Shown here one piece after another: positions 1 to 64,000 of a DNA stretch of 64,000 bases. The DNA lies in contig NZ_CP071798.1 in assembly GCF_017498505.1 (NCBI RefSeq), positions 3,645,501 to 3,709,500 of the forward strand, written 5' to 3'. Both the position numbers and the translations under genes were made by a program. How positions within the stretch are numbered: the first letter of the stretch is position 1; every line of letters starts with the position of its first letter. Below the pieces are notes generated by a model. The model searched no databases and had not been told where the DNA came from. It saw only the letters and a list, made by a program, of their open reading frames with translations. The DNA comes from Sporosarcina sp. Te-1. GTDB lineage: Bacteria > Bacillota > Bacilli > Bacillales_A > Planococcaceae.

Positions 1-1
1 C

Positions 2-2737
2 GTCTACCAACAAGAGCTTGTAAATTATGGCTTGGGGTATGACGTCAACACGAAATTGAAAGCGTCTTATGAAGTGAAAGCAGGGGAAGAAATCGTAGCA
101 TCCGGCCAAGTGAAATTGGCACAGGACGGCTCCTACACTTTTGACCTGCCGGAACTAGATAAGGCGAACCACTCCGTCATCGTGAAATACGAAGACGCAG
201 CTGGCAATAAAGCGGAACAAATCATCTACAATGCAGGCGACCAAGTAGAAGACAAGGTCGACTACACAGTAAGCTTGGAAGCCGTTGAGCTTGAACTCGA
301 AGGCACAGAGCAACTGACAGTAATTGAAACAACAACAAAACCAGACGGCACGAAAGAAGAGAAGGATGTCACGGCAGAAGCGGAATTCGTCTCTGCGGAT
401 GAAACCATCGCAACTGTCGAGAACGGCCTTGTCACAGCAGTGGCGTCAGGTACGACAGACATCACAGTCACTTACAAAACATTCACGAAAACTATAACTG
501 TTGAAGTGAAAGAGCCGGTTCAAGGCGAAGATAAAGTGACATACACAGTAAACAAAATGAGCGTCAAACTCGGCGTTGACCAAACGGAGCAACTGATCGT
601 CACGAAGACGACAGAAAAACCGGATGGCACGGTCGTGGAAGAAGACGTGACAGATACTGGCAAGTACAGCGTCGTCAACAATACAATTGCGAAAATCCAC
701 AAAGGTCTCATCACGGCAATCAAACCGGGTAAAACGCAAGCTCGCGTTATGATTCCAGGACAAGAGACGATTTTCGTCGAAATCGAAGTGACAGCACAAG
801 CGAAAGATATCATTTCGTATTCCGTTAACAAAAAGAATTTGGTCCTCGGCGTTGGCCAGCAGGAACAACTGTATGTGACGCAAAAGACAGTGAAACCGGA
901 CGGCACAGTAGTTGAAAAAGACGTGACAGGCCAATTGCGCTATAACGTCGTCAACAACACGTACGCAACTGTCCAAAAAGGTGCAGTCACTGCGAAACAA
1001 GTAGGTATGACACAAGTCCGAATCCACAGCATTCCGGACCATGAAGACATCTATATCTACTTGGAAGTGGTGGAGCTGCCGCAAAACATCGTCACCTATT
1101 CTGCGAATAAAACCCATCTGACGATCGGGGAAGGCCAGCAGGAGCAATTGTATGTGACAGAAACAACAGTAACTCCGGACGGCGATGTCTATGAACGCGA
1201 CGTCACGGGTCTTGGCAAATACAATGTCATCGATAATACGGTCGCGACGGTAAAAAAGGGACTTGTCACAGCTGCAAAAGCAGGCAAATCCCAAGTCCGT
1301 ATCGTAATCAATGACAAAGAGACGCTTTATGTCTACTTGGAAGTAACGAAAGCGCCACAAAACAAAGTGTCCTATGACCTTAGCGAGACTGAACTTGTCC
1401 TCGCGGTCGGAGAGCAAAAGCAATTGAAAGTGAAGGAAACAACAGTTACACCAGATGGCAAAGTGACAGAACGTGACGCGACTGTCGATACAACGTTTGA
1501 AGTAGTCAATGACGCGATCGCATCCGTCCAAATGGGCCTAGTCACAGCAAAAGAAGCCGGCAAGACGCAAGTTCGTGTTGTATTGCCGAGCGGCGAAGCG
1601 ATTCTTGTTTATCTGGAAGTAGCTGGCGAAACAGCAGCACCTGATACTGTCACGTACGCCGTCAATCAAGACCAATTCGCCTTGAACGCAGGCGAAACGG
1701 CACAACTGACAGTAACCGAAACGACAACGAAAGCAGATGGAACAGCAACGGACCGTGATGTGACAAGCGAAGCGGTATTCACAAGCGCTGACCCGAGCAT
1801 CGCAACAGTCGAAAACGGCACGATCACAGCAGTTGGTGCCGGAACGACTAGCATCACAGCGACAGTCAAAGACTTCACTGCTACGATCGCATTAGAAGTG
1901 GCGGATGTACCGGAAGTTCCGGAAGTGCCAACTGAAACAGTCGAATACTCCGTGAATAAAACGGATGTCAACGTTGGAGTCGGCGAACAGGATCGCATCC
2001 TCGTTCTCGAAACAACAACAAAACCGAACGGCGATGTCACAATGCGCAATGTCACAGAAGAATCTTCGTTCGAAGTGGCGGACGCAAGCATTGCGGCGAT
2101 CGACCGTGGAACAGTCATCGGACTTGGTCTCGGCAGCACAAGCATCGCAGTTCGATACGCTGAGTTTTTCGAAACGGTGAACGTCACAGTTGACGGAGCA
2201 CCGGCCGTTCAATCACCGGCACAAAAAATCACGATGGACAGTATTGCTGCAGAGCTGGACAATAAAAAGGTGAAGCAAATTACGATTGATCTCTTCTCAG
2301 CGGAAGATACAGTCGAACTCGAAATTGAGGCAGCTACACTGGAAGCCATCAAACATTCGAAAAAGGACCTCATCCTTCAAAAAGATGGAGCGGTCTTCAC
2401 ATTCGAAGATGACGCAGTCAAAGAACTGCTCAATAATTCCGGTGGCGACGTGACGATTGTCATCACAAAATCGGACGCAAGCCATATCGAGGACGCTATC
2501 TCTGATATCTATACACTGGAATTTTACAGTGGCTTCGGAGACAGCAAACAATTGCTAAATCAATACAAGGAGGACATTGAAATCATCCTCCCAATCTATG
2601 AATCCAGCATGACGCGATCCAACAAAGTGGCTGTCCTGGACGTCACAACGAACCAAAAGTTGAAAGCGAAGTACAAAAAAGGCCAATTCGCATTTGAAAC
2701 TGAATATGCCGGAAGCTTCGTCGCAATCAACGACTAA
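2..2737 (+). CDS. large secreted surface protein with tandem bacterial Ig-like repeats (5' end outside window)
   Basis: The reading frame is open to the left edge, so this is only the C-terminal part, about 910 residues. It holds at least seven tandem repeats of about 90 residues. Each starts with a segment like VTYTVNKMSVKLGV, then a Q-L-x-V-T-x-T-T-x-K-P-D-G stretch with D-V-T, and ends in a G-x-x-T-x-x-x-V strand. This is the pattern of Big_2-type Ig-like domains in Gram-positive surface proteins. After the repeats a roughly 175-residue non-repeat tail, rich in charged residues, ends the protein without SLH or LPXTG motifs, so any anchor must lie upstream. The role is probably structural or adhesive at the cell surface. 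The family is clear at domain level; the full protein cannot be named. Confidence 0.8.
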   Translation, partial: VYQQELVNYGLGYDVNTKLKASYEVKAGEEIVASGQVKLAQDGSYTFDLPELDKANHSVIVKYEDAAGNKAEQIIYNAGDQVEDKVDYTVSLEAVELELEGTEQLTVIETTTKPDGTKEEKDVTAEAEFVSADETIATVENGLVTAVASGTTDITVTYKTFTKTITVEVKEPVQGEDKVTYTVNKMSVKLGVDQTEQLIVTKTTEKPDGTVVEEDVTDTGKYSVVNNTIAKIHKGLITAIKPGKTQARVMIPGQETIFVEIEVTAQAKDIISYSVNKKNLVLGVGQQEQLYVTQKTVKPDGTVVEKDVTGQLRYNVVNNTYATVQKGAVTAKQVGMTQVRIHSIPDHEDIYIYLEVVELPQNIVTYSANKTHLTIGEGQQEQLYVTETTVTPDGDVYERDVTGLGKYNVIDNTVATVKKGLVTAAKAGKSQVRIVINDKETLYVYLEVTKAPQNKVSYDLSETELVLAVGEQKQLKVKETTVTPDGKVTERDATVDTTFEVVNDAIASVQMGLVTAKEAGKTQVRVVLPSGEAILVYLEVAGETAAPDTVTYAVNQDQFALNAGETAQLTVTETTTKADGTATDRDVTSEAVFTSADPSIATVENGTITAVGAGTTSITATVKDFTATIALEVADVPEVPEVPTETVEYSVNKTDVNVGVGEQDRILVLETTTKPNGDVTMRNVTEESSFEVADASIAAIDRGTVIGLGLGSTSIAVRYAEFFETVNVTVDGAPAVQSPAQKITMDSIAAELDNKKVKQITIDLFSAEDTVELEIEAATLEAIKHSKKDLILQKDGAVFTFEDDAVKELLNNSGGDVTIVITKSDASHIEDAISDIYTLEFYSGFGDSKQLLNQYKEDIEIILPIYESSMTRSNKVAVLDVTTNQKLKAKYKKGQFAFETEYAGSFVAIND

Positions 2738-2741
2738 TCCA

Positions 2742-2780
2742 AAACAGCCTTTCTCCGCAAATAGGAGAAAGGCTGTTTTT
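2742..2780 (+). terminator. Rho-independent terminator of the Ig-repeat protein
   Basis: A long stem (aaacagcctttctcc paired with ggagaaaggctgttt) with a short loop is followed by a T-run, starting five bases after the stop codon. Confidence 0.9.
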
Positions 2781-2864
2781 CAGTTTAGGAGACATGGAAT
2801 CGTGTATACTATCTGTAAGACTACTAGACCCATAGACACCTGGAGACAGAAAGGAAGTGTACAC

Positions 2865-3482
2865 ATGACCAGAAAAGCCGAACAGCTCATCGATCAAAAA
2901 ACAGCGAATAACAACCGTTCCCGATTCGGCAGCCAAAAGAAAAAATATAAGACGACGACTAAACCGCAAACCGACTACGTCGTACTCGACTTCGAAACGA
3001 CCGGTTTCCGGGCAGGCGCAGACCGCATCATTCAAATCGGCGCATTAAAATTCATTAACCATGAACAAATTGAATACTTCAATACCTTCATCAACCCGGA
3101 GCGCTACATTCCACCAAACATTACACGACTCACCGGCATTTCAAACGAAATGGTCGAATGGGCTCCCACTATTGAAAATAAAATCGACGAGCTCATCGAA
3201 TTCATTGACAATCTGCCAATTATCGCGCACAACGCCGCCTTCGACATGAGTTTCCTCTACGCCCTCGATAATCTCGAAGGCATTGAAATCCCGGCCTACA
3301 CGGTGATCGACACCGTTAAACTCGCGCGAAAAACCATTACAGAAACACCGAATCACAAACTGACGACCCTCACAAAATACCTGCAACTCGAACACGATGC
3401 CCACGACGCAATCGGCGACTGTCTCGCCACCGCTGCCATCTATCAGTACTGCACCAACGCCAACGACCCTCATACTGCTTGA
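2865..3482 (+). CDS. DEDDh-family 3'-5' exonuclease (DnaQ-like)
   Basis: About 205 residues. The motifs of DnaQ/PolC-epsilon type exonucleases are in order: ExoI DFETTG near residue 45, ExoII HNAAFDMSF, and ExoIII H-D-A-x-G-D-C-L-A near the C-terminus. These give the D-E-D-D residues and catalytic His that bind two metal ions. A basic tail of about 40 residues precedes the domain. The start is set at the ATG at 2865 because AGGAAG lies seven bases upstream; a longer frame begins inside the preceding gene and lacks a ribosome site. A TATACT box at 2805-2810 could be its -10. Likely role is DNA end trimming in repair or replication. The substrate cannot be told from sequence. Confidence 0.88.
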   Translation: MTRKAEQLIDQKTANNNRSRFGSQKKKYKTTTKPQTDYVVLDFETTGFRAGADRIIQIGALKFINHEQIEYFNTFINPERYIPPNITRLTGISNEMVEWAPTIENKIDELIEFIDNLPIIAHNAAFDMSFLYALDNLEGIEIPAYTVIDTVKLARKTITETPNHKLTTLTKYLQLEHDAHDAIGDCLATAAIYQYCTNANDPHTA

Positions 3483-3501
3483 GGATTGTTGGCGTTTTTT
3501 T
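3455..3501 (+). terminator. terminator overlapping the end of the exonuclease gene
   Basis: The 5' arm (3455-3472, inside the last codons) pairs with 3480-3495, followed by a T-run at 3494-3501. The stop codon lies in the hairpin. Confidence 0.85.
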
Positions 3502-3534
3502 ATGTATATTCTATGATCAATCGAACCGCTATCT

Positions 3535-3667
3535 GCGCATAAATCCATAGGAAGCGCGCATACCGGTCCCGCATCCGCGCATACCCACTGAAATTCCGCG
3601 CTAAAACCCCTCATTCCCGCGCATAATAAGCTTGAGACCGCGCATAAACCCGGTACACCCGCGCATA
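3535..3667 (+). repeat. GCGCATA array 1: seven cores at exactly 21-bp spacing
   Basis: GCGCATA cores start at 3535, 3556, 3577, 3598 (variant GCGCTA), 3619, 3640 and 3661: six steps of exactly 21 bp. The 14 bases between cores vary. The core is often preceded by CC and followed by A/C-CC. No gene lies here. The array sits between the exonuclease terminator and the NERD gene. Confidence 0.95.
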
Positions 3668-3834
3668 CCCAAACTCAACCCTAGCAAGAAATTCTTCAAA
3701 ACAGCAGTCATCGGACCTCATGTGACACCTAGTAACTAAACCTTGAATGGTCAAAAGCATTTAGCACGAAATAGTCTGTTCAACAACCTAGCGCTTCCCC
3801 GCGGATCATCTATCTCCCTCCAACAAGACCGGCC

Positions 3835-3967
3835 GCGCATAAATCCACCCAAAGCACGCATACCGTTCCCGTATCCGCGCATATCCACTGAAATTCCGCG
3901 CTAAAATCCCTCATTCCCGCGCATAACGAGCTTGAGACCGCCCATAAACCAAGTGCATCCGCGTATA
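3835..3967 (+). repeat. GCGCATA array 2: duplicated copy of array 1
   Basis: Cores or degenerate cores at 3835, 3856 (ACGCATA), 3877, 3898 (GCGCTA), 3919, 3940 (GCCCATA) and 3961 (GCGTATA), again in 21-bp steps. Every core is exactly 300 bp after its partner in array 1, and the inter-core bases are largely the same, so this is a diverged direct duplication. The flanking stretch around 3745-3812 also resembles 3979-4055. Confidence 0.93.
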
Positions 3968-4220
3968 AACCTGTCCGTTAGAATGCCAAAAGCATTCAGC
4001 GCGAACGAAATATAGCAATAACCTATCGCATTCCCACGAACCAATAATGCTCTATCAGTACTATAAAAACTCTTGACCCCCTCAAATCCTGGATTTACCC
4101 CCAAAATCCCCTTGAAAACTTCGATTTGCCTCAAAACAGCCCCTGATAATTCGACCTTCATCCAAACCCTTCCAATTAGGCTGATAAGCTACTAAACTAT
4201 AGAGGAAGGAGGTAAAGTAA

Positions 4221-5195
4221 ATGATCTATAAAAAACGGAAAATACCAACTAGATTGCAAGCCCTTCTCGCACTCGATCGACGACTCCCCCTAAACCACCC
4301 GCTCAAACGGCAAATCGCCCAGCAAATATACGACCGGCAAGCAGGCTTCGCAGGAGAACTGGAATACGATAAATACTTAAAAGAGTTCAGGCCCTCGTAT
4401 CCTCATGCCATTCTGCATGACGTTACCCTGCGCCAAGACGGTATTTACTTTCAAATAGATTCCGTTTTAATCACCCCTAATGAAGTCATCCTATCGGAAA
4501 TCAAAAATATCGCAGGACGAGTCATTGTAAAACCCAACCCACTCCAATTCATTAAAGAATCTCCAACAGGTGAGAGAGCAGCCATGCGAAATCCCGTTAC
4601 GGAACTAGAGCGGAAAACGCAATTGCTGACAAAATGGATGCGAGAGCGGCGGATTGACATGCCCATCCGTTGCCTGGTCGTCTTTGCTTACGAAAATGAA
4701 TTAGTCATTGATGCGAAATCCCCCGTAGACATCTTATTTACGTACGACGTCCCGATCTACTTACGGCAGCTCGACGTTCAGCAACACATCTCCAGCCGTC
4801 AACTTCACACCATCGCCCGCGCAATGAAACAAAGCGATTGCTCATTTATCACTACACCACTAGCACAAACTTACAAGCTGGACCCGGCAGAAATAAAACC
4901 GGGAATCCAATGCCAGCATTGTGATCATACGGGCATGCGATGGAACAAAGGCACTTGGCATTGTCCAAAGTGTCAGCACCTTACTAGGGAGGGACATGTC
5001 GAAGCAATCACGGACTGGTTTCTACTAATGGATAACAAATTAACAAATCAGCAATTCTGCAACTTTATCGGTGCTCCTAACCGCCACATTGCAAGAAGAT
5101 TGCTAATGAGCAGTGGACTTCAACTTGTAGGTATACGCAAATCCGCACACTATGTCAGAAAACAGGAACAAGAGGGGGAGGCAGGCGGCGTATAA
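4221..5195 (+). CDS. NERD domain protein with C-terminal zinc ribbon
   Basis: 324 residues. Residues 40-150 match the NERD (nuclease-related) domain: a G-E-L-x-x-D segment, then F-Q-I-D-S-V-L-I-T and I-L-S-E-I-K-N, which carry the D...E-x-K pattern of PD-(D/E)XK folds. Near residue 233 a C-x-x-C ... C-x-x-C pair (CQHCDHTGMRW...HCPKC) predicts a zinc ribbon, followed by a basic C-terminal domain. An AGGAGG site at 4207-4213 supports the ATG at 4221. The gene stands alone, flanked on both sides by GCGCATA arrays (3535-3967 and 5302-5433). NERD proteins are presumed to act on nucleic acid; no specific function is established for this one. Confidence 0.85.
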   Translation: MIYKKRKIPTRLQALLALDRRLPLNHPLKRQIAQQIYDRQAGFAGELEYDKYLKEFRPSYPHAILHDVTLRQDGIYFQIDSVLITPNEVILSEIKNIAGRVIVKPNPLQFIKESPTGERAAMRNPVTELERKTQLLTKWMRERRIDMPIRCLVVFAYENELVIDAKSPVDILFTYDVPIYLRQLDVQQHISSRQLHTIARAMKQSDCSFITTPLAQTYKLDPAEIKPGIQCQHCDHTGMRWNKGTWHCPKCQHLTREGHVEAITDWFLLMDNKLTNQQFCNFIGAPNRHIARRLLMSSGLQLVGIRKSAHYVRKQEQEGEAGGV

Positions 5196-5218
5196 TCCGA
5201 ACTCCTCATGACGCATTT

Positions 5219-5245
5219 CGCTCCTATGCCAGGAGCGTTTTTTTT
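5219..5245 (+). terminator. terminator after the NERD gene
   Basis: Stem CGCTCCT/AGGAGCG with a five-base loop, followed by eight Ts. Confidence 0.9.
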
Positions 5246-5301
5246 ATTTGTCAAAACCATTCAGCGCGCCGGTATGAGTCGTCATATTCGGATGCCGATC
5301 C

Positions 5302-5433
5302 GCGCATAAAACAATCCAATCCGCGCATAACCCCTTGGAATCGCGCATACCCGGCCAATTTCCGCGCATAAGCAACACACAAGTGCGCATATCTCCTCCT
5401 AAATCGCGCATAACCAGCTCCCACCCGCGCATA
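5302..5433 (+). repeat. GCGCATA array 3: seven cores
   Basis: Cores at 5302, 5323, 5343, 5364, 5385, 5406 and 5427. Steps are 21 bp except one of 20 bp (5323 to 5343). The upstream flank (about 5251-5268, TCAAAACCATTCAGCGCG) resembles the flank between arrays 1 and 2, so the flank may belong to the repeat unit. Confidence 0.94.
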
Positions 5434-5469
5434 AGCTCCCATCCATCAAACTCCCCCAACAAAATCCCC

Positions 5470-5498
5470 CTCCCAAACGTTGCCGTATCCTGTATAAT
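5470..5498 (+). promoter_or_regulatory. probable promoter of yhdT-panF
   Basis: TATAAT at 5493-5498 with a poor -35 (CTCCCA, 17-bp spacer). The same CCTGTATAATCAA sequence precedes the EamA gene (10813-10825), where the -35 position reads TTCCCA. Confidence 0.45.
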
Positions 5499-5584
5499 CA
5501 AACCCGTAGACCATAAATATCAACTAGAAACAGTCAACTTTACATTCGGCGCATATCCAATTCCGATAGAAAGGAGCACCAAAC

Positions 5585-5908
5585 ATGTCCCGCAAACAAA
5601 CGGACAACACGCAAACAACCGACCCGCGCTTCAAGATTGCGCACCGCGAAGCGATCATCGGCCTCGCACTCGCCGTCTTCAATTTCGTCTGGTGGTTCGG
5701 CTTTGCCTACGGACTCGGCTCGCGCTCACCCGAGGACTACACCTACATCTGGGGCTTGCCGGACTGGTTCTTCTATAGTTGCGTGCTCGGCTTTATCATC
5801 ATGTGCATTCTCGTCATCGTCATTACGAAATTTGTCCTGAAAGAAGTGCCGCTGGATGCGGAGCCAAGCCATATGGACCAACCGAAGGAGGGGCCGGAAA
5901 AACAATGA
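5585..5908 (+). CDS. yhdT: YhdT-family (DUF997) small membrane protein
   Basis: 107 residues with two predicted membrane helices, around residues 24-45 and 61-85, joined by a tryptophan-rich loop (IWGLPDWFFYS). This matches the YhdT/DUF997 family, nearly always encoded directly before panF. An AGGAG site lies six bases before the ATG. The stop codon overlaps the panF start by four bases (ATGA), so the two are translationally coupled. In this family the protein is taken to be an accessory subunit of the PanF symporter; that role is inferred from context. Confidence 0.9.
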   Translation: MSRKQTDNTQTTDPRFKIAHREAIIGLALAVFNFVWWFGFAYGLGSRSPEDYTYIWGLPDWFFYSCVLGFIIMCILVIVITKFVLKEVPLDAEPSHMDQPKEGPEKQ

Positions 5909-7347
5909 ATATCGGAGTTATCATCCCGCTCGTCATCTTTTTAATCGGGATATTCGCAATCGGCTTTATCGCCTCCAAACAAATGAGCGGGGAAGGGGGC
6001 TTCCTGCAGCAATACTTCCTCGGCGGACGGGAACTCGGCGGTTTCGTTCTCGCCATGACGATGGTTGCCACGTACGGAAGCGCCTCCAGTTTCCTTGGGG
6101 GTCCCGGCACCGCGTACACGGTCGGCTTCGGATGGATCCTGCTCGCCATGACCCAAGTCGTCACCGGCTATTTCGTCTTGCTGATTTTAGGGAAAAAATT
6201 CGCCATCCTGGGCCGCAAGTATAACGCTGTCACCATGATCGACTTCCTGAAAGTGCGCTACAACAGCCCGCTCGTTGCGATCTTATCCGCTATCGCTATT
6301 ATTGTCTTCTTATTTTCCGCGATGACCGCACAATGGGTGGGAGGAGGACGGCTGATCGAGTCGCTCACAGGGCTTCAATACACGACGGCGCTCTTCATTT
6401 TTGCGATATCCGTCCTCGTCTATGTGACGATCGGCGGCTTTCGTGCCGTCGCGCTCACCGATGCAGTCCAAGGCGCTGTCATGGTGATCGGCACACTGGT
6501 CTTGCTTATCGGTGTTATTATCGCGGGCGGCGGGGTCCCGGCAATCATGCAGGATTTAATCAATGAAAACCCACGGCTCGTCACGCCATATGGAGCGGAT
6601 GGAACGCTAACCGCCGCCTACGTATCCTCGTTCTGGATCCTCGTCGGCGTTGGGGTTGTCGGGCTGCCGCAAATGGCGGTCCGCGCCATGAGTTATAAAA
6701 GCTCCCGCGCGATGCACCGGGCACTCGTTATCGGAACTATCGTCACCGGATTCATCATGCTCAACATGCACCTGATCGGCGTCTTCGCACGTCCCATCAT
6801 GCCTGGCATTGACATCGGGGACAAGGTGATTCCGCTCGTCGCGCTCGAGGTACTCCCGCCATGGCTTGCCGGCGTTGTCCTCGCAGCCCCGATGGCAGCG
6901 ATCATGTCCACTGTCGACTCGCTATTGCTGCTCGTCAGCTCGGCCATCGTCAAAGATGTTTATTTGAATTTCATCAAACCGGACGCGAGCGAAACAACCG
7001 TCAAACGGATGAGCTTCGGGGTTACCGGCATTCTGGGCATCATCGTCTTCCTGTTCGCCCTGCAGCCGCCTGACCTGCTCATCTTCCTGAATTTGTTCGC
7101 CTTCGGTGGACTCGAGGCCGCCTTCATCTGGCCCGTCGTCCTTGGACTGTATTGGAAATATGGCAATAAATACGGTGCGATTCTGAGCATGATTACCGGG
7201 ATCGTCGCCTACATCGCCATTCATTTCTACAACACCGCGAACGGCAACCTGCTCGGCGTTCATACCGTCACGATTCCCGTTGTCCTGTCGTTCGTTGCCT
7301 ATATTATCGGCTCCATCGCCATCGAGCGGAAGGCCTTCAGATATTAA
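5905..7347 (+). CDS. panF: sodium/pantothenate symporter PanF
   Basis: 480 residues with about 13 membrane helices, of the sodium:solute symporter family. PanF-like features include the N-terminal S-x-x-Y-F-L-G-G-R stretch near residue 35, the G-S-A-S-S-F-L-G-G-P-G motif of helix 2, and the M-A-A-I-M-S-T-V-D-S-x-L-L segment that lines the sodium site. It imports pantothenate with Na+ for coenzyme A synthesis. The start at 5905 overlaps the yhdT stop, with GGAGGGG upstream; the longer open frame from 5779 is not used. It forms a two-gene operon with yhdT and ends before the large inverted repeat at 7416-7466. Confidence 0.95.
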   Translation: MNIGVIIPLVIFLIGIFAIGFIASKQMSGEGGFLQQYFLGGRELGGFVLAMTMVATYGSASSFLGGPGTAYTVGFGWILLAMTQVVTGYFVLLILGKKFAILGRKYNAVTMIDFLKVRYNSPLVAILSAIAIIVFLFSAMTAQWVGGGRLIESLTGLQYTTALFIFAISVLVYVTIGGFRAVALTDAVQGAVMVIGTLVLLIGVIIAGGGVPAIMQDLINENPRLVTPYGADGTLTAAYVSSFWILVGVGVVGLPQMAVRAMSYKSSRAMHRALVIGTIVTGFIMLNMHLIGVFARPIMPGIDIGDKVIPLVALEVLPPWLAGVVLAAPMAAIMSTVDSLLLLVSSAIVKDVYLNFIKPDASETTVKRMSFGVTGILGIIVFLFALQPPDLLIFLNLFAFGGLEAAFIWPVVLGLYWKYGNKYGAILSMITGIVAYIAIHFYNTANGNLLGVHTVTIPVVLSFVAYIIGSIAIERKAFRY

Positions 7348-7415
7348 ATCGCAAATGGTGCCCGGACCATCAAAATTCGTGAAATAAGAAAAGGGGTTGT
7401 CCAATAAGTCCCTAA

Positions 7416-7466
7416 AATAAAAACTGGTGACGGAAAAAATCTTGCTTTCCGTCACCAGTTTTTATT
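7416..7466. terminator. 21-bp perfect inverted repeat, terminator of panF and end of an IS remnant
   Basis: 7416-7436 and 7446-7466 are perfect reverse complements (core ACTGGTGACGGAAA) around a nine-base loop, with A- and T-rich tails on both sides. It lies between GGGGTTGTCCAATAAGTCCC at 7393-7412, which resembles an IS1182-type end, and the transposase remnant. Confidence 0.75.
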
Positions 7467-7700
7467 ATTTTGTCGTTAGGGAGTGAAAGCAGCTGGCGGA
7501 TGCCGGCCAATCAGCAGGCGTGGGCCAATGCCACAATCCCGAACTCTGCATGCACCTTATCGAGGTCCCACAGTGAAAACCTGCGGAACGACCGATTGCC
7601 CTTAGTGTGCCCGAACATGCTTTCCACCTCGTTCTTCCGTCAAGTGTAGATGCCTGTTCACATTCAAGGGCCTCTTTTGCCGTCGCCTTCATCTCTTCAA
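7465..7700 (-). pseudogene. IS1182-like transposase C-terminal fragment, frameshifted
   Basis: Read on the minus strand, one frame gives MKATAKEALECEQAS. After a frameshift another gives NEVESMFGHTKGNRSFRRF and then DLDKVHAEFGIVALAH, which is the C-terminal signature of IS1182-type DDE transposases (the VE..FG..K.NR..RRF block). At least one frameshift and one in-frame stop follow. It cannot make a working enzyme. Confidence 0.7.
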
Positions 7701-7768
7701 ATACCGTGTTTCACGGATAGCATCCGCCCGTAACGGAAATCCATTGGCCACCACCTGTTAATGTAAGA

Positions 7769-7818
7769 CAAAAAAAGCTGAACCAGAAAGCCAATTTTCA
7801 TCGACTATCTGGACAGCT
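7769..7818 (-). terminator. terminator of the 5'-nucleotidase gene
   Basis: On the minus strand an imperfect stem pairs AGCTGTCCAGATAG with CTTTCTGGTTCAGCT and is followed by a seven-base T-run (A-run on the plus strand). Confidence 0.65.
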
Positions 7819-7900
7819 CCTTTTTCTAGCCATTCCACAGATATGAAAGCAGTCTATCGCCGTCCATATCTTGGTTGTTTCAAATTCCACGCACACTCTA

Positions 7901-10183
7901 TTATTTGTTGATTTTTACATAGCGACTATACACGTAAGCTTTCTTGCCTTTATATTCAATCTCGTACCAGCCTTTTTTAGTACCGAGAATCTTTACCTCG
8001 GTACCCGTTGAGACCGCCCCTACAATCTTGCCATGGTTTGACGCTTGGGCACGGACATACAGGCTGTGAGGTGCGACCACGCCAACCGTAGCTTTTGATT
8101 CCGCAGGTGCTCCGGGCTTCCCGGGTTTCTGCGTCGGCTTACCTGGCTTTGTCACAGGTTTTCCCGGTTTCGGTTCAGGTTTCCCTGGTTTTGTTTCCGG
8201 CTTGCCTGGTTTCTCGTTGCCCTTGCCATCCTCGACAGGTGATGAATCAGGCGTATTCAGCATTTCTGACAGCTTCACATAAAATTCCCCGGCTGTCTTC
8301 ACGTTGGCAAATGGCTTATCATCCACACCGGCTTTCGCAGTGAACGCTTTGATTTCATCCGCCGTTAACGTTACATACGCATTGATGGACGCAACGTTCG
8401 TATATTTACCGTCTTCTGTTGCAGGAACTTTCAAAATCCCTCTGTTAACCAAATCGACAACGGCTTGATGGACAGGGGAGGAAGTATCCACACCGACGAT
8501 CTTCCAGTTTTGTTGAGCGACAGGGGTATACTCGCCCTTCATTTCTTCCTTCAAATACCGGATGGCCAAGTTACGGATCGTGCCCCCCGTCTCGCCAAAC
8601 GCACTTTCATCTTTAGAAGACCAAAGCATTTTGAACTTGCGGCCTTCGAGCGCCTGCCCTGGGGACACTAAAAAGTCCATGCGGTACGAATTCATGCCGA
8701 GCTTGAGCGTCTCGTCCATTTGGATAGGCGTTCCATCCAATTTGCGTAAATTCTTAATCCGGTTGCCGGGTTGCTCCGTCAAATCGATTTCGTATGTAAC
8801 GTTGCCAAAGAAGTCATTCGTACTATACTTTGAAGAACGGCGTTTCAAATCAAAACTAATCGTCACATCGCCCGGCTTGGCGCTGTTGAAATAGCCAGCC
8901 GCCCATTCCATATAATCCTTCAAATCCTGACCCGTCACTTCATAAACGGAAACTTCTCCGCCCGCGTATTGATAATTATAGGCAATGTCTTTTTTCTTGA
9001 TAGGGCCGATATCCAACTTCGCCTTATCGTTGTCGATCTGGTGTGCGACCACATCGGCATCACTATAATGAAGCATGACTTCATGGAAAAAGTCCGACAG
9101 CGGCGTTTCCTGAACTTGAACTGCTGGAATTCCCGTCATCTCATCCTTCGGCACCATGTTCATGCCTTTCAATTGTCCAACGACCAAGTTAGCATCCGCA
9201 CGAGCGAATTCATGGAACTCATGCAATTTCTCTTCCAGTTCCTGGTCAGACGCTGTCACAGCACCATCCGCAGACTTGACAGGGATGGCTTTCGCGTCTT
9301 TCTCTGTCAATACGAATTTCCCATCGTTTTGCTGGAAAGTCAAATCGATTTGGGAAATGTGCGTCCCGTATTTATTCGGTTCCGTAATCAAAACACCATT
9401 GACTACCTCTTTTTCAATCAATACATGGTTATGACCACCGAAAATAGCCGCAAGCTCCGGCACCGCATTCGCAACATCACGGACGCCGGTACCCGGGATT
9501 CCGTTCTCATTTTCCATTCCCATATGCATGACCCCGACCATGACATCCACTTTACCTTCCAATTCTTTGACGACTTTTTTCGTTTCGTCGACCGGGTTCT
9601 TAACAACCAATCCATCCAAATGATCCGTACCTTTTTCGAACTCGACGATCAACGGCGTGACCATGCCGATAACAGCTATTTTAACGCCGTCTTTTTCAAA
9701 AATCGTATAAGCGGGAAGGAAACGTTCGCCGTTCTCCCGATAAATATTCCCAGCCAACTTCACACCTTGGAATTGACCGGATACTCGCTCAAGCGTTTCG
9801 ACACCAAAATTGAACTCGTGATTCCCGAAAGACCACGCATCAAATTCCATTTCATTCAAAGCCTTTGTTAAAGGGGATTCTGGTTGGTCATTGAATAATT
9901 CGGCCGAATTATCTTGGATCAGGTCCCCATTATCCAACAGGATCGTATTTGGATTCTGCTCACGGACATCTTTAATGATAGTAAATAATTGCGTCAAACT
10001 TCCGCTCGGATTCGGCCCATCCACTGCATAATCCCATGGCATAAAACGACCATGAATATCTGAAGTAGAAAGAAGTGTAACTGTTACTTCCTTTTCTGCA
10101 GCTTGTACAGGAGTGCCGGCACTAAAAGCTGCCGTGCTTAATAATAGCGTCATCGACAAGGTGAGCATGAATAACTGTTTCAT
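7901..10183 (-). CDS. secreted 5'-nucleotidase / 2',3'-cyclic phosphodiesterase family enzyme with C-terminal SH3 domain
   Basis: 760 residues. A signal peptide (about 1-28, ending AGTPVQAA) leads to a calcineurin-type metallophosphoesterase domain. Its metal motifs are STSDIHG, DNGDLIQD, SFGNHEF and FGGHNHV. A 5'-nucleotidase C-terminal domain follows (about 345-545). A linker of PGKP-type repeats (about 650-690) resembles wall-spanning spacers, and the last 65 residues form a bacterial SH3 domain (LYVRAQAS..GTEVKILG...WYEIEY) that probably binds the cell wall. AAGGAG lies upstream of the ATG. It probably releases phosphate and nucleosides from extracellular nucleotides. The exact substrate range cannot be told. 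Confidence 0.9.
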   Translation of the reverse strand: MKQLFMLTLSMTLLLSTAAFSAGTPVQAAEKEVTVTLLSTSDIHGRFMPWDYAVDGPNPSGSLTQLFTIIKDVREQNPNTILLDNGDLIQDNSAELFNDQPESPLTKALNEMEFDAWSFGNHEFNFGVETLERVSGQFQGVKLAGNIYRENGERFLPAYTIFEKDGVKIAVIGMVTPLIVEFEKGTDHLDGLVVKNPVDETKKVVKELEGKVDVMVGVMHMGMENENGIPGTGVRDVANAVPELAAIFGGHNHVLIEKEVVNGVLITEPNKYGTHISQIDLTFQQNDGKFVLTEKDAKAIPVKSADGAVTASDQELEEKLHEFHEFARADANLVVGQLKGMNMVPKDEMTGIPAVQVQETPLSDFFHEVMLHYSDADVVAHQIDNDKAKLDIGPIKKKDIAYNYQYAGGEVSVYEVTGQDLKDYMEWAAGYFNSAKPGDVTISFDLKRRSSKYSTNDFFGNVTYEIDLTEQPGNRIKNLRKLDGTPIQMDETLKLGMNSYRMDFLVSPGQALEGRKFKMLWSSKDESAFGETGGTIRNLAIRYLKEEMKGEYTPVAQQNWKIVGVDTSSPVHQAVVDLVNRGILKVPATEDGKYTNVASINAYVTLTADEIKAFTAKAGVDDKPFANVKTAGEFYVKLSEMLNTPDSSPVEDGKGNEKPGKPETKPGKPEPKPGKPVTKPGKPTQKPGKPGAPAESKATVGVVAPHSLYVRAQASNHGKIVGAVSTGTEVKILGTKKGWYEIEYKGKKAYVYSRYVKINK

Positions 10184-10855
10184 TATGTATTCTCCTTCTA
10201 GTAAGAATTTTAAATCTGCCCAATCATACCATAAGTCTTATTTCGAAAAAATAGAATTCACGACAACTATACACTTACAAAGTATATATTCCGAAGAGAT
10301 CCAATATGGTTTGTACAAAAAAATCCGGATATAACAGCAGAATTGCATTCGCTAGCTGAGTATTAAATTGATGATAAGAAGGTTCGTAAGGGATTTGGCA
10401 GGTATGGCCCCGTTACTAAAAGAGTTTGTTTTATGGGAAACTAGTGATGAGTATTAGATAAGCGGGCCAGTCACGAACGCGTGAGAAAATTTGGTACGCG
10501 AGAGCCGTCTTTAAAGAATATTAATCGTTACAGAAGGGACAAAGATTGACGCGATAAAACGTGCAAAAGAAAAAGGGCTTTCGGTTGCAACTAATGATTG
10601 AATTGAATCAAAATATACCGTATTGGATAACTGAAAAGGACCGCCCAAAGCCGCTACATACCATACGAAAATAATCCATAGTACATAGCATCAATAGAAG
10701 GATGGGATATTTTTTAGAAATGGTCAGCCTTCCTCTTTAACAAATCTAGTACTCTAAGATTAAAACCCCAACATACTCCCTCAACATCCAACCTTCCCAC
10801 CCCACACCCCTTCCTGTATAATCAACCCAAACACCATCCGAAAGGCGGCGCCCTC
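10184..10855. other. intergenic region with a possible decayed ORF and the EamA promoter
   Basis: No intact gene seen. Around 10470-10615 on the plus strand are coding-like stretches interrupted by stops (for example a frame reading AIKRAKEKGLSVATND), which may be a decayed gene. A TATAAT at 10817-10822 with TTCCCA 17 bp upstream probably drives the EamA gene. Confidence 0.4.
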
Positions 10856-11779
10856 ATGCTCAAGATTTACCTGCTCCTCACCTTCACCATGCTAATCTGG
10901 GGCTTAAACCTACCCCTTGTCAAATACCTGCTCGGCTTCATGGATCCCGTCACCATGACCGCCTTCCGCATCCTGCTTGCAGGCATCACTGTATTTGCCA
11001 TCCTGACGCCTCTTAAACTCGTACGCAAGCCAACGAAACAAGAATGGCTGTACATTCTCGGCGGCGCGTTGCTTAACGTCGTTCTTCATCATTACTTCAT
11101 GAGCATAGGCCTATCCCGCACGACCGCAACAAACACGGGTCTTATCCTCGGAATGGGTCCCGTTCTGACCGCCATCTTCACCGCGCTCATCCTGCGTAAC
11201 AATCCGACGAGAATTCAATGGTTGGGCGCTGCGATCGGGTTTGCTGGCATCGGTTCCGTCGTCTTTGCAGGTGGGGGAGGGGTGAGCGGCCTGGCGCTTG
11301 GAGATGCCTTTACCTTCATCAGCATCCTCGCTCAAGTGCTTTCATTTTTGGTTATCGCAAAAGCGGCCAGGACGCTGGATCCGCGACTCCTCACCGCGTA
11401 CATGCTCGTCGTCGGGAGCTTTTTGCTCATAATTGTGAGCTTGTTCCAGGAACCCGGTCAAATCGAAGGATTTGCCACGGCACCGCCGCGCTTTTGGATC
11501 GCCTTTGCCGCGAGTGGTATGATCGGGTCCGCGGTCGGCCATATGCTGTACAATTATTCGGTAGGGAAGGTCGGCCCGGCGAAAGCTGCCATTTTCATGA
11601 ACTTGAACACATTGTTCGGTCTCAGCGGCTCTGCCATCTTTCTTGGCGAAATCATCACCGTACGCCATTTATTCGGCTTTCTGTTCATTATTATCGGCGT
11701 CATTCTTGGCTCTGGAGCAGCAGAAGAATTATGGAAAAGAAAACAGAAGCCAGAACCCAACCCAAAAGAGCCGTCTTAA
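10856..11779 (+). CDS. EamA/DMT-family transporter
   Basis: 307 residues with ten predicted membrane helices, in two five-helix EamA repeats (about 1-140 and 150-290). Family marks include the N-terminal WGLNLPLVKYLL helix with an early proline, the R-x-L-L-A-G turn, and E-I-I-T-x-x-x-x-x-G-x-x-x-I-x-x-G in the last pair. These proteins export small metabolites such as amino acids or nucleosides; the substrate cannot be predicted. AAGGCGG precedes the ATG. The CDS end forms a hairpin with the following bases (AAAGAGCCG/CGGCTCTTT, about 11764-11791) that could act as a weak terminator. Confidence 0.88.
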   Translation: MLKIYLLLTFTMLIWGLNLPLVKYLLGFMDPVTMTAFRILLAGITVFAILTPLKLVRKPTKQEWLYILGGALLNVVLHHYFMSIGLSRTTATNTGLILGMGPVLTAIFTALILRNNPTRIQWLGAAIGFAGIGSVVFAGGGGVSGLALGDAFTFISILAQVLSFLVIAKAARTLDPRLLTAYMLVVGSFLLIIVSLFQEPGQIEGFATAPPRFWIAFAASGMIGSAVGHMLYNYSVGKVGPAKAAIFMNLNTLFGLSGSAIFLGEIITVRHLFGFLFIIIGVILGSGAAEELWKRKQKPEPNPKEPS

Positions 11780-11848
11780 CCCCGGCTCTTTCCACTCTAC
11801 TAATCTGCCTACTTTTTAGTATAATCACATAAAAAGGAGGCAGATTGT

Positions 11849-12931
11849 ATGAAACTACGAATCCAAGCAACCGCACTCGCCGCAACCCTCGCCCTTGCGA
11901 CCCTGACCGCTCCGGCGCAGGCCGCCACATTTCAGGACGTTCCAAAGAGCCATTACGCTTATGAAGCGATCGATGTACTATCCGATAAAGGGATCGTCGG
12001 CGGCTATCCCGATGGAACATACGGCATCAACCAACCCGTCACCCGTGCTCAAGCAGCCAAGATCATTGCGCTTGCAGCCGGCATGAAACCCTCTGCCAAT
12101 TTTCAACCGGACTTCCAGGATGTCTCCCCGGCGCACGGCTCGTACCAACATATCCGTGCCCTGACCGAACGAGGCATCTTCAATAACAGCGAACACTTCA
12201 ACCCGAATGCGCCGCTTACCCGCGGACAGATGGCAAAGATCATCACCCTCGCCTACGACATCATCGTTGATGACAACGATCTGATCACCTTCCGAGATGT
12301 CAACCGGCTGAATGGCTATAAAGGCTATATCACAACAATCGCGGAGCTCGGCATCACCACGACAGCCCAAGGGGAGGCATTCAAACCGAATGACGACGTC
12401 ACCCGCGCCCAAATGGCGGCCTTCGTTAAGCGTGCGATGGACTTCGACGCCAAGCGGAAATCTGGAGAAATCTATTATGATAAAACGCAGCAAAAGTACG
12501 TGGATAAGACGTATTCCATTCCCGAGCCGCCGCCTGCCGTTAAAGATGATACATTTGCGGCAGATACAATCAAACTAGTAAACAAAGAAAGAGCTTCACA
12601 AAAGCTGGCCGCCTTAAAGGTGGACACTGCACTCAACAAAATCGCCCAAACGAAAGCGGAAGATATGGTGAAGAACAACTACTTCGCCCACCTGTCACCG
12701 ACATACGGCTCGGTCGGCACAATGCTCGACACATTCAAATACAGCTGGACCGCTTATGGAGAAAATATCGCCAAAGGCTACACCTCTCCAAATTCGGCAG
12801 TCGAAGGGTGGATGAGCTCCAAAGGCCACCGCGCCAACATTCTGCAATCGAAATTTACTAATATCGGCGCCGGCTATTCGACGGACGCAGACGGTACAAC
12901 GTATTGGGTCCATATCTTCACGGCCAAATGA
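11849..12931 (+). CDS. SLH-anchored CAP-domain (SCP/PR1-like) secreted protein
   Basis: 360 residues. Signal peptide (1-25, ending APAQA), three SLH domains (about 26-200) with the usual GGYPDGTYGINQPVTRAQ-type motif, a short linker, then a CAP domain (about 235-360). CAP marks are H-L-S near residue 283, G-E-N-I-A and W-M-S-S-x-G-H-R-x-N-I-L. It should be exported and held on the wall polymer through SLH. CAP domains of this type occur in spore and surface proteins; the biochemical role is unknown. GGAGG precedes the ATG, and a TATAAT at 11820-11825 is a likely -10. It lies upstream of two wall-polymer genes. Confidence 0.92.
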   Translation: MKLRIQATALAATLALATLTAPAQAATFQDVPKSHYAYEAIDVLSDKGIVGGYPDGTYGINQPVTRAQAAKIIALAAGMKPSANFQPDFQDVSPAHGSYQHIRALTERGIFNNSEHFNPNAPLTRGQMAKIITLAYDIIVDDNDLITFRDVNRLNGYKGYITTIAELGITTTAQGEAFKPNDDVTRAQMAAFVKRAMDFDAKRKSGEIYYDKTQQKYVDKTYSIPEPPPAVKDDTFAADTIKLVNKERASQKLAALKVDTALNKIAQTKAEDMVKNNYFAHLSPTYGSVGTMLDTFKYSWTAYGENIAKGYTSPNSAVEGWMSSKGHRANILQSKFTNIGAGYSTDADGTTYWVHIFTAK

Positions 12932-13081
12932 AACAGGGAAGGGGGGCGGCCCATGCTGCTCCCTGTCCTTCCATCCTTCCTCCCCACGAAATTCTACCAA
13001 ACTATTTTCCTCGGACATGTCTTTAATGCAACAAAGCGGGTATAATCAATAACAAGGTTATTACGAAAAGGAGGAACCGGC

Positions 13082-14227
13082 GTGAAACAACTGCAAGCCA
13101 TTCTATTCGCATTCATTGCCATATTACTATTCTCCCCGTCGGCCGAAGCGGCCCGGGTCGACGACATTAAATTCTTCGTTGAAAACTATTATTACGGCAA
13201 AATCCCGGACAACCTCGACTCCATGAAGACCGTCGATGAAGTGATCGACGCGCTCGACGAATACTCGCGCTACCTTTCGTCGGATGAATATACTTTTTAC
13301 ATGGCAGCAGTAGGGGCGGACGACCAGGCATCAGCCCATCTTGATGAGCCGGCCATTACGTCATCCATGCTGTACGGAAATGTCGGGTATATTAAGATCA
13401 AAACCTTCTCGGCTAAACTGAATCAGGAGATTATCGATCAATGGCTTGCCCTGAAAAAGAAAGGCGCAACGAAATTGATTCTCGACCTTCGCTATAATGG
13501 AGGCGGCTACGTCGACAGCGCCGAAAAATTCCTCGGCCATTTTCAGGGCGTGAAAGATGCGTATTACGTCACTACGCGGGAAGGCAGCCAAATGGTGAAG
13601 CCGATCCCGTCCAAGGTAAAATTCCCGAAGCAGACTTACATTTTGGTCAATCAATACTCGGCTTCCGCCTCTGAAATCGTGGCGGCATCCGTTATCGACC
13701 AAAACGCGGCCACGGTTGTCGGCGAACGGACAAAAGGGAAGGGGACGATCCAAACCTTCTTCGAATTTGAGGACGGTAGTGCCTTGAAACTGACAGTCGG
13801 CGAGTTCACCGGACCAAGCAAAACGAAAATCCATCAAAAGGGTGTTCAGCCGACCATCAAAACGAAACCGGGCCAGGAACTGACGACGATTCATGAACGC
13901 ATATTGCATGATCATTTTGCCAACAATAAATACAAACCGCTAGACCTGCTCGACAAAGTGTCAGCAAGCAAAACCTTCTATCTTCATTTCACGCAACCGA
14001 TGAACCTTCGCTCGTCCGAAACGTCCAATAAGGTAGAACTCGTGAAAATGGGGGGAGTTGCAGTCCCGATTAAGACAAGCATGAACAAAAACGGCCAGCT
14101 TGAAATTACGCCAGTGAAAAAGATGCAGCGCGGCGGCACCTATATGCTCGTAGTCCACCCCGGTTTGCCTGGCACATCGGGCCGGACTACGAAACAGGGA
14201 GTCTATTCACAAATCACGGTGCAATAA
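13082..14227 (+). CDS. S41-family (CtpA-like) secreted peptidase lacking a PDZ domain
   Basis: 381 residues with an N-terminal signal peptide (1-23). A short N-terminal helical region is followed directly by the S41 tail-specific protease core. The nucleophile is in QYSASASEIVAASV near residue 197, and the catalytic lysine in R-T-K-G-K-G near residue 220. The usual PDZ domain between the N-terminal region and the core is absent. The last 100 residues form a beta-rich module ending a few residues before the stop (ITPVKKMQRGGTYML), like an Ig-like fold. Start is GTG behind GGAGGA; TATAAT lies at 13041-13046. Probably cleaves or trims envelope proteins. Confidence 0.87.
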   Translation: MKQLQAILFAFIAILLFSPSAEAARVDDIKFFVENYYYGKIPDNLDSMKTVDEVIDALDEYSRYLSSDEYTFYMAAVGADDQASAHLDEPAITSSMLYGNVGYIKIKTFSAKLNQEIIDQWLALKKKGATKLILDLRYNGGGYVDSAEKFLGHFQGVKDAYYVTTREGSQMVKPIPSKVKFPKQTYILVNQYSASASEIVAASVIDQNAATVVGERTKGKGTIQTFFEFEDGSALKLTVGEFTGPSKTKIHQKGVQPTIKTKPGQELTTIHERILHDHFANNKYKPLDLLDKVSASKTFYLHFTQPMNLRSSETSNKVELVKMGGVAVPIKTSMNKNGQLEITPVKKMQRGGTYMLVVHPGLPGTSGRTTKQGVYSQITVQ

Positions 14228-14366
14228 CGTCTACTAAAGGGCGGGACCTTACCAAACACTTGGTCCAGGTCCGTCCGCTATGGTATACTATTCAAATGTG
14301 TAATGGGGTATCAACCAAGCGGAGGCACATCCGCAAAAGCAGTCCCACAAAGAAAGGAACATACCA

Positions 14367-15656
14367 ATGGATAAGAAAATCTGCGTTGTCGGCCTCGGCT
14401 ACATCGGCCTTCCGACAGCCGTCATGTTCGCCAACAGCGGCGTTCAAGTACATGGTGTCGACATTAACGAATCAGCTGTCAACATGATTGCCAATAAGCA
14501 ATTACATATAGAAGAGAACGGTCTTCAAGAACGTCTTGACCGTGCCATCGACGAAGGGAAATTCACCGTTTCTACAACGCCGGTCGAAGCCGACGTCTAC
14601 ATCGTCGCCGTTCCGTCCCCGATCAACCCGGACAACACGGCCAATTTGGAATATATCCGCCAAGCGACGGCATCTATCGTGCCGTATTTGAAGCCGGGCG
14701 CACTTGTAATCTTGGAATCGACTGTGCCGCCAAAAACAGTTGAGAACATTATGCTGCCGGAGCTTCGCAAATCAAACCTGACACTTGGAGAAGACCTATT
14801 TGTCTCCCATTCACCAGAGCGTGTCATCCCGGGCAAGATTTTCGAAGAGCTCGTCAATAACGACCGGATCGTTGGCGGCATCACGCCGGAATCTGCACAA
14901 ATGACAAAAGATCTCTATAAAACATTCGTCCAAGGGGAAATCCATTTGACAGACGCAACGACTGCAGAGCTCGTCAAAGTAATGGAAAACACCTACCGTG
15001 ACGTCAATATCGCGTTCGCCAACGAATTGGCGAAAATCGCTGAAACAATCGGTGTGGACATTTGGGAAGCGATCCGTTTTGCGAACTTCCACCCGCGTGT
15101 CAACATCCACATGCCAGGACCTGGCGTCGGTGGACACTGTATCGCAGTTGACCCGTGGTTCCTCGTTGAATTAAACCCGGTCGAAGCGCAAATCATCCAT
15201 AAAGCCCGTCTTACAAACGACAGCATGCCAGAATTCGTTGCAGAAAAGACGAAAGGCTTGCTTGATGATCAAAACATCAAAGACGGCAAAGTTGCCGTTC
15301 TCGGTCTAGCATTCAAAGGAAATGTTGACGACATGCGCGAAAGCCCGTCGCTCACAGTCATCAAAGAATTACAGGCACGCAACATTGATGTAAAATCATT
15401 TGATCCGCATATCAAAAATGCAAAACACGCGACACAACAAGATACACTCGAAGAAGCAATCGCGGACGTCGATTTGATTATCTTGACGACGGATCACGAT
15501 GAATTCAAGCAGCTGAACCCGAACCATCTTGTGACGAAAACACCGAAGCCATTCATTTTAGACACGAAAAACGCGCTCGACCGGAACAAATGGGAGCAAG
15601 CGGGCTTCCATTACTACAAGCTCGGTGACGGCTCTCCGGTAGGTGTCTTCAGCTAA
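14367..15656 (+). CDS. wecC: UDP-N-acetyl-D-mannosamine dehydrogenase
   Basis: 429 residues, the full length of UDP-sugar 6-dehydrogenases. Seen: N-terminal NAD-binding GLGYIGLPTA, the central catalytic cysteine in GPGVGGHCIAVDP near residue 258, and the C-terminal UDP-binding G-L-A-F-K-G-N-V-D-D-M-R-E-S-P. The HCIAVDPWF form is typical of the WecC/ManNAc branch rather than UDP-glucose dehydrogenase. It oxidises UDP-ManNAc to UDP-ManNAcA. One base separates its stop from the tagA start, so the two form an operon. With TagA and four SLH proteins nearby, a role in the secondary wall polymer is likely. Confidence 0.88.
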   Translation: MDKKICVVGLGYIGLPTAVMFANSGVQVHGVDINESAVNMIANKQLHIEENGLQERLDRAIDEGKFTVSTTPVEADVYIVAVPSPINPDNTANLEYIRQATASIVPYLKPGALVILESTVPPKTVENIMLPELRKSNLTLGEDLFVSHSPERVIPGKIFEELVNNDRIVGGITPESAQMTKDLYKTFVQGEIHLTDATTAELVKVMENTYRDVNIAFANELAKIAETIGVDIWEAIRFANFHPRVNIHMPGPGVGGHCIAVDPWFLVELNPVEAQIIHKARLTNDSMPEFVAEKTKGLLDDQNIKDGKVAVLGLAFKGNVDDMRESPSLTVIKELQARNIDVKSFDPHIKNAKHATQQDTLEEAIADVDLIILTTDHDEFKQLNPNHLVTKTPKPFILDTKNALDRNKWEQAGFHYYKLGDGSPVGVFS

Positions 15657-15657
15657 G

Positions 15658-16371
15658 ATGAAAGAACAAATACTCGGCGTCAGCGTCAACACGGAAAGCT
15701 ATGACGAACTTATACCGAAGGTTTTCAAAAACATCGAAGACAAGAAAAAGTCGCTCGTCGTCGCCATCAACCCTGAAAAGCTCATGAAGGCGAAAGACGA
15801 TCCCGAACTAAAGGCGCTGCTGAACCGTGCGGAATTTCAAATTCCGGACGGCATCGGCGTCATCATTGCTTCGAAAATGAAAAAAGGCAACATCCGCTCC
15901 CGCGTCACGGGTGTCGACATGATGGACCGCATTGTCAGGGAAGCGGCGCGCACTGGAAAGAGAATCTTCCTGTATGGAGCAAAACCGGGCGTCGCAGATC
16001 AGGCAGCCGCGAAACTTTTGGAAACCTACCCGAACCTCATCGTAGCCGGTACACAAGACGGCTACGAAAAGGATACGGATAAAGTAATCCAAACAATCAA
16101 TGAGGCAAAACCGGACATCCTATTCGTTGCCATGGGTTCCCCGAAGCAGGAACTATGGATTGAACAGTACCGGGATCAGCTCCACCCGATCCTCTACCAG
16201 GGGGTCGGCGGATCATTTGATGTCCTCGCCGGTAATATTAAACGGGCGCCGGCCGCTTTTCAAAAAGTCGGCGCTGAATGGCTGTACCGTCTAATAAAGG
16301 AACCAAGCCGCATCAAAAGGCAAATGGAGTTACCAAAATTCCTAGTAGAAATTCTTGCCGGAAAAAAATAA
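15658..16371 (+). CDS. tagA: WecG/TagA/CpsF-family N-acetylmannosaminyltransferase
   Basis: 237 residues. Diagnostic TagA motifs: N-P-E-K-L-M near residue 43, I-P-D-G-I-G-V, the R-x-x-G-V-D-M-M-D segment, F-L-Y-G-A-K-P-G, and G-S-P-K-Q-E-L-W-I ... Q-G-V-G-G-S-F-D-V-L-A-G. It transfers ManNAc to undecaprenyl-PP-GlcNAc, the linkage step in wall teichoic acid or SLH-binding secondary polymer synthesis. The ATG one base after the wecC stop is used; an overlapping GTG at 15643 lacks a ribosome site. Followed by a strong terminator. Confidence 0.92.
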   Translation: MKEQILGVSVNTESYDELIPKVFKNIEDKKKSLVVAINPEKLMKAKDDPELKALLNRAEFQIPDGIGVIIASKMKKGNIRSRVTGVDMMDRIVREAARTGKRIFLYGAKPGVADQAAAKLLETYPNLIVAGTQDGYEKDTDKVIQTINEAKPDILFVAMGSPKQELWIEQYRDQLHPILYQGVGGSFDVLAGNIKRAPAAFQKVGAEWLYRLIKEPSRIKRQMELPKFLVEILAGKK

Positions 16372-16486
16372 AACCATGCTTGTAATCTACTAAATAGGAT
16401 GATAGAATACGTAAGTGTAAGGATAATTTCCTCTGTAGCATATATAACAAACGCCACGCAGGACGAAAACGGTTGGTTGACCGCAC

Positions 16487-16525
16487 AAAAAGCCTTGAAC
16501 AGCTCCCATCTGTTCAAGGCTTTTT
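16487..16525 (+). terminator. terminator of wecC-tagA
   Basis: Perfect stem AAAAAGCCTTGAACAG/CTGTTCAAGGCTTTTT with a seven-base loop; symmetric enough to work on both strands. Confidence 0.9.
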
Positions 16526-16792
16526 GCATTCTCTCAAATTAATATTCCTACTCTAGTATGTTGAAATAACCGTCCATAGAATTTTACCCTAGTCATATTC
16601 CTTGTCTTTCCTGCATAACGTCAATACGAAGACAAGCACTACAAATCTATGTCAAATTGCACATTCTACTATGTTCGACAGAAAAAGCATAGAAATACTT
16701 GATATATATTTGAAATACGATAGAATAGTAGAAGCGGCGGATAATTTCAGAGCATTTCTACTCTATGTATCTGTAAGATTACTAATTTGTAA

Positions 16793-16821
16793 TTGACATC
16801 CAAGCCGCGACTATCTATACT
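16793..16821 (+). promoter_or_regulatory. sigma-A promoter of the first S-layer gene
   Basis: TTGACA at 16793-16798, a 17-bp spacer, and TATACT at 16816-16821: one base from the sigma-A consensus. The transcript would carry an untranslated leader of about 77 bases. A second TTGACA (16864-16869) has no -10 at the right distance. Confidence 0.85.
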
Positions 16822-16904
16822 TTATTGTGTAATGCCTTCTACTTCCATTTTGCCGTGGGGTAGTTGACAAATTATTTTTTTCATTAAGAGGAGGAAATTA
16901 TTCA

Positions 16905-19900
16905 ATGGCTAACCAACCAACGAAGTATCGTAAGTTTGTAGTTGGCGCGGCATCAGCTGCTCTAGTAGCATCTGCAGTTGCACCAGTTGCAAGCGCGAAG
17001 CAATTTTCTGACAGCAAAGGGAACACACATGAAGCAGCAATCGATGCACTATCTGATGCTGGTATCATCACTGGTTACCCAGACGGCACATTCCAGCCGA
17101 ACAAAACGTTGACTCGTTCTGACGTTGTTAAATTAATGGGTAAATGGCTTGTATCAAAAGGATATGCAATTCCTTCCGATGCAGTTTCTAACCCACGTTT
17201 CGCTGACTTGAAATCTACTTCCAACAAAGAGCTTCTTGAGTATGCTGCAGTTGTAAAAGACAACGGCGTATTCGTAGGAACTCCAGACGGCAAGCTAGAT
17301 CCAGCTGGCAACATCACTCGTGAAAACATGGCAATCGTACTAGTTCGTGCGTTCGACCGTGTTAACGACATCGACCTCGCTACATACGTGGCAGGACAAG
17401 ATTTCAAGAAAGACGTAACTGACCTAGGCACAGCGAAAGCTGAAGCTCGTCCAGCAATCGACGTTCTTGACTTCTTCGATATCACGAACCCAGCTGCACC
17501 AGCATTCAACCCTAAAAACACAACAACTCGCGGACACTTTGCGACATTCCTACACAAATTCATCACAGCTGATCTTTCTGATGTAGCTCCTGGTACAGTT
17601 GTAGGCAACGCAGCAGTAAAAGCTGTAAACGCAACTACTGTTGAAGTTACATTCAAAGACGCAGTTGAAAACGTAAACTCTTTGAACTTCACAATCGAAG
17701 GTTTGACTGTTTCTAACGCAGCAGTTAAGCAATCCGACAACAAAACAGTTGTTTTGACAACTGCAGTTCAAGAAGGCGGTAAAGAATACACTGTTTCTCT
17801 TGACGGAAAAGAAATCGGTAAATTCAAAGGCGTTTCTGCAGTAGTTCCTACTAAGATTGATATCACTACTCAATCTGTACAAGGAAAAACTGGTCAACAA
17901 GCAATCCTTTCTGCTGACGTAGGCGTGAAACAAGCAGGTATCCCTGTAACGTTCAACGTTAAAGCTGATACAAACAATACGCTTAACAAAGACCAAGTGT
18001 TTGAAGCGGTAACAAACGAAGATGGTATCGCAACATTCTCTTACACACAATACGCTGCAGGTACTGACGAAGTGGTAGCTTACCCAACAGGTGCTCCAAC
18101 TGTACGTAGCCATGCATTCGTATTCTGGGGTGTTGATACAATCCTTACGATTGAATCAACTGATAAGAAAGGTAACAGTGTTAACAACGGTGAAGATAAG
18201 ACTTACAAGTTAACTTATCTAGATCCTAAGACTGGCAAGCCAGTTGCGAACCAAAAGTTCTTTGTAACTTTTGAAGAGAATGTGAACGTAAATGTTGACA
18301 AGGCATCAAAAGCTACAGTAAATGGTGTAAATCCTCGCCAATTGTTGAACAATGCAGATCCTGTAGTTGCTGAAGTTACTACAGATGCAAAAGGTGAAGC
18401 AGTATTCGTAGTATCAGGTTCTAACACTGCGGTCACTCCAATTGTCTTTATCGATAATGGAGGAAGAGATGCAGCTAAATACGTACGTGAAAAGTATGAA
18501 GCAAATAAACTTCAAGCAAGAGCTGAAAAAGTTACTTTTGCAGCAATTCAATCCGAGTACACTATTGATGTTACACGTGATGGTTTAGAAGAAGCGGCAG
18601 TTGGTCGTGAAAATGGCCGTGATTACAAAGTAACAGTAAAAACTAAAGACGGTAAAGTAGCAGCGAATGAAATTGTAAACGTTGCATTCAATGAAGATAT
18701 TGATCGCAATATCAATACAGTCACTGGCGCACAATTCATTAAGCTTGATTCAAATGATGAGCCATACTTTGTAAAAGAAAGAGTAATTCAAGTTAAGACA
18801 GATTCAAAAGGTGAAGCAGAATTCACAATCGGAAGCGATGATAATAAAGATTATGCAACACCAATCGTTTGGATTGATGTAAATTCTCCTGACGCAAAAG
18901 ACGGTAACTTGGATGAAGGCGAAACATTTAAAATCGCTCCAATTTCCTACTTTGCAGAAGCAAAACTTACGACTGGAGCTGTAGAAGCTCGAGAACTTTC
19001 TGGTAAAAAGGTTCCTAGAACTGGGAAATCTGCATTTGCTGGAAATGAGCCAGCAGTATTTACATTTATTGCAGCTAACCAAAGCGGAAAAGAATTTAAA
19101 AATCTCTCTGGAACTGGATACAATGAAGTTACAGCTACATTCACTGTTTCTAACACAGGAGAAAATAACATTCTAGTAAGAGAAACAACTAGCACTGGTT
19201 CTATTAAAGAAACAACTGTCGCTCCAAACCGTAATTACACAACTGGCACAATTAAAAATTTCGAAAAGCCTTCGATTGAAGTTGTATCAATTGGCGATAA
19301 GAATGCATCTGTAAAAGTATCAGCGAGCGGAACAGCAGTACCAGCAACATCTAACTCTAACCTACGCCCAATTAATCTTGGAAGCCATTCAGCTGAGGCT
19401 AAGTTTGAATCCTCTAAGAATGTTGGAACAGAGCATGTTGGTATCGTTACAAGCTTCAATAAGGATACAAAGAAAATCACATTTGCCGGTAAGAATGCAT
19501 TAAGCTATAAAGATAAAGTTGCTACATTCTTTGACGAGACTTCTGGATTCTCCAAAACACTTACTGAAACTGAGTTTGCTAACAAACTTGCGGATGAAAC
19601 AAAAGTATCCAATGTAAGATTGCTTATCAATGGAGATAACTATAAATTCGTTCTTACAAGCCAAGCAGTTAAAGGTGCTGACGTAACAGTCTTTAGCGCA
19701 CAAGCAAATGACGTTAACGGAGATGGAATTGCTGACTCAGTAGAATTGACATTCAGCAAAGCAGTCAATGCTGATATCTTGAAAGCTTCTGACTTTAACT
19801 TCCTTGGTGGAGTTGTAAAAGCTGAAGCGATTGATAAAGTAGCTAGCGATGATAAAAAGGTTACTATTAAAATCAACGGTGCAAGCGGATTGGCAGTACC

Positions 19901-20567
19901 TGTACTTGAGTACAGCGCTGTATCATATCTTGCAGCTGATTATGGTGACTTGAAGGCTGGTTCTGTTCCAGTAACTGCGGCAACTGAGTCGACATTATTG
20001 GCGGCAGCAAAATCAGCGGTTACTTCTGCAGAAACACTTAAAACTCAAGCAGCTGTTGATACTGCACAAGGATTAATCGATGGATTGCCAAGCAGCAATG
20101 CTAAGACTGACCTTCAAACTCGCCTTAATGTAGTTAAAGCAGGTCTTGTGGAAGGTGAAGCACTAGTTAAAGCTGCTGAATTAGCAGTGACTGCTGCAGA
20201 ACAACTTAATACACAAGCTGCTTATGATGATGCTAATGCAAAAGTAACTGCATTACCTACTGGTACTGCGAAAACTGATTTGCAAGCACGTTTAGCTAAA
20301 GTTAAAGGTCAAATCGACGTGAATGCAGAAGCGGCTAAGATTGCTGATTTTGCTCCAGCAGCAGCAGCGGCTGACACAGAAGCACTTCCAACGGTACCTG
20401 CTGGCTATTCAATTAAAGTGAAGTCAACTTCGGCACCTGCTATTTATGATATGGATGGTAAAATTCAATCAGATGGCACATCAAATGTTGTTTATACAAT
20501 CACTCATGATGCAACAGGAAAAACTGCTGATACAGCTGAAGTTAAAGTAACTGTTGACGTATTGTAA
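16905..20567 (+). CDS. S-layer protein A (three SLH domains)
   Basis: 1220 residues. Signal peptide (about 1-31, ending VAPVASA), three SLH domains (about 32-220) including GYPDGTFQPNKTLTR, a Big_1/invasin-like Ig domain near 320-410 (GKTGQQAILSADVGVKQAGIPVTF), further beta-rich modules, then two helical repeats of about 50 residues near 1030-1140 (L-x-x-A-x-x-A-V-T-x-A-E-x-L-x-T-Q-A-A), and a final beta module. It has GAGGAGG nine bases before the ATG and a near-consensus promoter, fitting very high expression. A paralogue at 26508-30146 faces it: the first ~520 and last ~330 residues are nearly the same, the middle is diverged. Forms the outer protein lattice. Confidence 0.93.
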   Translation: MANQPTKYRKFVVGAASAALVASAVAPVASAKQFSDSKGNTHEAAIDALSDAGIITGYPDGTFQPNKTLTRSDVVKLMGKWLVSKGYAIPSDAVSNPRFADLKSTSNKELLEYAAVVKDNGVFVGTPDGKLDPAGNITRENMAIVLVRAFDRVNDIDLATYVAGQDFKKDVTDLGTAKAEARPAIDVLDFFDITNPAAPAFNPKNTTTRGHFATFLHKFITADLSDVAPGTVVGNAAVKAVNATTVEVTFKDAVENVNSLNFTIEGLTVSNAAVKQSDNKTVVLTTAVQEGGKEYTVSLDGKEIGKFKGVSAVVPTKIDITTQSVQGKTGQQAILSADVGVKQAGIPVTFNVKADTNNTLNKDQVFEAVTNEDGIATFSYTQYAAGTDEVVAYPTGAPTVRSHAFVFWGVDTILTIESTDKKGNSVNNGEDKTYKLTYLDPKTGKPVANQKFFVTFEENVNVNVDKASKATVNGVNPRQLLNNADPVVAEVTTDAKGEAVFVVSGSNTAVTPIVFIDNGGRDAAKYVREKYEANKLQARAEKVTFAAIQSEYTIDVTRDGLEEAAVGRENGRDYKVTVKTKDGKVAANEIVNVAFNEDIDRNINTVTGAQFIKLDSNDEPYFVKERVIQVKTDSKGEAEFTIGSDDNKDYATPIVWIDVNSPDAKDGNLDEGETFKIAPISYFAEAKLTTGAVEARELSGKKVPRTGKSAFAGNEPAVFTFIAANQSGKEFKNLSGTGYNEVTATFTVSNTGENNILVRETTSTGSIKETTVAPNRNYTTGTIKNFEKPSIEVVSIGDKNASVKVSASGTAVPATSNSNLRPINLGSHSAEAKFESSKNVGTEHVGIVTSFNKDTKKITFAGKNALSYKDKVATFFDETSGFSKTLTETEFANKLADETKVSNVRLLINGDNYKFVLTSQAVKGADVTVFSAQANDVNGDGIADSVELTFSKAVNADILKASDFNFLGGVVKAEAIDKVASDDKKVTIKINGASGLAVPVLEYSAVSYLAADYGDLKAGSVPVTAATESTLLAAAKSAVTSAETLKTQAAVDTAQGLIDGLPSSNAKTDLQTRLNVVKAGLVEGEALVKAAELAVTAAEQLNTQAAYDDANAKVTALPTGTAKTDLQARLAKVKGQIDVNAEAAKIADFAPAAAAADTEALPTVPAGYSIKVKSTSAPAIYDMDGKIQSDGTSNVVYTITHDATGKTADTAEVKVTVDVL

Positions 20568-20604
20568 TATTACTAGACTGTTTTAACAGTTAGTGAAAGT
20601 GAAA

Positions 20605-20655
20605 AGGGTTGTCCGGAAAGTCAGTAAAATGACTTTCCGTGACGATCCTTTTTTA
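20605..20655 (+). terminator. terminator of S-layer gene A
   Basis: Stem GGAAAGTCA/TGACTTTCC extended by AAGG...CCTT outer pairing, followed by a T-run. Its 5' arm (GGGTTGTCCGGAAAGTC) resembles the IS1182-type end at 7394-7410. Confidence 0.8.
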
Positions 20656-20766
20656 TCGCTTATTATTGGTATGGTGTTTAGGTTGTTCTCGAGGGTGAAA
20701 ACAGGAGACTTAAGATTTTTGTTTGAAATAATTCCCAAAAGATAAAGTTATATCATAAGCAACTAC

Positions 20767-20804
20767 AGCATGAGTTTGGTATTGTACTGATCTCATGCTT
20801 TTTT
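20767..20804 (+). terminator. terminator hairpin that marks the group II intron insertion site
   Basis: AGCATGAG (20767-20774) pairs with CTCATGCT (20792-20799) and is followed by six Ts. The intron starts two bases after the T-run. The gene it once terminated is not recognisable. Confidence 0.75.
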
Positions 20805-20806
20805 AG

Positions 20807-22245
20807 GTGCGCCCAGCATGGGCGTAGTCTATAGGGTGCAAGTCCCGGAGCTGTGAAGGCAGAAGTAGCAGTTAGCTTAACGGTAGGGTGTCCATGGTGA
20901 CATGGAATCTGAAGGAAGCGGGCGGCAAATTTCCGGTCTGAGGGACACGAACTTCATATAAGGCTATGTACGATTGGGTGAGTTTGCCTAACAAAACAAA
21001 GCCCTTTCTGCTGAAGGTTGTATGTAGTAAATGAAGCAGATAGATGGAGGGAAAGACTACGCTCTTACCTGGGGAGGTCTGATTGATACGCTAAGTACAC
21101 TTGGTAACCTATCCAGTGATGGATAGCTGAACAATCAGAAGTCAGCAGAAGCCATAGTACCATTCGAACTCGAGAAGAATGGGAAGGGCCGAACGATTAA
21201 GAAAGAACAACGTCTTGGCATTCAGTAACCTGCGTGGAACACAGATAACCGATAAGGTATGCTTGAAGAAGGAAGTGGTGAATCCCATGGGGGACTTCGA
21301 GATGGTGGAGTAGGACTGGCATAAGAAGAAGCGTTGTTCACGGAAAGAGGCGTCACATATGTTGATGGAGCGAATACTTTCACGGGACAATCTGCTTTCT
21401 GCCCTGAAACGGGTGGAAAGCAATAAAGGGAGCCACGGTGTTAATGAAATGCCCGTAGGGTACATACAGGAGGTACATCGCTGGGTTGTCGATATCGACT
21501 TGGAGAAATTCTTTGACAAAGTGAGCCATGACAAACTCATTGTACACTTACGAAACGAATCAAAGATGCCGATGACTGCAATATCTACGTGAAAATACAG
21601 AAGGTAGGTAACCGAGTTATGGACTCCCTTACTACATTTATTGAAGGGAAACATAAGTTGAAAGTGACTCTGAACAAGTCCGTAGTTGACCGTCCATGGA
21701 AGAGGAAGTTTCTAGGCTTCAGTTTCACAAATGGTAAAGAACCGAAGGTTCGCATTGCCAAAGAGAGTGTGAAACGAATGAAGAGTAAAATCCGCGAGAT
21801 TAACTTCGAGGAAGAAACCTTACTCGATGGAATATCGAATCAAGAAACTCAATCAGTATTTGATGGAGTGGTGCGAATGTTTTGCCTTGGCGGATACGCC
21901 AAGCGTGTTCATTACAATTGATTCCTGGATTAAGCGAAGGCTTCGGATGTGTACGTGGAAGAACTGGAAGAAACCAAGTACGAAGGTGAGGAAACTCATT
22001 GGGTTAGGCGTTCCGAAGGGAAAAGCAAATGAATGGGGCAACTCACGCAAAAGCTACTGGAGAATATTCAAAAGTCCGATACTACACAGAACCCTTGGAA
22101 ACTCCTATTGGAGTTCCCAAGGGCTCAAAAGTCTGATATTACGTTACGAAACTTTGCGTCAACAATCTTAATTAACCGCCGTATACCGAATGGTACGTAC
22201 GGTGGTGTGAGAGGTCGGGAGTTAATCACTCCCTCCTACCCGATT
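20807..22245 (+). mobile_element. group IIC intron (Oceanobacillus iheyensis O.i.I1-like ribozyme)
   Basis: The 5' end GTGCGCCCAGCATGGGCG and the following domain I (CTATAGGGTGCAAGTCCC, GAAGGCAGAAGTAGCAGTTA, GGAATCTGAAGGAAGCGG, CACGAACTTCATATAAGG) closely follow the well-known O. iheyensis group IIC intron as I remember it. Domain V is at 22174-22206 (ACCGCCGTATACC ... GGTACGTACGGTGGT), and domain VI at about 22207-22245. The 3' boundary is accurate to a few bases. It lies directly after a Rho-independent terminator hairpin, the typical target of class C introns. The maturase inside is broken, so mobility would need help in trans; the ribozyme core looks intact. Confidence 0.88.
21359..22171 (+). 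pseudogene. decayed group II intron reverse transcriptase/maturase
   Basis: The N-terminal MLMERILSRDNLLSALKRV and GSHGVNEMPV match group IIC maturases. They jump straight to GYIQEVHRWVVDIDLEKFFD, so a large block of RT is deleted. After HDKLI the frame again skips to DDCNIYVKIQKVGNRVMDS, losing the region before the YADD box, with a frameshift. Later pieces (RPWKRKFLGFSFT, MEWCECFALADTPSVF) are in different frames. At least two internal deletions and two or more frameshifts; no functional protein. Confidence 0.85.
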
Positions 22246-22601
22246 ATGAATAGCATGGGAGTCGTATATTCTACAGGATCCAACTCCTAAGATGTTAAGG
22301 CAGAAATAATAACTCAACTAAAAGAAAGGTGCAATGTAGATTTTTAAGGTCCACCAAGCAAAGGGTGGTAGGCAATTGAAATAAACACACAACAGCTGTC
22401 CACTTTCTTAACTGAAGTCCAAATTATCTAAAGGATTAAATCCTTTACGAACGAAAACCGGTCTTAGAATTAAATTAGTACCTAATCGGACAAATCTTGA
22501 GTTGTTTGATTGAGCAGAAGTGATACAAGATGTCCCGAAGTAAGTAAAACTTAGGTCTTTAATATATCGAAGGGTTATAAAGTAGAATACCCACTGTATT
22601 T
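22246..22601. other. intergenic stretch between group II intron and ISL3 element
   Basis: No gene or clear structure seen. A short frame (DVKAEIITQLKERCNVDF, about 22292-22347) could be the tail of a gene lost when the mobile elements arrived. Confidence 0.3.
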
Positions 22602-24334
22602 TGCAAGATAAAAGTGGCTCTTACGGGAACTTAGGGAGATGACTTTTGGGATGCTAGATTGATATAATGAAAAGAAAGGGAGTGCTTGACGATGAACCTT
22701 CTTACCTGGATACCTCCTGATTCTTCCCTAAAACTGCTTCACGCCGAGTCTGTCTCCGACACGATCCGACTGATTGTCCAAAGCACACCCGGTCCTCCTC
22801 CTGCTGTCCCACTTGTTCTCAGCTCAGTACCCGACTCCATAGCCGTTATACCCGAAAGCTGCAGGACGAGCCTTTCAATGGTCGCCCCGTGGAACTGTTA
22901 GTGCTCTCTAGAAAATGCTTCTGTGTACATGCGGACTGTTCGGTGAAGGTCTTTACAGAGAGATTTGAAGGACTATCGCCCAATCGACGTCGCACCAAAC
23001 GCGCCGAAGACATCCTTCGGAAAATCGCGTTCTCCACTAGCTGCCTCACTGCGGAGAAGATCGCCCATGCCATCCATTTGCCCGCCAGCCACGATGCTCT
23101 GTTGTCGCTGATCTACCGGACAGAAATCACACCCGAGGTGTCGCCCTTTCCTGGGGATTGATGACTTCGCCTTTCGTAAGGGACATACGTACGGTACGAT
23201 GATCTGCGATCATCAGCAGGGGATTCCCCTAGCCCTGCTGCCCGACCGCCTGCCCGAAACCGTCACTGCCTGGCTGGAGCGCCATCCTTCCATCCAGGTT
23301 ATCAGCAGGGACGGCTTCACTGCATTCCGGCAAGCCATCACCCAAGCGAACCCTGAGATCCATCAGGTATATGACCGTTGGCATTTCATCCGGAATGCCA
23401 AGAGACAGGTCGACACGCATCTTGCCACCCTTGTACCCGCCTCCATCACTTGGATGGAACCGCCAGCCGGGCAGACGGCCATTCCCTTGACGGTCCAGGA
23501 AAGGGACGCTGCCGAGAAAGGCAAAAGAGGAAATGGTCGCTCATCCGGGAAATCCAGAAGGAACACACAGACGGCAAGAACATCTCCAGACTCTCCCGGG
23601 AATACCAACTGGATCGACGGACCATCCGGAAGTATCTAGATCTGAAAACACCTCCGATTGACCTGAGGCCGAGGGCCAAACCTATTGACGGCTTTTCCCA
23701 GGAGGTAATCCGGTTCGAGCAGGCGGGGCATACTGTCCGATCCATCTACCAATCCATACAGGAGCAGGGATATGAAGGGACCTATTCGGCGGTCCGAACC
23801 CTGGTCCAATCTAAACGGAAAGAGCGAAAGTATGGAGCAGTCCCAACGGTTTCCGTTTCCAGAAAAAAATTCTCCGCTCTCATTTGGAAACGGCAAAGCG
23901 AACTTGACGAAAAAGACAAGATCCTTCTTCAGCGATGTCTATCCCTATATCCCTGCGTGGAATCATTCTACAACTCCGTGCAGACATTATGCGCATCCAT
24001 CTTGGAAAAGGACTACCCTAGTTTCCTAGAATGGCTTACCGTCCAGCTTTCTGACCGAGATTCCCCATTTCACCATTATGCGCGACGCCTGCGGAGTGAC
24101 CTACGTGCAATCCGCAACGCCTTTACCCATACCTACAGCAACGGCCGATTAGAGGGCTAGATCAACCGACTGAAAACAATCAAGCGGATCACCTATGGCA
24201 GGGCGGGATTGAAGTTATTGGAGAAACGCGTTCTCTATCGAACTCAATGATATCGTAAAAAAATAACTAGCATACATAAAGGGATTGGACAAACCTATTC
24301 CCCAAGTTCGCGTAAGAGCCACTTCTATTTTGCA
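22602..24334 (+). mobile_element. decayed ISL3-family insertion sequence
   Basis: Imperfect terminal inverted repeats: left TGCAAGATAAAAGTGGCTCT from 22602, continuing TACGGGAACTTAGGG, and the right complement ending at 24334. The GGCTCTTACG core with GAACTT is shared by both ends. It is unclear whether the element begins at the TGCA or at GGCTC (22616 and 24320); no target duplication was seen at either pair of boundaries. The transposase is frameshifted. Confidence 0.75.
22692..24250 (+). pseudogene. ISL3-family transposase, frameshifted
   Basis: The pieces in order are MNLLTWIPPDSSLKLLHAES, a Cys-poor N-terminal region, SPNRRRTKRAEDILRKIAFS, GIDDFAFRKGHTYGTMICDH (the DDE-region G-x-D-x-F-A-x-R-K-G-x-x-Y-G-T motif of ISL3 transposases), VYDRWHFIRNA (D-x-W-H-x-x-x-N), and a C-terminal YSNGRLEG, stop, NRLKTIKRITYGRAG. 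The frame changes at about 22880, 23160 and 23500, and there is an in-frame TAG at about 24158. Inactive. Confidence 0.85.
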
Positions 24335-25010
24335 CTACACACCCACAAAATTATGCGATTCAAATATCTAATGTGAATAGAGTAGTATGTGCTTTACAGG
24401 TCTCTTCGAATAAATCTTATTCTTTTATATAATGATTTAATTTATAGACTACCTTTGTTGTCCTTGTTGGGAGTCTCTCCATAGGATGAACAGGTACTCA
24501 ATTTCTTTTAAAAGTCCGCGATAGCAGATTAGGGATTCAAAAAATTTCTTTTCGATCAAAAGTGAAATTTTCTTCATTCAAATAAATCCCCGTAAGTTTT
24601 AGAAGTCTATTCTAAATAACTTTAAAGCAAAAAACTCCCTCTATAAACATTGAAGTATCAACGGTTTACATCACTTCGTGATGCGAGGAAAATTATTTCT
24701 CTACTTACTAATAAACATAGATTTGAATTTATTGTTTTTATTACCAAGATAAGAGTACGCTTCGCTAAAAACTAATGGAAAACATTAGCTCTTTTAATCC
24801 GTTATTTGATGCACAATGGATCTCTGCGATGCTTATGACGACGTACCCTCCCATGTCTCTTGGCGTCTGTGCGCTTACATTCCTTCGTTCGGTCTATTCA
24901 TAAGGCAGAGGCCTGCTAAGCTGCCCCAGGGACTCTTGGTCTGAGTTTTAGTACTGTGCTGGCTTCTCCGTGTCATCCTTCTTGTCATAGATAGATTGAT
25001 TTGAAATGTC
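24335..25010. other. AT-rich intergenic region with the downstream flank of the IS110 element
   Basis: No gene recognised. The last 200 bases (about 24810-25010) are less AT-rich than the rest and probably belong to the noncoding right end of the IS110-family element. Its outer boundary is not visible because IS110 elements lack clear inverted repeats. Confidence 0.4.
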
Positions 25011-26288
25011 TTACGCTGCCGTTGCGAGACAGTGGAGATCGTTCATCATATGCCGCTCATCGAAATGAACTTTCTTCTTACAAATACCATGTAACACTTT
25101 CAGTAATTTACCGCATAGCACGACCATCGACTGTTTTCCCCGTAGGGGATTTTGTTGGCGAGTCGTGTAGTATTCATGTAGCCGTTTAAACGCTTCATTG
25201 TGCCTGATTAGTGGAACGATGACTTTAAACAGAACATTCCTTAACCTCTTCCGGCCGCGTTTAGAGATATGTTTTCGTCCCTTGTGTTGTCCAGAAGAAT
25301 TTTCACGTAATGTTAATCCCGCGAGTTTGATGAGTTGGCGTGGATCTTCATAATGTGAAAAGCTACCGACTTCAGAGAGTAGATCAACGATTGTAGCATC
25401 CCCTAAGCCGGGTACAGTTGAGAGGTATACATACTCTCCTGTAGACTTAGCCAACTCGGCTAATTGGCTATTTACCTCTTCTATTTCTTCCTCTAACAAT
25501 CGGTACTGACGGATGAGCGTGGCGATTTCGAATCGTGCCATCTGCGATCCTTCCGTCAACCCGATAGATTGGTTGGCTACATCAATTAGGAGTCTTGCCT
25601 TTGGTAATTGCGGCGCTCTCATCCCCTCTACCTGCCGGTAGAGAAAGACTAACTCTTCAGCCGTCTTCCCTATGATGTCCTGTGGCAACGGTGTTTTCTC
25701 GAGTGTAGCGAACGCCATCTTCCCGAAGGTTGGATAGACCTGTGTAAACTCCGGAAAGTACCGATCAAGCCAGCGAATGATCCGGTTCTTGAGGCTCGAC
25801 AAATCCTCTGTAAGCTTTGAACGAAGAGTAGAGCCAATCCGCAACTCCGCCTCAATATCTTTTAGAATACGGGGATAGCTGAAACGCCCGTCCTTCATGA
25901 GCCGAGCAATGACTACTGCATCTTTCTTATCGTTCTTTGTCTGTAAGTTATCATCCAGTTCCTTTGAACGCTTGACGTGTAATGGGTTGACCATTACAAG
26001 CGGGATTCCATAGGAATCCAAGAAATAAGCAAGGTTCATCCAATAGTGGCCGGTAGGTTCAATCCCAACGATAACATCAGTTTTTTCATGTGCTTTCATA
26101 GCACGAAGTACATTTTGATATAATGCTTCAAATCCTTCTCTGGATTGATGTACGGCAAAAGCTTTCTCAAGTACACGTCCGCGTTCATCTACGAAGCATG
26201 CGTAATGGGTACTCTTAGCGATATCCATGCCGACAATTAATGTGTTTTCCGTTACTTGATTTAGCTTTTCATTCCACTTAGAATACAT
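25011..26288 (-). CDS. IS110-family transposase (DEDD recombinase)
   Basis: 425 residues, intact. The N-terminal RuvC-like DEDD domain carries VGMDIAKSTHYACF (first D), GIEPTGHYW (E), and K-N-D-K-K-D-A (DD). The C-terminal Tnp_20 domain has S-T-V-P-G-L-G near residue 290, GLTLRENSSGQHKGRKHISK, and the expected serine. This is the organisation of IS110/IS116/IS902 enzymes, which recombine circular intermediates and, as recently shown for IS621, use an element-encoded bridge RNA. The start lies behind AGGAGGACTACTCT. It sits between the ISL3 remnant and the stop codon of S-layer gene B. The intact frame suggests recent arrival. Confidence 0.93.
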   Translation of the reverse strand: MYSKWNEKLNQVTENTLIVGMDIAKSTHYACFVDERGRVLEKAFAVHQSREGFEALYQNVLRAMKAHEKTDVIVGIEPTGHYWMNLAYFLDSYGIPLVMVNPLHVKRSKELDDNLQTKNDKKDAVVIARLMKDGRFSYPRILKDIEAELRIGSTLRSKLTEDLSSLKNRIIRWLDRYFPEFTQVYPTFGKMAFATLEKTPLPQDIIGKTAEELVFLYRQVEGMRAPQLPKARLLIDVANQSIGLTEGSQMARFEIATLIRQYRLLEEEIEEVNSQLAELAKSTGEYVYLSTVPGLGDATIVDLLSEVGSFSHYEDPRQLIKLAGLTLRENSSGQHKGRKHISKRGRKRLRNVLFKVIVPLIRHNEAFKRLHEYYTTRQQNPLRGKQSMVVLCGKLLKVLHGICKKKVHFDERHMMNDLHCLATAA

Positions 26289-26490
26289 AGAGTAGTCCTC
26301 CTGTTTGATGATGGGTCAATTCCACGTTGACACTCAGCATCATACAAGAGGGCTCTTTTTCTTTCAAGATGGTGCAAATCCTTCAAACAGGAATGCTGCT
26401 CCTTCAAATTATTAGTATTGTGTCTAACAATTTGAAGGGCAGTTCGGTTTTAGTGCAATCAGAAACAATCATTCACCTATTGGGACGATA
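26289..26490 (-). ncRNA. candidate bridge-RNA region of the IS110 element
   Basis: About 200 noncoding bases between the transposase start and the S-layer B tail. On the minus strand a 10-bp stem (CCTTCAAATT/AATTTGAAGG, about 26400-26440) and neighbouring CTTTCAAGATGG...CTTCAAACAGG complementarity suggest a folded RNA. IS110-group elements encode their bridge RNA upstream of the transposase. The loops were not matched to target and donor sequences, so this is inference. Confidence 0.4.
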
Positions 26491-26507
26491 TTGTTCGTTT
26501 AGTAATA

Positions 26508-29500
26508 TTACAATACGTCAACAGTTACTTTAACTTCAGCTGTATCAGCAGTTTTTCCTGTTGTATCATGAGTGATTGTATAAACAACATTTGATGTGCC
26601 ATCTGTTAGGATTTTACCGTCTGTATCATAAACTGCAGGTGTAGAAGTTGACTTTACTTTAAATGTGTAACCTGATACTGATGGAAGTGATACTGTGCCA
26701 GCAGTAGCTGCTGTTGGAGCGAAATCACCAAACTTAGCCGCTTCCGCATTCACATCAACTTGCCCTTTGACATCAACTAAACGAGCTTCCAAACCACTTT
26801 TAGCGGAACCATTAGGTAATGCAGTTACTTTTGCATTAGCATCATCATAAGCAGCTTGTGTGTTAAGTTGTTCTGCAGCAGTCACTGCTAATTCAGCAGC
26901 TTTAACTTGTGCTTCACCTTCCCCAAGACCTGCTTTAACTACATTAATGCGAGTTTGAAGTTCAGTCTTAGCATTGCTGCTTGGCAATCCATCGATTAAT
27001 CCTTGAGCAGTTTCAACAGCTGCTTGAGTTTTAAGTGTTTCCGCAGAAGTCACTGCTGATTTTGCTGCCGCTAGCAATGTAGTCTCAGTTGCAGCAGTCA
27101 CTACGACAGAATTGGCTTTCAAGTCACCATAATCAGCTGCAAGATATGATACAGAACTGTATTCAAGTACAGGTACTGCTAATCCGCTTGCACCAATGAT
27201 TTTAATAGTTACTTTTGCATCATCACCAGTTACTTTTTCAATTGCTTGGGCTTTTACAACTCCACCAACGAAGTTGAAATCAGAAGACTTCAAGATGTTA
27301 GCATTGACTGCTTTGCTGAAAGTCAACTCTACAGAGTCTGCAACTCCATCTCCGTCAACGTCATTTGCTTGAGCACTAGAGACTATTACGGCAGCACCTT
27401 TAGCTGGTTGGCTTGTAAGGATGAATTTATAGTTATCTCCATTAATAAGCAATCTTACGTTGGAAACTTTAGTATCATCCCCAAGTTTGTTAGCAAACTC
27501 AGTTTCAGTAAGTGCTTTGGAGAATCCAGTTGTTTCATCGAAGAATGTAGCTATCTTACCGCTATAGCTTAATGCATTCTTACCAGCAAATGTGATTTTC
27601 TTTGTATCTTTATTGAAGCTTGTAACGATACCGACATGTTCTGTACCTACCTCTTTCGTAGAAACAAATTCTACTTTAGCAGTAGAGCTACCCAGATTTA
27701 TAGGACTTACATTTCTTTGGTTGTCAGCTGGTATTGCTGTTCCGTTGGCTAGGACGTTTACTGATGCAGTTTTGTTATCAATTGATTCAATTGAAATTGA
27801 TGGTTCAAATGCTGAGATAGTAAGAGTCGTGTAGCTTCGATTTGATTTGATTATTTGTGTTTGGGTAACACCTTTATTTGTAGTGTAAGTGACTATAACA
27901 TCTTCTCCACCTGTATTTGTAATGGTAAAGGTAGCATCTATATGGCTATATTCCTCCGGAAGGTCCATTGGAAAAAAGCTTTGGTTTGAAGCGTAATAAT
28001 CCACTCTAGCTATTTCATTTCCTTTGAATACTTTCTTCTCTGGTCGAGGAACTGCCCCGTTGCCATCAGTTACAAATAAAGATCCAACGGATAGCTTTTC
28101 TTTTGCAAAGTAAGTTATAGGACCTAGTTGGAACGGTTCTCCTTCATCTAGATTGCTGTCCACAGCATCGGGAGAGTTTGTATCAATCCAAGCTAACACT
28201 GTTGCGTAGTCATCTAATTTTTCACTTGCTATCGTAAATTCAACTTCTCCGAATTCGTTGGTTTTATATGAAATTTGTTTCTTTGGTTGACCACCATCCA
28301 GCCAATCGATAAATTGAGCTTCTGTCTCAGTTTTAATATTGCGATCTATATCTTCATTGAAAGCAAAATTTACATACTCATTGGCTACAGGCTCACCATT
28401 TTCGTCCATTACCATAGCTGTAAATTCTCGCCCATTTTCATATCCAACGGCAGCTTCTGGATTTTCACCCAATAGTCCGAAAATATCAATGCTATAGGCA
28501 GCTTGAGAAGCAACAAACGATAATTTTTCCATTTTCGCTTGAAGTTTGTTAGCTTCATACTTTTCGCGTACGTATTTTGCTGTATTGCTTCCTCCGTTGT
28601 CAATAAACACAATTGGAGTGACCGCAGTGTTAGAGCCGGATACGACGAATACCGCTTCCCCTTTTGCGTCCGTTGTCACTTCAGCAACTTCAGGATCTGC
28701 ATTGTTTAACAGTTGACGTGGATTGACACCATTAACTGTAGCTTTTGAAGTTTTGTCAACATTCACATTCAAGTTTTCTTCAAACGTTACAAAGAATTTT
28801 TGGTTTGCAACCGGCTTGCCTGTCTTTGGATCAAGATAAGTTAATTTATAAGTTTTATCTGCTCCGTTGTTTACACTGTTTCCTTTTTCGTCAGTAGGTG
28901 CAATTGTAAGAATTGTGTCAACTCCCCAGAATACGAAAGCATGGCTACGTACAGTCGGAGCACCTGTTGGATAAGCGACCACTTCATCAGTACCCGCCGC
29001 ATATTGCGTGTAAGAGAAAGTTGCAATACCGTTCTGGTCCGTTATGGCTTCAAACACTTGGTCTTTGTTCAATGTGCCAGTTGTATTTGCTTTCACGTTG
29101 AACGTTACAGGGATACCAGCTTTCTTCACACCTACGTCAGCAGAAACGATTGCTTGTTGGCCAACTTTACCTTGAACAGATTGAGTTGTGATATTGATCT
29201 TAGTTGGAATGACAGAAGAGATTCCTACAAATGTACCGATTCCTTTATTGTCGAGGGAGACGGTATATTTTTTGCCACCTTCTTGAACAGCCGTAGTCAA
29301 CACAACAGTTTTATCATCAGATTGCTTCACCGCAGCGTTAGAAACAGTCAAACCATCGATTGTGAAGTTTAACGAGTTGACGTTTTCTACTGCATCTTTG
29401 AACGTGACTTCCACAGTTGTCGCGTTGACTGCTTTTACCGCTCCTTTTCCTACGACACCAGTTGACACAGCAGAGAAGTCTGCGTTGGTGAACTTGTGCA

Positions 29501-30146
29501 GGAATGTCGCAAAGTGTCCGCGAGTTGTTGTATTTTTTGGATTGAATGCAGGTGCAGCTGGGTTCGTGATATCGAAGAAGTCAAGAACGTCAATAGCCGG
29601 ACGAGCTTCTGCTTTTGCTGAACCAAGATCCGTCACGTCTTTCTTGAAATCTTGTCTAGCTACATATGCAGCTAAATCAATATCGTTTACACGGTCGAAC
29701 GCACGAACCAATACGATTGCCATGTTTTCACGCGTGATGTTGCCAGCCGGATCTAGCTTGCCATCTGGAGTTCCAACGAATACGCCGTTGTCTTTTACAA
29801 CTGCAGCATACTTTAGTAGCTCGTCGTTAGAAGAAGATGTTAGATCAGCAAAGCGAGGGTTTGTTTTATAGTCTGTTGGCACAGCATGTCCTTCAGATAC
29901 AAGCCATTTCCCCATCAATTTCACAACGTCAGAACGAGTCAACGTTTTGTTTGGCTGGAATGTACCGTCTGGGTAACCAGAGATAACGCCAGCATCAGAT
30001 AGTGCATCGATTGCTGCCTCATGTGTATTGCCTTTTGTATCTGAGAAATCCTTTGCGCTTGCAACTGGTGCAACTGCAGACGCTACGAGCGCAGCTGATG
30101 CAGCTGTAGTGATAAACTTACGGTATTTCTTGTGTAGTTCCCCCAT
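26508..30146 (-). CDS. S-layer protein B (three SLH domains), paralogue of S-layer protein A
   Basis: 1212 residues, same layout as 16905-20567: signal peptide (about 1-31, ending VAPVASA), three SLH domains to about residue 215, Big_1-like Ig domain, beta modules, two ~50-residue helical repeats (AVETAQGLIDGLP, AAYDDANAKVTALP) and a final beta module. It differs mainly in residues about 540-800, where there are substitutions and small indels (for example GLLGENPEAAVG). AGGAGA precedes the ATG, and the promoter is at 30230-30258. The last coding bases and about ten more match gene A, then the sequence diverges into IS110 material, so its native terminator seems to have been lost. Confidence 0.92.
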   Translation of the reverse strand: MGELHKKYRKFITTAASAALVASAVAPVASAKDFSDTKGNTHEAAIDALSDAGVISGYPDGTFQPNKTLTRSDVVKLMGKWLVSEGHAVPTDYKTNPRFADLTSSSNDELLKYAAVVKDNGVFVGTPDGKLDPAGNITRENMAIVLVRAFDRVNDIDLAAYVARQDFKKDVTDLGSAKAEARPAIDVLDFFDITNPAAPAFNPKNTTTRGHFATFLHKFTNADFSAVSTGVVGKGAVKAVNATTVEVTFKDAVENVNSLNFTIDGLTVSNAAVKQSDDKTVVLTTAVQEGGKKYTVSLDNKGIGTFVGISSVIPTKINITTQSVQGKVGQQAIVSADVGVKKAGIPVTFNVKANTTGTLNKDQVFEAITDQNGIATFSYTQYAAGTDEVVAYPTGAPTVRSHAFVFWGVDTILTIAPTDEKGNSVNNGADKTYKLTYLDPKTGKPVANQKFFVTFEENLNVNVDKTSKATVNGVNPRQLLNNADPEVAEVTTDAKGEAVFVVSGSNTAVTPIVFIDNGGSNTAKYVREKYEANKLQAKMEKLSFVASQAAYSIDIFGLLGENPEAAVGYENGREFTAMVMDENGEPVANEYVNFAFNEDIDRNIKTETEAQFIDWLDGGQPKKQISYKTNEFGEVEFTIASEKLDDYATVLAWIDTNSPDAVDSNLDEGEPFQLGPITYFAKEKLSVGSLFVTDGNGAVPRPEKKVFKGNEIARVDYYASNQSFFPMDLPEEYSHIDATFTITNTGGEDVIVTYTTNKGVTQTQIIKSNRSYTTLTISAFEPSISIESIDNKTASVNVLANGTAIPADNQRNVSPINLGSSTAKVEFVSTKEVGTEHVGIVTSFNKDTKKITFAGKNALSYSGKIATFFDETTGFSKALTETEFANKLGDDTKVSNVRLLINGDNYKFILTSQPAKGAAVIVSSAQANDVDGDGVADSVELTFSKAVNANILKSSDFNFVGGVVKAQAIEKVTGDDAKVTIKIIGASGLAVPVLEYSSVSYLAADYGDLKANSVVVTAATETTLLAAAKSAVTSAETLKTQAAVETAQGLIDGLPSSNAKTELQTRINVVKAGLGEGEAQVKAAELAVTAAEQLNTQAAYDDANAKVTALPNGSAKSGLEARLVDVKGQVDVNAEAAKFGDFAPTAATAGTVSLPSVSGYTFKVKSTSTPAVYDTDGKILTDGTSNVVYTITHDTTGKTADTAEVKVTVDVL

Positions 30147-30229
30147 TGATTACACTCTCCTGAACTCTGTATTGTTTGGTCCCATCGTGCTGATAGGTAA
30201 ATGAATAGAATATTAGCGAATAACTATGT

Positions 30230-30258
30230 TATCTAAAGAATTCTAATCTCGTTGTCAA
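30230..30258 (-). promoter_or_regulatory. probable sigma-A promoter of S-layer gene B
   Basis: On the minus strand TTGACA (30258-30253), a 17-bp spacer and TAGATA (30235-30230). The -10 ends 84 bases before the ATG, exactly as for S-layer gene A, although the leaders differ. Confidence 0.6.
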
Positions 30259-30888
30259 AACCGTAAGTTAATGAAGAGTTCTCTTTCTAAACAAAATTAT
30301 CTGCCAATTTACTATTATTAATGATAAAACTTTACCTACTAAACTGCTTGAATTCAATAGAGTCTGTCTATTAGGGTTGATTTCGTGTTTATTTGGTCAG
30401 ATGAAGCGTAAATTTATATCTATTTTGCGTAATAATTGAAATAACAAAATGAGGATGTTGGAAAAATTTTCTGCATTTCATTCGTGAAATTGAATCGCTT
30501 AAAAAAAGAATGTATATTAGTTATTCACAAGGGAAGATGCAATGTAATCGTTTATTGCCACGAGATACAAAGGGAAACCCGCTTTTCGTATATCTCATTT
30601 TTCCCCTTTTAAAATAGGTAACTGTTTTTCCCTTCAGCTCGATGTCTGGTCGAAACAGGCTGTCGCTTGCTTATTTTAAAAAATCATTGAGAGAGTAGAA
30701 AAGTTTTATTACCTTCGATTATTATGTACTAACCATTTAAAAGATCCTTTCCATGTAAGTATTTATGAATTTGAGTAATTTTCCGAAATTTATGCTACGA
30801 TAATTAATAGAAGTATGATGTTAGGGAATAAATTCGTATCAATAAATCAACGAGTACGGGTAATAAACTACTATTCAAAAGGTGTCCC
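30259..30888. other. long AT-rich intergenic region
   Basis: About 630 bases between the divergent S-layer B promoter and the helicase gene. No ORF with a ribosome site and no clear hairpin was seen. Confidence 0.4.
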
Positions 30889-30933
30889 ATGTACGAACGA
30901 CTGGATGCAACTTATGAAAGAGGAGGCAATGCG

Positions 30934-33900
30934 ATGAATGTAATTGAATCATGGGCTTTTTTAGAATCAATTTTGCCCGGTGAAGTTCCCTCTTTAAAAG
31001 ATAAGATGGAAGGGTACCATTTTCAGGATAAGCAGTATAGAAATCGTGTAAACCCTTTAGAAATATCCGGGAACTTATGGGAAACGATGCGGCCTGCCAA
31101 GCCAGAGAGTGAAGAGATCACTTTTCGTTATTACGTGGATTGTTATGGACAAGATCAGCTAGTTCAATTGTTCCGGGCCTTTTTCAAGAGTAAAGAAGAA
31201 ATTGTGAATCGAAGTTATAAACGTTTCTATAGCTTCACTTTCTTGGTTAATGAAGTAGGAGAGTATGTGGAGGACTCAATATTTATTCCACATGTGCAAC
31301 TTATTATCCATGATATTCAAAAGAAGAAAATTATTCACTATGATACATTCAATAGACGGTATGAAGAAGCGAAGAGAAGAGTTGAAGAAGCTGCGAGTTC
31401 AATTTTTAGCGCCGGTGTCAATTTGGAAGGGATTCAAAAACTACGGGAAGTATTCCACCAACATTTCAGTGTTCCTTGTTGGACTGTAAATCTTGGCTAC
31501 GTGGAAATCAATATAAAGAAGAAAGAGAACGAAAGCATTCCCCATTTCAATAGTTTTTACATAGAGGATCTCCAAAATATTTTGGAAAAGGGTCCGAATG
31601 CCACGTTGCAACAATTTGTGGAGGGAAGGCCTCTAGAACTGGACATTGACGAAAATAAAAATAAGATTCAGCAGTTATTATCCCCTTGCAAGCTGCCGTT
31701 AGGACGATGGCCATCGCCAGTCGCCCAACGTTTATCGCTAATGCAACAGGTAGCTGTTAATCAAATTTTGAGTGGAAATGAGAAGATATGCTCGGTAAAT
31801 GGTCCGCCTGGAACAGGTAAAACGACCTTGTTAAAAGATGTCTTCGCTCAAATCATTGTGGAGCGCGCCATCAGGCTAGTCTCATACAAGGATCCAACGA
31901 AAGCGTTCTCAATCAAGGGACAAATGAAGATAGATAAATACAATTACACTATGCATGAGTTGGACGAGAACATAGCTAAATACTCAATTGTTGTAACTTC
32001 AAGCAACAATGGAGCTGTTGAGAACATATCTAAAGACTTACCGAAATTAGATGCAGTGGTACGGGATTGTAACAGGCCGACAGAGGAAGAGCGAAGAGAA
32101 GAGCTTGCTCATTCGGGAAGAGATTTATTATATGAGTATGAGTGTGAACAGGCATATGCCGAAGAATCGGGTACTTTGAACTTTTTTGCGGAGATTTCTT
32201 CGGAGGTTATTCAAACCGAAAAAACATGGGGGCTTTTTTCCGCTGCGTTAGGCCGCTCATCGAATATTACAGCAGTTAGTAAAGCGTTAAATGGAGTACG
32301 TGCAAAAGGACAACTACGAGAACAGCCGTTAGGAAAGCAGCTTGAACAGTCTTTACCGGCTAATGCATGGGAAGAGGTAGTGGGCGAATTCAATTTATTG
32401 CTCGAATCCGTCGAACGGAAGAAAGCAGAGCTACAGCAGTTCGCAGATCTTATGTTGCAAGCGGAAGACATCTTCGCAGCTGAAAAGCAAACTGCGATGG
32501 AAATAGCGGTAACAAAAGAGCACGCACAGCAGATGAGTATGCAAATAAAAAAATTAGAAATGCAAAAGCAACTCATAAACGAACAACTAGAAAACTTGCC
32601 ACCACCAACAATTTTTGAAAAAATAATACAACTTTTTACGAAAAAGAAAAATAAAGAAGATGCGAAAATTAGGCGAGAACTCCATTTGGTTATTGAAGAG
32701 CAAAAAAAATTAGTGGAAAGTTCTACGGGGAATGCAATTAGTCTAAAACAGCTGGAAATAAAAGCAGAAAACATAAAGGAGAGTATAGAAGAGATTACTG
32801 TTTGGAAAGAAAAATACCGGAATCAGCAAGTCATGTTACCTACAGAGCAATTTTGGAGTAAAGAAATGTATGAAGAACGTCAAAAGACCGTATTATGGCA
32901 GACAAATGAATTGAATTTTGAGCGGGGCTTGCTGTTTCTAAAGGCATTAAAGGTGCATAAAACATTTCTGATGATAAATGCGAGACCGGTGAAAGCAGCA
33001 ATTGCTGTTTTTTCAAATCAACAGAACATCAATTTGAACATTGCAAAAAACCGAGAATACTTGGCTAATATGTGGAACGTCATGCATCTCCTATTTCCGG
33101 TGATGAGTACAACATTTGCCAGTTTTTGTTCGATGTACCGTGGAATAGAGAAGGACTTTATCGGCTACTTGGTTGTGGATGAGGCAGGTCAAGCAAGTCC
33201 GCAGCAAGCGGCGGGAGCATTGTGGCGTTCACGACGTGCGGTCATTGTCGGCGATCCGATTCAAATTGAGCCGGTTGTGCCAGTTGATGAGACAATATTA
33301 CATGATATTCGAAAAGCCTTCAATCTGTCTGAAGCGTATATAGGATTGGAAGCATCTGTTCAGACATTAGCGGATTATGCAAACCCCGTCGGGACATACA
33401 AAGGAGAAGGTGGCGCCTGCCAGAGGATCGGTATTCCACTTTGGGTACATAGGCGTTGCGAAGAACCGATGTTTTCAATTGCGAATCGAATTGCATATCA
33501 AAATAAAATGGTGTTGGCAAATCAAAAAATCGGAAATGGGCAATGGTTAGACTGTACGGGTAGAGCGGTTCAAGACCAGTATGTACGAGAGCAGGGCCAG
33601 CTGATAGTGGAAAAAATTAAAGCCCACTTTACTACGTTGGCTGAAGGAGGGGCAACACCAAGTATTTTTGTTATCACGCCATTCACCGCGGTTAAAAATG
33701 AACTTAAAAGGTTGGTGAAAAGTAAATTGAAAAGTGAATTTCCACACATCGGCAGATGGGCTGATCGATCGATTGGGACTGTGCATACATTCCAAGGAAA
33801 GGAAGCGGATATCGTTTATTTTGTTACGGGCACCGATACACAAACGGATGGAGCAGCAAATTGGTCGTGCATAAAACCTAATTTACTGAATGTGGCGGCT

Positions 33901-34047
33901 ACTCGGGCGAAAAAAGAATTTTACGTAGTTGGGGATGAAACACGGTTCCAGTATAAGAATTTCTATTATACCATCCAGCAAACATTCGAGGAGTTTCATG
34001 AAAAAAAGCATTCGCGGTTAGAGGCTCACGGAATTAATCAAGATTAA
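30934..34047 (+). CDS. large SF1 (Upf1/DNA2-like) helicase with a coiled-coil insertion
   Basis: 1037 residues. N-terminal region of unknown fold (about 1-260), then helicase motif I GPPGTGKTTLLK near 290, motif Ia with TSSNNGAVENI, a long coiled-coil insertion (about 510-650, rich in E, K and Q), motif II VVDEAGQASPQQ near 747, motif III GDPIQIEPV, motif V TVHTFQGKEAD and motif VI NVAATRAKKEF near 990. This is the SF1B Upf1/Dna2 arrangement. The ATG at 30934 is chosen because AGAGGAGG lies just upstream; the earlier ATG at 30889 has none. The gene stands alone. Similar stand-alone helicases occur in defence islands; that role is only a suggestion. Confidence 0.88.
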   Translation: MNVIESWAFLESILPGEVPSLKDKMEGYHFQDKQYRNRVNPLEISGNLWETMRPAKPESEEITFRYYVDCYGQDQLVQLFRAFFKSKEEIVNRSYKRFYSFTFLVNEVGEYVEDSIFIPHVQLIIHDIQKKKIIHYDTFNRRYEEAKRRVEEAASSIFSAGVNLEGIQKLREVFHQHFSVPCWTVNLGYVEINIKKKENESIPHFNSFYIEDLQNILEKGPNATLQQFVEGRPLELDIDENKNKIQQLLSPCKLPLGRWPSPVAQRLSLMQQVAVNQILSGNEKICSVNGPPGTGKTTLLKDVFAQIIVERAIRLVSYKDPTKAFSIKGQMKIDKYNYTMHELDENIAKYSIVVTSSNNGAVENISKDLPKLDAVVRDCNRPTEEERREELAHSGRDLLYEYECEQAYAEESGTLNFFAEISSEVIQTEKTWGLFSAALGRSSNITAVSKALNGVRAKGQLREQPLGKQLEQSLPANAWEEVVGEFNLLLESVERKKAELQQFADLMLQAEDIFAAEKQTAMEIAVTKEHAQQMSMQIKKLEMQKQLINEQLENLPPPTIFEKIIQLFTKKKNKEDAKIRRELHLVIEEQKKLVESSTGNAISLKQLEIKAENIKESIEEITVWKEKYRNQQVMLPTEQFWSKEMYEERQKTVLWQTNELNFERGLLFLKALKVHKTFLMINARPVKAAIAVFSNQQNINLNIAKNREYLANMWNVMHLLFPVMSTTFASFCSMYRGIEKDFIGYLVVDEAGQASPQQAAGALWRSRRAVIVGDPIQIEPVVPVDETILHDIRKAFNLSEAYIGLEASVQTLADYANPVGTYKGEGGACQRIGIPLWVHRRCEEPMFSIANRIAYQNKMVLANQKIGNGQWLDCTGRAVQDQYVREQGQLIVEKIKAHFTTLAEGGATPSIFVITPFTAVKNELKRLVKSKLKSEFPHIGRWADRSIGTVHTFQGKEADIVYFVTGTDTQTDGAANWSCIKPNLLNVAATRAKKEFYVVGDETRFQYKNFYYTIQQTFEEFHEKKHSRLEAHGINQD

Positions 34048-34480
34048 ACTTAGGACACATACATGCCTGTATCAGGTTTCTTTGTTTATGAATCATTTAG
34101 TGGGGAACTCAGACCCGCCAAGATTAACCCAGATTCCATGTGGGGAACGATGAAAATGTAGCTCGTGTTCAAAAGTCGGGGGAGATCAACTTAAGATGAT
34201 GTAGGATCAACGTCTCAACTGGAACTTAGTTTGTATGAAAGTAATTTTTAAAGGATGATTATATGTGCTGATATGGTTTTATCAATCGCTTATACCGGAA
34301 ATCACAGATATTATTCTTTTCCGAGCCTAGCCGGAGCGTAGGAAGAAAAATAAGTACTACAATATGGTACCCGAGGGTAGCCTCTGGAAGCGAAATGTGG
34401 ATGGCAAGGCATTTCTCAACTGCTATTAATTTTAGAGTAGATTAATGACCTTGCCACACAAAGCAGAATGAATCGGGAAT
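34048..34480. other. intergenic region, no gene seen
   Basis: About 430 bases between convergent genes. An inverted repeat around 34407-34460 (GGCAAGG ... CCTTGCC, long loop) lacks a T-run, so it is not called a terminator. Confidence 0.35.
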
Positions 34481-35134
34481 TTATATCAACACATCATGCT
34501 TAGCAGGCACCAACCCCGTATAATTCGCATAAAGCGCAGCTTTAGTGCGATCACCAAGGTTTAATTTCGACAATACCTGGCTCACATGCTTTTTTACCGT
34601 ATTCTCCGTGATATACAAGTTGGCCGCAATTTGTTTATTGGACAGCCCCATTCCAATTTTTTGCAACACCTCTTTTTCCTTAGAGGTCAATTGCTCTATA
34701 TATTTATCATCCACTTGTGGCTTCCGTTGAGATTCCAGCAATAGGTCAATGATGTCTGGATCATAATATTTCCTGCCTCTTTTAATGACGTGAACCGCGT
34801 AAATCAATTCTTCTGGATAGGCATCCTTTGAAATATACCCATCGACATCCATCGCTTTGGCATGCTGGAAAGTTAACGGATCCTTTGAATGGATGAGGAC
34901 GGCGAATTTGCAGGAGCAGCCTCGTTTTCTCGCTTCTGTAATTACATCTAATCCACTCTCATGTTCCAATTGGAAATCAACAATAGCCAAATCAGGTTTT
35001 TCCTTTTCAATCAGATAAAGCGCTTCTTTTTTGTTGCTCGCTTCTCCACATACTTTCATCGTTCCCTGCGATGAAAGAATGGAGATGATCCCTTTTCGGA
35101 TGAGCGTTTGATCATCTACCACCACAATTTTCAT
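34481..35134 (-). CDS. LuxR/NarL-type response regulator behind a c-di-GMP-II riboswitch
   Basis: 217 residues. Receiver domain with VVVDDQ, the phospho-acceptor in AIVDFQ near residue 54 and the lysine in ISKDAYPE; C-terminal LuxR helix-turn-helix (LTSKEKEVLQKIGMGLSNKQ, then ENTVKKHVSQVLSKL). No histidine kinase is adjacent. A paralogue at 51668-52303 shares the C-terminal DRT-x-A-A-L-Y-A-N. A TTG three bases upstream is an alternative start; GAGGGGGG lies nine bases before it. The leader carries a c-di-GMP-II aptamer (35196-35272). It is transcribed away from the TasA-type operon, which starts 560 bases off, and may control it. Confidence 0.88.
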   Translation of the reverse strand: MKIVVVDDQTLIRKGIISILSSQGTMKVCGEASNKKEALYLIEKEKPDLAIVDFQLEHESGLDVITEARKRGCSCKFAVLIHSKDPLTFQHAKAMDVDGYISKDAYPEELIYAVHVIKRGRKYYDPDIIDLLLESQRKPQVDDKYIEQLTSKEKEVLQKIGMGLSNKQIAANLYITENTVKKHVSQVLSKLNLGDRTKAALYANYTGLVPAKHDVLI

Positions 35135-35195
35135 CAATGTAGAGAGCCCCCCTCATTTAGAATAAAAGAACGTTTACTCAAGGACGTCCATATGT

Positions 35196-35272
35196 AATGA
35201 GGCCGGTTGCACCACTGACTCCCTACATCCCAGGTGCCCAGATAGAGGATGTAGTTCCTAGTCTCCTACTAG
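35196..35272 (-). ncRNA. c-di-GMP-II riboswitch
   Basis: On the minus strand the class II c-di-GMP core is present: CTGGGCACCT (35241-35232), then AGTGGTGCAACCGGCC (35218-35203). As in the Clostridium class II aptamer, a pseudoknot encloses the GGGCAC segment: CTACATCC before it and GGATGTAG after it. The copy at 51514-51600 has different bases at these positions (TGCAACCC/GGGTTGCA) that still pair, so the helix is supported by covariation. A TATACT -10 lies 20 bases upstream (35298-35293). The 3' strand CCTCATT can also pair with AATGAGG in the ribosome site, predicting translational ON control. Confidence 0.85.
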
Positions 35273-35292
35273 TCTTTTGTTTCTATAGGTTA

Positions 35293-35298
35293 AGTATA
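35293..35298 (-). promoter_or_regulatory. -10 element of the response regulator transcript
   Basis: TATACT on the minus strand, about 20 bases before the aptamer, in the context GTATACTTAACCTATAG. No -35 box at 16-18 bp. Confidence 0.5.
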
Positions 35299-35529
35299 CG
35301 TCGCTATCTATGCAGATATTGTCAGTTCGTTGGAAGCGACAACCATCTATTTTTGAGTACTTTTCGTTCATTTCGTCCCTTTTTGTCCTTTCGACCCAAT
35401 AAAAATATTGTACTAAACATGACACGAAAATAAATGGCACGAAAGTGTGCTTTCGGTATCATCCAAAAGCAGAAGGGTGGTCTGCAAAAAATCACCCAAT
35501 CGAGGTGCGAGAAATCGTTTTGTCCTGTT

Positions 35530-35547
35530 TATACTAAAACTAGTTCC
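35530..35547 (+). promoter_or_regulatory. shared promoter element of the TasA-type operon
   Basis: TATACTAAAACTAGTTCC. The same 18-base string, with one difference, occurs at 52674-52691 before the helical-protein operon. No -35 box lies 16-18 bp upstream in either case, which suggests activator-dependent promoters. Confidence 0.55.
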
Positions 35548-35695
35548 ATTCTCATAGTGAATGAGCGAGTTTTTAAAGGGGGAGAGGGCTGGTAGGGGTA
35601 CATGGCGACTTCAAAGCAATACTTGAAATAGTATTGTAGGAACTCAATCAAATTGAAGTATGAAAATCAGAAGTTATTGGGGAGGAAAAGAAGGT

Positions 35696-36292
35696 ATGAA
35701 TTTGAAAAAGAAGTTAGCAATGGGTATCGCAACAGGTGCATTGGCTGTCAGCATGATTGGCGGAGGAACGTATGCTTATTTCAATGATGTGGAAACGAGC
35801 ACAAACACGTTCGCAGCAGGGACTTTGGACTTGACGTTAAACCCTGAACAAATTATTAACGTATCCAACATTAAGCCGGGCGATTGGATGAACCGTACGT
35901 TTAAATTAGAGAACACAGGTAGCCTAGATATTTCCAAAATATTTTTGACTACTTCTTTTGAGGAATCAGTGCCAGGTTTTGCAGATCACATTGTCGTAGA
36001 TTTCCTTAAAAATGAAGATAAAGGAAGTATTCTTGGAGACAGCAATATTATTGTCTCTAAGACACTAAGCGAATTGGCAAATATGTCACCGGATGCGGTT
36101 AAAAATGAATCACCGAAATTCTTCGGCTGGCAAGGCGGAGAAAAAAGCGGAATCAAAGCCGGTACCTCAGATAATTTGTACGTGAAGTTTAGATTCAATG
36201 ATAACGGAGAAGATCAGAACGCTTACCAAGGAGCTAATTTAGAGCTTACTTGGAAGTTCGATGCCCAACAAACAGCTGGAGAATCGAAGTAA
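35696..36292 (+). CDS. TasA/camelysin-family matrix protein
   Basis: 198 residues. N-terminal SipW-type signal segment (K-K-K-L ... GGGTYAYFNDVETSTNTFAAG) followed by a beta domain with LDLTLNP and N-I-K-P-G-D-W-M-N-R-T-F, the hallmark of TasA/CalY proteins (peptidase M73 family). In Bacillus these polymerise into biofilm fibres or are surface proteases. GGGGAGG precedes the ATG at 35696; a longer frame from 35660 lacks a ribosome site. First gene of a five-gene operon with TapA-like, SipW, a second TasA-like protein and a sortase. An internal terminator-like hairpin follows at 36301. Confidence 0.9.
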   Translation: MNLKKKLAMGIATGALAVSMIGGGTYAYFNDVETSTNTFAAGTLDLTLNPEQIINVSNIKPGDWMNRTFKLENTGSLDISKIFLTTSFEESVPGFADHIVVDFLKNEDKGSILGDSNIIVSKTLSELANMSPDAVKNESPKFFGWQGGEKSGIKAGTSDNLYVKFRFNDNGEDQNAYQGANLELTWKFDAQQTAGESK

Positions 36293-36300
36293 TTCATCCC

Positions 36301-36330
36301 GGGAGGAGAGCCCTTCTCCTCCCTCATTTC
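36301..36330 (+). terminator. attenuating hairpin after the first TasA-like gene
   Basis: GGGAGGAGA/TCTCCTCCC with a five-base loop, then TCATTTCATTTT. The weak T-run suggests partial termination, which would make the first gene the most expressed. Confidence 0.6.
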
Positions 36331-36425
36331 ATTTTACCAATCCGTAGGTGCCCTTCCTTAAATGCATTTCTCAATATATAACCGTACTTTATGTTTTGAG
36401 GAATGTATTTACGGAATCCAGCGAT

Positions 36426-37379
36426 ATGAATTCGAAAGGCGGGATTGGATTGAAACGCAAGCGTAGGCGGAGATATAAGAAAAATCACCGTGCTCTTCTG
36501 TTTTACCTAAAGATAGCCCTGATCTGCTATTTATCCATTTTTGGCGTCAGTTATATATCGTCTGGTACGTCCGCGTTTCTCAGCAGCCAATCGGAACTCT
36601 CTCAGACAATTACGGCCGGTATCTGGACGGAACAGAAGGTCGTTGTGAATGAATGTGGAGAGATAGAAATTATTACGATTGATTTGAGGAAAGACACCGA
36701 GATTACACCAGAGGATCAGGATGAGGATACTCCGAACAATCCAACCGAGGAGGTAAACAACGAGTCAGATGATAAGGTAGATAGCTCTCAGGAGGCATCT
36801 AAAGAGGAAACGGTCGTAGAACTTGAAAATGAAGAAGAAACCAATGAAATGGAAGAAGACCTTTCCATGAACGAGGAGATCGCTGAAAACCAAGAAGGCA
36901 AAGAGCAGACAACTAGAGAAGAAAACGAAAAAGAAGTTGGCATAAACGAGAAGAGCGAAACAGATTGCGAGAAAACAGACAGCGAGACACAGCAGGTTGA
37001 TGGGGAAGATAGCGCAAATGGGGAGCACTGCACGGGTGTAGAAGATATCACTGTAGAGGAAGAAAAAGAAGAGACTACAAGCGAACCAATTCAGGGCGAT
37101 TGCAAGAATAAAGAAGCGGAACCGGAAGAAGAAACCAAAGAAGAGATAAAAGAAACCGATCCGGAAAGAGACAGTGAAGCGGAGAAAGAGAACGATAATT
37201 CAAGCCCTGTGAATGAAGGCGGAGAGAAAGAGCAGCAACCGAACGAGGAAAAACAAAAACAACCAGATGCTCCAGATGAATTGGTGAACGAATCGAAAGA
37301 AGAACAACCAGCTAATCAAGAGGTTTCCCAAGAGGAAGCTTCTGATGGCACTTCAGATAAAAATGAGGATGCTGAGTAG
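36426..37379 (+). CDS. TapA-like fibre-anchoring protein with acidic repeat tail
   Basis: About 317 residues. A basic N-terminus (KRKRRRRYKKN), one membrane segment (about 27-47), a short region with GTSAFLSSQSELSQTITAGI (which recalls the TSAAFHDIE stretch after the signal of B. subtilis TapA), and then about 230 residues dominated by E, K, N and D. B. subtilis TapA (YqxM) has the same order: basic start, signal, TSA-F segment, E/K-rich tail. Start uncertain: ATG at 36426, or TTG at 36450 with GGCGGG six bases upstream. It lies between a TasA-like gene and sipW, fitting a TapA role in starting and anchoring the fibres. Called by architecture, not by strong identity. Confidence 0.65.
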   Translation: MNSKGGIGLKRKRRRRYKKNHRALLFYLKIALICYLSIFGVSYISSGTSAFLSSQSELSQTITAGIWTEQKVVVNECGEIEIITIDLRKDTEITPEDQDEDTPNNPTEEVNNESDDKVDSSQEASKEETVVELENEEETNEMEEDLSMNEEIAENQEGKEQTTREENEKEVGINEKSETDCEKTDSETQQVDGEDSANGEHCTGVEDITVEEEKEETTSEPIQGDCKNKEAEPEEETKEEIKETDPERDSEAEKENDNSSPVNEGGEKEQQPNEEKQKQPDAPDELVNESKEEQPANQEVSQEEASDGTSDKNEDAE

Positions 37380-37424
37380 ACGCAGCTTTAACAGAACTAA
37401 AACAGAAAGTGGAAGGTGAACAGA

Positions 37425-38042
37425 ATGAGAAAGAGAAGTAAAACACAAAAGGTAACGAAAAAGGTGACGAAGTGGGTCAATAATATTGTATCTGGCATTT
37501 TGTTAGTGCTGCTGATCAGCGTGGCTGCCGTAGTCGTGATTTCAAAAGCATCAGGCGGCGAGCCTGAGATTTTCGGCTATCAGTTAAAAACCGTTCTGTC
37601 GGGATCCATGGAGCCGGGGATTCAAACGGGCTCGATTATTGCGGTAAAGGCGGCTGAGGATAAAACGGCTTATAAAAAAGGTGATGTCATTACATTTAAA
37701 GAGGAAGAGGGCATTTTGATTACCCACCGGATTACAGAGGTCGTCAAGAGTGGAGCTTCCGTTCTGTACCGCACGAAAGGCGATAACAACAATGCGGAAG
37801 ATATGAATCCAGTTCTTTCGGACAATGTGGTAGCGGAATATACTGGCCATACGGTTCCTTATGCCGGCTACTTCATCAACTTTGCACAGTCTAAAAATGG
37901 AGCGTTTCTACTCTTAATACCCGGATTCTTGTTGCTGATCTACTCAGCAGTCACCATTTGGAAAGTGCTGTCCGCAATTGAGTTGTCTCCCAAAAAACAG
38001 GCGGGCTTAGCAAGGGAAGAGGGCGGGAATCATTCTTCCTGA
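37425..38042 (+). CDS. sipW: signal peptidase I, SipW (ER) type
   Basis: 205 residues. Two membrane segments (about 17-40 and near 165-185). The catalytic serine is in VLSGSMEPGI near residue 60, and the ER-type second catalytic residue is histidine rather than lysine (I-T-H-R-I near residue 101). T-K-G-D-N-N matches box D. This is the SipW subfamily, which processes TasA and TapA in B. subtilis. GGAAGGTG precedes the ATG at 37425. The operon holds its likely substrates on both sides. Confidence 0.93.
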   Translation: MRKRSKTQKVTKKVTKWVNNIVSGILLVLLISVAAVVVISKASGGEPEIFGYQLKTVLSGSMEPGIQTGSIIAVKAAEDKTAYKKGDVITFKEEEGILITHRITEVVKSGASVLYRTKGDNNNAEDMNPVLSDNVVAEYTGHTVPYAGYFINFAQSKNGAFLLLIPGFLLLIYSAVTIWKVLSAIELSPKKQAGLAREEGGNHSS

Positions 38043-38075
38043 ATCACACGGTATGATACGGAAGGAGGCACCATC

Positions 38076-38738
38076 GTGGCCAGTCTTGTAAGGATGTTCC
38101 TTCTACTTCTTGTAGTCAGCGGAATCTTTGTACTCCCTATGACGAGTGTGCTCGCAGATGAGGAAAACACGACCAATAATAAGGAAATCGACATCAGCCT
38201 TTCCCCGACAGATACGTTGTTTGATGTAAACAATATGAAGCCAGGTGACTGGGCACCACGTACTCTGACCGTCAAAAATTCCGGGAATAAAGATTTTGCT
38301 TACTATATGCAGATGAAAAACAATGGGGAAGAAAAGTTGTTTAATGAGCTGTTACTGGAAATAACCGCTGGCAACGAGGAGTTATATAAAGGGAAACTAG
38401 CAGCTTTTACAACTTTGCCAGCAAGAAATTTAGTGAGTGGCAGTGAAGAAAACTTAGAAATCACGATTCGTTTTCCGGAGCATCTTGGAAATGATTTTCA
38501 AGGGTTGCAGGCTGCTTTCATTTTGAGCTTTACAGCGGAGGGAAAAGAAAGCGCATCTTCGCAAGCCGTGACCAAAGCCCGGATTGACAGTGGCGACGCT
38601 TCCTCATCAAACGGATTCAAACTGCCTGCTACCGCTACGAATATGTTTAATTTGTTGTTCCTTGGCTCTGTTCTCGTCGTTGTCGCCATTGTGATTATGA
38701 TTGTCGCGTACTTTAGGCGGATGAAGGTCGCTCAATAG
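38076..38738 (+). CDS. TasA-like protein with sortase-type LPXTG-like C-terminus
   Basis: 220 residues. Signal peptide (1-27), a TasA-like beta domain (D-I-S-L-S-P ... N-N-M-K-P-G-D-W-A-P-R-T-L-T-V-K-N-S-G), a serine-rich linker, then LPATA, a hydrophobic helix and a basic tail (YFRRMK): the layout of a sortase substrate. The N-I-K-P-G-D-W motif is shared with 35696-36292. Start is GTG behind AAGGAGG at 38062-38068. A class D sortase follows, presumably to attach this protein to peptidoglycan. It may be the covalent base of the TasA-type fibre; that is inference. Confidence 0.85.
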   Translation: MASLVRMFLLLLVVSGIFVLPMTSVLADEENTTNNKEIDISLSPTDTLFDVNNMKPGDWAPRTLTVKNSGNKDFAYYMQMKNNGEEKLFNELLLEITAGNEELYKGKLAAFTTLPARNLVSGSEENLEITIRFPEHLGNDFQGLQAAFILSFTAEGKESASSQAVTKARIDSGDASSSNGFKLPATATNMFNLLFLGSVLVVVAIVIMIVAYFRRMKVAQ

Positions 38739-38740
38739 TT

Positions 38741-38786
38741 AAAAAAGCTGCCGTTGCATGGTGTCTCGTGCTTTGGCGGCTTTTCT
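38741..38786 (+). terminator. possible attenuator before the sortase gene
   Basis: AAAAGCTGCC pairs with GGCGGCTTTT (one G-T pair) over a long loop; only four Ts follow, so termination would be weak. Confidence 0.35.
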
Positions 38787-38811
38787 GGTTGTGAGGAGGA
38801 ATTGCAGATTG

Positions 38812-39414
38812 ATGAAGAAAATGGTGTTGGCATTGTTCGCGGTAGGTTTAGGTCTCATCGGTTATGCGAGTGTGCAGCTGCTCTCTGCCAATCAATCCGA
38901 GAAAGCAGCACTTGCAGAAGCGAGAGAGTACTTGGAGGAAACTTTGGTATCTGAAGAGAAACCAGCCATGGAAGAGCATATGACAGAAACCTCTGAACTG
39001 TCATTTGAGAAGGGTCAAACAATCGGCATCCTCCAAATTCCGAGCATGAACAAAGAACTCCCGATCGTAGAAGGGACAAATGAGGACGCTTTGAAGCAAG
39101 GAGTCGGCCATTACACCGGTACCGTGTATCCAGGCGAGAAAGATCAAATTTTACTATCGGGACATAGAGATACCGTTTTTACCGGACTGGACAAATTGCA
39201 AAATGGCGATTCGATCATTGTAAAAATGGCGCATGGCACCTTTACTTATGCCATTGTCGATACAGAGATTGTGGAGGAGGATGATCAGACTGTCATCCGC
39301 TCGACGGCACCGGAGGAATTGCTTACGTTATCCACGTGCTATCCGTTTCGGTATATTGGCAATGCGCCGCAACGGTATGTTGTGTATGCAAGGTTGATGG
39401 AAGAAGGAACGTGA
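38812..39414 (+). CDS. class D sortase
   Basis: 200 residues. Membrane anchor (about 3-22), an extracytoplasmic region, and the sortase core: catalytic His in LLSGHRDTVF near residue 120, catalytic Cys in LLTLSTCYPF near residue 178, and Arg downstream in A-P-Q-R-Y-V-V. GHRD and LSTC-Y-P-F-x-Y are typical of class D enzymes. AGGAGGA (38795-38801) supports a start at the ATG 38812 or the TTG at 38809, not the earlier ATG at 38758. It should cleave LPXTG-like signals, with 38076-38738 as the obvious substrate (LPATA). Confidence 0.92.
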   Translation: MKKMVLALFAVGLGLIGYASVQLLSANQSEKAALAEAREYLEETLVSEEKPAMEEHMTETSELSFEKGQTIGILQIPSMNKELPIVEGTNEDALKQGVGHYTGTVYPGEKDQILLSGHRDTVFTGLDKLQNGDSIIVKMAHGTFTYAIVDTEIVEEDDQTVIRSTAPEELLTLSTCYPFRYIGNAPQRYVVYARLMEEGT

Positions 39415-39438
39415 GGATAGATTTACCAGGGGGCTCGT

Positions 39439-39570
39439 TATGCGCGAAAGGGAGCATCTTATGCGCGGTTTACTCGTTTTATGCTCGCGAGTAGAACTGT
39501 TATGCTCGGATAGGAGGTCGGTATGCGCGAATTCTTTGTTTTTATGCGCGGAAAACGGAAGCTTATGCGC
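39439..39570 (-). repeat. GCGCATA array 4: seven cores, on the minus strand
   Basis: TATGCGC starts at 39439, 39460, 39480 (TATGCTC), 39501 (TATGCTC), 39522, 39543 and 39564. Steps are 21 bp except one of 20. It starts 25 bases after the sortase stop and ends just before a terminator. Confidence 0.94.
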
Positions 39571-39582
39571 ACGTTTGAAATC

Positions 39583-39620
39583 AAAAAAACGAAACGCTAA
39601 TTCCCTGCGTTTCGTTTTTT
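39583..39620. terminator. bidirectional terminator between sortase and S9 peptidase genes
   Basis: AAAAAACGAAACGC/GCGTTTCGTTTTTT with a nine-base loop; T-runs on both strands serve the two convergent genes. Confidence 0.92.
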
Positions 39621-39629
39621 CGTTAATAA

Positions 39630-41915
39630 TCACTTCAAATGCTTATCAAAGAAATCAATCATCGCATTGTAGAACTCAATCCGATTTTCTTCATTTTGGA
39701 AGCCATGTCCTTCGTTTTCTTTTAACATGTATTCCACGTCAACACCGCGCTTCCGCAAAGCTTCCACGATTTGATCGGATTCGGCTTGGTTAACACGAGG
39801 ATCATTTGCGCCTTGGGCTACAAATAGTGGTGTTTTGATTTTATCAGCATGGAAGACAGGGGAGACCGCTTCCAGCAATTCCTTATCCTCGACCGGATGG
39901 CCAACTCGTTTGTAGAGGTCGTTTCTCATCGTTTCCCAATACGGCGGGATGGTGTCAAGTAATGTGAAGATATTAGAGACACCGACATAGTCTACCGCTG
40001 CTGCGTAAAGATCTGGAGTAAACGTAATGCCGGCTAAGGTCGCATAGCCTCCGAAGGATGCCCCGTAAATTCCGACCCGGTCAGGATCTGCGATGCCTTG
40101 ATCGATGGCCCATTGAACGCCATCGGTAATGTCATCTTGGATCTTTAAGCCCCATTGTTTGTCGCCTGCATCAGTAAATGCTTTTCCGTATCCAATCGAT
40201 GAACGGAAGTTCACTTGGAGCACGGCGTATCCGCGGTTGGCAAGCAACTGGACTTCCGAATTGAAGCCCCACGTATCACGTGCCCAAGGACCGCCATGTG
40301 GATTGACGATGAGCGGCAAGTTTTCCGGTTTTGTATTTTTCGGCAGCGTCAAATAGCCGTGGATCGTGAGGCCATCTCTACTTTGATAGGAGATCGGGTG
40401 CATATCGGCCATGGCGTCTCGGTCAAGCCAAGAAGCGAGTTCCGTCAATTTGGTCAATTCTTCCGTTGTTGAATCGTAATAATAGTAGGTGCCGAATTCT
40501 TTATCGCTTGAAACGAGTACGATGAACTTGGTCATATCTTCATTATAGTCATTGAGGATCAGTTCGCTTTCGCTCACTTGAAGTTTGTCTTCCAACTGGT
40601 TGAAAATGCGTTCCAAATCTTTATCGAAAAACGCATAGTGCAGTTTGTCTGTTATATACGCGCCTGCCACGATCGCATCCTTCTTCTTGTCATAGAAAGC
40701 GTTCGCCACATCGACCTGCGGGTTGGAATATAGGACTTTCTCATTGGCATCCAAATCGAACACAACTAATTCCGTCTTATCCCGTCCTTTATTGGACAAA
40801 GCATAAATGGATTGATTATCTTTTGAAAAAGCAAGTGGTGTAATAGCATCACTTTCTTCTGTTTGGACAAACGGTTTGAATTCATCCTTTTCGGTTTCGC
40901 GATAGAGAATCGTACTATTTACACCATCTGTTTCAATCGCGATTCGAATTTTGCCGTCATGGTCTGCGAGCCAGCCCCCAATATTGCCGGGGTTTTTCGC
41001 AACATGGTCCAGTTCACCTGTTTTGATATTCAGTCGGTACACATCGAAGACAGTAGGGTCTTCTTTATTCATTCCAATGAGAATTTCATCTTTCACACCA
41101 GACAGGCCGCTGATCAGTTGAACTCTAACATCTGAATACGGAGTTAAGTCCCGTTCTTCCTGACCGTTGAAGCCGGATGAATAAAGATGATAGTTTTCAT
41201 CGCCGCCGTTATCTTTTAAATAAAGGATATGATCATCCTTCCAGAATGACGCAACAATATCTCGATCAGTTGAGCTGGTCACTCGGATCGGCTCACTATC
41301 CTCATGCATCTTTTTCACAAAGACATTCATCCGGTTTTCCCATTCGGAACTATAGGAAATATATTCGCCGTCTGGTGACATTTCATAACCAAAGTCTCCC
41401 GGGTTTTTCATGAAATCTTCTACGGAGATTTCTTTTACTCCTTTATTATCAACATCCTTGGAAGCGAATGCCTTCGCATTATGAATAATGCTCTCCATTT
41501 CTTCCGCGGTCACCGTTTCTTCTGCTTGGCTGTAGACCTTCAAAAGTCCATGGATTTTTGCGGTCTGCAAGTAATCTGCAGTGGTTTTTTCCTTATCCTC
41601 CATTTGAAGAGCATGAATTAAGATCTTGGCTAGTTCGCCTTTTGTGATGTTCTTGTCATGATTCCAATCAGCATTTGAAGTCCACCGTTTCACAATTTCC
41701 TCTCTCATTTCATTGGAACCGTGCTGATACGTCAATTCGTCCAAAGTGTATTGGATGAAGTCCTGAACGGATATTGGTGCATCCACTTTCACGTTTTCCG
41801 CAATCCCTACATTCTCCCGGTCAAGCGACCGAACCGTTTCACTGGCTTTCGCACTGAGTGGATAGGATACGAGAAGTGCGGAAGCCATTGCTGCTAATAA
41901 TGCTTGTTTTTTCAC
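39630..41915 (-). CDS. secreted S9-family prolyl oligopeptidase
   Basis: 761 residues. Signal peptide (1-24, ending LSAKA), a helical region (about 45-150) that resembles degenerate SLH domains (ITKGELAKILIHAL, VTAEEMESIIH), a beta-propeller region (about 170-500), then an alpha/beta-hydrolase domain. The catalytic triad is visible: Ser in YGASFGGYA near residue 592, Asp in NDPRVN near residue 703, His in ENEGHGF near residue 735. Start is GTG behind AAGGGGGA. It should hydrolyse peptides outside the cell. Single gene, sharing a terminator with the sortase operon. Confidence 0.93.
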   Translation of the reverse strand: MKKQALLAAMASALLVSYPLSAKASETVRSLDRENVGIAENVKVDAPISVQDFIQYTLDELTYQHGSNEMREEIVKRWTSNADWNHDKNITKGELAKILIHALQMEDKEKTTADYLQTAKIHGLLKVYSQAEETVTAEEMESIIHNAKAFASKDVDNKGVKEISVEDFMKNPGDFGYEMSPDGEYISYSSEWENRMNVFVKKMHEDSEPIRVTSSTDRDIVASFWKDDHILYLKDNGGDENYHLYSSGFNGQEERDLTPYSDVRVQLISGLSGVKDEILIGMNKEDPTVFDVYRLNIKTGELDHVAKNPGNIGGWLADHDGKIRIAIETDGVNSTILYRETEKDEFKPFVQTEESDAITPLAFSKDNQSIYALSNKGRDKTELVVFDLDANEKVLYSNPQVDVANAFYDKKKDAIVAGAYITDKLHYAFFDKDLERIFNQLEDKLQVSESELILNDYNEDMTKFIVLVSSDKEFGTYYYYDSTTEELTKLTELASWLDRDAMADMHPISYQSRDGLTIHGYLTLPKNTKPENLPLIVNPHGGPWARDTWGFNSEVQLLANRGYAVLQVNFRSSIGYGKAFTDAGDKQWGLKIQDDITDGVQWAIDQGIADPDRVGIYGASFGGYATLAGITFTPDLYAAAVDYVGVSNIFTLLDTIPPYWETMRNDLYKRVGHPVEDKELLEAVSPVFHADKIKTPLFVAQGANDPRVNQAESDQIVEALRKRGVDVEYMLKENEGHGFQNEENRIEFYNAMIDFFDKHLK

Positions 41916-42189
41916 TGGATAAATCCCCCTTTTGTGTATTAGCTACATAGTACACAGATACATTGAGTTGTGTCAAATATTTCGATAAAAAGAATTTTTA
42001 TTCGTTTAGTAATATGATTTAGTATGGTTCTTCATGTGCAGAATATATTGGAATATTTAGGGGCCAACATTAGTTATCAGAACGTCCGAGTTCCAGCTAA
42101 AATAGACAATCAACATTCTATTGATTTTCTGGAAAAATATCTATATGCTAGTAGTAATTGAATAGAATATTTTGGTTCTTTGCATTCAT

Positions 42190-42345
42190 TGTAAAGATTA
42201 AAAAGGAATCAGGTGAAAGTCCTGAACGGTCCGGCCACTGTAAATGGAAAGCGATTTCAAAAAACCACTGGTGAATAACTGGGAAGGTTGAAATAGCGTC
42301 AGCATCCATAAGTCAGGAGACTTGCCAAAATAGGAATGCGTTATA
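42190..42345 (+). ncRNA. cobalamin (B12) riboswitch
   Basis: The aptamer consensus is clear: AGGAATCAGGTGAAAGTCCT, then the B12 box region GTCCGGCCACTGTAA (about 42228-42243), CCACTGG (42265-42271), AACTGGGAAGG, and AAGTCAGGAGACTTGCC (about 42310-42326). It precedes a terminator at 42406-42441 and the transcobalamin-like/ECF operon, so the operon should be shut off when B12 is plentiful. Outer boundaries are approximate. Confidence 0.93.
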
Positions 42346-42405
42346 CCTTCCGGAGAAAGGTTGCATTATGTATGTTACGTATGGTTGTACATATTTTTTA
42401 TACAT

Positions 42406-42441
42406 AAGCTCTGCCTCTTTCTGGAGGTATGGGCTTTTTTT
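42406..42441 (+). terminator. terminator of the B12 riboswitch expression platform
   Basis: AAGCTCTGCCTC pairs imperfectly with GGAGGTATGGGCTT, followed by seven Ts, 33 bases before the next start codon. Confidence 0.75.
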
Positions 42442-42473
42442 CATGATTACATAAGAGGAAGGAAGTAAGAGCG

Positions 42474-45400
42474 TTGAGAAATTTGCATAAGCAACTCTTT
42501 TCGGTATTAATGAGCCTGCTTCTAGTATTCTCGATCATTCTGCCAGGTGTTCAAGCTGCAGAAATTGAGAACAATGATGAAGTACTAGAAGCCGGAAATG
42601 CAGTTGAGGGACAAGGAGATCAAAGTCCTGAAGATGGCTTATTGCCAAGTGAAGAGACAGCAGATGAACAAACAGAACAGACAGTCGTGGAAGAAGGAAA
42701 AGGGGAGCAGTCGCCTCTGCCTAAGCAGACAATCCCTGTAAAGGTCCGCATTGAAAGTTATGATAAGACCATTTTACCGCCAACTGAAATAGATGTGGCT
42801 CCGTATGATATTACACACGCAGTTGGGGATAACGGTATTGGCAATTGGTATGTAGAAAACGACGAAATACTTGCGATCCATGCCATTATCAAGGCGTTGG
42901 AAGACAATGGATTTGACGTTTCGGACAAGCAAAATTTTGAGTTTGGTGAAGGGAATTTTATTACTAATATCAATGGATTGGAAATGAACTCCGTCAATCC
43001 TTATTACGATGGATGGATGTACTTTGTGAATAATGAATTTGCCCCTGTTGGCGTGGGGGAGTTCGAGTTGGAAGCAAATGATGAGGTTACGCTGTTCTTT
43101 ACAACCGACTACGGGGCTGTAAGCTATTCTTGGTACGACCAGTCAACGCTTGAGGTTGCAGCAAATGAAGACTTTACATTGAAGTTGCAGTCTGTTGGAA
43201 CTGTTGATAACGCTGTGATCTTAGTCAATGATCAACCACTTTTGGTTAACGGGGAAGAAGTTCGTACAGATGCACAAGGTGCAGCGAAATTACGTTTCAC
43301 CGAACCGGGTGAATATCATCTCTCTGCAAAACGGATGGATGGCGAATTCAGCAATATTACACGTCCTTACAGCAAAGTGGTTGTTCATCCAGGAAGCGAA
43401 CCGACACCAGAGCCCGGAATTGAACTGACCTCAGAACCAGACCAAAATACGGGAACTGAATCAGAGACAAAACTTGTCGTGAATCCCGCATCGGATGAAA
43501 GTAAAGTGGACAAGGTCCTAGGAAACCTATTTGAGTTCTACCGTAACAGTCGGAATAATAAAGACTTTTTTCCAGGGGTCATACCGGAGTTAAGCTGGAC
43601 AGAAATTGTAGGATTGCAAGCTGCAGGTTTTGGTGATGTACCTGCCAAGCTGCCTAACTGGATAGAAACAGATCCAGGACTCAAGCCTGACGAAAGGGAC
43701 ACACTGCACATCCGTTATATCTTTGCCATGCTCGCATTAGGTAAAGATCCGTCGAAAGCCTGGACGGCTGAAAGAAATCTTTTTGCGGAATTAGCTGCCC
43801 AACAAAATCCAGATACTGGCGCAATCGGTGCGGTGAATAAACATATGTGGGCCATGCATGCGCTGGATACAGGTGAAAAGTTAGGATACAACGTGGGGAA
43901 TTGGAATGCTGAGGCGAAAAGCAAAGCATTGAAGTATCTCCTTGGTCAGGAAAAACAAGGAGGCGGGTTTGCTTTTTCAGGAAGTACGGCCGATCCTGAT
44001 ATGACCGGCATGGCACTTTTAACGCTTGTTAATTATCAAGATGATAGTGCAGCTGCGGCTGCCATTGAGCGTTCTAAGCAAGTGTTGCGGCAAAAACAGC
44101 TTGATACCGCCGGCTGGGGTTCCTTTGGATCCGAAAACTCCAATAGCATTGCTACGGCCATTTCCGGGTTAGTTGCAATCGGAGAAGATCCCCTCTCAGA
44201 GAATTGGAAGAAGGGCGATCTGACACCACTTGATGCATTGCAACGTTTTCAATTAGAGAACGGAGCATTTACCTATACACTAGGGAAATATGCATCCACT
44301 AACATGATGGCAACTGAACAATCACTAATTGCTCTACAAGAAATTAAAACGGGCAAATCAGCCTGGCACCAATTTGCACCGGTTAACACGCCGGCGCCTG
44401 AACCGGAAAAACCGGCAGAGCCTGACCCAGAGACACCAGAGGAACCTATTGGTATTGGCAGTGACGAGAAAGAGTATACGTTACCGCAATATGCGAATGA
44501 CAACGTAAAAAAACCTATTATTTTACAATTACAAGATACCACACTTCCTAAGATCACCGCAGAGCGTGCAGGTGCAAGGTTGGAGATTCCAGGCGGTACA
44601 AAAATAACTTCTTCAAATTGGAACCGACTATTACAAGTACCAACTAAGAAAACTACAGCGCCCGAAGAGCGAAATAAGATTACTCAAGCATTACAAGGAA
44701 GTCACCTTAACGGTGTGACGGCTCACATCAAGGTAGGTGGAGACGAAAGCATTACATTTGACCGCCATGTCACGCTGCGTTTTGCTGGCCTGGGTAATCA
44801 AGAAGCAGGTTTCATTGATGCCAGCGGCAAATTCACTCTGCTGCCGAAGGAAAATAACAGTTCCTATGAGGCGTATGCCTACAAAGACCAAAATGACCTT
44901 GTCATTAAAACAAAGCATTTCACGGATTTCCTTGTGTTTGACACAACCCGTGAAGCACCGGTTGATCCAGGAACGCCGGAAAATCCAACAAATCCTGCAC
45001 CACCGGCATCACCTAGTACGAAAACGATCCTGTTTTCTGTTGAAAAGAGAACGATGGGACAGGGAGATATTATTGCACCGACCCGGGTGGACATTCAAGA
45101 CGGTGATACGGCCTACACAGTTCTGCGCCGAGTTGCGTCAGAACAGGGAATCTCCATTGATGCAACCGGTGTCGGTCCAACAGTGTATGTCAAGTCCATC
45201 GACGGGCTAGGCGAATTTGACGGGGGACCAAAAAGCGGATGGATGTACTCTGTCAACGGTGAGTTCCCGCAGTTTAGTGCTGGCATTTACGAGTTGGCTG
45301 ACGGCGACAATTTACGCTGGCAGTATACGAAAAACTTAGGGGAAGACTTGGGGAACGTATGGGATCCAAACGAAAAGCCTAGTGAACCCGAAAAGCCGGG

Positions 45401-46973
45401 GGACTCACAAAAACCAGGTGATAATGGAAAGCCAGGTGACAGTCTAAAACCTGGAGGCAACAACCCGATACCACCGGTCAGTACAGAAGTCGCTGTGAAA
45501 CTGGAGACCGCGATTAAAGATATCCAGCAAAAGCTGCTGCGAGATGGTGTACAAAGTGAATGGGAAGCAATTGGGCTTTATAAATCTGGAATAACAGTAC
45601 CATCTAGTTATTTAGAAAAGTTCCGTGAAACGCTGAACGATCAAGTAATCAGCAAGTCGGGCAAAGGTCGAATGAAGATTACGGATGTAGAGCGTCTCGT
45701 CATGGCCGCGAACGTACTAGGTATTCATCCAACGAATGCGGACAGCAAAGGATTTAATTTGCTAGAGAAGATTTACAATAGCGAATTAAGGACAACAGGT
45801 GAAGACAGCTTAACGTTCCAAGGGAATAATGGTGTGATTTTCGCTCTTATTGCTCTGGATTCGAAGAATCATGACGTACCGGAAAATGCAAAATGGAATC
45901 GTGACAAGCTGGTGAAAGAGTTGCTGAAGACACAAAAGTCAGATGGCTCCTGGAGTCTGGAAGCGACAACTAAGGGTCCAACCAGCATTGATATTACAGC
46001 AATGGCATTGACTGCTTTAGCGCCGTATAACAATCAACAAGCGGTAAGCCAGGCTATCGACAAAGCGGTTCAATATTTGTCCAATGCACAAGGAACATCA
46101 GGCGGATTCCAAGAAGCGTTTGTTGGCGGTATTTCGAGTGAGGCGACTTCACAAGTGATTATAGGATTAACGGCCAATGGAATTGATCCGAGAAGTCAGG
46201 CATTCACGAAAAACAACACCAACTTAATTGACCACTTGTTACGTTTTAAGGCGAATGATGGTGGATTCAAGCATCTGATCATTGACCAGAGTTCAAACGG
46301 AATCGCAACAGAACAAGCGCTGCAAGCACTAGTCGCTTTCGACTTATACGTCAATGGAAAAGGAGCATTGTACAGCTTTACGGAGAATGGGGTAAAACCG
46401 AATCCGACGCCAACTCCGGAACCAACACCGACTCCTTCACAATTTAAGGACACGGTTGGTCACTGGGCTGCTGACTATATTCAACAAGCTGTTGAGCAAG
46501 GATTAGTAAAAGGTTATGCAGATGGTACGTTCAAACCAAATCAGTCATTGACTCGTGCGCAGGCCGTTTCAATATTAGTCCGAGCGTTGGAATTGGAAAC
46601 AGACAAAAAGAATCCATTTACGGATACACAAAATTATGCGAAGGAAACGCAATCGGAAATCGCGGCTGCGTACCACCATGGGTTAATTAAACTACAAGAC
46701 GGCAAGTTTAGGCCATCCGAAAAAGTGACACGGGCTCAAATGGCCTTGCTATTCTACCGAGCCTATGAAATTCAAAATGGCAACAAGTATAAAGGGCAAG
46801 CGAACGCGCCATTTGCAGATATGAAGAACTACGATGCCGAAGCAAAAGAGGCTGTAAATATGTTATATGCTTTACAAATGGCATCAGGAGAAAATGGGAA
46901 ATATATGCCGGGCGCTTCCACTACCCGTGCGCAAGCGACAAAGATGCTCATGGAATTCTTGAATACAAAATAA
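42474..46973 (+). CDS. SLH-anchored transcobalamin-like protein (DUF4430 and alpha/alpha toroid domains)
   Basis: 1499 residues. Signal peptide (1-28). DUF4430 domain 1 (about 88-212; GWMYFVNNEFAPVGVGEF). Alpha/alpha toroid 1 of the prenyltransferase/squalene-cyclase-like fold (about 343-630; repeats such as G-x-F-A-F-S-G and T-G-M-A-L-L-T-L). Beta domain (660-825). DUF4430 domain 2 (848-957; SGWMYSVNGEFPQF). PGD/KPG-rich linker. Toroid 2 (1008-1300; D-G-S-W-S, D-I-T-A-M-A-L-T-A-L). PTPTPEPTPTPS linker, three SLH domains (1321-1499). Human transcobalamin and intrinsic factor combine the same two folds (alpha6/alpha6 barrel plus DUF4430-like domain). Under a B12 riboswitch and followed by an ECF importer, it probably captures corrinoids at the surface. 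Starts at TTG behind GGAAGGAAG. The binding role is inferred. Confidence 0.85.
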   Translation: MRNLHKQLFSVLMSLLLVFSIILPGVQAAEIENNDEVLEAGNAVEGQGDQSPEDGLLPSEETADEQTEQTVVEEGKGEQSPLPKQTIPVKVRIESYDKTILPPTEIDVAPYDITHAVGDNGIGNWYVENDEILAIHAIIKALEDNGFDVSDKQNFEFGEGNFITNINGLEMNSVNPYYDGWMYFVNNEFAPVGVGEFELEANDEVTLFFTTDYGAVSYSWYDQSTLEVAANEDFTLKLQSVGTVDNAVILVNDQPLLVNGEEVRTDAQGAAKLRFTEPGEYHLSAKRMDGEFSNITRPYSKVVVHPGSEPTPEPGIELTSEPDQNTGTESETKLVVNPASDESKVDKVLGNLFEFYRNSRNNKDFFPGVIPELSWTEIVGLQAAGFGDVPAKLPNWIETDPGLKPDERDTLHIRYIFAMLALGKDPSKAWTAERNLFAELAAQQNPDTGAIGAVNKHMWAMHALDTGEKLGYNVGNWNAEAKSKALKYLLGQEKQGGGFAFSGSTADPDMTGMALLTLVNYQDDSAAAAAIERSKQVLRQKQLDTAGWGSFGSENSNSIATAISGLVAIGEDPLSENWKKGDLTPLDALQRFQLENGAFTYTLGKYASTNMMATEQSLIALQEIKTGKSAWHQFAPVNTPAPEPEKPAEPDPETPEEPIGIGSDEKEYTLPQYANDNVKKPIILQLQDTTLPKITAERAGARLEIPGGTKITSSNWNRLLQVPTKKTTAPEERNKITQALQGSHLNGVTAHIKVGGDESITFDRHVTLRFAGLGNQEAGFIDASGKFTLLPKENNSSYEAYAYKDQNDLVIKTKHFTDFLVFDTTREAPVDPGTPENPTNPAPPASPSTKTILFSVEKRTMGQGDIIAPTRVDIQDGDTAYTVLRRVASEQGISIDATGVGPTVYVKSIDGLGEFDGGPKSGWMYSVNGEFPQFSAGIYELADGDNLRWQYTKNLGEDLGNVWDPNEKPSEPEKPGDSQKPGDNGKPGDSLKPGGNNPIPPVSTEVAVKLETAIKDIQQKLLRDGVQSEWEAIGLYKSGITVPSSYLEKFRETLNDQVISKSGKGRMKITDVERLVMAANVLGIHPTNADSKGFNLLEKIYNSELRTTGEDSLTFQGNNGVIFALIALDSKNHDVPENAKWNRDKLVKELLKTQKSDGSWSLEATTKGPTSIDITAMALTALAPYNNQQAVSQAIDKAVQYLSNAQGTSGGFQEAFVGGISSEATSQVIIGLTANGIDPRSQAFTKNNTNLIDHLLRFKANDGGFKHLIIDQSSNGIATEQALQALVAFDLYVNGKGALYSFTENGVKPNPTPTPEPTPTPSQFKDTVGHWAADYIQQAVEQGLVKGYADGTFKPNQSLTRAQAVSILVRALELETDKKNPFTDTQNYAKETQSEIAAAYHHGLIKLQDGKFRPSEKVTRAQMALLFYRAYEIQNGNKYKGQANAPFADMKNYDAEAKEAVNMLYALQMASGENGKYMPGASTTRAQATKMLMEFLNTK

Positions 46974-46977
46974 TGAA

Positions 46978-47015
46978 ACGATCTTGCATTCGAATGGATG
47001 CAAGATCGTCTTTTT
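46978..47015 (+). terminator. hairpin between the surface protein and the lipoprotein genes
   Basis: Perfect 12-bp stem ACGATCTTGCAT/ATGCAAGATCGT with an eight-base loop, then CTTTTT. Probably a partial terminator that lowers expression of the downstream transporter genes. Confidence 0.8.
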
Positions 47016-47031
47016 AAGGGAGGTAATTAAA

Positions 47032-47904
47032 GTGCATTGGAGGAAAATAAGTACTATTTTACTTGTAGTCATTTTAACGTTTGTTCTCTCGGCATGCGGA
47101 TCTTCTCTGCAAAAACCGACGGGACTGGAAGACGATGAAGAAATTCAGCTGACACAGGATGATCCGGTTAGCGAAGAGCAGACGGATATGCAGGAGGAAG
47201 AACAGAATAAGCCGGAGAAAAACGGACTAACTGATTTGGAAGAGCCAGTAGAGGACATGGCTCTGGACAAGACGACCGAAACAAAACGGGATTCAGAAGA
47301 ATCTAGTGTAAACAAGAAGGATTCTGGAAACACAGCAGCGACAGAAAAAAAGCCTGCTAAGAATGAAAAAACTGCAGTTGATCCATCGAAGGCTACTCCG
47401 GCGGCTCCATCCAAGCCATCAGAGAAACAAAATGAAAAACCAGCAGGGAAGCCTTCAGATAAACCTTCGACGAAACCTACAGAAAAAACAGAGACGAAAC
47501 AGCAAGATTCTAAGCCGACTGTAGAAAAACCATCAACACCTGCAGCCAGCAAAGTTGTCTATTCGATAGTCATTTCTTCCAGTGAAGTGCCCCTGCCACC
47601 GACAGAGATGGAGATTGAAGAGGGTGACACGGTACTTTCTGCTTTAATCGCGATCACGAAGAAACATAAGGTGCAGATGGATTATCGGGGAGGACAGGGA
47701 GCGACAGCTTACGTAGAAGGCATTGCCAATGTGTATGAATTTGACAGAGGGCAAGGGAGCGGTTGGATGTACCGTGTGAATGGAATCTTTCCGGATCGCG
47801 GGGCGGGCGTTATTACATTGCAAGACGGCGATCGGGTCGAATGGTTGTATACCACCAACTTGGGTGTTGACTTGAATGCTGATTTAAAGCCGTTTCGCAA
47901 GTGA
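47032..47904 (+). CDS. DUF4430 lipoprotein, probable corrinoid-binding protein
   Basis: 290 residues. Lipoprotein signal with lipobox LSAC (Cys near residue 20), a long charged linker rich in E, K, P and T (about 25-165), then one DUF4430 domain (173-285) with P-P-T-E-M-E-I-E-E-G-D-T-V and GSGWMYRVNGIFPDRGAGV. This is close to the DUF4430 domains of the preceding protein. Start is GTG at 47032 behind GGGAGG; an upstream frame from 46984 runs through the hairpin and is not used. The stop overlaps a GTG in the next gene. It would sit on the outer face of the membrane and pass corrinoid to the ECF transporter; no periplasmic-type BtuF is seen. Confidence 0.85.
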   Translation: MHWRKISTILLVVILTFVLSACGSSLQKPTGLEDDEEIQLTQDDPVSEEQTDMQEEEQNKPEKNGLTDLEEPVEDMALDKTTETKRDSEESSVNKKDSGNTAATEKKPAKNEKTAVDPSKATPAAPSKPSEKQNEKPAGKPSDKPSTKPTEKTETKQQDSKPTVEKPSTPAASKVVYSIVISSSEVPLPPTEMEIEEGDTVLSALIAITKKHKVQMDYRGGQGATAYVEGIANVYEFDRGQGSGWMYRVNGIFPDRGAGVITLQDGDRVEWLYTTNLGVDLNADLKPFRK

Positions 47905-47921
47905 AGAAAGAGGGATTGCTT

Positions 47922-48800
47922 ATGGGGAATGGGATACATTCGATTCACCCTTTCGTTATGTTTTTCTATTATGTCTGCATAGGTTTTTATGCCATGTTTT
48001 TTAATCACCCAGTTTTTTTGTTGGCGGGTTGCTTCGCGTTGGTAGCAGTCAATTTGACACATGACGGTGGGACCGCTATGAAACAGTGGGTGCCCTTGAT
48101 GATTAGCATGACCATGCTGATTATCTTAGTGAATCCATTTATTAATTCAAGAGGAACCCATGTATTTTTTTACTTCCGCGGAAAACAAGTGACGCTCGAA
48201 GCGACATTATACGGAGTGGTTACTTCCATGTCATTGCTCATGATCCTATTGCTCTTCATTTCGTTGAATCTTGTATTGAATGGAAATAAAATATTGTACA
48301 TTTTCTCAAGAATATTGCCGAAAACCGCTTTTTTAATTATGTTGTCTATCCGATTCGTTCCCCTCTTAAAGCGACGGTTGACGGAAATAACAGATGTTCA
48401 ACGGTTAAAAGGGATGACAATCAGACAAGGATCAATCCGAAATCGGGCTAAAAGCGGTATGTCCATCATGCAGGTTTTGCTTGCCTGGTCGTTGGAAGAA
48501 GCAATTGAAACAGCCGATTCGATGAAAGCAAGAGGATATGGAACAGGCAAACGAAGTCCTTATATTCCCTATCGAATCACGAAAACGGATAAAAATTGGA
48601 TTGTCTATTTGGTTCTATTTTTTATCCTCAGCGTCGCCGGCGGCCTATTAGGTTATGGGAAAATCATCATTTATCCAAAGCTTGGTACACTGCATTTGTA
48701 TCCGCTCGATTGGGTCGTCTTTTCATGCAGTTTGGCTGTCATGTTATTTCCAGTGTTTGTGGAAGGGAGAGAGCAATTGAAATGGAATTATTCCGCTTGA
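47922..48800 (+). CDS. ECF transporter transmembrane (T) component
   Basis: 292 residues with five or six membrane helices. The EcfT coupling region is visible: E-E-A-I-E-T-A-D-S-M-K-A-R-G-Y-G near residue 205, the second A-R-G-type motif that contacts the ATPases, and R-F-V-P-L-L-K-R-R-L-T-E-I near residue 148. The ATG at 47922 has AGAGGG nine bases upstream; a GTG at 47901 overlapping the previous stop is the alternative. It overlaps the ATPase gene by 19 bases. Together with the next two genes it forms a dedicated ECF importer. Confidence 0.9.
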   Translation: MGNGIHSIHPFVMFFYYVCIGFYAMFFNHPVFLLAGCFALVAVNLTHDGGTAMKQWVPLMISMTMLIILVNPFINSRGTHVFFYFRGKQVTLEATLYGVVTSMSLLMILLLFISLNLVLNGNKILYIFSRILPKTAFLIMLSIRFVPLLKRRLTEITDVQRLKGMTIRQGSIRNRAKSGMSIMQVLLAWSLEEAIETADSMKARGYGTGKRSPYIPYRITKTDKNWIVYLVLFFILSVAGGLLGYGKIIIYPKLGTLHLYPLDWVVFSCSLAVMLFPVFVEGREQLKWNYSA

Positions 48801-50455
48801 ATGAAGTCACATTTTCTTTTCTGGATGCGAGACAAAATGTTTTGCAAGACATCAGCGTCACATTGAAAGAAGGAGAGTTTGTCATAATTGGAGGAGCGAG
48901 TGGCAGCGGAAAAACGACACTTTTGAAACTGTTGAAAAAAGAGCTGCGACCGACAGGTGAGTTAACGGGTACTATTTTCTTTAGAGAGAAGCCGCTGGAT
49001 GAGTGGGATGGGAGATCATTAGTTGAGCAGATCGGTTATGTTTCCCAGGATCCTGACAATCAAATTGTCATGGATGAAGTCATGCAGGAAATTGTATTTG
49101 GTCTCGAAAATCTTGGCTATTCCAATTTTGAAATGCGTAAGCGAGTGGCGGAAATGGTTCATTTTTTTGGAGTGGAGGATTTATTACGAGCAAAGCCGTC
49201 CGAACTGTCGGGCGGTCAGAAGCAAATAGTAAACCTATTATCTGCCTTATTACTGAAACCAAGTGTATTATTGCTGGATGAACCGACATCCCAGCTTGAC
49301 CCGGTCGCGGCAAAAGAGCTTGTTTTAATGCTGGAACGGCTGAATAAAGAAACGGGAATGACCATTGTGCTAGTGGAGCATCGATTAGAAGAGCTGTATG
49401 CCATGGCAGACAGAGTCTTGTTCATGGAGCAGGGCCGTCTACTTTATGACGGCTCCAGCAAAGAAGTCATTGCAGGAGTTTATGAAGATCAAGCCACACA
49501 GTTTTCAGCATATTTGCCGACGTTCGCACGATTGTATATGGAATTTGAATCCCAACCGCTTTGCGAATCAATTCCGTTGACTGTTAAAGAGTGTAAGCAA
49601 TGGATTGGCAGAAGAGGAATGGAAGAGGTCGCTTTGCCAGCAGTAAAAAAGGATCGAGAAGAAGGTCCAATTTTATTGGAGATGGAAGATGTCTATTATC
49701 GATATACTAAAAATACACCACTTGTTTTAAAGGATTTTAGGTTAATTCTCCGAAAAGGAGAATTCTTTTCGCTAGTAGGAGGAAATGGCAGCGGGAAAAC
49801 TACGGCATTGCGAGCAGGAATCGGAAGTATAAAACCACAACGTGGAAAAATACGATTCGACGGTCGGGATATTGGAAAAATGAAAGATTCAGAGTGGGTA
49901 GGTAACATTGCATACTTGCCGCAAAATCCGCGTACATACTTTTTGCACCAAACGATTGAAGAAGAGATGCTGCAAAGTAATGCGTGTCTTACTGCGACAG
50001 AAGCAGAGATGAGAATGACTACGTTGTTGGATACATTCGGCATTTCTCATTTGCGGTCAAGGCATCCTTATGATTGCTCAGGAGGAGAAATGCAAAAAGC
50101 GGCTCTCGCCTGTATTTTGATGGGGGAGCCCGAAATCTTATTCATTGACGAACCGACAAAAGGAATGGATCCGAATTCCAAACAGCAATTGGGGGAGTTG
50201 TTGACACACTTGCAAAAGCAGGGGCTGACAATTTTCATGGTCACCCACGACATCGGCTTTACGGCTCGCTTTGCAGAGCGCTGTGCCATGATGTTCGATG
50301 GGGAGATTGCAGTTGTAGGGACACCGGATGAACTGTTCAAAGGAAACTATTTCTACACGACAGCTATCAACCGAGCGACACGTGATACGCAACAGCCGGA
50401 AGTGTTAACATATGAGGAGGCCGTTGCAACATGGAACGCTCACGCAACTATTTAG
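48782..50455 (+). CDS. ECF transporter ATPase, two fused ABC domains
   Basis: 557 residues holding two ABC ATPase domains. Domain 1 has Walker A GASGSGKTTLLK near residue 40, signature LSGGQKQ and Walker B VLLLDEPTSQLDP. Domain 2 has Walker A GGNGSGKTTALR near residue 335, signature CSGGEMQKAA and Walker B ILFIDEPTKGMDP. This fuses the usual EcfA and EcfA' subunits in one chain. The ATG at 48782 lies inside the end of the T-component gene; a longer frame from 48596 is a shadow. It overlaps the S-component gene by 25 bases. It powers the B12-cluster importer. Confidence 0.93.
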   Translation: MELFRLNEVTFSFLDARQNVLQDISVTLKEGEFVIIGGASGSGKTTLLKLLKKELRPTGELTGTIFFREKPLDEWDGRSLVEQIGYVSQDPDNQIVMDEVMQEIVFGLENLGYSNFEMRKRVAEMVHFFGVEDLLRAKPSELSGGQKQIVNLLSALLLKPSVLLLDEPTSQLDPVAAKELVLMLERLNKETGMTIVLVEHRLEELYAMADRVLFMEQGRLLYDGSSKEVIAGVYEDQATQFSAYLPTFARLYMEFESQPLCESIPLTVKECKQWIGRRGMEEVALPAVKKDREEGPILLEMEDVYYRYTKNTPLVLKDFRLILRKGEFFSLVGGNGSGKTTALRAGIGSIKPQRGKIRFDGRDIGKMKDSEWVGNIAYLPQNPRTYFLHQTIEEEMLQSNACLTATEAEMRMTTLLDTFGISHLRSRHPYDCSGGEMQKAALACILMGEPEILFIDEPTKGMDPNSKQQLGELLTHLQKQGLTIFMVTHDIGFTARFAERCAMMFDGEIAVVGTPDELFKGNYFYTTAINRATRDTQQPEVLTYEEAVATWNAHATI

Positions 50456-51117
50456 TCCTCGTATCGATTGTACTTGTCATTCTACTTGTCGTATCCATCG
50501 TATTTTTTCACTACAAATCTTACCTATTATTGAGCTTCATCGTGATTGCATGCAGTATGATCCCATTTTTTGTTCGCTTTGAATGGAGAGACGTAGCGGG
50601 GCGTGAAATTGTGTTGCTCGCTATGCTTGCAGCGATCGCTGCAGTTGGGCGTGTGCCATTTGCCGGGTTGCCAAGTGTCCAGCCTACTTCATTTATCATT
50701 ATCATGGCGGGTCTGGTCTTCGGAGCGGAATCAGGTTTTATCGTTGGAGCCGTGGCAGCAATTGTATCAAACTTTTTCCTTGGACAAGGCCCTTGGACAC
50801 CGTGGCAAATGTATGCATGGGGGATGATGGGCATGACTGCGGGGCTGTTGCGTAATGCATGGTGGATGAAATCCATTTGGGGGAAATGTATATTCGGATT
50901 TGTGTGGGGCTACTTATTCGGTTGGTTCATGAATATGTGGATCATCGTCAGCAATGTAGAAGCCCTATCCTGGGATTTTTTCATTGGCATCTATGTATCC
51001 AGTATCTACTTTGACTTAGCACATGGTCTATCCAATGTTTTTTTTCTATGTATCTTTGGTACGAGTTGGATGAAGATATTGCAACGGGTTCAACGGAAAT
51101 ATGGGCTGCTTGAATAA
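50431..51117 (+). CDS. ECF transporter substrate-binding (S) component, probable cobalamin type
   Basis: 228 residues with about seven membrane helices. S-component marks: A-A-I-A-A-V-G-R-V-P-F near residue 68 and F-I-I-I-M-A-G-L-V-F-G-A-E-S-G-F-I-V-G-A-V-A near residue 88. This matches the CbrT/cobalamin-type ECF S component as used in lactobacilli. GAGGAGG precedes the ATG, which overlaps the ATPase gene. Substrate assignment rests on the B12 riboswitch and the DUF4430 neighbours. Last gene of the operon; a strong terminator follows. Confidence 0.85.
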   Translation: MERSRNYLVLVSIVLVILLVVSIVFFHYKSYLLLSFIVIACSMIPFFVRFEWRDVAGREIVLLAMLAAIAAVGRVPFAGLPSVQPTSFIIIMAGLVFGAESGFIVGAVAAIVSNFFLGQGPWTPWQMYAWGMMGMTAGLLRNAWWMKSIWGKCIFGFVWGYLFGWFMNMWIIVSNVEALSWDFFIGIYVSSIYFDLAHGLSNVFFLCIFGTSWMKILQRVQRKYGLLE

Positions 51118-51153
51118 AGTGCGATTAAACGAACATGAAAAGTACTAGGGAAT

Positions 51154-51186
51154 GCTCAGCAGAAAAAAATCTGCTGGGCTTTTTTT
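51154..51186 (+). terminator. terminator of the B12 operon
   Basis: GCTCAGCAGA/TCTGCTGGGC around an A-rich loop, followed by seven Ts. Confidence 0.92.
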
Positions 51187-51223
51187 ATGTACTATACATA
51201 AATTGAAAGATCATCCTCTTTGC

Positions 51224-51334
51224 GCGCATAAAAAGGAAAAATCGCGCATACCACCTAGCCATCCGCGCATACCCCGTACAAATCCGCGCATACGAGCATT
51301 ACACTCGCGCATAAAAAGTGAATACCCGCGCATA
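51224..51334 (+). repeat. GCGCATA array 5: six cores
   Basis: Cores at 51224, 51244, 51265, 51286, 51307 and 51328; steps of 20, 21, 21, 21 and 21 bp. It lies just after the B12-operon terminator. Confidence 0.93.
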
Positions 51335-51495
51335 TCCAGGATCGACTAGGCCTGACAACTGAAAGAAGGTCGTAGAACATTTCGGATGATCCTAAATCCA
51401 TCTTTGCGACGAAGCACGACAAAAAAGCAGGAAAACCAACAAAACTAGAAGCAATCCAGTCGCAGTACATGACATGATATTCTGTTTTCATTGCG

Positions 51496-51501
51496 TATAC
51501 T
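51496..51501 (+). promoter_or_regulatory. -10 element of the second regulator transcript
   Basis: TATACT (context GCGTATACTAGTAGTAAAG) 13 bases before the aptamer, in the same relation as at the first riboswitch; -35 not convincing. Confidence 0.5.
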
Positions 51502-51513
51502 AGTAGTAAAGTT

Positions 51514-51600
51514 GAATAGAAATGGAAACGTTGAAATGCAACCCGCATCTGGGCACCTGGGTTGCATGGAGTAACTGGTGCAACCGGCCTGATTTTATTC
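51514..51600 (+). ncRNA. c-di-GMP-II riboswitch with terminator platform
   Basis: GGAAAC (51533-51538), a 9-bp pseudoknot ATGCAACCC (51537-51545) / GGGTTGCAT (51560-51568), CTGGGCACC (51549-51557), and ACTGGTGCAACCGGCC (51573-51588). The order GGAAAC - 5' pseudoknot strand - TGGGCAC - 3' strand - AGTG/CTGGTGCAACCG is that of the Clostridium class II c-di-GMP aptamer. P1 can form between GAATAGAAATGG and the strand ending TTTTATTC. The P1 3' strand CCTGATT (51588-51594) can instead pair with AATTAGG (51621-51627), which precedes seven Ts. That predicts a terminator without ligand and read-through with c-di-GMP. Confidence 0.9.
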
Positions 51601-51667
51601 GGATTTTGTTTTCCGAGTACAATTAGGTTTTTTTCATTAAGAAAAAATTAGTTGAGGTGGTAATACT

Positions 51668-52303
51668 ATGAGGGTTGTCATTGTAGATGATCATCCAGTC
51701 GTCCGAAGAGGACTAGCAGCCGTTCTGTTGCAGCTGGAAACGTTCGAGGTGATTGGGGAAGCGTCGAATGGGAAGGAAGCAATCATGCTGATGGCTGAAA
51801 CTATGCCGGAATTAGCGATTATCGATCTGCAGTTAGGGATGGAATCGGGACTTGATCTCATCTCCAAAATTCAAAGGCAGGGCATGCGCTGCAAGTTTAT
51901 CGTCCTGACTTCTTCGCCGGACAAAAATAACTTCACCAAGGCGAAAGAATTAGGCGTGGCCGGATATATTTCCAAAGAAGCGTTGCCGGAAGAGTTGGTA
52001 CATGCCTTGCAGATGGTATGCAAAGGAAGAACGTATTATGATCCTCGTATTCTGGAGCAGATGGTCGGCGTTCATACAGAGCGGGTTGCTATGGTGAATG
52101 TATTGACGCCTAAGGAGACAGAGGTGTTGATTGAACTGGGCAAAGGGCTTTCCAACAAAGAAATCTCCCAGATGTTATATATTACGGAATACACCGTCAA
52201 AAAACATGTTAGCCAAGTGTTGGGCAAGTTGAATTTGGCAGATCGCACGCAAGCTGCTTTATATGCAAATGCTTTGGGATTGGTGCGTTATGTTGTGAAT
52301 TAA
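51668..52303 (+). CDS. LuxR/NarL-type response regulator, paralogue of 34481-35134
   Basis: 211 residues. Receiver domain with VIVDDHPVVRRGL, phospho-acceptor in LAIIDLQLG near residue 55, T-S-S-P switch residues and lysine in ISKEALPE. LuxR DNA-binding domain at the C-terminus (LTPKETEVLIELGKGLSNKE, EYTVKKHVSQVLGKL). No histidine kinase nearby. GAGGTGG precedes the ATG. The leader is a c-di-GMP-II riboswitch (51514-51600). The operon of secreted helical proteins follows 470 bases later behind the shared TATACTAAAAATAGTTCC element. Like its paralogue, probably a c-di-GMP-controlled activator of surface genes. Confidence 0.9.
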   Translation: MRVVIVDDHPVVRRGLAAVLLQLETFEVIGEASNGKEAIMLMAETMPELAIIDLQLGMESGLDLISKIQRQGMRCKFIVLTSSPDKNNFTKAKELGVAGYISKEALPEELVHALQMVCKGRTYYDPRILEQMVGVHTERVAMVNVLTPKETEVLIELGKGLSNKEISQMLYITEYTVKKHVSQVLGKLNLADRTQAALYANALGLVRYVVN

Positions 52304-52407
52304 GAAGTCATCGACTTATCATCTTCTGCGCAGGTACTGCAATTTTCACAAACCGTTCTATTCCTCTACTTCCTCGGAAAAATAAACTCATCTTTCTTAA
52401 TAAGAAG

Positions 52408-52450
52408 CGAGACCGCTATTTCGAATACTGAATAGCGGTCTCGTTGTTTT
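52408..52450 (+). terminator. terminator of the second response regulator
   Basis: Perfect 13-bp stem CGAGACCGCTATT/AATAGCGGTCTCG with a ten-base loop, then TTGTTTTTAT. Confidence 0.92.
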
Positions 52451-52673
52451 TATTCTCCAGGTCCAAAAGTCTAGTAAACTTTTTTCTCATACTATTGATT
52501 GGTAAGGACTATTCGAAACTTATTGAATCTGGTTGGAAAGAACTGCTGCCAATAAACTTGGGAATAAAATTGGCTCTTAAGTATACTTCAAATTCACGAA
52601 AGTGGAAGGCGAGGTAGCAAAAGTGCCATGGAAAAGTATTCCTTGGAGTGAGGATGTCCCTCGGTATTCGACC

Positions 52674-52691
52674 TATACTAAAAATAGTTCC
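52674..52691 (+). promoter_or_regulatory. shared promoter element of the helical-protein operon
   Basis: TATACTAAAAATAGTTCC, one base different from 35530-35547. Distance to the first start codon is about 80 bases. No -35 box. Confidence 0.55.
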
Positions 52692-52771
52692 TAGCGCACA
52701 GGCGGGAGCTGAATATGACTAGTTGGAGGCGATCTTATCTATGGCAGATTGTTTCTAAAGAGGTGGACGCC

Positions 52772-53191
52772 ATGAAAAAGAAGTTCGGTATGTTTCTATT
52801 TATTCTTCTTGCCAGTGTTGGAACCGTCTATGCCAGCACCAACTCAGCGCAGACACTTTCGCTATGGTATGAGAAATCGTTCAAAGAAAAAAGCGAACAA
52901 GTGGGAGCTGAAACCGCAACCGCTTTGATCCGGATGCTCAATGAAAACCGTATGCTTGTAAAGGAAATGAATGAGGCATTGCTTACGGCGGTAACGAGTC
53001 ACCTAGACAAGATGACTGGGGACACAAAGTCCGGCATTGAAGAATACAAGAGTTCCATTATGCAGGACATCAACACAACGCAATATGAACTCCAAAAGGA
53101 TAGCTTTGAAGAATACGTTATCAACCGGAAAATCGAGGAAGAAATCGAATTGGAATTTGAATCGATGCTGGACGAAATTTTAAACGAGTGA
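52772..53191 (+). CDS. small secreted helical protein (helical-operon gene 1)
   Basis: 139 residues, no recognised family. Signal peptide (1-22, ending TVYA), then S-L-W-Y-E-K-S-F-K-E-K near residue 31 and a helical, E/K-rich body with predicted coiled coil. The motif L-x-x-W-Y/F followed by a charged helix recurs in the next two genes (NLKAWYDAQF and LLTNWFQGKK), so the three are probably distant paralogues. AGAGGTGG precedes the ATG at 52772; the longer frame from 52715 lacks a ribosome site. First gene of a three-gene operon behind the TATACTAAAANTAGTTCC element. Possibly an extracellular matrix or surface component. Confidence 0.75.
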   Translation: MKKKFGMFLFILLASVGTVYASTNSAQTLSLWYEKSFKEKSEQVGAETATALIRMLNENRMLVKEMNEALLTAVTSHLDKMTGDTKSGIEEYKSSIMQDINTTQYELQKDSFEEYVINRKIEEEIELEFESMLDEILNE

Positions 53192-53235
53192 GCACATGTT
53201 TTATCAAATAAACAGAGGAAAAAGGAGACAGTCAC

Positions 53236-54009
53236 ATGCTAAAAAAGGCAAAAGGGAAAGTAATCGCAGGAACATTGGTAGTCGGACTTGTAGCAGGAGG
53301 AGGAGCAGTACTTGGGGCAACAGATGCCGGAGCAAATCTAAAGGCGTGGTATGATGCGCAGTTCGGCAAGGCAAATGAAAAGATTACAACGGAAGTGGCG
53401 AACTATGGTAACAGTAAAATTGATGGGCTTTTGACAGAATATAACGGTCTAAAAGCAGACGCCACCTCCCGTATCGATAGTAAAGGCGAGTTTGTTGGAG
53501 ACGTTACCAAGGACGGTATACAAAAGCGAAGCGAAGAACATATTGACGCGATAAAAGAACAGAAAGCACATATTGAAAGCTATCTTGGCAGCCAGTTCGA
53601 TAGTCTTGCCCAATTTGCTAACGGACTGATCGAACAGTCAGGTAAGGATGCTTTGGCCTATGCGGAAAGTGATCTGAAACAACATGCCGGCGATGCTGGT
53701 AAAGTAGCTGGTGAAAAGATGGAAGCGGATATTAAAGCAGCCACGGCAGACGCCATCAAGGATTTGGAAGATACGATCAGATGGGCAAAAGAGGATCTTC
53801 AAGCAAAGTTGGATAAGGAAACAGATCTAACGATCGAGGAAATAAAAGCAATGATTGATGCAAAGATTGTGGAGCTCCGAGGCAAGGTAACGGCGTTAAA
53901 CAATACATTTGTGAAGGAACAAGAAAGAGTAATCACAATGGCTGGAAAAGCGCTTCTGCTCGATGCTGAAAGACAATTGGATGCGTTGGTCAACGGAATC
54001 AACAAGTAA
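53236..54009 (+). CDS. secreted coiled-coil protein (helical-operon gene 2)
   Basis: 257 residues, family not recognised. Signal peptide (about 1-28, ending AVLGA), motif NLKAWYDAQFGKANEKI at residue 36, then an almost wholly helical body with heptad-like spacing (for example VAGEKMEADIKAATADAIKD, and LQAKLDKETDLTIEEIKAMI). Alanine-, lysine- and glutamate-rich, with no cysteine. AAGGAG precedes the ATG. It lies 44 bases after gene 1 and 61 before gene 3. Length and composition fit a filamentous or fibre-forming extracellular protein; this is inference. Confidence 0.78.
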   Translation: MLKKAKGKVIAGTLVVGLVAGGGAVLGATDAGANLKAWYDAQFGKANEKITTEVANYGNSKIDGLLTEYNGLKADATSRIDSKGEFVGDVTKDGIQKRSEEHIDAIKEQKAHIESYLGSQFDSLAQFANGLIEQSGKDALAYAESDLKQHAGDAGKVAGEKMEADIKAATADAIKDLEDTIRWAKEDLQAKLDKETDLTIEEIKAMIDAKIVELRGKVTALNNTFVKEQERVITMAGKALLLDAERQLDALVNGINK

Positions 54010-54070
54010 GCAATTGAAGAGGGACCTTCTATGAAGAGGGTCCTTCTTGGTCATGAAAGGAAAGAGGGAC

Positions 54071-54811
54071 ATGAAGAAAACAAACAATAAACTAATGAAA
54101 GCATGCCTGTTAACGGTTGTCCTCCTGGTGACCGTGGCCCTGGGCAATGGAATGAATAAAGTGTGGGCCAATCAGGACATTCAAAGTCTATTGACCAACT
54201 GGTTCCAAGGGAAGAAGACCGAGTCCATTCAACAAATCGAAACTGCGATCCATAGCGAAAAAGAGTTGCTGATGGATGAGTTGAGGGCTGCCTTACAAGA
54301 AGAGATGAGGAAAGCCGAAGAAGAGTTGACGAGATACACAGAGGAAGAGACAGCAAAACGGGTCCAAGAACTTCAAAACTATGCTGCTGATCTAATGGCG
54401 AACATCCAGATTGACACCACAGCGAGAAAAGCAGAAATTTCAGCGGATCTGGACGCGGCTCTTGCGCAAGCGATGGAACAGCTGAATGGCTCTGGTGTAT
54501 GCGTTCCGTCTGAAACACCTCCTACCCCCGTTCCAGCACCGGGAACGGATCTCGAAACTGGTCCGGGTAACACAGAAGAAACAACAGACCCGGAAACGGT
54601 ACCTACTGAAACAAATCCGTCGGAAGACACGGAACAAGAGACAGCGCAACCTGAAGACGATTTCACGGACGGAACGGACGAAAAGCAAGACATTGAAAAA
54701 GATGAAGCTCCTTCCGTTCTACCGGAAGAGGAAGAAACAGAAACATTACCGTTACCAGACGAGAAGGAAGAAGTGGATTCCCGAATGGAGGAAGATTTAA
54801 AGACTATATAA
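54071..54811 (+). CDS. secreted helical protein with acidic Thr/Glu/Pro tail (helical-operon gene 3)
   Basis: 246 residues. Signal peptide (about 1-33, ending KVWA), motif IQSLLTNWFQGKK near residue 37, a helical coiled-coil region (about 45-140), one Cys near residue 146, then about 95 residues of an acidic tail rich in T, E, D and P. The tail recalls the acidic tail of the TapA-like protein at 36426-37379, so it may play an anchoring or linker part in its operon. AAAGAGGG precedes the ATG at 54071. No known domain recognised. Confidence 0.75.
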   Translation: MKKTNNKLMKACLLTVVLLVTVALGNGMNKVWANQDIQSLLTNWFQGKKTESIQQIETAIHSEKELLMDELRAALQEEMRKAEEELTRYTEEETAKRVQELQNYAADLMANIQIDTTARKAEISADLDAALAQAMEQLNGSGVCVPSETPPTPVPAPGTDLETGPGNTEETTDPETVPTETNPSEDTEQETAQPEDDFTDGTDEKQDIEKDEAPSVLPEEEETETLPLPDEKEEVDSRMEEDLKTI

Positions 54812-54883
54812 AGCTCTAAAGTATTCCCTTTGAACTGGTATTCGTTGTAATCATTACAACTGAGTATTTTTCAATGGAACAGG

Positions 54884-54924
54884 AAAAGCCGCGTAACACC
54901 CAGTTAGGGGTAACGCGGTTTTCT
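54884..54924. terminator. bidirectional terminator, helical-protein operon and VanZ-like gene
   Basis: AAAAGCCGCGTAACACC pairs with GGGGTAACGCGGTTTTC (imperfect centre). The 3' arm overlaps the end of the convergent VanZ-like gene. Confidence 0.75.
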
Positions 54925-55392
54925 TTGTTTGCACATTATGGATCTGACAAACTGGGCGAGCCGAAGAATCATCAAGCAGGTGAATGCACCAGCTGTATCC
55001 AAAAGAACGTCGTAAACAGAAGCAGTTCTCCCTCCAGTCAAGGACTGATGATATTCATCGACAATTGCAAATATCGTTGTCCCGAGAAGGGCGAAGAAAA
55101 TCCGGAAACGGGAAGCCGGGAGAACGTAGTAAACACTCACGGCAAGGAGTCCAAAAGTGAAGAAGTGGGCTGCCTTTCGTAATAGAAACTCGACAAAGTA
55201 ATAATAGCCACGTTCCTCTACTGAGACAGTTATGCCCCAATATGGAATCTGTAATAAAGACAATATGCCTTCCAGTGGTTTATTTGGAAGCCATTGTTTC
55301 AATGTGGGCACGATGGTTTGTTGTTCGTACGTTTGGCCTGACGAGAAAAAGAGAAGTAAAAGTATCACTAAAACGAAAAGATATTTTCTCAT
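54904..55392 (-). CDS. VanZ-family membrane protein
   Basis: 162 residues with four predicted membrane helices. VanZ marks: LLRKAAHFFTFGLLA near residue 72 (the conserved K-x-x-H-x-x-x-F-x-x-L), and DEYHQSLTGGRTASVYDVLLD near residue 113 (E-x-x-Q, R-x-x-x-x-x-D-x-x-x-N/D). VanZ proteins are linked to teicoplanin resistance, but most members, including this stand-alone one, have no known role. Convergent with the helical-protein operon. Confidence 0.88.
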   Translation of the reverse strand: MRKYLFVLVILLLLFFSSGQTYEQQTIVPTLKQWLPNKPLEGILSLLQIPYWGITVSVEERGYYYFVEFLLRKAAHFFTFGLLAVSVYYVLPASRFRIFFALLGTTIFAIVDEYHQSLTGGRTASVYDVLLDTAGAFTCLMILRLAQFVRSIMCKQRKPRYP

Positions 55393-55754
55393 AAAGTGAC
55401 TGTACCATAAAAGTTCTCGAAAATCCTCTATTCACTAATTTGAAAAGTGGATATCGAACATACAGAAGGGATGTTTCCAGTAGGCACAAATCTTGTATTT
55501 AGCAGGTGAATAGTAAGATATGATCATCTTGAAGACCAACCTCTCTATCACGTGAAGCAAAGGGAAGAACCGGATTTGTACTGTTTGATTATTAGTTTAA
55601 CAATGACAGGATGTACATAGAGTAAACAACATAGTCGAGAATTGGAAGTATGGAAAGCCAGGAATAGAGAGGGGGGAGGAGGGGAAAAGCAAATGGTAAA
55701 TAGTCCAGCAACCATTCATAAAAGCCATGAATGATTGCTGTGTTTTTTGTTACA
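55393..55754. other. intergenic region, no gene seen
   Basis: About 360 bases. A minus-strand frame of 66 residues (55592-55792) overlaps the next gene and lacks a ribosome site. A short palindromic stretch near 55710-55742 (AACCATTCATAAAAGCCATGAATGATTG) could be a weak hairpin. Confidence 0.3.
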
Positions 55755-56153
55755 TCACTGAAGTAAATTACTACTCGACAACCCAATCCCATTTTGATAA
55801 ATCATCAAATCAAACGCCGACATGCTCGGCAGCGAGAGAAGAAGCGCTTGCGCTGTACGAAAATCTTCAAACGAAAAAGATTCGAGCTCCTTCACAAAGT
55901 GATATTCATCGTCAACCCGAAGAAAAAAGTAGACGTGGATAATGTGAAAGGCATGCGGCTTTAGATGTTTCTCCTCCATGTTCTCGCCTAGTATTACAAT
56001 CGCGATCTCTGGTTGCTCGGGGTGAATGATTTCCGCTAAGCTTGTCATGCTTTCAAGCAAGGCGTCTGGTACATTGATTTTATATTTTTTCAAATCTGCT
56101 AACTCCTGACTGTTTTCCATATTTTTTTCAGTAATTCCAGCTAGCTGAAGCAT
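55755..56153 (-). CDS. conserved-looking protein of unknown function
   Basis: 132 residues, family not recognised. No signal peptide or membrane helix; a mixed alpha/beta soluble protein (for example EIAIVILGENMEEKHLKPHA, DEYHFVKELESFSFEDFRTA). Start is placed at the ATG at 56153 (MLQLAGITEK), which overlaps the end of the upstream gene by 26 bases. Longer frames run further into that gene. The overlap implies an operon and coupled translation, so the two products may work together. Confidence 0.55.
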   Translation of the reverse strand: MLQLAGITEKNMENSQELADLKKYKINVPDALLESMTSLAEIIHPEQPEIAIVILGENMEEKHLKPHAFHIIHVYFFLRVDDEYHFVKELESFSFEDFRTAQALLLSLPSMSAFDLMIYQNGIGLSSSNLLQ

Positions 56154-57387
56154 CCCCAGAAACCACTTCCCGTAAAAAACGGAATACCTCCGCAAGGTCC
56201 TGTTGTTCTTCTGGGAGCCCAATATAGTTTCGATTTTTGTCATGTACATATCGGTTCATTTCTCCTTCCCACCGGGTCGCCCTTACCTGCTCGATTGTCC
56301 AGCTGGGATCTAAAATGGAGAATTCTGTTCCTTTGTTGTGATACCGCGCTCGCGCAGCCAGTTGCTTGGCAAGTGCATAGCCTGCTTCCCATAGTTCCTT
56401 GTCCTTCCCATGAATGAAGTGCTTAAAATCAATATTGAACTTCAAACCGAGCTGATGAGGGGTGCGGAATGGTATGTCGTTTTGTTCCTCTGTATTCACC
56501 CAACCTATATGAATCCGTACGGGTGTGCCATGGATGGTTGGCAGATCAATGCGGAACGCTCTTTGATTGGCCGTATATGTTCCATCCCATCCGATCTCTT
56601 GCATGAACGACAAAATGGCATGATAGGTCGGGATGACTGAATCAGCCAATAGGAACGGGATTCGTTCAGGTGAGGGTTTCATGTGTCCAGGATGCTCCGT
56701 ACTGGATGTCCACGAACCGTGTTTCCAATGGCCTGTAATAATATCCAGGTCATCACGGGTTGGGCCGTCCATTACGATTTCTGCTTTCTCGTTGGAAAAC
56801 GTAATAAGCGATCTGCAAGTGACTGTATCTGATGGACGGTGGTTCCATATTGTCTGATTCTCCTGATCAGTCAGCACACATTGGATCGCTTCTTTGTTCT
56901 TGATTTTCTGCATTGTCATTTCGTACAACGCCAGGCCCTCTACATATTTTTTTCCTAATGTCATGGCCCATTGGCCGAAGGCATCTGAAAGTCCGCTTGT
57001 GGCGTGCGGGAGGAAAGGCGGGAATCCAAGTCCGCTGCTTTCTCTGAGTAGATATCGTCTTGCACTTAGGACGAGTTCAGGTTCTGTCCATTTCCGGAGA
57101 GTATTCGCGTATGCATTGAGTTGGTTCCAGCTAATGGTAGAGTGGGCGTTGGAAGCATCATTCCTGCGGTATACAATCAACCAAACGTCACCCGTTTCAT
57201 CGGTTCCGATCAAATCCAACGAATCTCTGGTATACTTGCCATTCTTAATAGGAAGGACCACTTCATGTCCCCATATAAAAATTCGCCTCTCTATTCCTTG
57301 GATGACTAGTGGTTGAGTAAAAGTGTGAATCAGAAACTTATTCAAAACCTGTCTTTTTACCGTTTCGGTAGTATCATTGAGAATCAA
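56128..57387 (-). CDS. protein of unknown function with a degenerate PD-(D/E)XK-like N-terminus
   Basis: 419 residues. Start is TTG behind AGGAGGAGG at the ideal spacing. Residues about 45-85 read SLDLIGTDETGDVWLIVYRR and then run into a helix (STISWNQLNAYANTLRKW). This is the shape of a PD-(D/E)XK core, D-L-[I/L]-G-x-D-x-x-G-x-x-W-L-[I/V]-E-x-K-R, but with V in place of E and R in place of K. The rest (T-x-N-Q-R-A-F-R-I-D-L-P, L-G-L-K-F-N-I-D-F-K) is not recognised. Operon with 55755-56153. No function can be given. Confidence 0.6.
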   Translation of the reverse strand: MILNDTTETVKRQVLNKFLIHTFTQPLVIQGIERRIFIWGHEVVLPIKNGKYTRDSLDLIGTDETGDVWLIVYRRNDASNAHSTISWNQLNAYANTLRKWTEPELVLSARRYLLRESSGLGFPPFLPHATSGLSDAFGQWAMTLGKKYVEGLALYEMTMQKIKNKEAIQCVLTDQENQTIWNHRPSDTVTCRSLITFSNEKAEIVMDGPTRDDLDIITGHWKHGSWTSSTEHPGHMKPSPERIPFLLADSVIPTYHAILSFMQEIGWDGTYTANQRAFRIDLPTIHGTPVRIHIGWVNTEEQNDIPFRTPHQLGLKFNIDFKHFIHGKDKELWEAGYALAKQLAARARYHNKGTEFSILDPSWTIEQVRATRWEGEMNRYVHDKNRNYIGLPEEQQDLAEVFRFLREVVSGDASASWNY

Positions 57388-57808
57388 AAAAATCCTCCTC
57401 CTAGTTCTAAATTCTCTTGCGTAATATATAGTACATTATAACTAAAGACATTTCCATGAATAATCCAATTCAAAAAATATCTATAGATATCTAGTTCGGA
57501 TTGTGTCTTGTAAATAAAGGATTTTATGATTATTTTATATAGAAAAAGGCATATGGATTGTATAGTTCTAAATATCTATATATTAGGGGTTTGGTAAAAT
57601 GGGAATGTAGTAGAAGAAATTTCAAGCAACTATAATCGAAAAGAAGTTTTGTGACAAATCAATAGAGAAGTTTCTAAAAAGTGAGCTCAAAGACTTCATT
57701 TCATGTACCGAACTGCAAAAAATCGGATTGGTCTTTCCGAGCCTGTCCCTCTAATCTAAATGCACCTAGGAATAAGATGCATCGTGCACGATCGGAAAGG
57801 TCAGTCGA
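57388..57808. other. AT-rich intergenic region
   Basis: About 420 bases between divergent genes. No ORF with a ribosome site and no hairpin with a T-run was seen; several TATAAT-like boxes exist but no -35 was found at the right distance. Confidence 0.3.
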
Positions 57809-58354
57809 TTGAAAGTCTTTGAAGAAGTTTTAACGCAGTATGAGCCAATGATATCGGCAATCATACGGAAATTGCATATCTATCGGGATTTTGAACAGTA
57901 TCGGCAGGTTGGACGGGTTGCGTTGTGGCAAGCGTGGAAGCGTTTTGATAAAAATAAGGGGAATTTCACCCCGTTTGCCTATCGGTCAATTCGTGGTGCC
58001 ATGCTGGATGAAATGAAGAGGAAGAACCGGTTTGAGGATCACGTCATGCCGACTGAAGATGAGGTGCTCACGGAATGGGTGGAAGCGAAGGGAACGTGGG
58101 CGGAACCGTGGAATGAGTCACTGCAGCTAGCGATTGAGAAGTTGAGTCGGCAGGAGATAGAGCTGCTGAAGTGGTTGTTTGCTGAAAGAAGGACGCAGGC
58201 CGAATGTGCATGTCTTGCCGGTGTATCGGTGCCGGCCATTAAGAAGCGGCAGGAGCGGATACTTGGGAAGATGAGGAAAATGTTGAAAACACCTTATGAG
58301 GAAGGAAGGAATGAGGATGGTGCCATGGGTCGGCTGTCAAGAATAGAACAGTAG
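57809..58354 (+). CDS. small sigma-70-family RNA polymerase sigma factor
   Basis: 181 residues. Region 2: YRQVGRVALWQAWKRFDKNKGNF near residue 30, then T-P-F-A-Y-R-S-I-R-G-A-M-L-D-E, the core-binding and -10 recognition segment. Region 4 helix-turn-helix: RRTQAECACLAGVSVPAIKKR near residue 131, followed by a basic tail. The short region between makes this a group 3/4 type factor. No anti-sigma gene adjacent. Start is TTG behind GGAAAGG. It could direct a small regulon; targets are unknown. Confidence 0.88.
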   Translation: MKVFEEVLTQYEPMISAIIRKLHIYRDFEQYRQVGRVALWQAWKRFDKNKGNFTPFAYRSIRGAMLDEMKRKNRFEDHVMPTEDEVLTEWVEAKGTWAEPWNESLQLAIEKLSRQEIELLKWLFAERRTQAECACLAGVSVPAIKKRQERILGKMRKMLKTPYEEGRNEDGAMGRLSRIEQ

Positions 58355-58409
58355 AACAGCAGTGGTAGAATAAAAGTGCCCAAGTCCAAAGGAAGAGTGG
58401 CAATGTTGA

Positions 58410-58448
58410 AGCCTGGTAAATCTATAAGCTGGGTTTCTTTTTTTTAGC
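58410..58448 (+). terminator. probable terminator downstream of the sigma factor
   Basis: GAAGCCTGGT pairs partly with AGCTGGGTTTC, followed by eight Ts. Confidence 0.5.
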
Positions 58449-58558
58449 CAAGTTTAATGTCATAACAAATTTTATTAATTTGTAAATTGATAGCTAAATT
58501 AGTTGAAATAAGTTGAAAAAAGATGACAAAACTAAAAAAACTAATCTTTCAGAAAGGT

Positions 58559-58587
58559 TTGACTCCTGTAAATTACTTCTATATACT
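58559..58587 (+). promoter_or_regulatory. sigma-A promoter of a small transcript
   Basis: TTGACT (58559-58564), 17-bp spacer, TATACT (58582-58587). A good ribosome site (AAGGAAGGAG) follows at 58607-58616. Confidence 0.65.
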
Positions 58588-58639
58588 TGGAATCGAGTAA
58601 TCAATAAGGAAGGAGTTTAACAAAGATGGCATTAATAAG

Positions 58640-58810
58640 GTGAGATTTTATTATATCTTGGAAAAATATGAACCGCTCGGAAAATACATAAAGCACAGTA
58701 TAATGGGTTTTGAAACTTTGCATCCCATGCTGGTTATGGAACAGGAAGTTCAACGGATTAAATCAGGAACAAGTGTTACCAATCGTCTCTCCAGCAGAGG
58801 AGGATCGTGA
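58640..58810 (+). CDS. small ORF of unknown function with its own promoter
   Basis: 56 residues starting at GTG (VRFYYILEKYEPLGKYIKHS ...). It is preceded by a near-consensus promoter and a strong ribosome site, but that site directly serves a five-codon ORF (ATG at 58626, stop at 58641-58643) whose stop overlaps this GTG. Translation could be coupled, or the gene is frameshifted at its start. No family recognised. Confidence 0.3.
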   Translation: MRFYYILEKYEPLGKYIKHSIMGFETLHPMLVMEQEVQRIKSGTSVTNRLSSRGGS

Positions 58811-58948
58811 GCGATAATTAAAAGTGTGGCATCAAAAGCGTGGCTAAAGCGATCAAGCTCAAGCTGGTCAAGCTGTCTTGTTATATTATACTGCCGCAGT
58901 TTGATAAAGTAGAGGATCCATGTGCGCTTATGCCACTCTTTTCTTCAA

Positions 58949-59125
58949 CTAATTTAGTCGGCTGATTGCTCCCACGTTATTAGAAACGATCCTGCTCTTT
59001 TCAGGGGATACTTCAATCCAATTTGGAACGAAGCTGGTTCCACCATTCATCGCAATCTTCTTCAGAATAAGCTCAGCATCTTCCGTATTGATTGCCAACC
59101 ATTGGATGGTCAAACGGCTCTCTTC
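58949..59125 (-). pseudogene. gene fragment, probably decayed
   Basis: On the minus strand a frame reads SRLTIQWLAINTEDAELILK and continues to NGGTSFVPNWIEVSPEKSRI and a stop (58951-58949). Upstream it continues in another frame (DYIDRKRTAGHVGRE), so there is a frameshift. Protein-like composition but no family recognised; no start seen. Confidence 0.4.
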
Positions 59126-59560
59126 CTACATGACCCGCAGTTCTCTTACGATCTATATAATCATTGTCTTCTTTCTGGAAAAGGCACTGCTATGAGGATT
59201 GTGATCCTTTCCCTTATCCATTATTCGAAAACTCGCTGTATATCAATCTTAATTGAAAAATGGAATTGAGTGGAAGGATCCGGACGAATCGTCTGTAAGT
59301 AACAGAAGATGTATAACCAGATTAATCTACACCTCCTCTTCTTTTCTCTAGTAGGTTGCTACATATGCATAGGAATCGAAAGCGGCTCTTCAAGAACATC
59401 AAAGGGCAATCCCATAATGAATGATTTGCTTTTGGATGGCCAAATGGGAAAGGCATCACACGGTTTGAAGACGTGTAGAGTAGTTGAGCAGGGACAAGTA
59501 ATTGCTAATAGAGTTTAAAGTAGAACAAAGACATGTGGGTTGTTTGGATAGAAAGCGTAA
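59126..59560. other. intergenic region upstream of the comK leader
   Basis: No gene with a ribosome site. A 69-residue plus-strand frame (59309-59518) is present but unsupported. Confidence 0.3.
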
Positions 59561-59576
59561 AGGAGGTGAGGGAGAT

Positions 59577-59636
59577 GTGAAGCGCTGTATGGATAAGAAA
59601 TCCTCAGGTGCTACAGTCCGGCAAGACCACACCTGA
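59577..59636 (+). CDS. possible 19-residue leader peptide of comK
   Basis: GTG start 5-6 bases after a very strong Shine-Dalgarno (AAAGGAGGTGAGGGAG, 59559-59574). Frame: MKRCMDKKSSGATVRQDHT, then stop. The second half lies inside a 10-bp hairpin (59601-59639). No homologue known to me; called from the ribosome site and its position. Confidence 0.4.
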   Translation: MKRCMDKKSSGATVRQDHT

Positions 59637-59686
59637 GGAAACCAGTTGGAGTACACCAACTTATAGTTAGTATACTCCTCCTGAGG
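59601..59686 (+). promoter_or_regulatory. structured leader upstream of comK with alternative pairings
   Basis: TCCTCAGGTG (59601-59610) pairs with CACCTGAGGA (59630-59639). A second CCTGAGG at 59680-59686 could replace the first 3' arm. Between them GGAGTA/TACTCC (59648-59678) forms another stem. Mutually exclusive arms suggest a regulatory RNA; no T-run follows. Confidence 0.5.
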
Positions 59687-59723
59687 CAAAATTGTAAGTT
59701 TTAAAAAAATGGAGGTAGGAAAA

Positions 59724-60275
59724 ATGAAGGTTAACATGTTAGAGGTTATGAATACGGAAACAATGGCGTTTGTGCCGAACTGGAATGATGATGGCAGTTT
59801 GAGTACAGTAGTTGTGAGAACAGATGGATTACAAGATGTGGAAAGGACGCCGACGGAATTAATGGATGCTGTTTTACGTTACTATGGATCAAGTCTTAGA
59901 GGAGCGAAGGACGGAGCAAGAGCAATTCTAGGGGAAATCAGCATGCAGCCGGTTTTGGTCAGTGAAAAATTGGGACTCTACATGTTTCCGAGCACCTCGC
60001 CGGCAAATAAAGGCTGCATTTGGTTTTCATTGCATCATATCGATAGTTATAAAATGATCGATAACAAAAGAATAGCAGTGAAACTAATGAACGGCAGTAC
60101 GATTACGGTGGAAACAAGCCTTTATTCATTCGATCAGAAAGTAAAGCGGGCGAGCCATTTGCGCTGCCGACTGGAAGGTAGACCGGCGTATCAAGTGAAT
60201 GAAACACAAGTGAGCTATCAAATTAATAAAGAAATTGAAGACCGGAATTACCAGTTCGGCGAAGATAACGAGTGA
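59724..60275 (+). CDS. comK: competence transcription factor ComK
   Basis: 183 residues. The ComK core is clear: R-Y-Y-G-S-S-L-R-G-A-K-D-G-A-R near residue 53, I-S-M-Q-P-V-L-V-S-E-K, L-Y-M-F-P-S-T-S-P-A-N-K-G-C-I-W-F-S near residue 89, and N-S-F-like Y-S-F-D-Q-K-V-K-R-A near residue 140. ComK binds AT-rich boxes and activates DNA uptake genes. GGAGGTAGG lies five bases before the ATG at 59724; the ATG at 59709 is inside that site. No recognisable comS or degradation-system gene lies nearby. Preceded by a structured leader and a possible leader peptide. Ends in a terminator. Confidence 0.9.
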   Translation: MKVNMLEVMNTETMAFVPNWNDDGSLSTVVVRTDGLQDVERTPTELMDAVLRYYGSSLRGAKDGARAILGEISMQPVLVSEKLGLYMFPSTSPANKGCIWFSLHHIDSYKMIDNKRIAVKLMNGSTITVETSLYSFDQKVKRASHLRCRLEGRPAYQVNETQVSYQINKEIEDRNYQFGEDNE

Positions 60276-60280
60276 AAGCA

Positions 60281-60316
60281 CAGCAAGTATGTCAAGATGT
60301 CGACATACTTGCTGTT
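60281..60316 (+). terminator. terminator of comK
   Basis: CAGCAAGTATGTC (60281-60293) pairs with GACATACTTGCTG (60302-60314); a short T-run follows. Confidence 0.7.
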
Positions 60317-60351
60317 TCTCGTAAAGATGATTTTTTGGCGGTACGAATCAA

Positions 60352-61070
60352 TCAACCAATCTTATCCTCTTCCACAATATCCTCCGGTTCCCGAATCAAA
60401 TAGTAATTCCCTTTCGTCAGGATCGCGATAACTACGGTCAAGATGGAGGCGAGCAATGCGGCAAAGAAGGCGGCGGTTGTTTCTAAGAACAGCCCCATGT
60501 AACCAAGAGCCGCGATAGTGCCGAGAATACTGGCGACGATAAGTGAAATCGTTCCGACGGGATTCCATTTATATAAGTATTCTTGTCGGGCTACGTAATA
60601 GGTTGGTCCGATTTTCAACCATTTCTTGACGACCAATGCATCAGTCACCAAGATGGCAGCCCATGCAAGCAGGAAGACCCCTTGGAATGTCATGAGTGTA
60701 TCGACGTGATCGACGATATTGGACAGCATGAGTAGGATAGCTGTCACACCTGCGAATACGACCCAAAATCGGCGGCCGGGCGTAAAGTGAAAGATGTTTT
60801 CGAAGAAATTGGAGAGTGAGAGCGAACTGCTGTAAATGTTCGTTACATTGATTCGCAGTTGGGTGAGCATCGTGAAGAGCGCACCCCCAATGCCGAGCAG
60901 CAGGACGATGTAGACGCCGGGATCGGATTCGAGAAAGCGCACGCCGAACCAGATGCCGAGTCCGCCCATGACCCCGAAACAGAAAATCTGCGGAATGAAG
61001 CCGATCGCCACAGAGCCGACTTTCGTATCGGAATGATGTGTTATTAATTTACCATAATAAATATTGGAAT
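60352..61070 (-). pseudogene. 5'-truncated NCS1-family (cytosine/purine) permease
   Basis: The frame from GTG 61011 gives 219 residues with about six membrane helices, matching only the second half of NCS1 nucleobase:cation symporters (LTQLRINVTNIYSSSLSLSN, then FTPGRRFWVVFAG). The open frame continues upstream with family-like sequence (ITHHSDTKVGSVAIGFIPQ) to about 61070, where a stop ends it; the first half of the gene is missing. No ribosome site precedes the GTG. Probably non-functional. Confidence 0.8.
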
Positions 61071-61183
61071 TAAATGTATTTTACATCTTCATATGTAGTT
61101 TTTTTCTTTAGTTTGTGGAAAATGATGTTAGAATAAATAATGTTGTATACGTAGTCTTTAGTATATTTTTGGGGGGAGTATAT

Positions 61184-61750
61184 ATGAAAACAATTGCAGT
61201 TTACTGTGGTTCTAGTACGGGAAATGATCCCATCTATATGAAGGAAGCAAGGAATTTAGGAGGGATTTTGGTGGATAATGGATTAAACCTTGTTTATGGA
61301 GGAGCAACAGTTGGTTGCATGGGTGCAGTTGCTGATGCTGTGATGGAAGCAGGTGGTAAGGTAATTGGCGTTATACCTGAGAGGTTAAAAAATGTTGAAA
61401 TAGCACATCATCAACTATCTGAACTTCATGTCGTTAACACTATGCATGAAAGAAAGGCATTAATGGCAGAGTATGCTGATGGGTTTATTGCATTGCCTGG
61501 TGGTTCTGGGACTTTAGAGGAATGGTTTGAAGTATTTACTTGGGCTCAACTAGGATACCATAGTAAACCTTGTGCATTACTCAATATCAACAGTTACTAC
61601 GCACCAATTTTATCTCTTTTTGACCATATGATCGACCAAGGATTTATAAAATCGGAGTATAAAGACTTAATAGTCATTGAAAATAATTCAAAAGAGTTAG
61701 TAAAAAAGCTTAAGGATTACAAAAGTACCTATATACATAAATGGCAATAA
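61184..61750 (+). CDS. LOG-family (TIGR00730) cytokinin riboside 5'-monophosphate phosphoribohydrolase-like protein
   Basis: 188 residues. VYCGSSTGNDP at the N-terminus, L-V-Y-G-G-A-T-V-G-C-M-G near residue 40, M-H-E-R-K-A-L-M near residue 87, and ALPGGSGTLEEWFEV near residue 101, the PGGxGTxxE active site of LOG proteins (YvdD type). They cleave ribose phosphate from nucleotide monophosphates; roles in bacteria are unclear. GGGGGGAG precedes the ATG at 61184; the frame from 61115 is longer but unsupported. AT-rich compared with most of the window. A MazG-like gene follows 47 bases later. Confidence 0.92.
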   Translation: MKTIAVYCGSSTGNDPIYMKEARNLGGILVDNGLNLVYGGATVGCMGAVADAVMEAGGKVIGVIPERLKNVEIAHHQLSELHVVNTMHERKALMAEYADGFIALPGGSGTLEEWFEVFTWAQLGYHSKPCALLNINSYYAPILSLFDHMIDQGFIKSEYKDLIVIENNSKELVKKLKDYKSTYIHKWQ

Positions 61751-61797
61751 TAAAATTAAAATAACTTCAGAAATAATTAAAGAAAGAGGAAGAGATC

Positions 61798-62091
61798 TTG
61801 GAACAGCTGCTAAAAGAAATTAAGTTACTCAGTGAAAAAGAACCAAAAACGTTAGAACAAATGGCATTAAAGCTATCAGAGGAAGTTGGCGAAACCTCTC
61901 AAGCTGTACTTTCTTACATAAAAGCAAGCGGAAGTGAGTACAAACAATTAGGAATCGGAGATGTAAAAGAAGAATGTATTGATGTTATATTAGTAGCCTT
62001 AGCTATGTTTTACAAATTATCCGAGAACGATAAGGAATTACACGAGTTAATTAGGAAAAAGTTGGATAAGTGGGAAAGCAAAATCAGTTAA
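61798..62091 (+). CDS. MazG-like nucleotide pyrophosphohydrolase
   Basis: 97 residues. E-E-V-G-E near residue 29 and E-E-C-I-D-V-I-L near residue 60 form the E-x-x-E ... E-x-x-D metal site of all-alpha NTP pyrophosphatases. Start is TTG behind AGAGGAAGAG. The short length fits single-domain MazG-like proteins. It hydrolyses (d)NTPs to monophosphates in the family; pairing with LOG suggests nucleotide clean-up, by inference. Confidence 0.85.
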   Translation: MEQLLKEIKLLSEKEPKTLEQMALKLSEEVGETSQAVLSYIKASGSEYKQLGIGDVKEECIDVILVALAMFYKLSENDKELHELIRKKLDKWESKIS

Positions 62092-62290
62092 CGAATTTTC
62101 GTTCGTTTAGTAAAAAAGTAAAAAATTTTAATTATACCTTCTTTAACTAACGGAAGTATTTGTTCAACAAGGCTTTGCAATGATCTTCTACAATCGGGCG
62201 CAGTTGTTGAATAAGAACTAAGAAGAGATTTTTGTAGGTTATTCAAAGCTAATATTAGATGGAAAAAAACAGAGAAATGGAGGAGTTAAA

Positions 62291-62983
62291 GTGAAGGTTA
62301 TCGGTCTTATTGGTGGAATGAGTTGGGAATCTTCTGTTGAGTATTATCGGATTATTAACGAAGAGGTGAAAAGAAGATTAGGAGGGCTACATTCAGCAAA
62401 ATGTCTTTTATACAGCGTCGATTTTGATGAAATTGAACGTTATCAATCAAAGGGTGACTGGGAAAAGGCCGGTGAAGTGCTAGGTAACGCTGCACGTTCT
62501 TTGGAAAAAGGCGGAGCTGACTTTATTGTTATTTGTACCAATACGATGCACAAAGTTATAGGAAACATCCAATCGAGAATCAATGTACCCCTTTTGCATA
62601 TAGCTGATGCAACAGCAAGCCAAATTAAAGAAGAAGGAATTAATTCAGTTGGATTACTTGGCACAAGGTACACAATGGAGCAAGATTTTTATAAATCACG
62701 GTTGGAATCCAATGGGATAAAAGTTATTGTGCCTAATAATGGTAATGAAAGAGAGATTATAAACAAGATTATTTACGAAGAGTTATGTCTGGGTAAGATT
62801 CATCAAGAATCAAGGGATTATTTTAAAAAAATAATTCATGGTTTAATTGAATCTGGAGCCGAAGGGATTATATTAGGCTGTACAGAAATTGGATTATTGG
62901 TAAAGCCAGGGGATTCTAAAGTCCCTTTGTTTGATACAACTTACATACATGCCTGCGAAGCCGTAAAAATATCTTTAAAATAA
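62291..62983 (+). CDS. aspartate/glutamate racemase family protein
   Basis: 230 residues. G-L-I-G-G-M-S-W-E-S-S at the N-terminus, first catalytic cysteine in ICTNTMH near residue 80, second in LGCTEIGLL near residue 197: both general bases of the Asp/Glu racemase superfamily are kept, in the YgeA/RacX branch. It may racemise aspartate, glutamate or another amino acid; the substrate cannot be told. GGAGG precedes the GTG start. Separate from the MazG-like gene by 200 bases. Confidence 0.9.
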   Translation: MKVIGLIGGMSWESSVEYYRIINEEVKRRLGGLHSAKCLLYSVDFDEIERYQSKGDWEKAGEVLGNAARSLEKGGADFIVICTNTMHKVIGNIQSRINVPLLHIADATASQIKEEGINSVGLLGTRYTMEQDFYKSRLESNGIKVIVPNNGNEREIINKIIYEELCLGKIHQESRDYFKKIIHGLIESGAEGIILGCTEIGLLVKPGDSKVPLFDTTYIHACEAVKISLK

Positions 62984-63108
62984 GGTTATTTATTTTCCCC
63001 CATCTAAGTAGGAGGGGAGTATGTGTATTGGAAGTATTTAACTTAAATAACTTATTATAACCTTGACATTTCCTTATTGCGGGTGGTGTCAGCTTCGCTG
63101 GTACTACC

Positions 63109-63402
63109 CTAAATAGATAAGCATTTTGAGAGTCGAGTGACAAAACAGAAAAGAGAGCGAGGAGTCTTATAAGCTGCCCTCCAGCGTTCGGAAGCAGATT
63201 TGATTCTTTGTATGCCAATGATTTCAGTATCAAATCTTGCTTCTTCAAAGATCTGCCTCAAAAACTTCCCCTTATTGAATTCAGAGACAAAACGTTGTTT
63301 AAACTCATCAGAGTAGGTAATTCCCTTGGTACTGACAGACCTCACGTATGGGTTTTTAGAAAGTGTTACAATTTCTTTCTCTGTAAATTGCTTTTTACTC
63401 AT
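63109..63402 (-). pseudogene. IS3-family OrfA (HTH) fragment
   Basis: MSKKQFTEKEIVTLSKNPYV, then ITYSDEFKQRFVSEFNKGKF and IIGIQRIKSASERWRAAYK: the N-terminal helix-turn-helix region of IS150-type OrfA. The last 20 residues (KTPRSLFCFVTRLSK) are unrelated, so the gene is truncated. OrfB is absent. Confidence 0.8.
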
Positions 63403-63503
63403 GTTTCTCCATCTCCATATAATCTCGTGGTTGTGTTTTTACATTATACAAAAAAGCACCCTATAGAGAGCACTTTTTTAAAGTGTCTACTCTATAGGGT
63501 ACA
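63109..63503 (-). mobile_element. IS3-family (IS150-like) remnant, left end
   Basis: The left end TGTACCCTATAGAGTAGACA starts at 63503 on the minus strand; it contains an internal inverted repeat with CTCTATAGGGTGC (63451-63503), as in IS150-type elements. The first ORF follows but is cut near 63170; the rest of the element is missing. Confidence 0.75.
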
Positions 63504-63633
63504 TTTTATTGTAGGCAGGCGGCTTTTTTGTATTTCATAAATTTGGATGTTTTATGTGATATTCATACTGCTATTTTGGTGATCGTTTGGTAAAATTAAA
63601 CTAGAATGGTTGATTGGAAAGGGGTGAGTGTAG

Positions 63634-64000
63634 TTGCGCAACCGGACAAAAAAAGAGCAAAAAGTGATAGATGAGGCAATTGGTTTGGTCATCTTGCTTG
63701 CGGGGGTAGCTGGTTGGTATGGTACGGGAAACATTAAGGGAGCAGGCATTGGGGCGGGTATCGGGTTTGCGGTCGTAATAGCTATTACGATTTGGCGCTC
63801 GGTTCGTTTTTCTAAAAGAATGAAACGTTCTGGAATTGCAGAAATCGACCAGATGACAGGCAGACAATTTGAAGAGTATGTTGGAATCCTTTTCAAAAAC
63901 CAAGGCTACGGTGTTACCTATACACCGACGACAGGTGATTTCGGTGCAGATTTGATTCTAAAAAAAGGGAATGAAGTGGTAGTTGTTCAAGCAAAGCGGT
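63634..64000 (+). CDS. Mrr-like restriction endonuclease domain protein (3' end outside window)
   Basis: At least 122 residues; it runs off the right edge. TTG start behind AAAGGGGTGA. Two N-terminal membrane helices (about 14-30 and 38-54, glycine-rich) are followed by the Mrr catalytic domain: I-D-Q-M-T-G-R-Q-F-E-E-Y-V near residue 78, Q-G-Y-x-V, T-G-D-F-G-A-D-L-I-L with the catalytic Asp, and V-V-V-Q-A-K-R, the (Q/E)-x-K of this PD-(D/E)XK family. Membrane-tethered Mrr-like proteins are common in Firmicutes. Related enzymes cut modified DNA; the role here is unproven. Confidence 0.88.
   Translation, partial: MRNRTKKEQKVIDEAIGLVILLAGVAGWYGTGNIKGAGIGAGIGFAVVIAITIWRSVRFSKRMKRSGIAEIDQMTGRQFEEYVGILFKNQGYGVTYTPTTGDFGADLILKKGNEVVVVQAKR

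Follow-up and report, generated by a model that had tools for sequence, protein, structure and literature searches.

Five genes on the + strand, headed by a cobalamin riboswitch, form an operon within the window, a 64,000-nucleotide stretch of the Sporosarcina sp. Te-1 genome to which all coordinates below refer. An SLH surface protein is encoded first and is followed by a DUF4430 lipoprotein, EcfT, a fused EcfA-EcfA protein and an S component. Our analysis confirms that the operon is real as the initial annotation had described it. Its features are:

42156–42343, + strand: cobalamin riboswitch aptamer (RF00174; cmscan 112.8 bits, gathering score 31.5, E 1.8e-27)
42344–42445, + strand: expression platform (terminator-like hairpin at 42412–42429, then a T-run)
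42474–46973, + strand: secreted surface protein of 1499 aa, ORF1 (signal peptide, DUF4430-1, toroid-1, middle domain, DUF4430-2, toroid-2, three SLH domains)
42738–43118, + strand: DUF4430-1 (PF14478, 54.1 bits, cut-off 23.8; outer limits set by eye around a core match at 42897–43103)
43494–44408, + strand: alpha/alpha toroid 1 (homologues; AF2 model B and fold matches)
44559–45068, + strand: middle beta-rich domain (strands in AF2 model B)
45102–45332, + strand: DUF4430-2 (PF14478, 72.3 bits; present in AF2 models A and B)
45483–46388, + strand: alpha/alpha toroid 2 (AF2 model A, pLDDT 89.8)
46431–46970, + strand: three SLH domains, a cell-wall anchor (PF00395, three stretches)
47032–47904, + strand: DUF4430 lipoprotein, ORF2 (PF14478, 68.1 bits; LSAC lipobox-like motif)
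47901–48800, + strand: EcfT of the CbiQ family, transmembrane, ORF3 (PF02361, E 1.5e-12)
48782–50455, + strand: fused EcfA-EcfA' ATPase, ORF4 (TIGR04520 and TIGR04521 both exceed their cut-offs; a single chain with two ATPase domains)
50431–51117, + strand: CbrT-like ECF S component, ORF5 (PF12822)

The riboswitch aptamer sits directly upstream of the operon on the same strand, an arrangement kept in relatives, and is one of seven RF00174 matches in the genome. It bears out the riboswitch proposed for the operon head, and the start first noted for the region (42190) falls within it. The leader folds with −34.3 kcal/mol (z −4.5 against shuffles), and we infer that the expression platform is probably an OFF switch.

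The surface protein was described as carrying DUF4430 and toroid modules twice over and as hanging on the cell surface through SLH domains, and both statements held. Pfam places DUF4430 on two stretches, SLH on three, and Prenyltrans and SQHop_cyclase_C on the toroids, each above cut-off; the toroids are further seen through homologues and AF2 models, and the signal peptide was assigned by eye. The SLH region aligns with the corresponding domains of an S-layer protein of known structure (E 5.2e-18). Toroid-1 is weak in family libraries (NCBIfam SCO2321 family, best stretch 482–622, 47.4 bits where the cut-off is 300); it is recognised by relatives' sequences, and its predicted fold in AF2 model B is a toroid. 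The toroid-2 type is found again in most related operons examined and possesses the near-invariant polar residues D1173, T1175, E1223, Q1227, H1267 and Q1281 (53 alignment rows). W923 is invariant in DUF4430 (49 alignment rows), and the middle beta-rich domain is mostly absent from a close relative (L092). A genome-wide search for DUF4430 gave three matches, all within the operon, two in ORF1 and one in the lipoprotein.

The remaining genes likewise agree with the lipoprotein and the full dedicated ECF transporter that had been proposed, with EcfT, the double ATPase and the S component all identified by families. The likely start of the lipoprotein gene is a GTG at 47032 behind a good ribosome-binding site (mechanical ORF start 46984), while the ORF4 start at 48782 is taken from a 557-aa relative in locus L091 (mechanical ORF start 48596). 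The best PDB match of the S component is 6fnp, ECF-CbrT, with an E-value of 8.9e-15; the next match stands at 0.086.

We then considered how the host obtains and uses B12. CbiC has no match in the Te-1 genome, which encodes five B12-binding-domain proteins above cut-off; the host is therefore a likely B12 user that relies on salvage. The initial annotation had noted the lack of BtuF. This is accurate for the operon, as none of its five proteins is a Peripla_BP_2 binding protein, but not for the genome, where three BtuF-like Peripla_BP_2 genes (L011, L013 and L014) lie near other cobalamin riboswitches and two of them are followed by FecCD permeases. We therefore rejected the operon as a BtuF replacement; it works alongside BtuFCD-type transporters, which resemble it in taking up B12 behind cobalamin riboswitches but are built from different protein families, a Peripla_BP_2 binding protein and a FecCD permease. 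Late salvage genes are also present, namely a CbiB-family protein and others assigned by eye.

The link between DUF4430 and cobalamin riboswitches is general across the phylum. In an even sample of 61 genomes besides Te-1, at least 76 of 128 DUF4430 matches lie no more than 7 kb downstream of a cobalamin riboswitch on the same strand (a lower bound, counted among 150 listed riboswitch matches and with stricter filters), against 0.75 expected by chance for assumed 2.5 Mb genomes. The same matches have an opposite-strand upstream riboswitch in no case and a same-strand downstream one in eight. Within the host's GTDB family, 37 other genomes bear DUF4430 and 32 of them supplied loci; RF00174 precedes the operon in 28 of 29 examined loci with an S component (the exception is L045); all 29 also encode a toroid protein. 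Of 76 named loci picked by similarity, 67 encode the S component and 64 a toroid, and in 51 a module gene has a riboswitch no more than 1.5 kb upstream. At least three of the 12 loci that have no toroid (L108, L127 and L142) begin near the locus start. For the 25 loci with no riboswitch within 1.5 kb, five have one 2.4–5.4 kb upstream, ten begin their first module gene less than 1 kb from the locus start, and the remaining ten have none according to a model trained on Bacillales riboswitches. An S9 peptidase (39630–41915), considered as a release protease, was rejected: among the 76 named loci only 3, each of them from Sporosarcina, have it near the operon, and no family locus among the 40 from L045 to L084 does (E≤1e-10).

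In the recurring core, a CbrT-type ECF transporter is accompanied by a DUF4430 lipoprotein and a protein with a toroid, and the two halves of a transcobalamin are often encoded as separate genes. The simplest operons contain neither SLH nor surface DUF4430 (e.g. L050–L056). At L057, L058, L059, L073 and L074 a surface gene has a cobalamin riboswitch to itself, and neither EcfT nor an S component lies in the examined stretch.

In the family, CbiC, the sole synthesis enzyme searched, is found in 12 of 38 genomes with DUF4430 and in 29 of 83 without (Fisher p 0.84), so that a correspondence between DUF4430 presence and loss of B12 synthesis is unsupported. The number of DUF4430 matches does separate the genomes: CbiC is present in 9 of 11 with a single match and in 3 of 27 with multiple matches (p 6e-5, in a post hoc test that ignores shared ancestry). 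Within genus g9 the counts are 4 of 4 and 0 of 4, respectively. Larger surface arrays occur in relatives without CbiC.

The toroid and DUF4430 were said to be the two folds of transcobalamin and intrinsic factor, and the matches support this for DUF4430 and for the combination, less clearly for the toroids alone. The beta-grasp domain of the transcobalamin C-terminal type is present three times in the operon as PF14478. DUF4430-2 in its AF2 model matches the human transcobalamin beta domain with a Foldseek TM score of 0.73 by target length, and animal transcobalamin, intrinsic factor and haptocorrin are the top Foldseek matches for AF2 model B. No PDB entry was matched at E≤10 by a profile built from 13 lipoprotein DUF4430 domains, but a larger DUF4430 profile matched the haptocorrin beta domain (E 2.6e-4); the intrinsic factor toroid was matched weakly by sequence profile (E 0.044). 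When the toroids are taken alone, terpene cyclases rank highest by Z and by sequence profile, GH88/105 enzymes and epimerases are also among the matches, and the three animal carriers are absent from the best 50 entries of either toroid VIA list, the lower ranks of which may hold them. We therefore rejected the toroid by itself as diagnostic of transcobalamin. PF01122 is absent from the seven families matching the window protein at E≤0.1, and from the best 25 of 39 families for the 76 named members. The animal carriers share with the operon proteins a toroid plus a beta-grasp domain, but the latter have several modules per chain, place DUF4430 also ahead of a toroid and have no PF01122 match. 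Furthermore, the operon surface protein is wall-anchored, whereas the animal carriers are soluble and endocytosed.

Burroughs et al. (2007; PMC1796856) had predicted proteins of this kind, describing bacterial transcobalamin-like SLBB proteins as secreted fusions, in either order, of a beta-grasp domain and an alpha/alpha toroid. These often had a second paralogue in the same operon along with CbiO/CbiQ genes, in hosts usually without key B12 synthesis enzymes, and B12 scavenging was predicted. The Te-1 operon shares with that clade secretion, the toroid fusion, a CbiO-like ATPase and a CbiQ-like membrane protein. The text of that paper mentions neither riboswitch nor SLH, and the part of its section 7 considered here names no S component; riboswitch control, CbrT, SLH display, the split toroid/lipoprotein form and the relation of array size to CbiC are what our analysis adds. 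ECF-CbrT of Lactobacillus delbrueckii (6fnp) transports cobalamin and cobinamide (PMC5997447). The S component of the operon is homologous to it, but L. delbrueckii CbrT uses an ECF module common to other S components, whereas the operon encodes a module of its own, in which the ATPases are fused, and adds extracellular toroid/DUF4430 partners. BtuG of Bacteroides also captures B12 at the surface and feeds a transporter, but its partner is BtuB and it is described as exclusive to Bacteroidetes (PMC6143338, a text in which the word DUF is absent). No experimental work on such bacterial DUF4430/toroid proteins was among the matches listed in the open-licence literature. The word DUF4430 does occur in two proteomics papers on lactic acid bacteria.

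Taken together, the operon is likely one for scavenging a corrinoid (vitamin B12 or a precursor), probably shut off by its riboswitch when cobalamin is plentiful, and passing its ligand from the surface to the ECF transporter. The transcobalamin-like capture originally proposed is partly supported. What the sequences show is the riboswitch, the order of the genes, their domain make-up, an S component of the CbrT type and conservation; the toroid by itself is not diagnostic. By analogy with transcobalamin, the toroid and DUF4430 domains may close on the corrinoid. We infer such binding, and a relay in which corrinoid would be gathered within the wall by the SLH-anchored protein, taken at the membrane by the DUF4430 lipoprotein with a toroid as partner, and imported by the S component and ECF module. 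Separately made halves of human transcobalamin assemble on cobalamin addition, and the beta domain takes cobalamin first (PMC5599065; PMC11107200). The ligand could thus join a toroid to a DUF4430 lipoprotein that is encoded separately, which would offer a way to pass the corrinoid on with the carrier kept intact.

The identity of the ligand allows another reading, possible but on the doubtful side, in which the operon imports a corrinoid precursor or a non-cobalamin cobamide (e.g. cobinamide or a lower-ligand variant) and complements a cobalamin-handling BtuFCD. With two BtuF and FecCD sets and late salvage genes such as that for the CbiB-family protein in the genome, a second system would bring the greatest benefit if its corrinoid were a different one, and CbrT also takes cobinamide (PMC5997447); however, the riboswitch and the kinship to CbrT cannot tell cobalamin from its precursors. 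We consider it improbable that the surface protein instead sequesters B12 from competitors, as a store or public good, while the transporter and lipoprotein import without it. Operons such as L050–L056, and the riboswitch-led surface genes at L057, L058, L059, L073 and L074, would suit such a division. Against this, the surface gene comes first in the ECF operon of the window and every family locus with an S component has a toroid protein, but 12 of the 76 named loci have none.

A mainly wall- or glycan-binding, or enzymatic, S-layer protein merely under B12 control, with toroids acting on glycans or isoprenoids, is very unlikely in our estimation. The terpene cyclases that lead both the toroid fold matches and the sequence profiles, and the GH88/105 enzymes and epimerases listed with them, point that way. 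In contrast, DUF4430 matches the human transcobalamin beta domain and haptocorrin, and both it and the toroid are repeatedly found together with CbrT-type ECF genes downstream of cobalamin riboswitches.

We also offer, tentatively, a broader evolutionary scheme, which we regard as rather unlikely. In it, the ancestor would be a split transcobalamin encoded by two genes, one for a toroid on the cell surface and one for a DUF4430 lipoprotein in the membrane, the two proteins clasping corrinoid only when it is present. The extra modules displayed by SLH would form a chain of half-sites along which corrinoid moves by half-swapping until a DUF4430 lipoprotein passes it on to the S component of the CbrT type. 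Expansion of the array would be driven by the loss of corrin-ring synthesis, and animal transcobalamin would be a fused, soluble descendant.

For Bacteroides and for animals, proteins with high-affinity capture are known, whereas the way in which Gram-positive cells catch a scarce, large cofactor outside their thick wall seems to have received little study. The operon provides a defined, riboswitch-linked set of parts for testing Gram-positive B12 capture, and its regulation, anchoring and gene layout turn the 2007 prediction into a testable one. It also bears on the proposal, made in the same year, that animal B12 carriers were obtained from Gram-positive bacteria; the two-gene form would show a possible state before fusion, as well as how B12 could be released without destruction of the carrier.

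The operon is headed by a cobalamin riboswitch (RF00174), and the fold of its leader is much stronger than that of shuffled sequences (z −4.5):

42156–42343: cobalamin riboswitch RF00174, 112.8 bits
42412–42429: terminator-like hairpin inside the leader

Five genes on a common strand lie downstream, the last one closing at 51117, which bears out the riboswitch-led operon proposed in the initial annotation. The same annotation had read DUF4430 and toroid modules twice over, plus SLH, in the first protein, and the domain series of the 1499-residue product agrees: signal peptide, DUF4430, toroid, beta-rich middle domain, DUF4430, toroid and three SLH domains. There are three DUF4430 matches genome-wide: this protein has two and the lipoprotein has the third. 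Compared with the PDB, the S component matched the proven B12 S component CbrT (6fnp) best, with an E-value of 8.9e-15 against 0.086 for the runner-up.

Divergent to the operon is an S9 peptidase gene (39630–41915, minus strand) with a signal-peptide-like start, found near the operon in only three Sporosarcina loci among those examined. The region of the first toroid (43494–44408) resembles a membrane protein family of NCBIfam, SCO2321, with an E-value of 1.2e-12, under the family cut-off; this family has a Streptomyces link, and the match may point to a relative of the system in actinobacteria. Elsewhere in the window are two c-di-GMP-II riboswitches (51516–51598, plus strand; 35192–35274, minus strand) and group II intron RNA domains (20891–21189, plus strand). 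The former riboswitch precedes a LuxR-type response regulator (51668–52303) and, as far as 54811, ORFs whose products look secreted; two ORFs of this stretch were scanned, with no family above the cut-off.

Transcobalamin-like domains of bacteria were described by Burroughs et al. 2007 (PMC1796856): they are joined to toroids, in either order, in proteins that are secreted or sit at the cell surface, with CbiO/CbiQ genes alongside, and the authors proposed both B12 scavenging and transfer to animals. As far as that paper's text goes, our operon is a variant of the predicted kind, to which it adds control by a riboswitch, an S component of CbrT type, display through SLH domains and a split layout. 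No experimental follow-up of the prediction was found among the matches listed from the open-licence literature.

Within the GTDB family Planococcaceae, DUF4430 is present in 38 of 121 genomes (own genome counted), and 40 loci (L045–L084) drawn from 32 of the 37 others were annotated with the window's modules. An S component occurs in 29 of the 40. Of these, 28 (all but L045) have a same-strand RF00174 directly ahead of their first module gene. Minimal operons (e.g. L050–L056, L060–L062) comprise a toroid protein, DUF4430 lipoprotein, EcfT, fused EcfA-EcfA and S component, and bigger ones carry extra toroid and DUF4430 modules in either order, plus SLH. At L057, L058, L059, L073 and L074, a toroid/DUF4430 surface gene has a cobalamin riboswitch of its own in front, and the stretch examined contains neither EcfT nor an S component.

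A related second system was also seen in family relatives, at L046 (9482–18344) with L085 (8661–8837), and likewise at L047/L086, L048/L089, L049/L087 and L064/L088. Its genes, for which the Pfam check covered L046, encode a toroid protein, a short DUF4430 protein, an EcfT-like protein, fused ATPases, a MoxR-type AAA ATPase, DUF58 and a transglutaminase-like protein, as well as very large DUF4430 proteins. Cobalamin riboswitches lie within or upstream of these clusters, and no S component was seen in them.

Searching a genome collection with 13 lipoprotein domains gave 553 confirmed matches, the best 80 of which form 76 loci, a set therefore biased to close kin that extends to Paenibacillus, Tissierella and many Clostridia. 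The S component is found in 67, a toroid in 64 and an SLH-bearing module protein in 33. Using a model built from 33 of their own riboswitches, we located a riboswitch no more than 1.5 kb ahead of a module gene in 51 of the 76. Among the remaining 25, it lies 2.4–5.4 kb upstream in 5, the model shows none in 10, and in the other 10 the first module gene is less than 1 kb from the locus start.

An even sample of the phylum is a less biased test, with DUF4430 in 62 of 199 genomes (own genome counted). In the 61 others, at least 76 of 128 DUF4430 hits are preceded by RF00174 on the same strand at a distance of up to 7 kb, where 0.75 would be expected assuming 2.5-Mb genomes, and at least 37 genomes contain one or more such pairings. 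At least 8 hits have a same-strand RF00174 downstream, and none has one on the opposite strand within 7 kb upstream among the matches listed. Six DUF4430 genomes gave no RF00174 match whatsoever. Four of the six belong to a single family, f58 (G182, G221, G255 and G285), where the DUF4430 ORFs span 125–150 residues. Because of these six genomes, DUF4430 is probably not in every case a B12 protein, and the short f58 ORFs suggest a different ligand or role.

According to PMC5599065, separately made alpha and beta domains of human transcobalamin assemble once cyanocobalamin is added; according to PMC11107200, cobalamin binding starts at the beta domain and is followed by closure of the alpha domain, with proteolysis required for release from animal carriers. 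A two-gene bacterial pair could undergo the same ligand-driven closure, yet reopen for hand-over. Near-invariant polar residues of the second toroid (D1173, T1175, E1223, Q1227, H1267 and Q1281; 53 rows) and W923 of DUF4430 (invariant; 49 rows) are candidate ligand-site residues, judged by conservation. H1267 may be compared, with no positional equivalence implied, to the histidine through which transcobalamin binds cobalt (His193 in the rat protein, PMC11107200).

The host genome is a single contig of 4,297,762 bases, and the best named matches of its lipoprotein are to Sporosarcina (96 percent). It has seven cobalamin riboswitch matches, including that of the operon; neighbors of the others are:

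L011 and L013: each near a BtuF-like and a FecCD gene
L014: near a BtuF-like gene
L012: near a ribonucleotide reductase large chain and a 304-residue protein (no Pfam match at E≤1e-5)
L015: near MetE

The claim that BtuF is lacking thus holds for the operon but not for the genome. The corrin-ring synthesis enzyme CbiC has no match in this genome, and the B12-binding domain scores above the cut-off in five of its proteins; on this gene content, the host probably uses B12 and relies on salvage. Across the family, DUF4430 presence is unrelated to CbiC, found in 12 of 38 genomes with DUF4430 versus 29 of 83 without. CbiC occurs in 9 of 11 genomes with one DUF4430 match versus 3 of 27 with several (Fisher p 6e-5, uncorrected for ancestry and found post hoc), and within one genus, g9, in 4 of 4 versus 0 of 4. 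With CbiC as the sole synthesis enzyme considered, the pattern agrees with surface arrays being larger where a cell is unable to make the ring.
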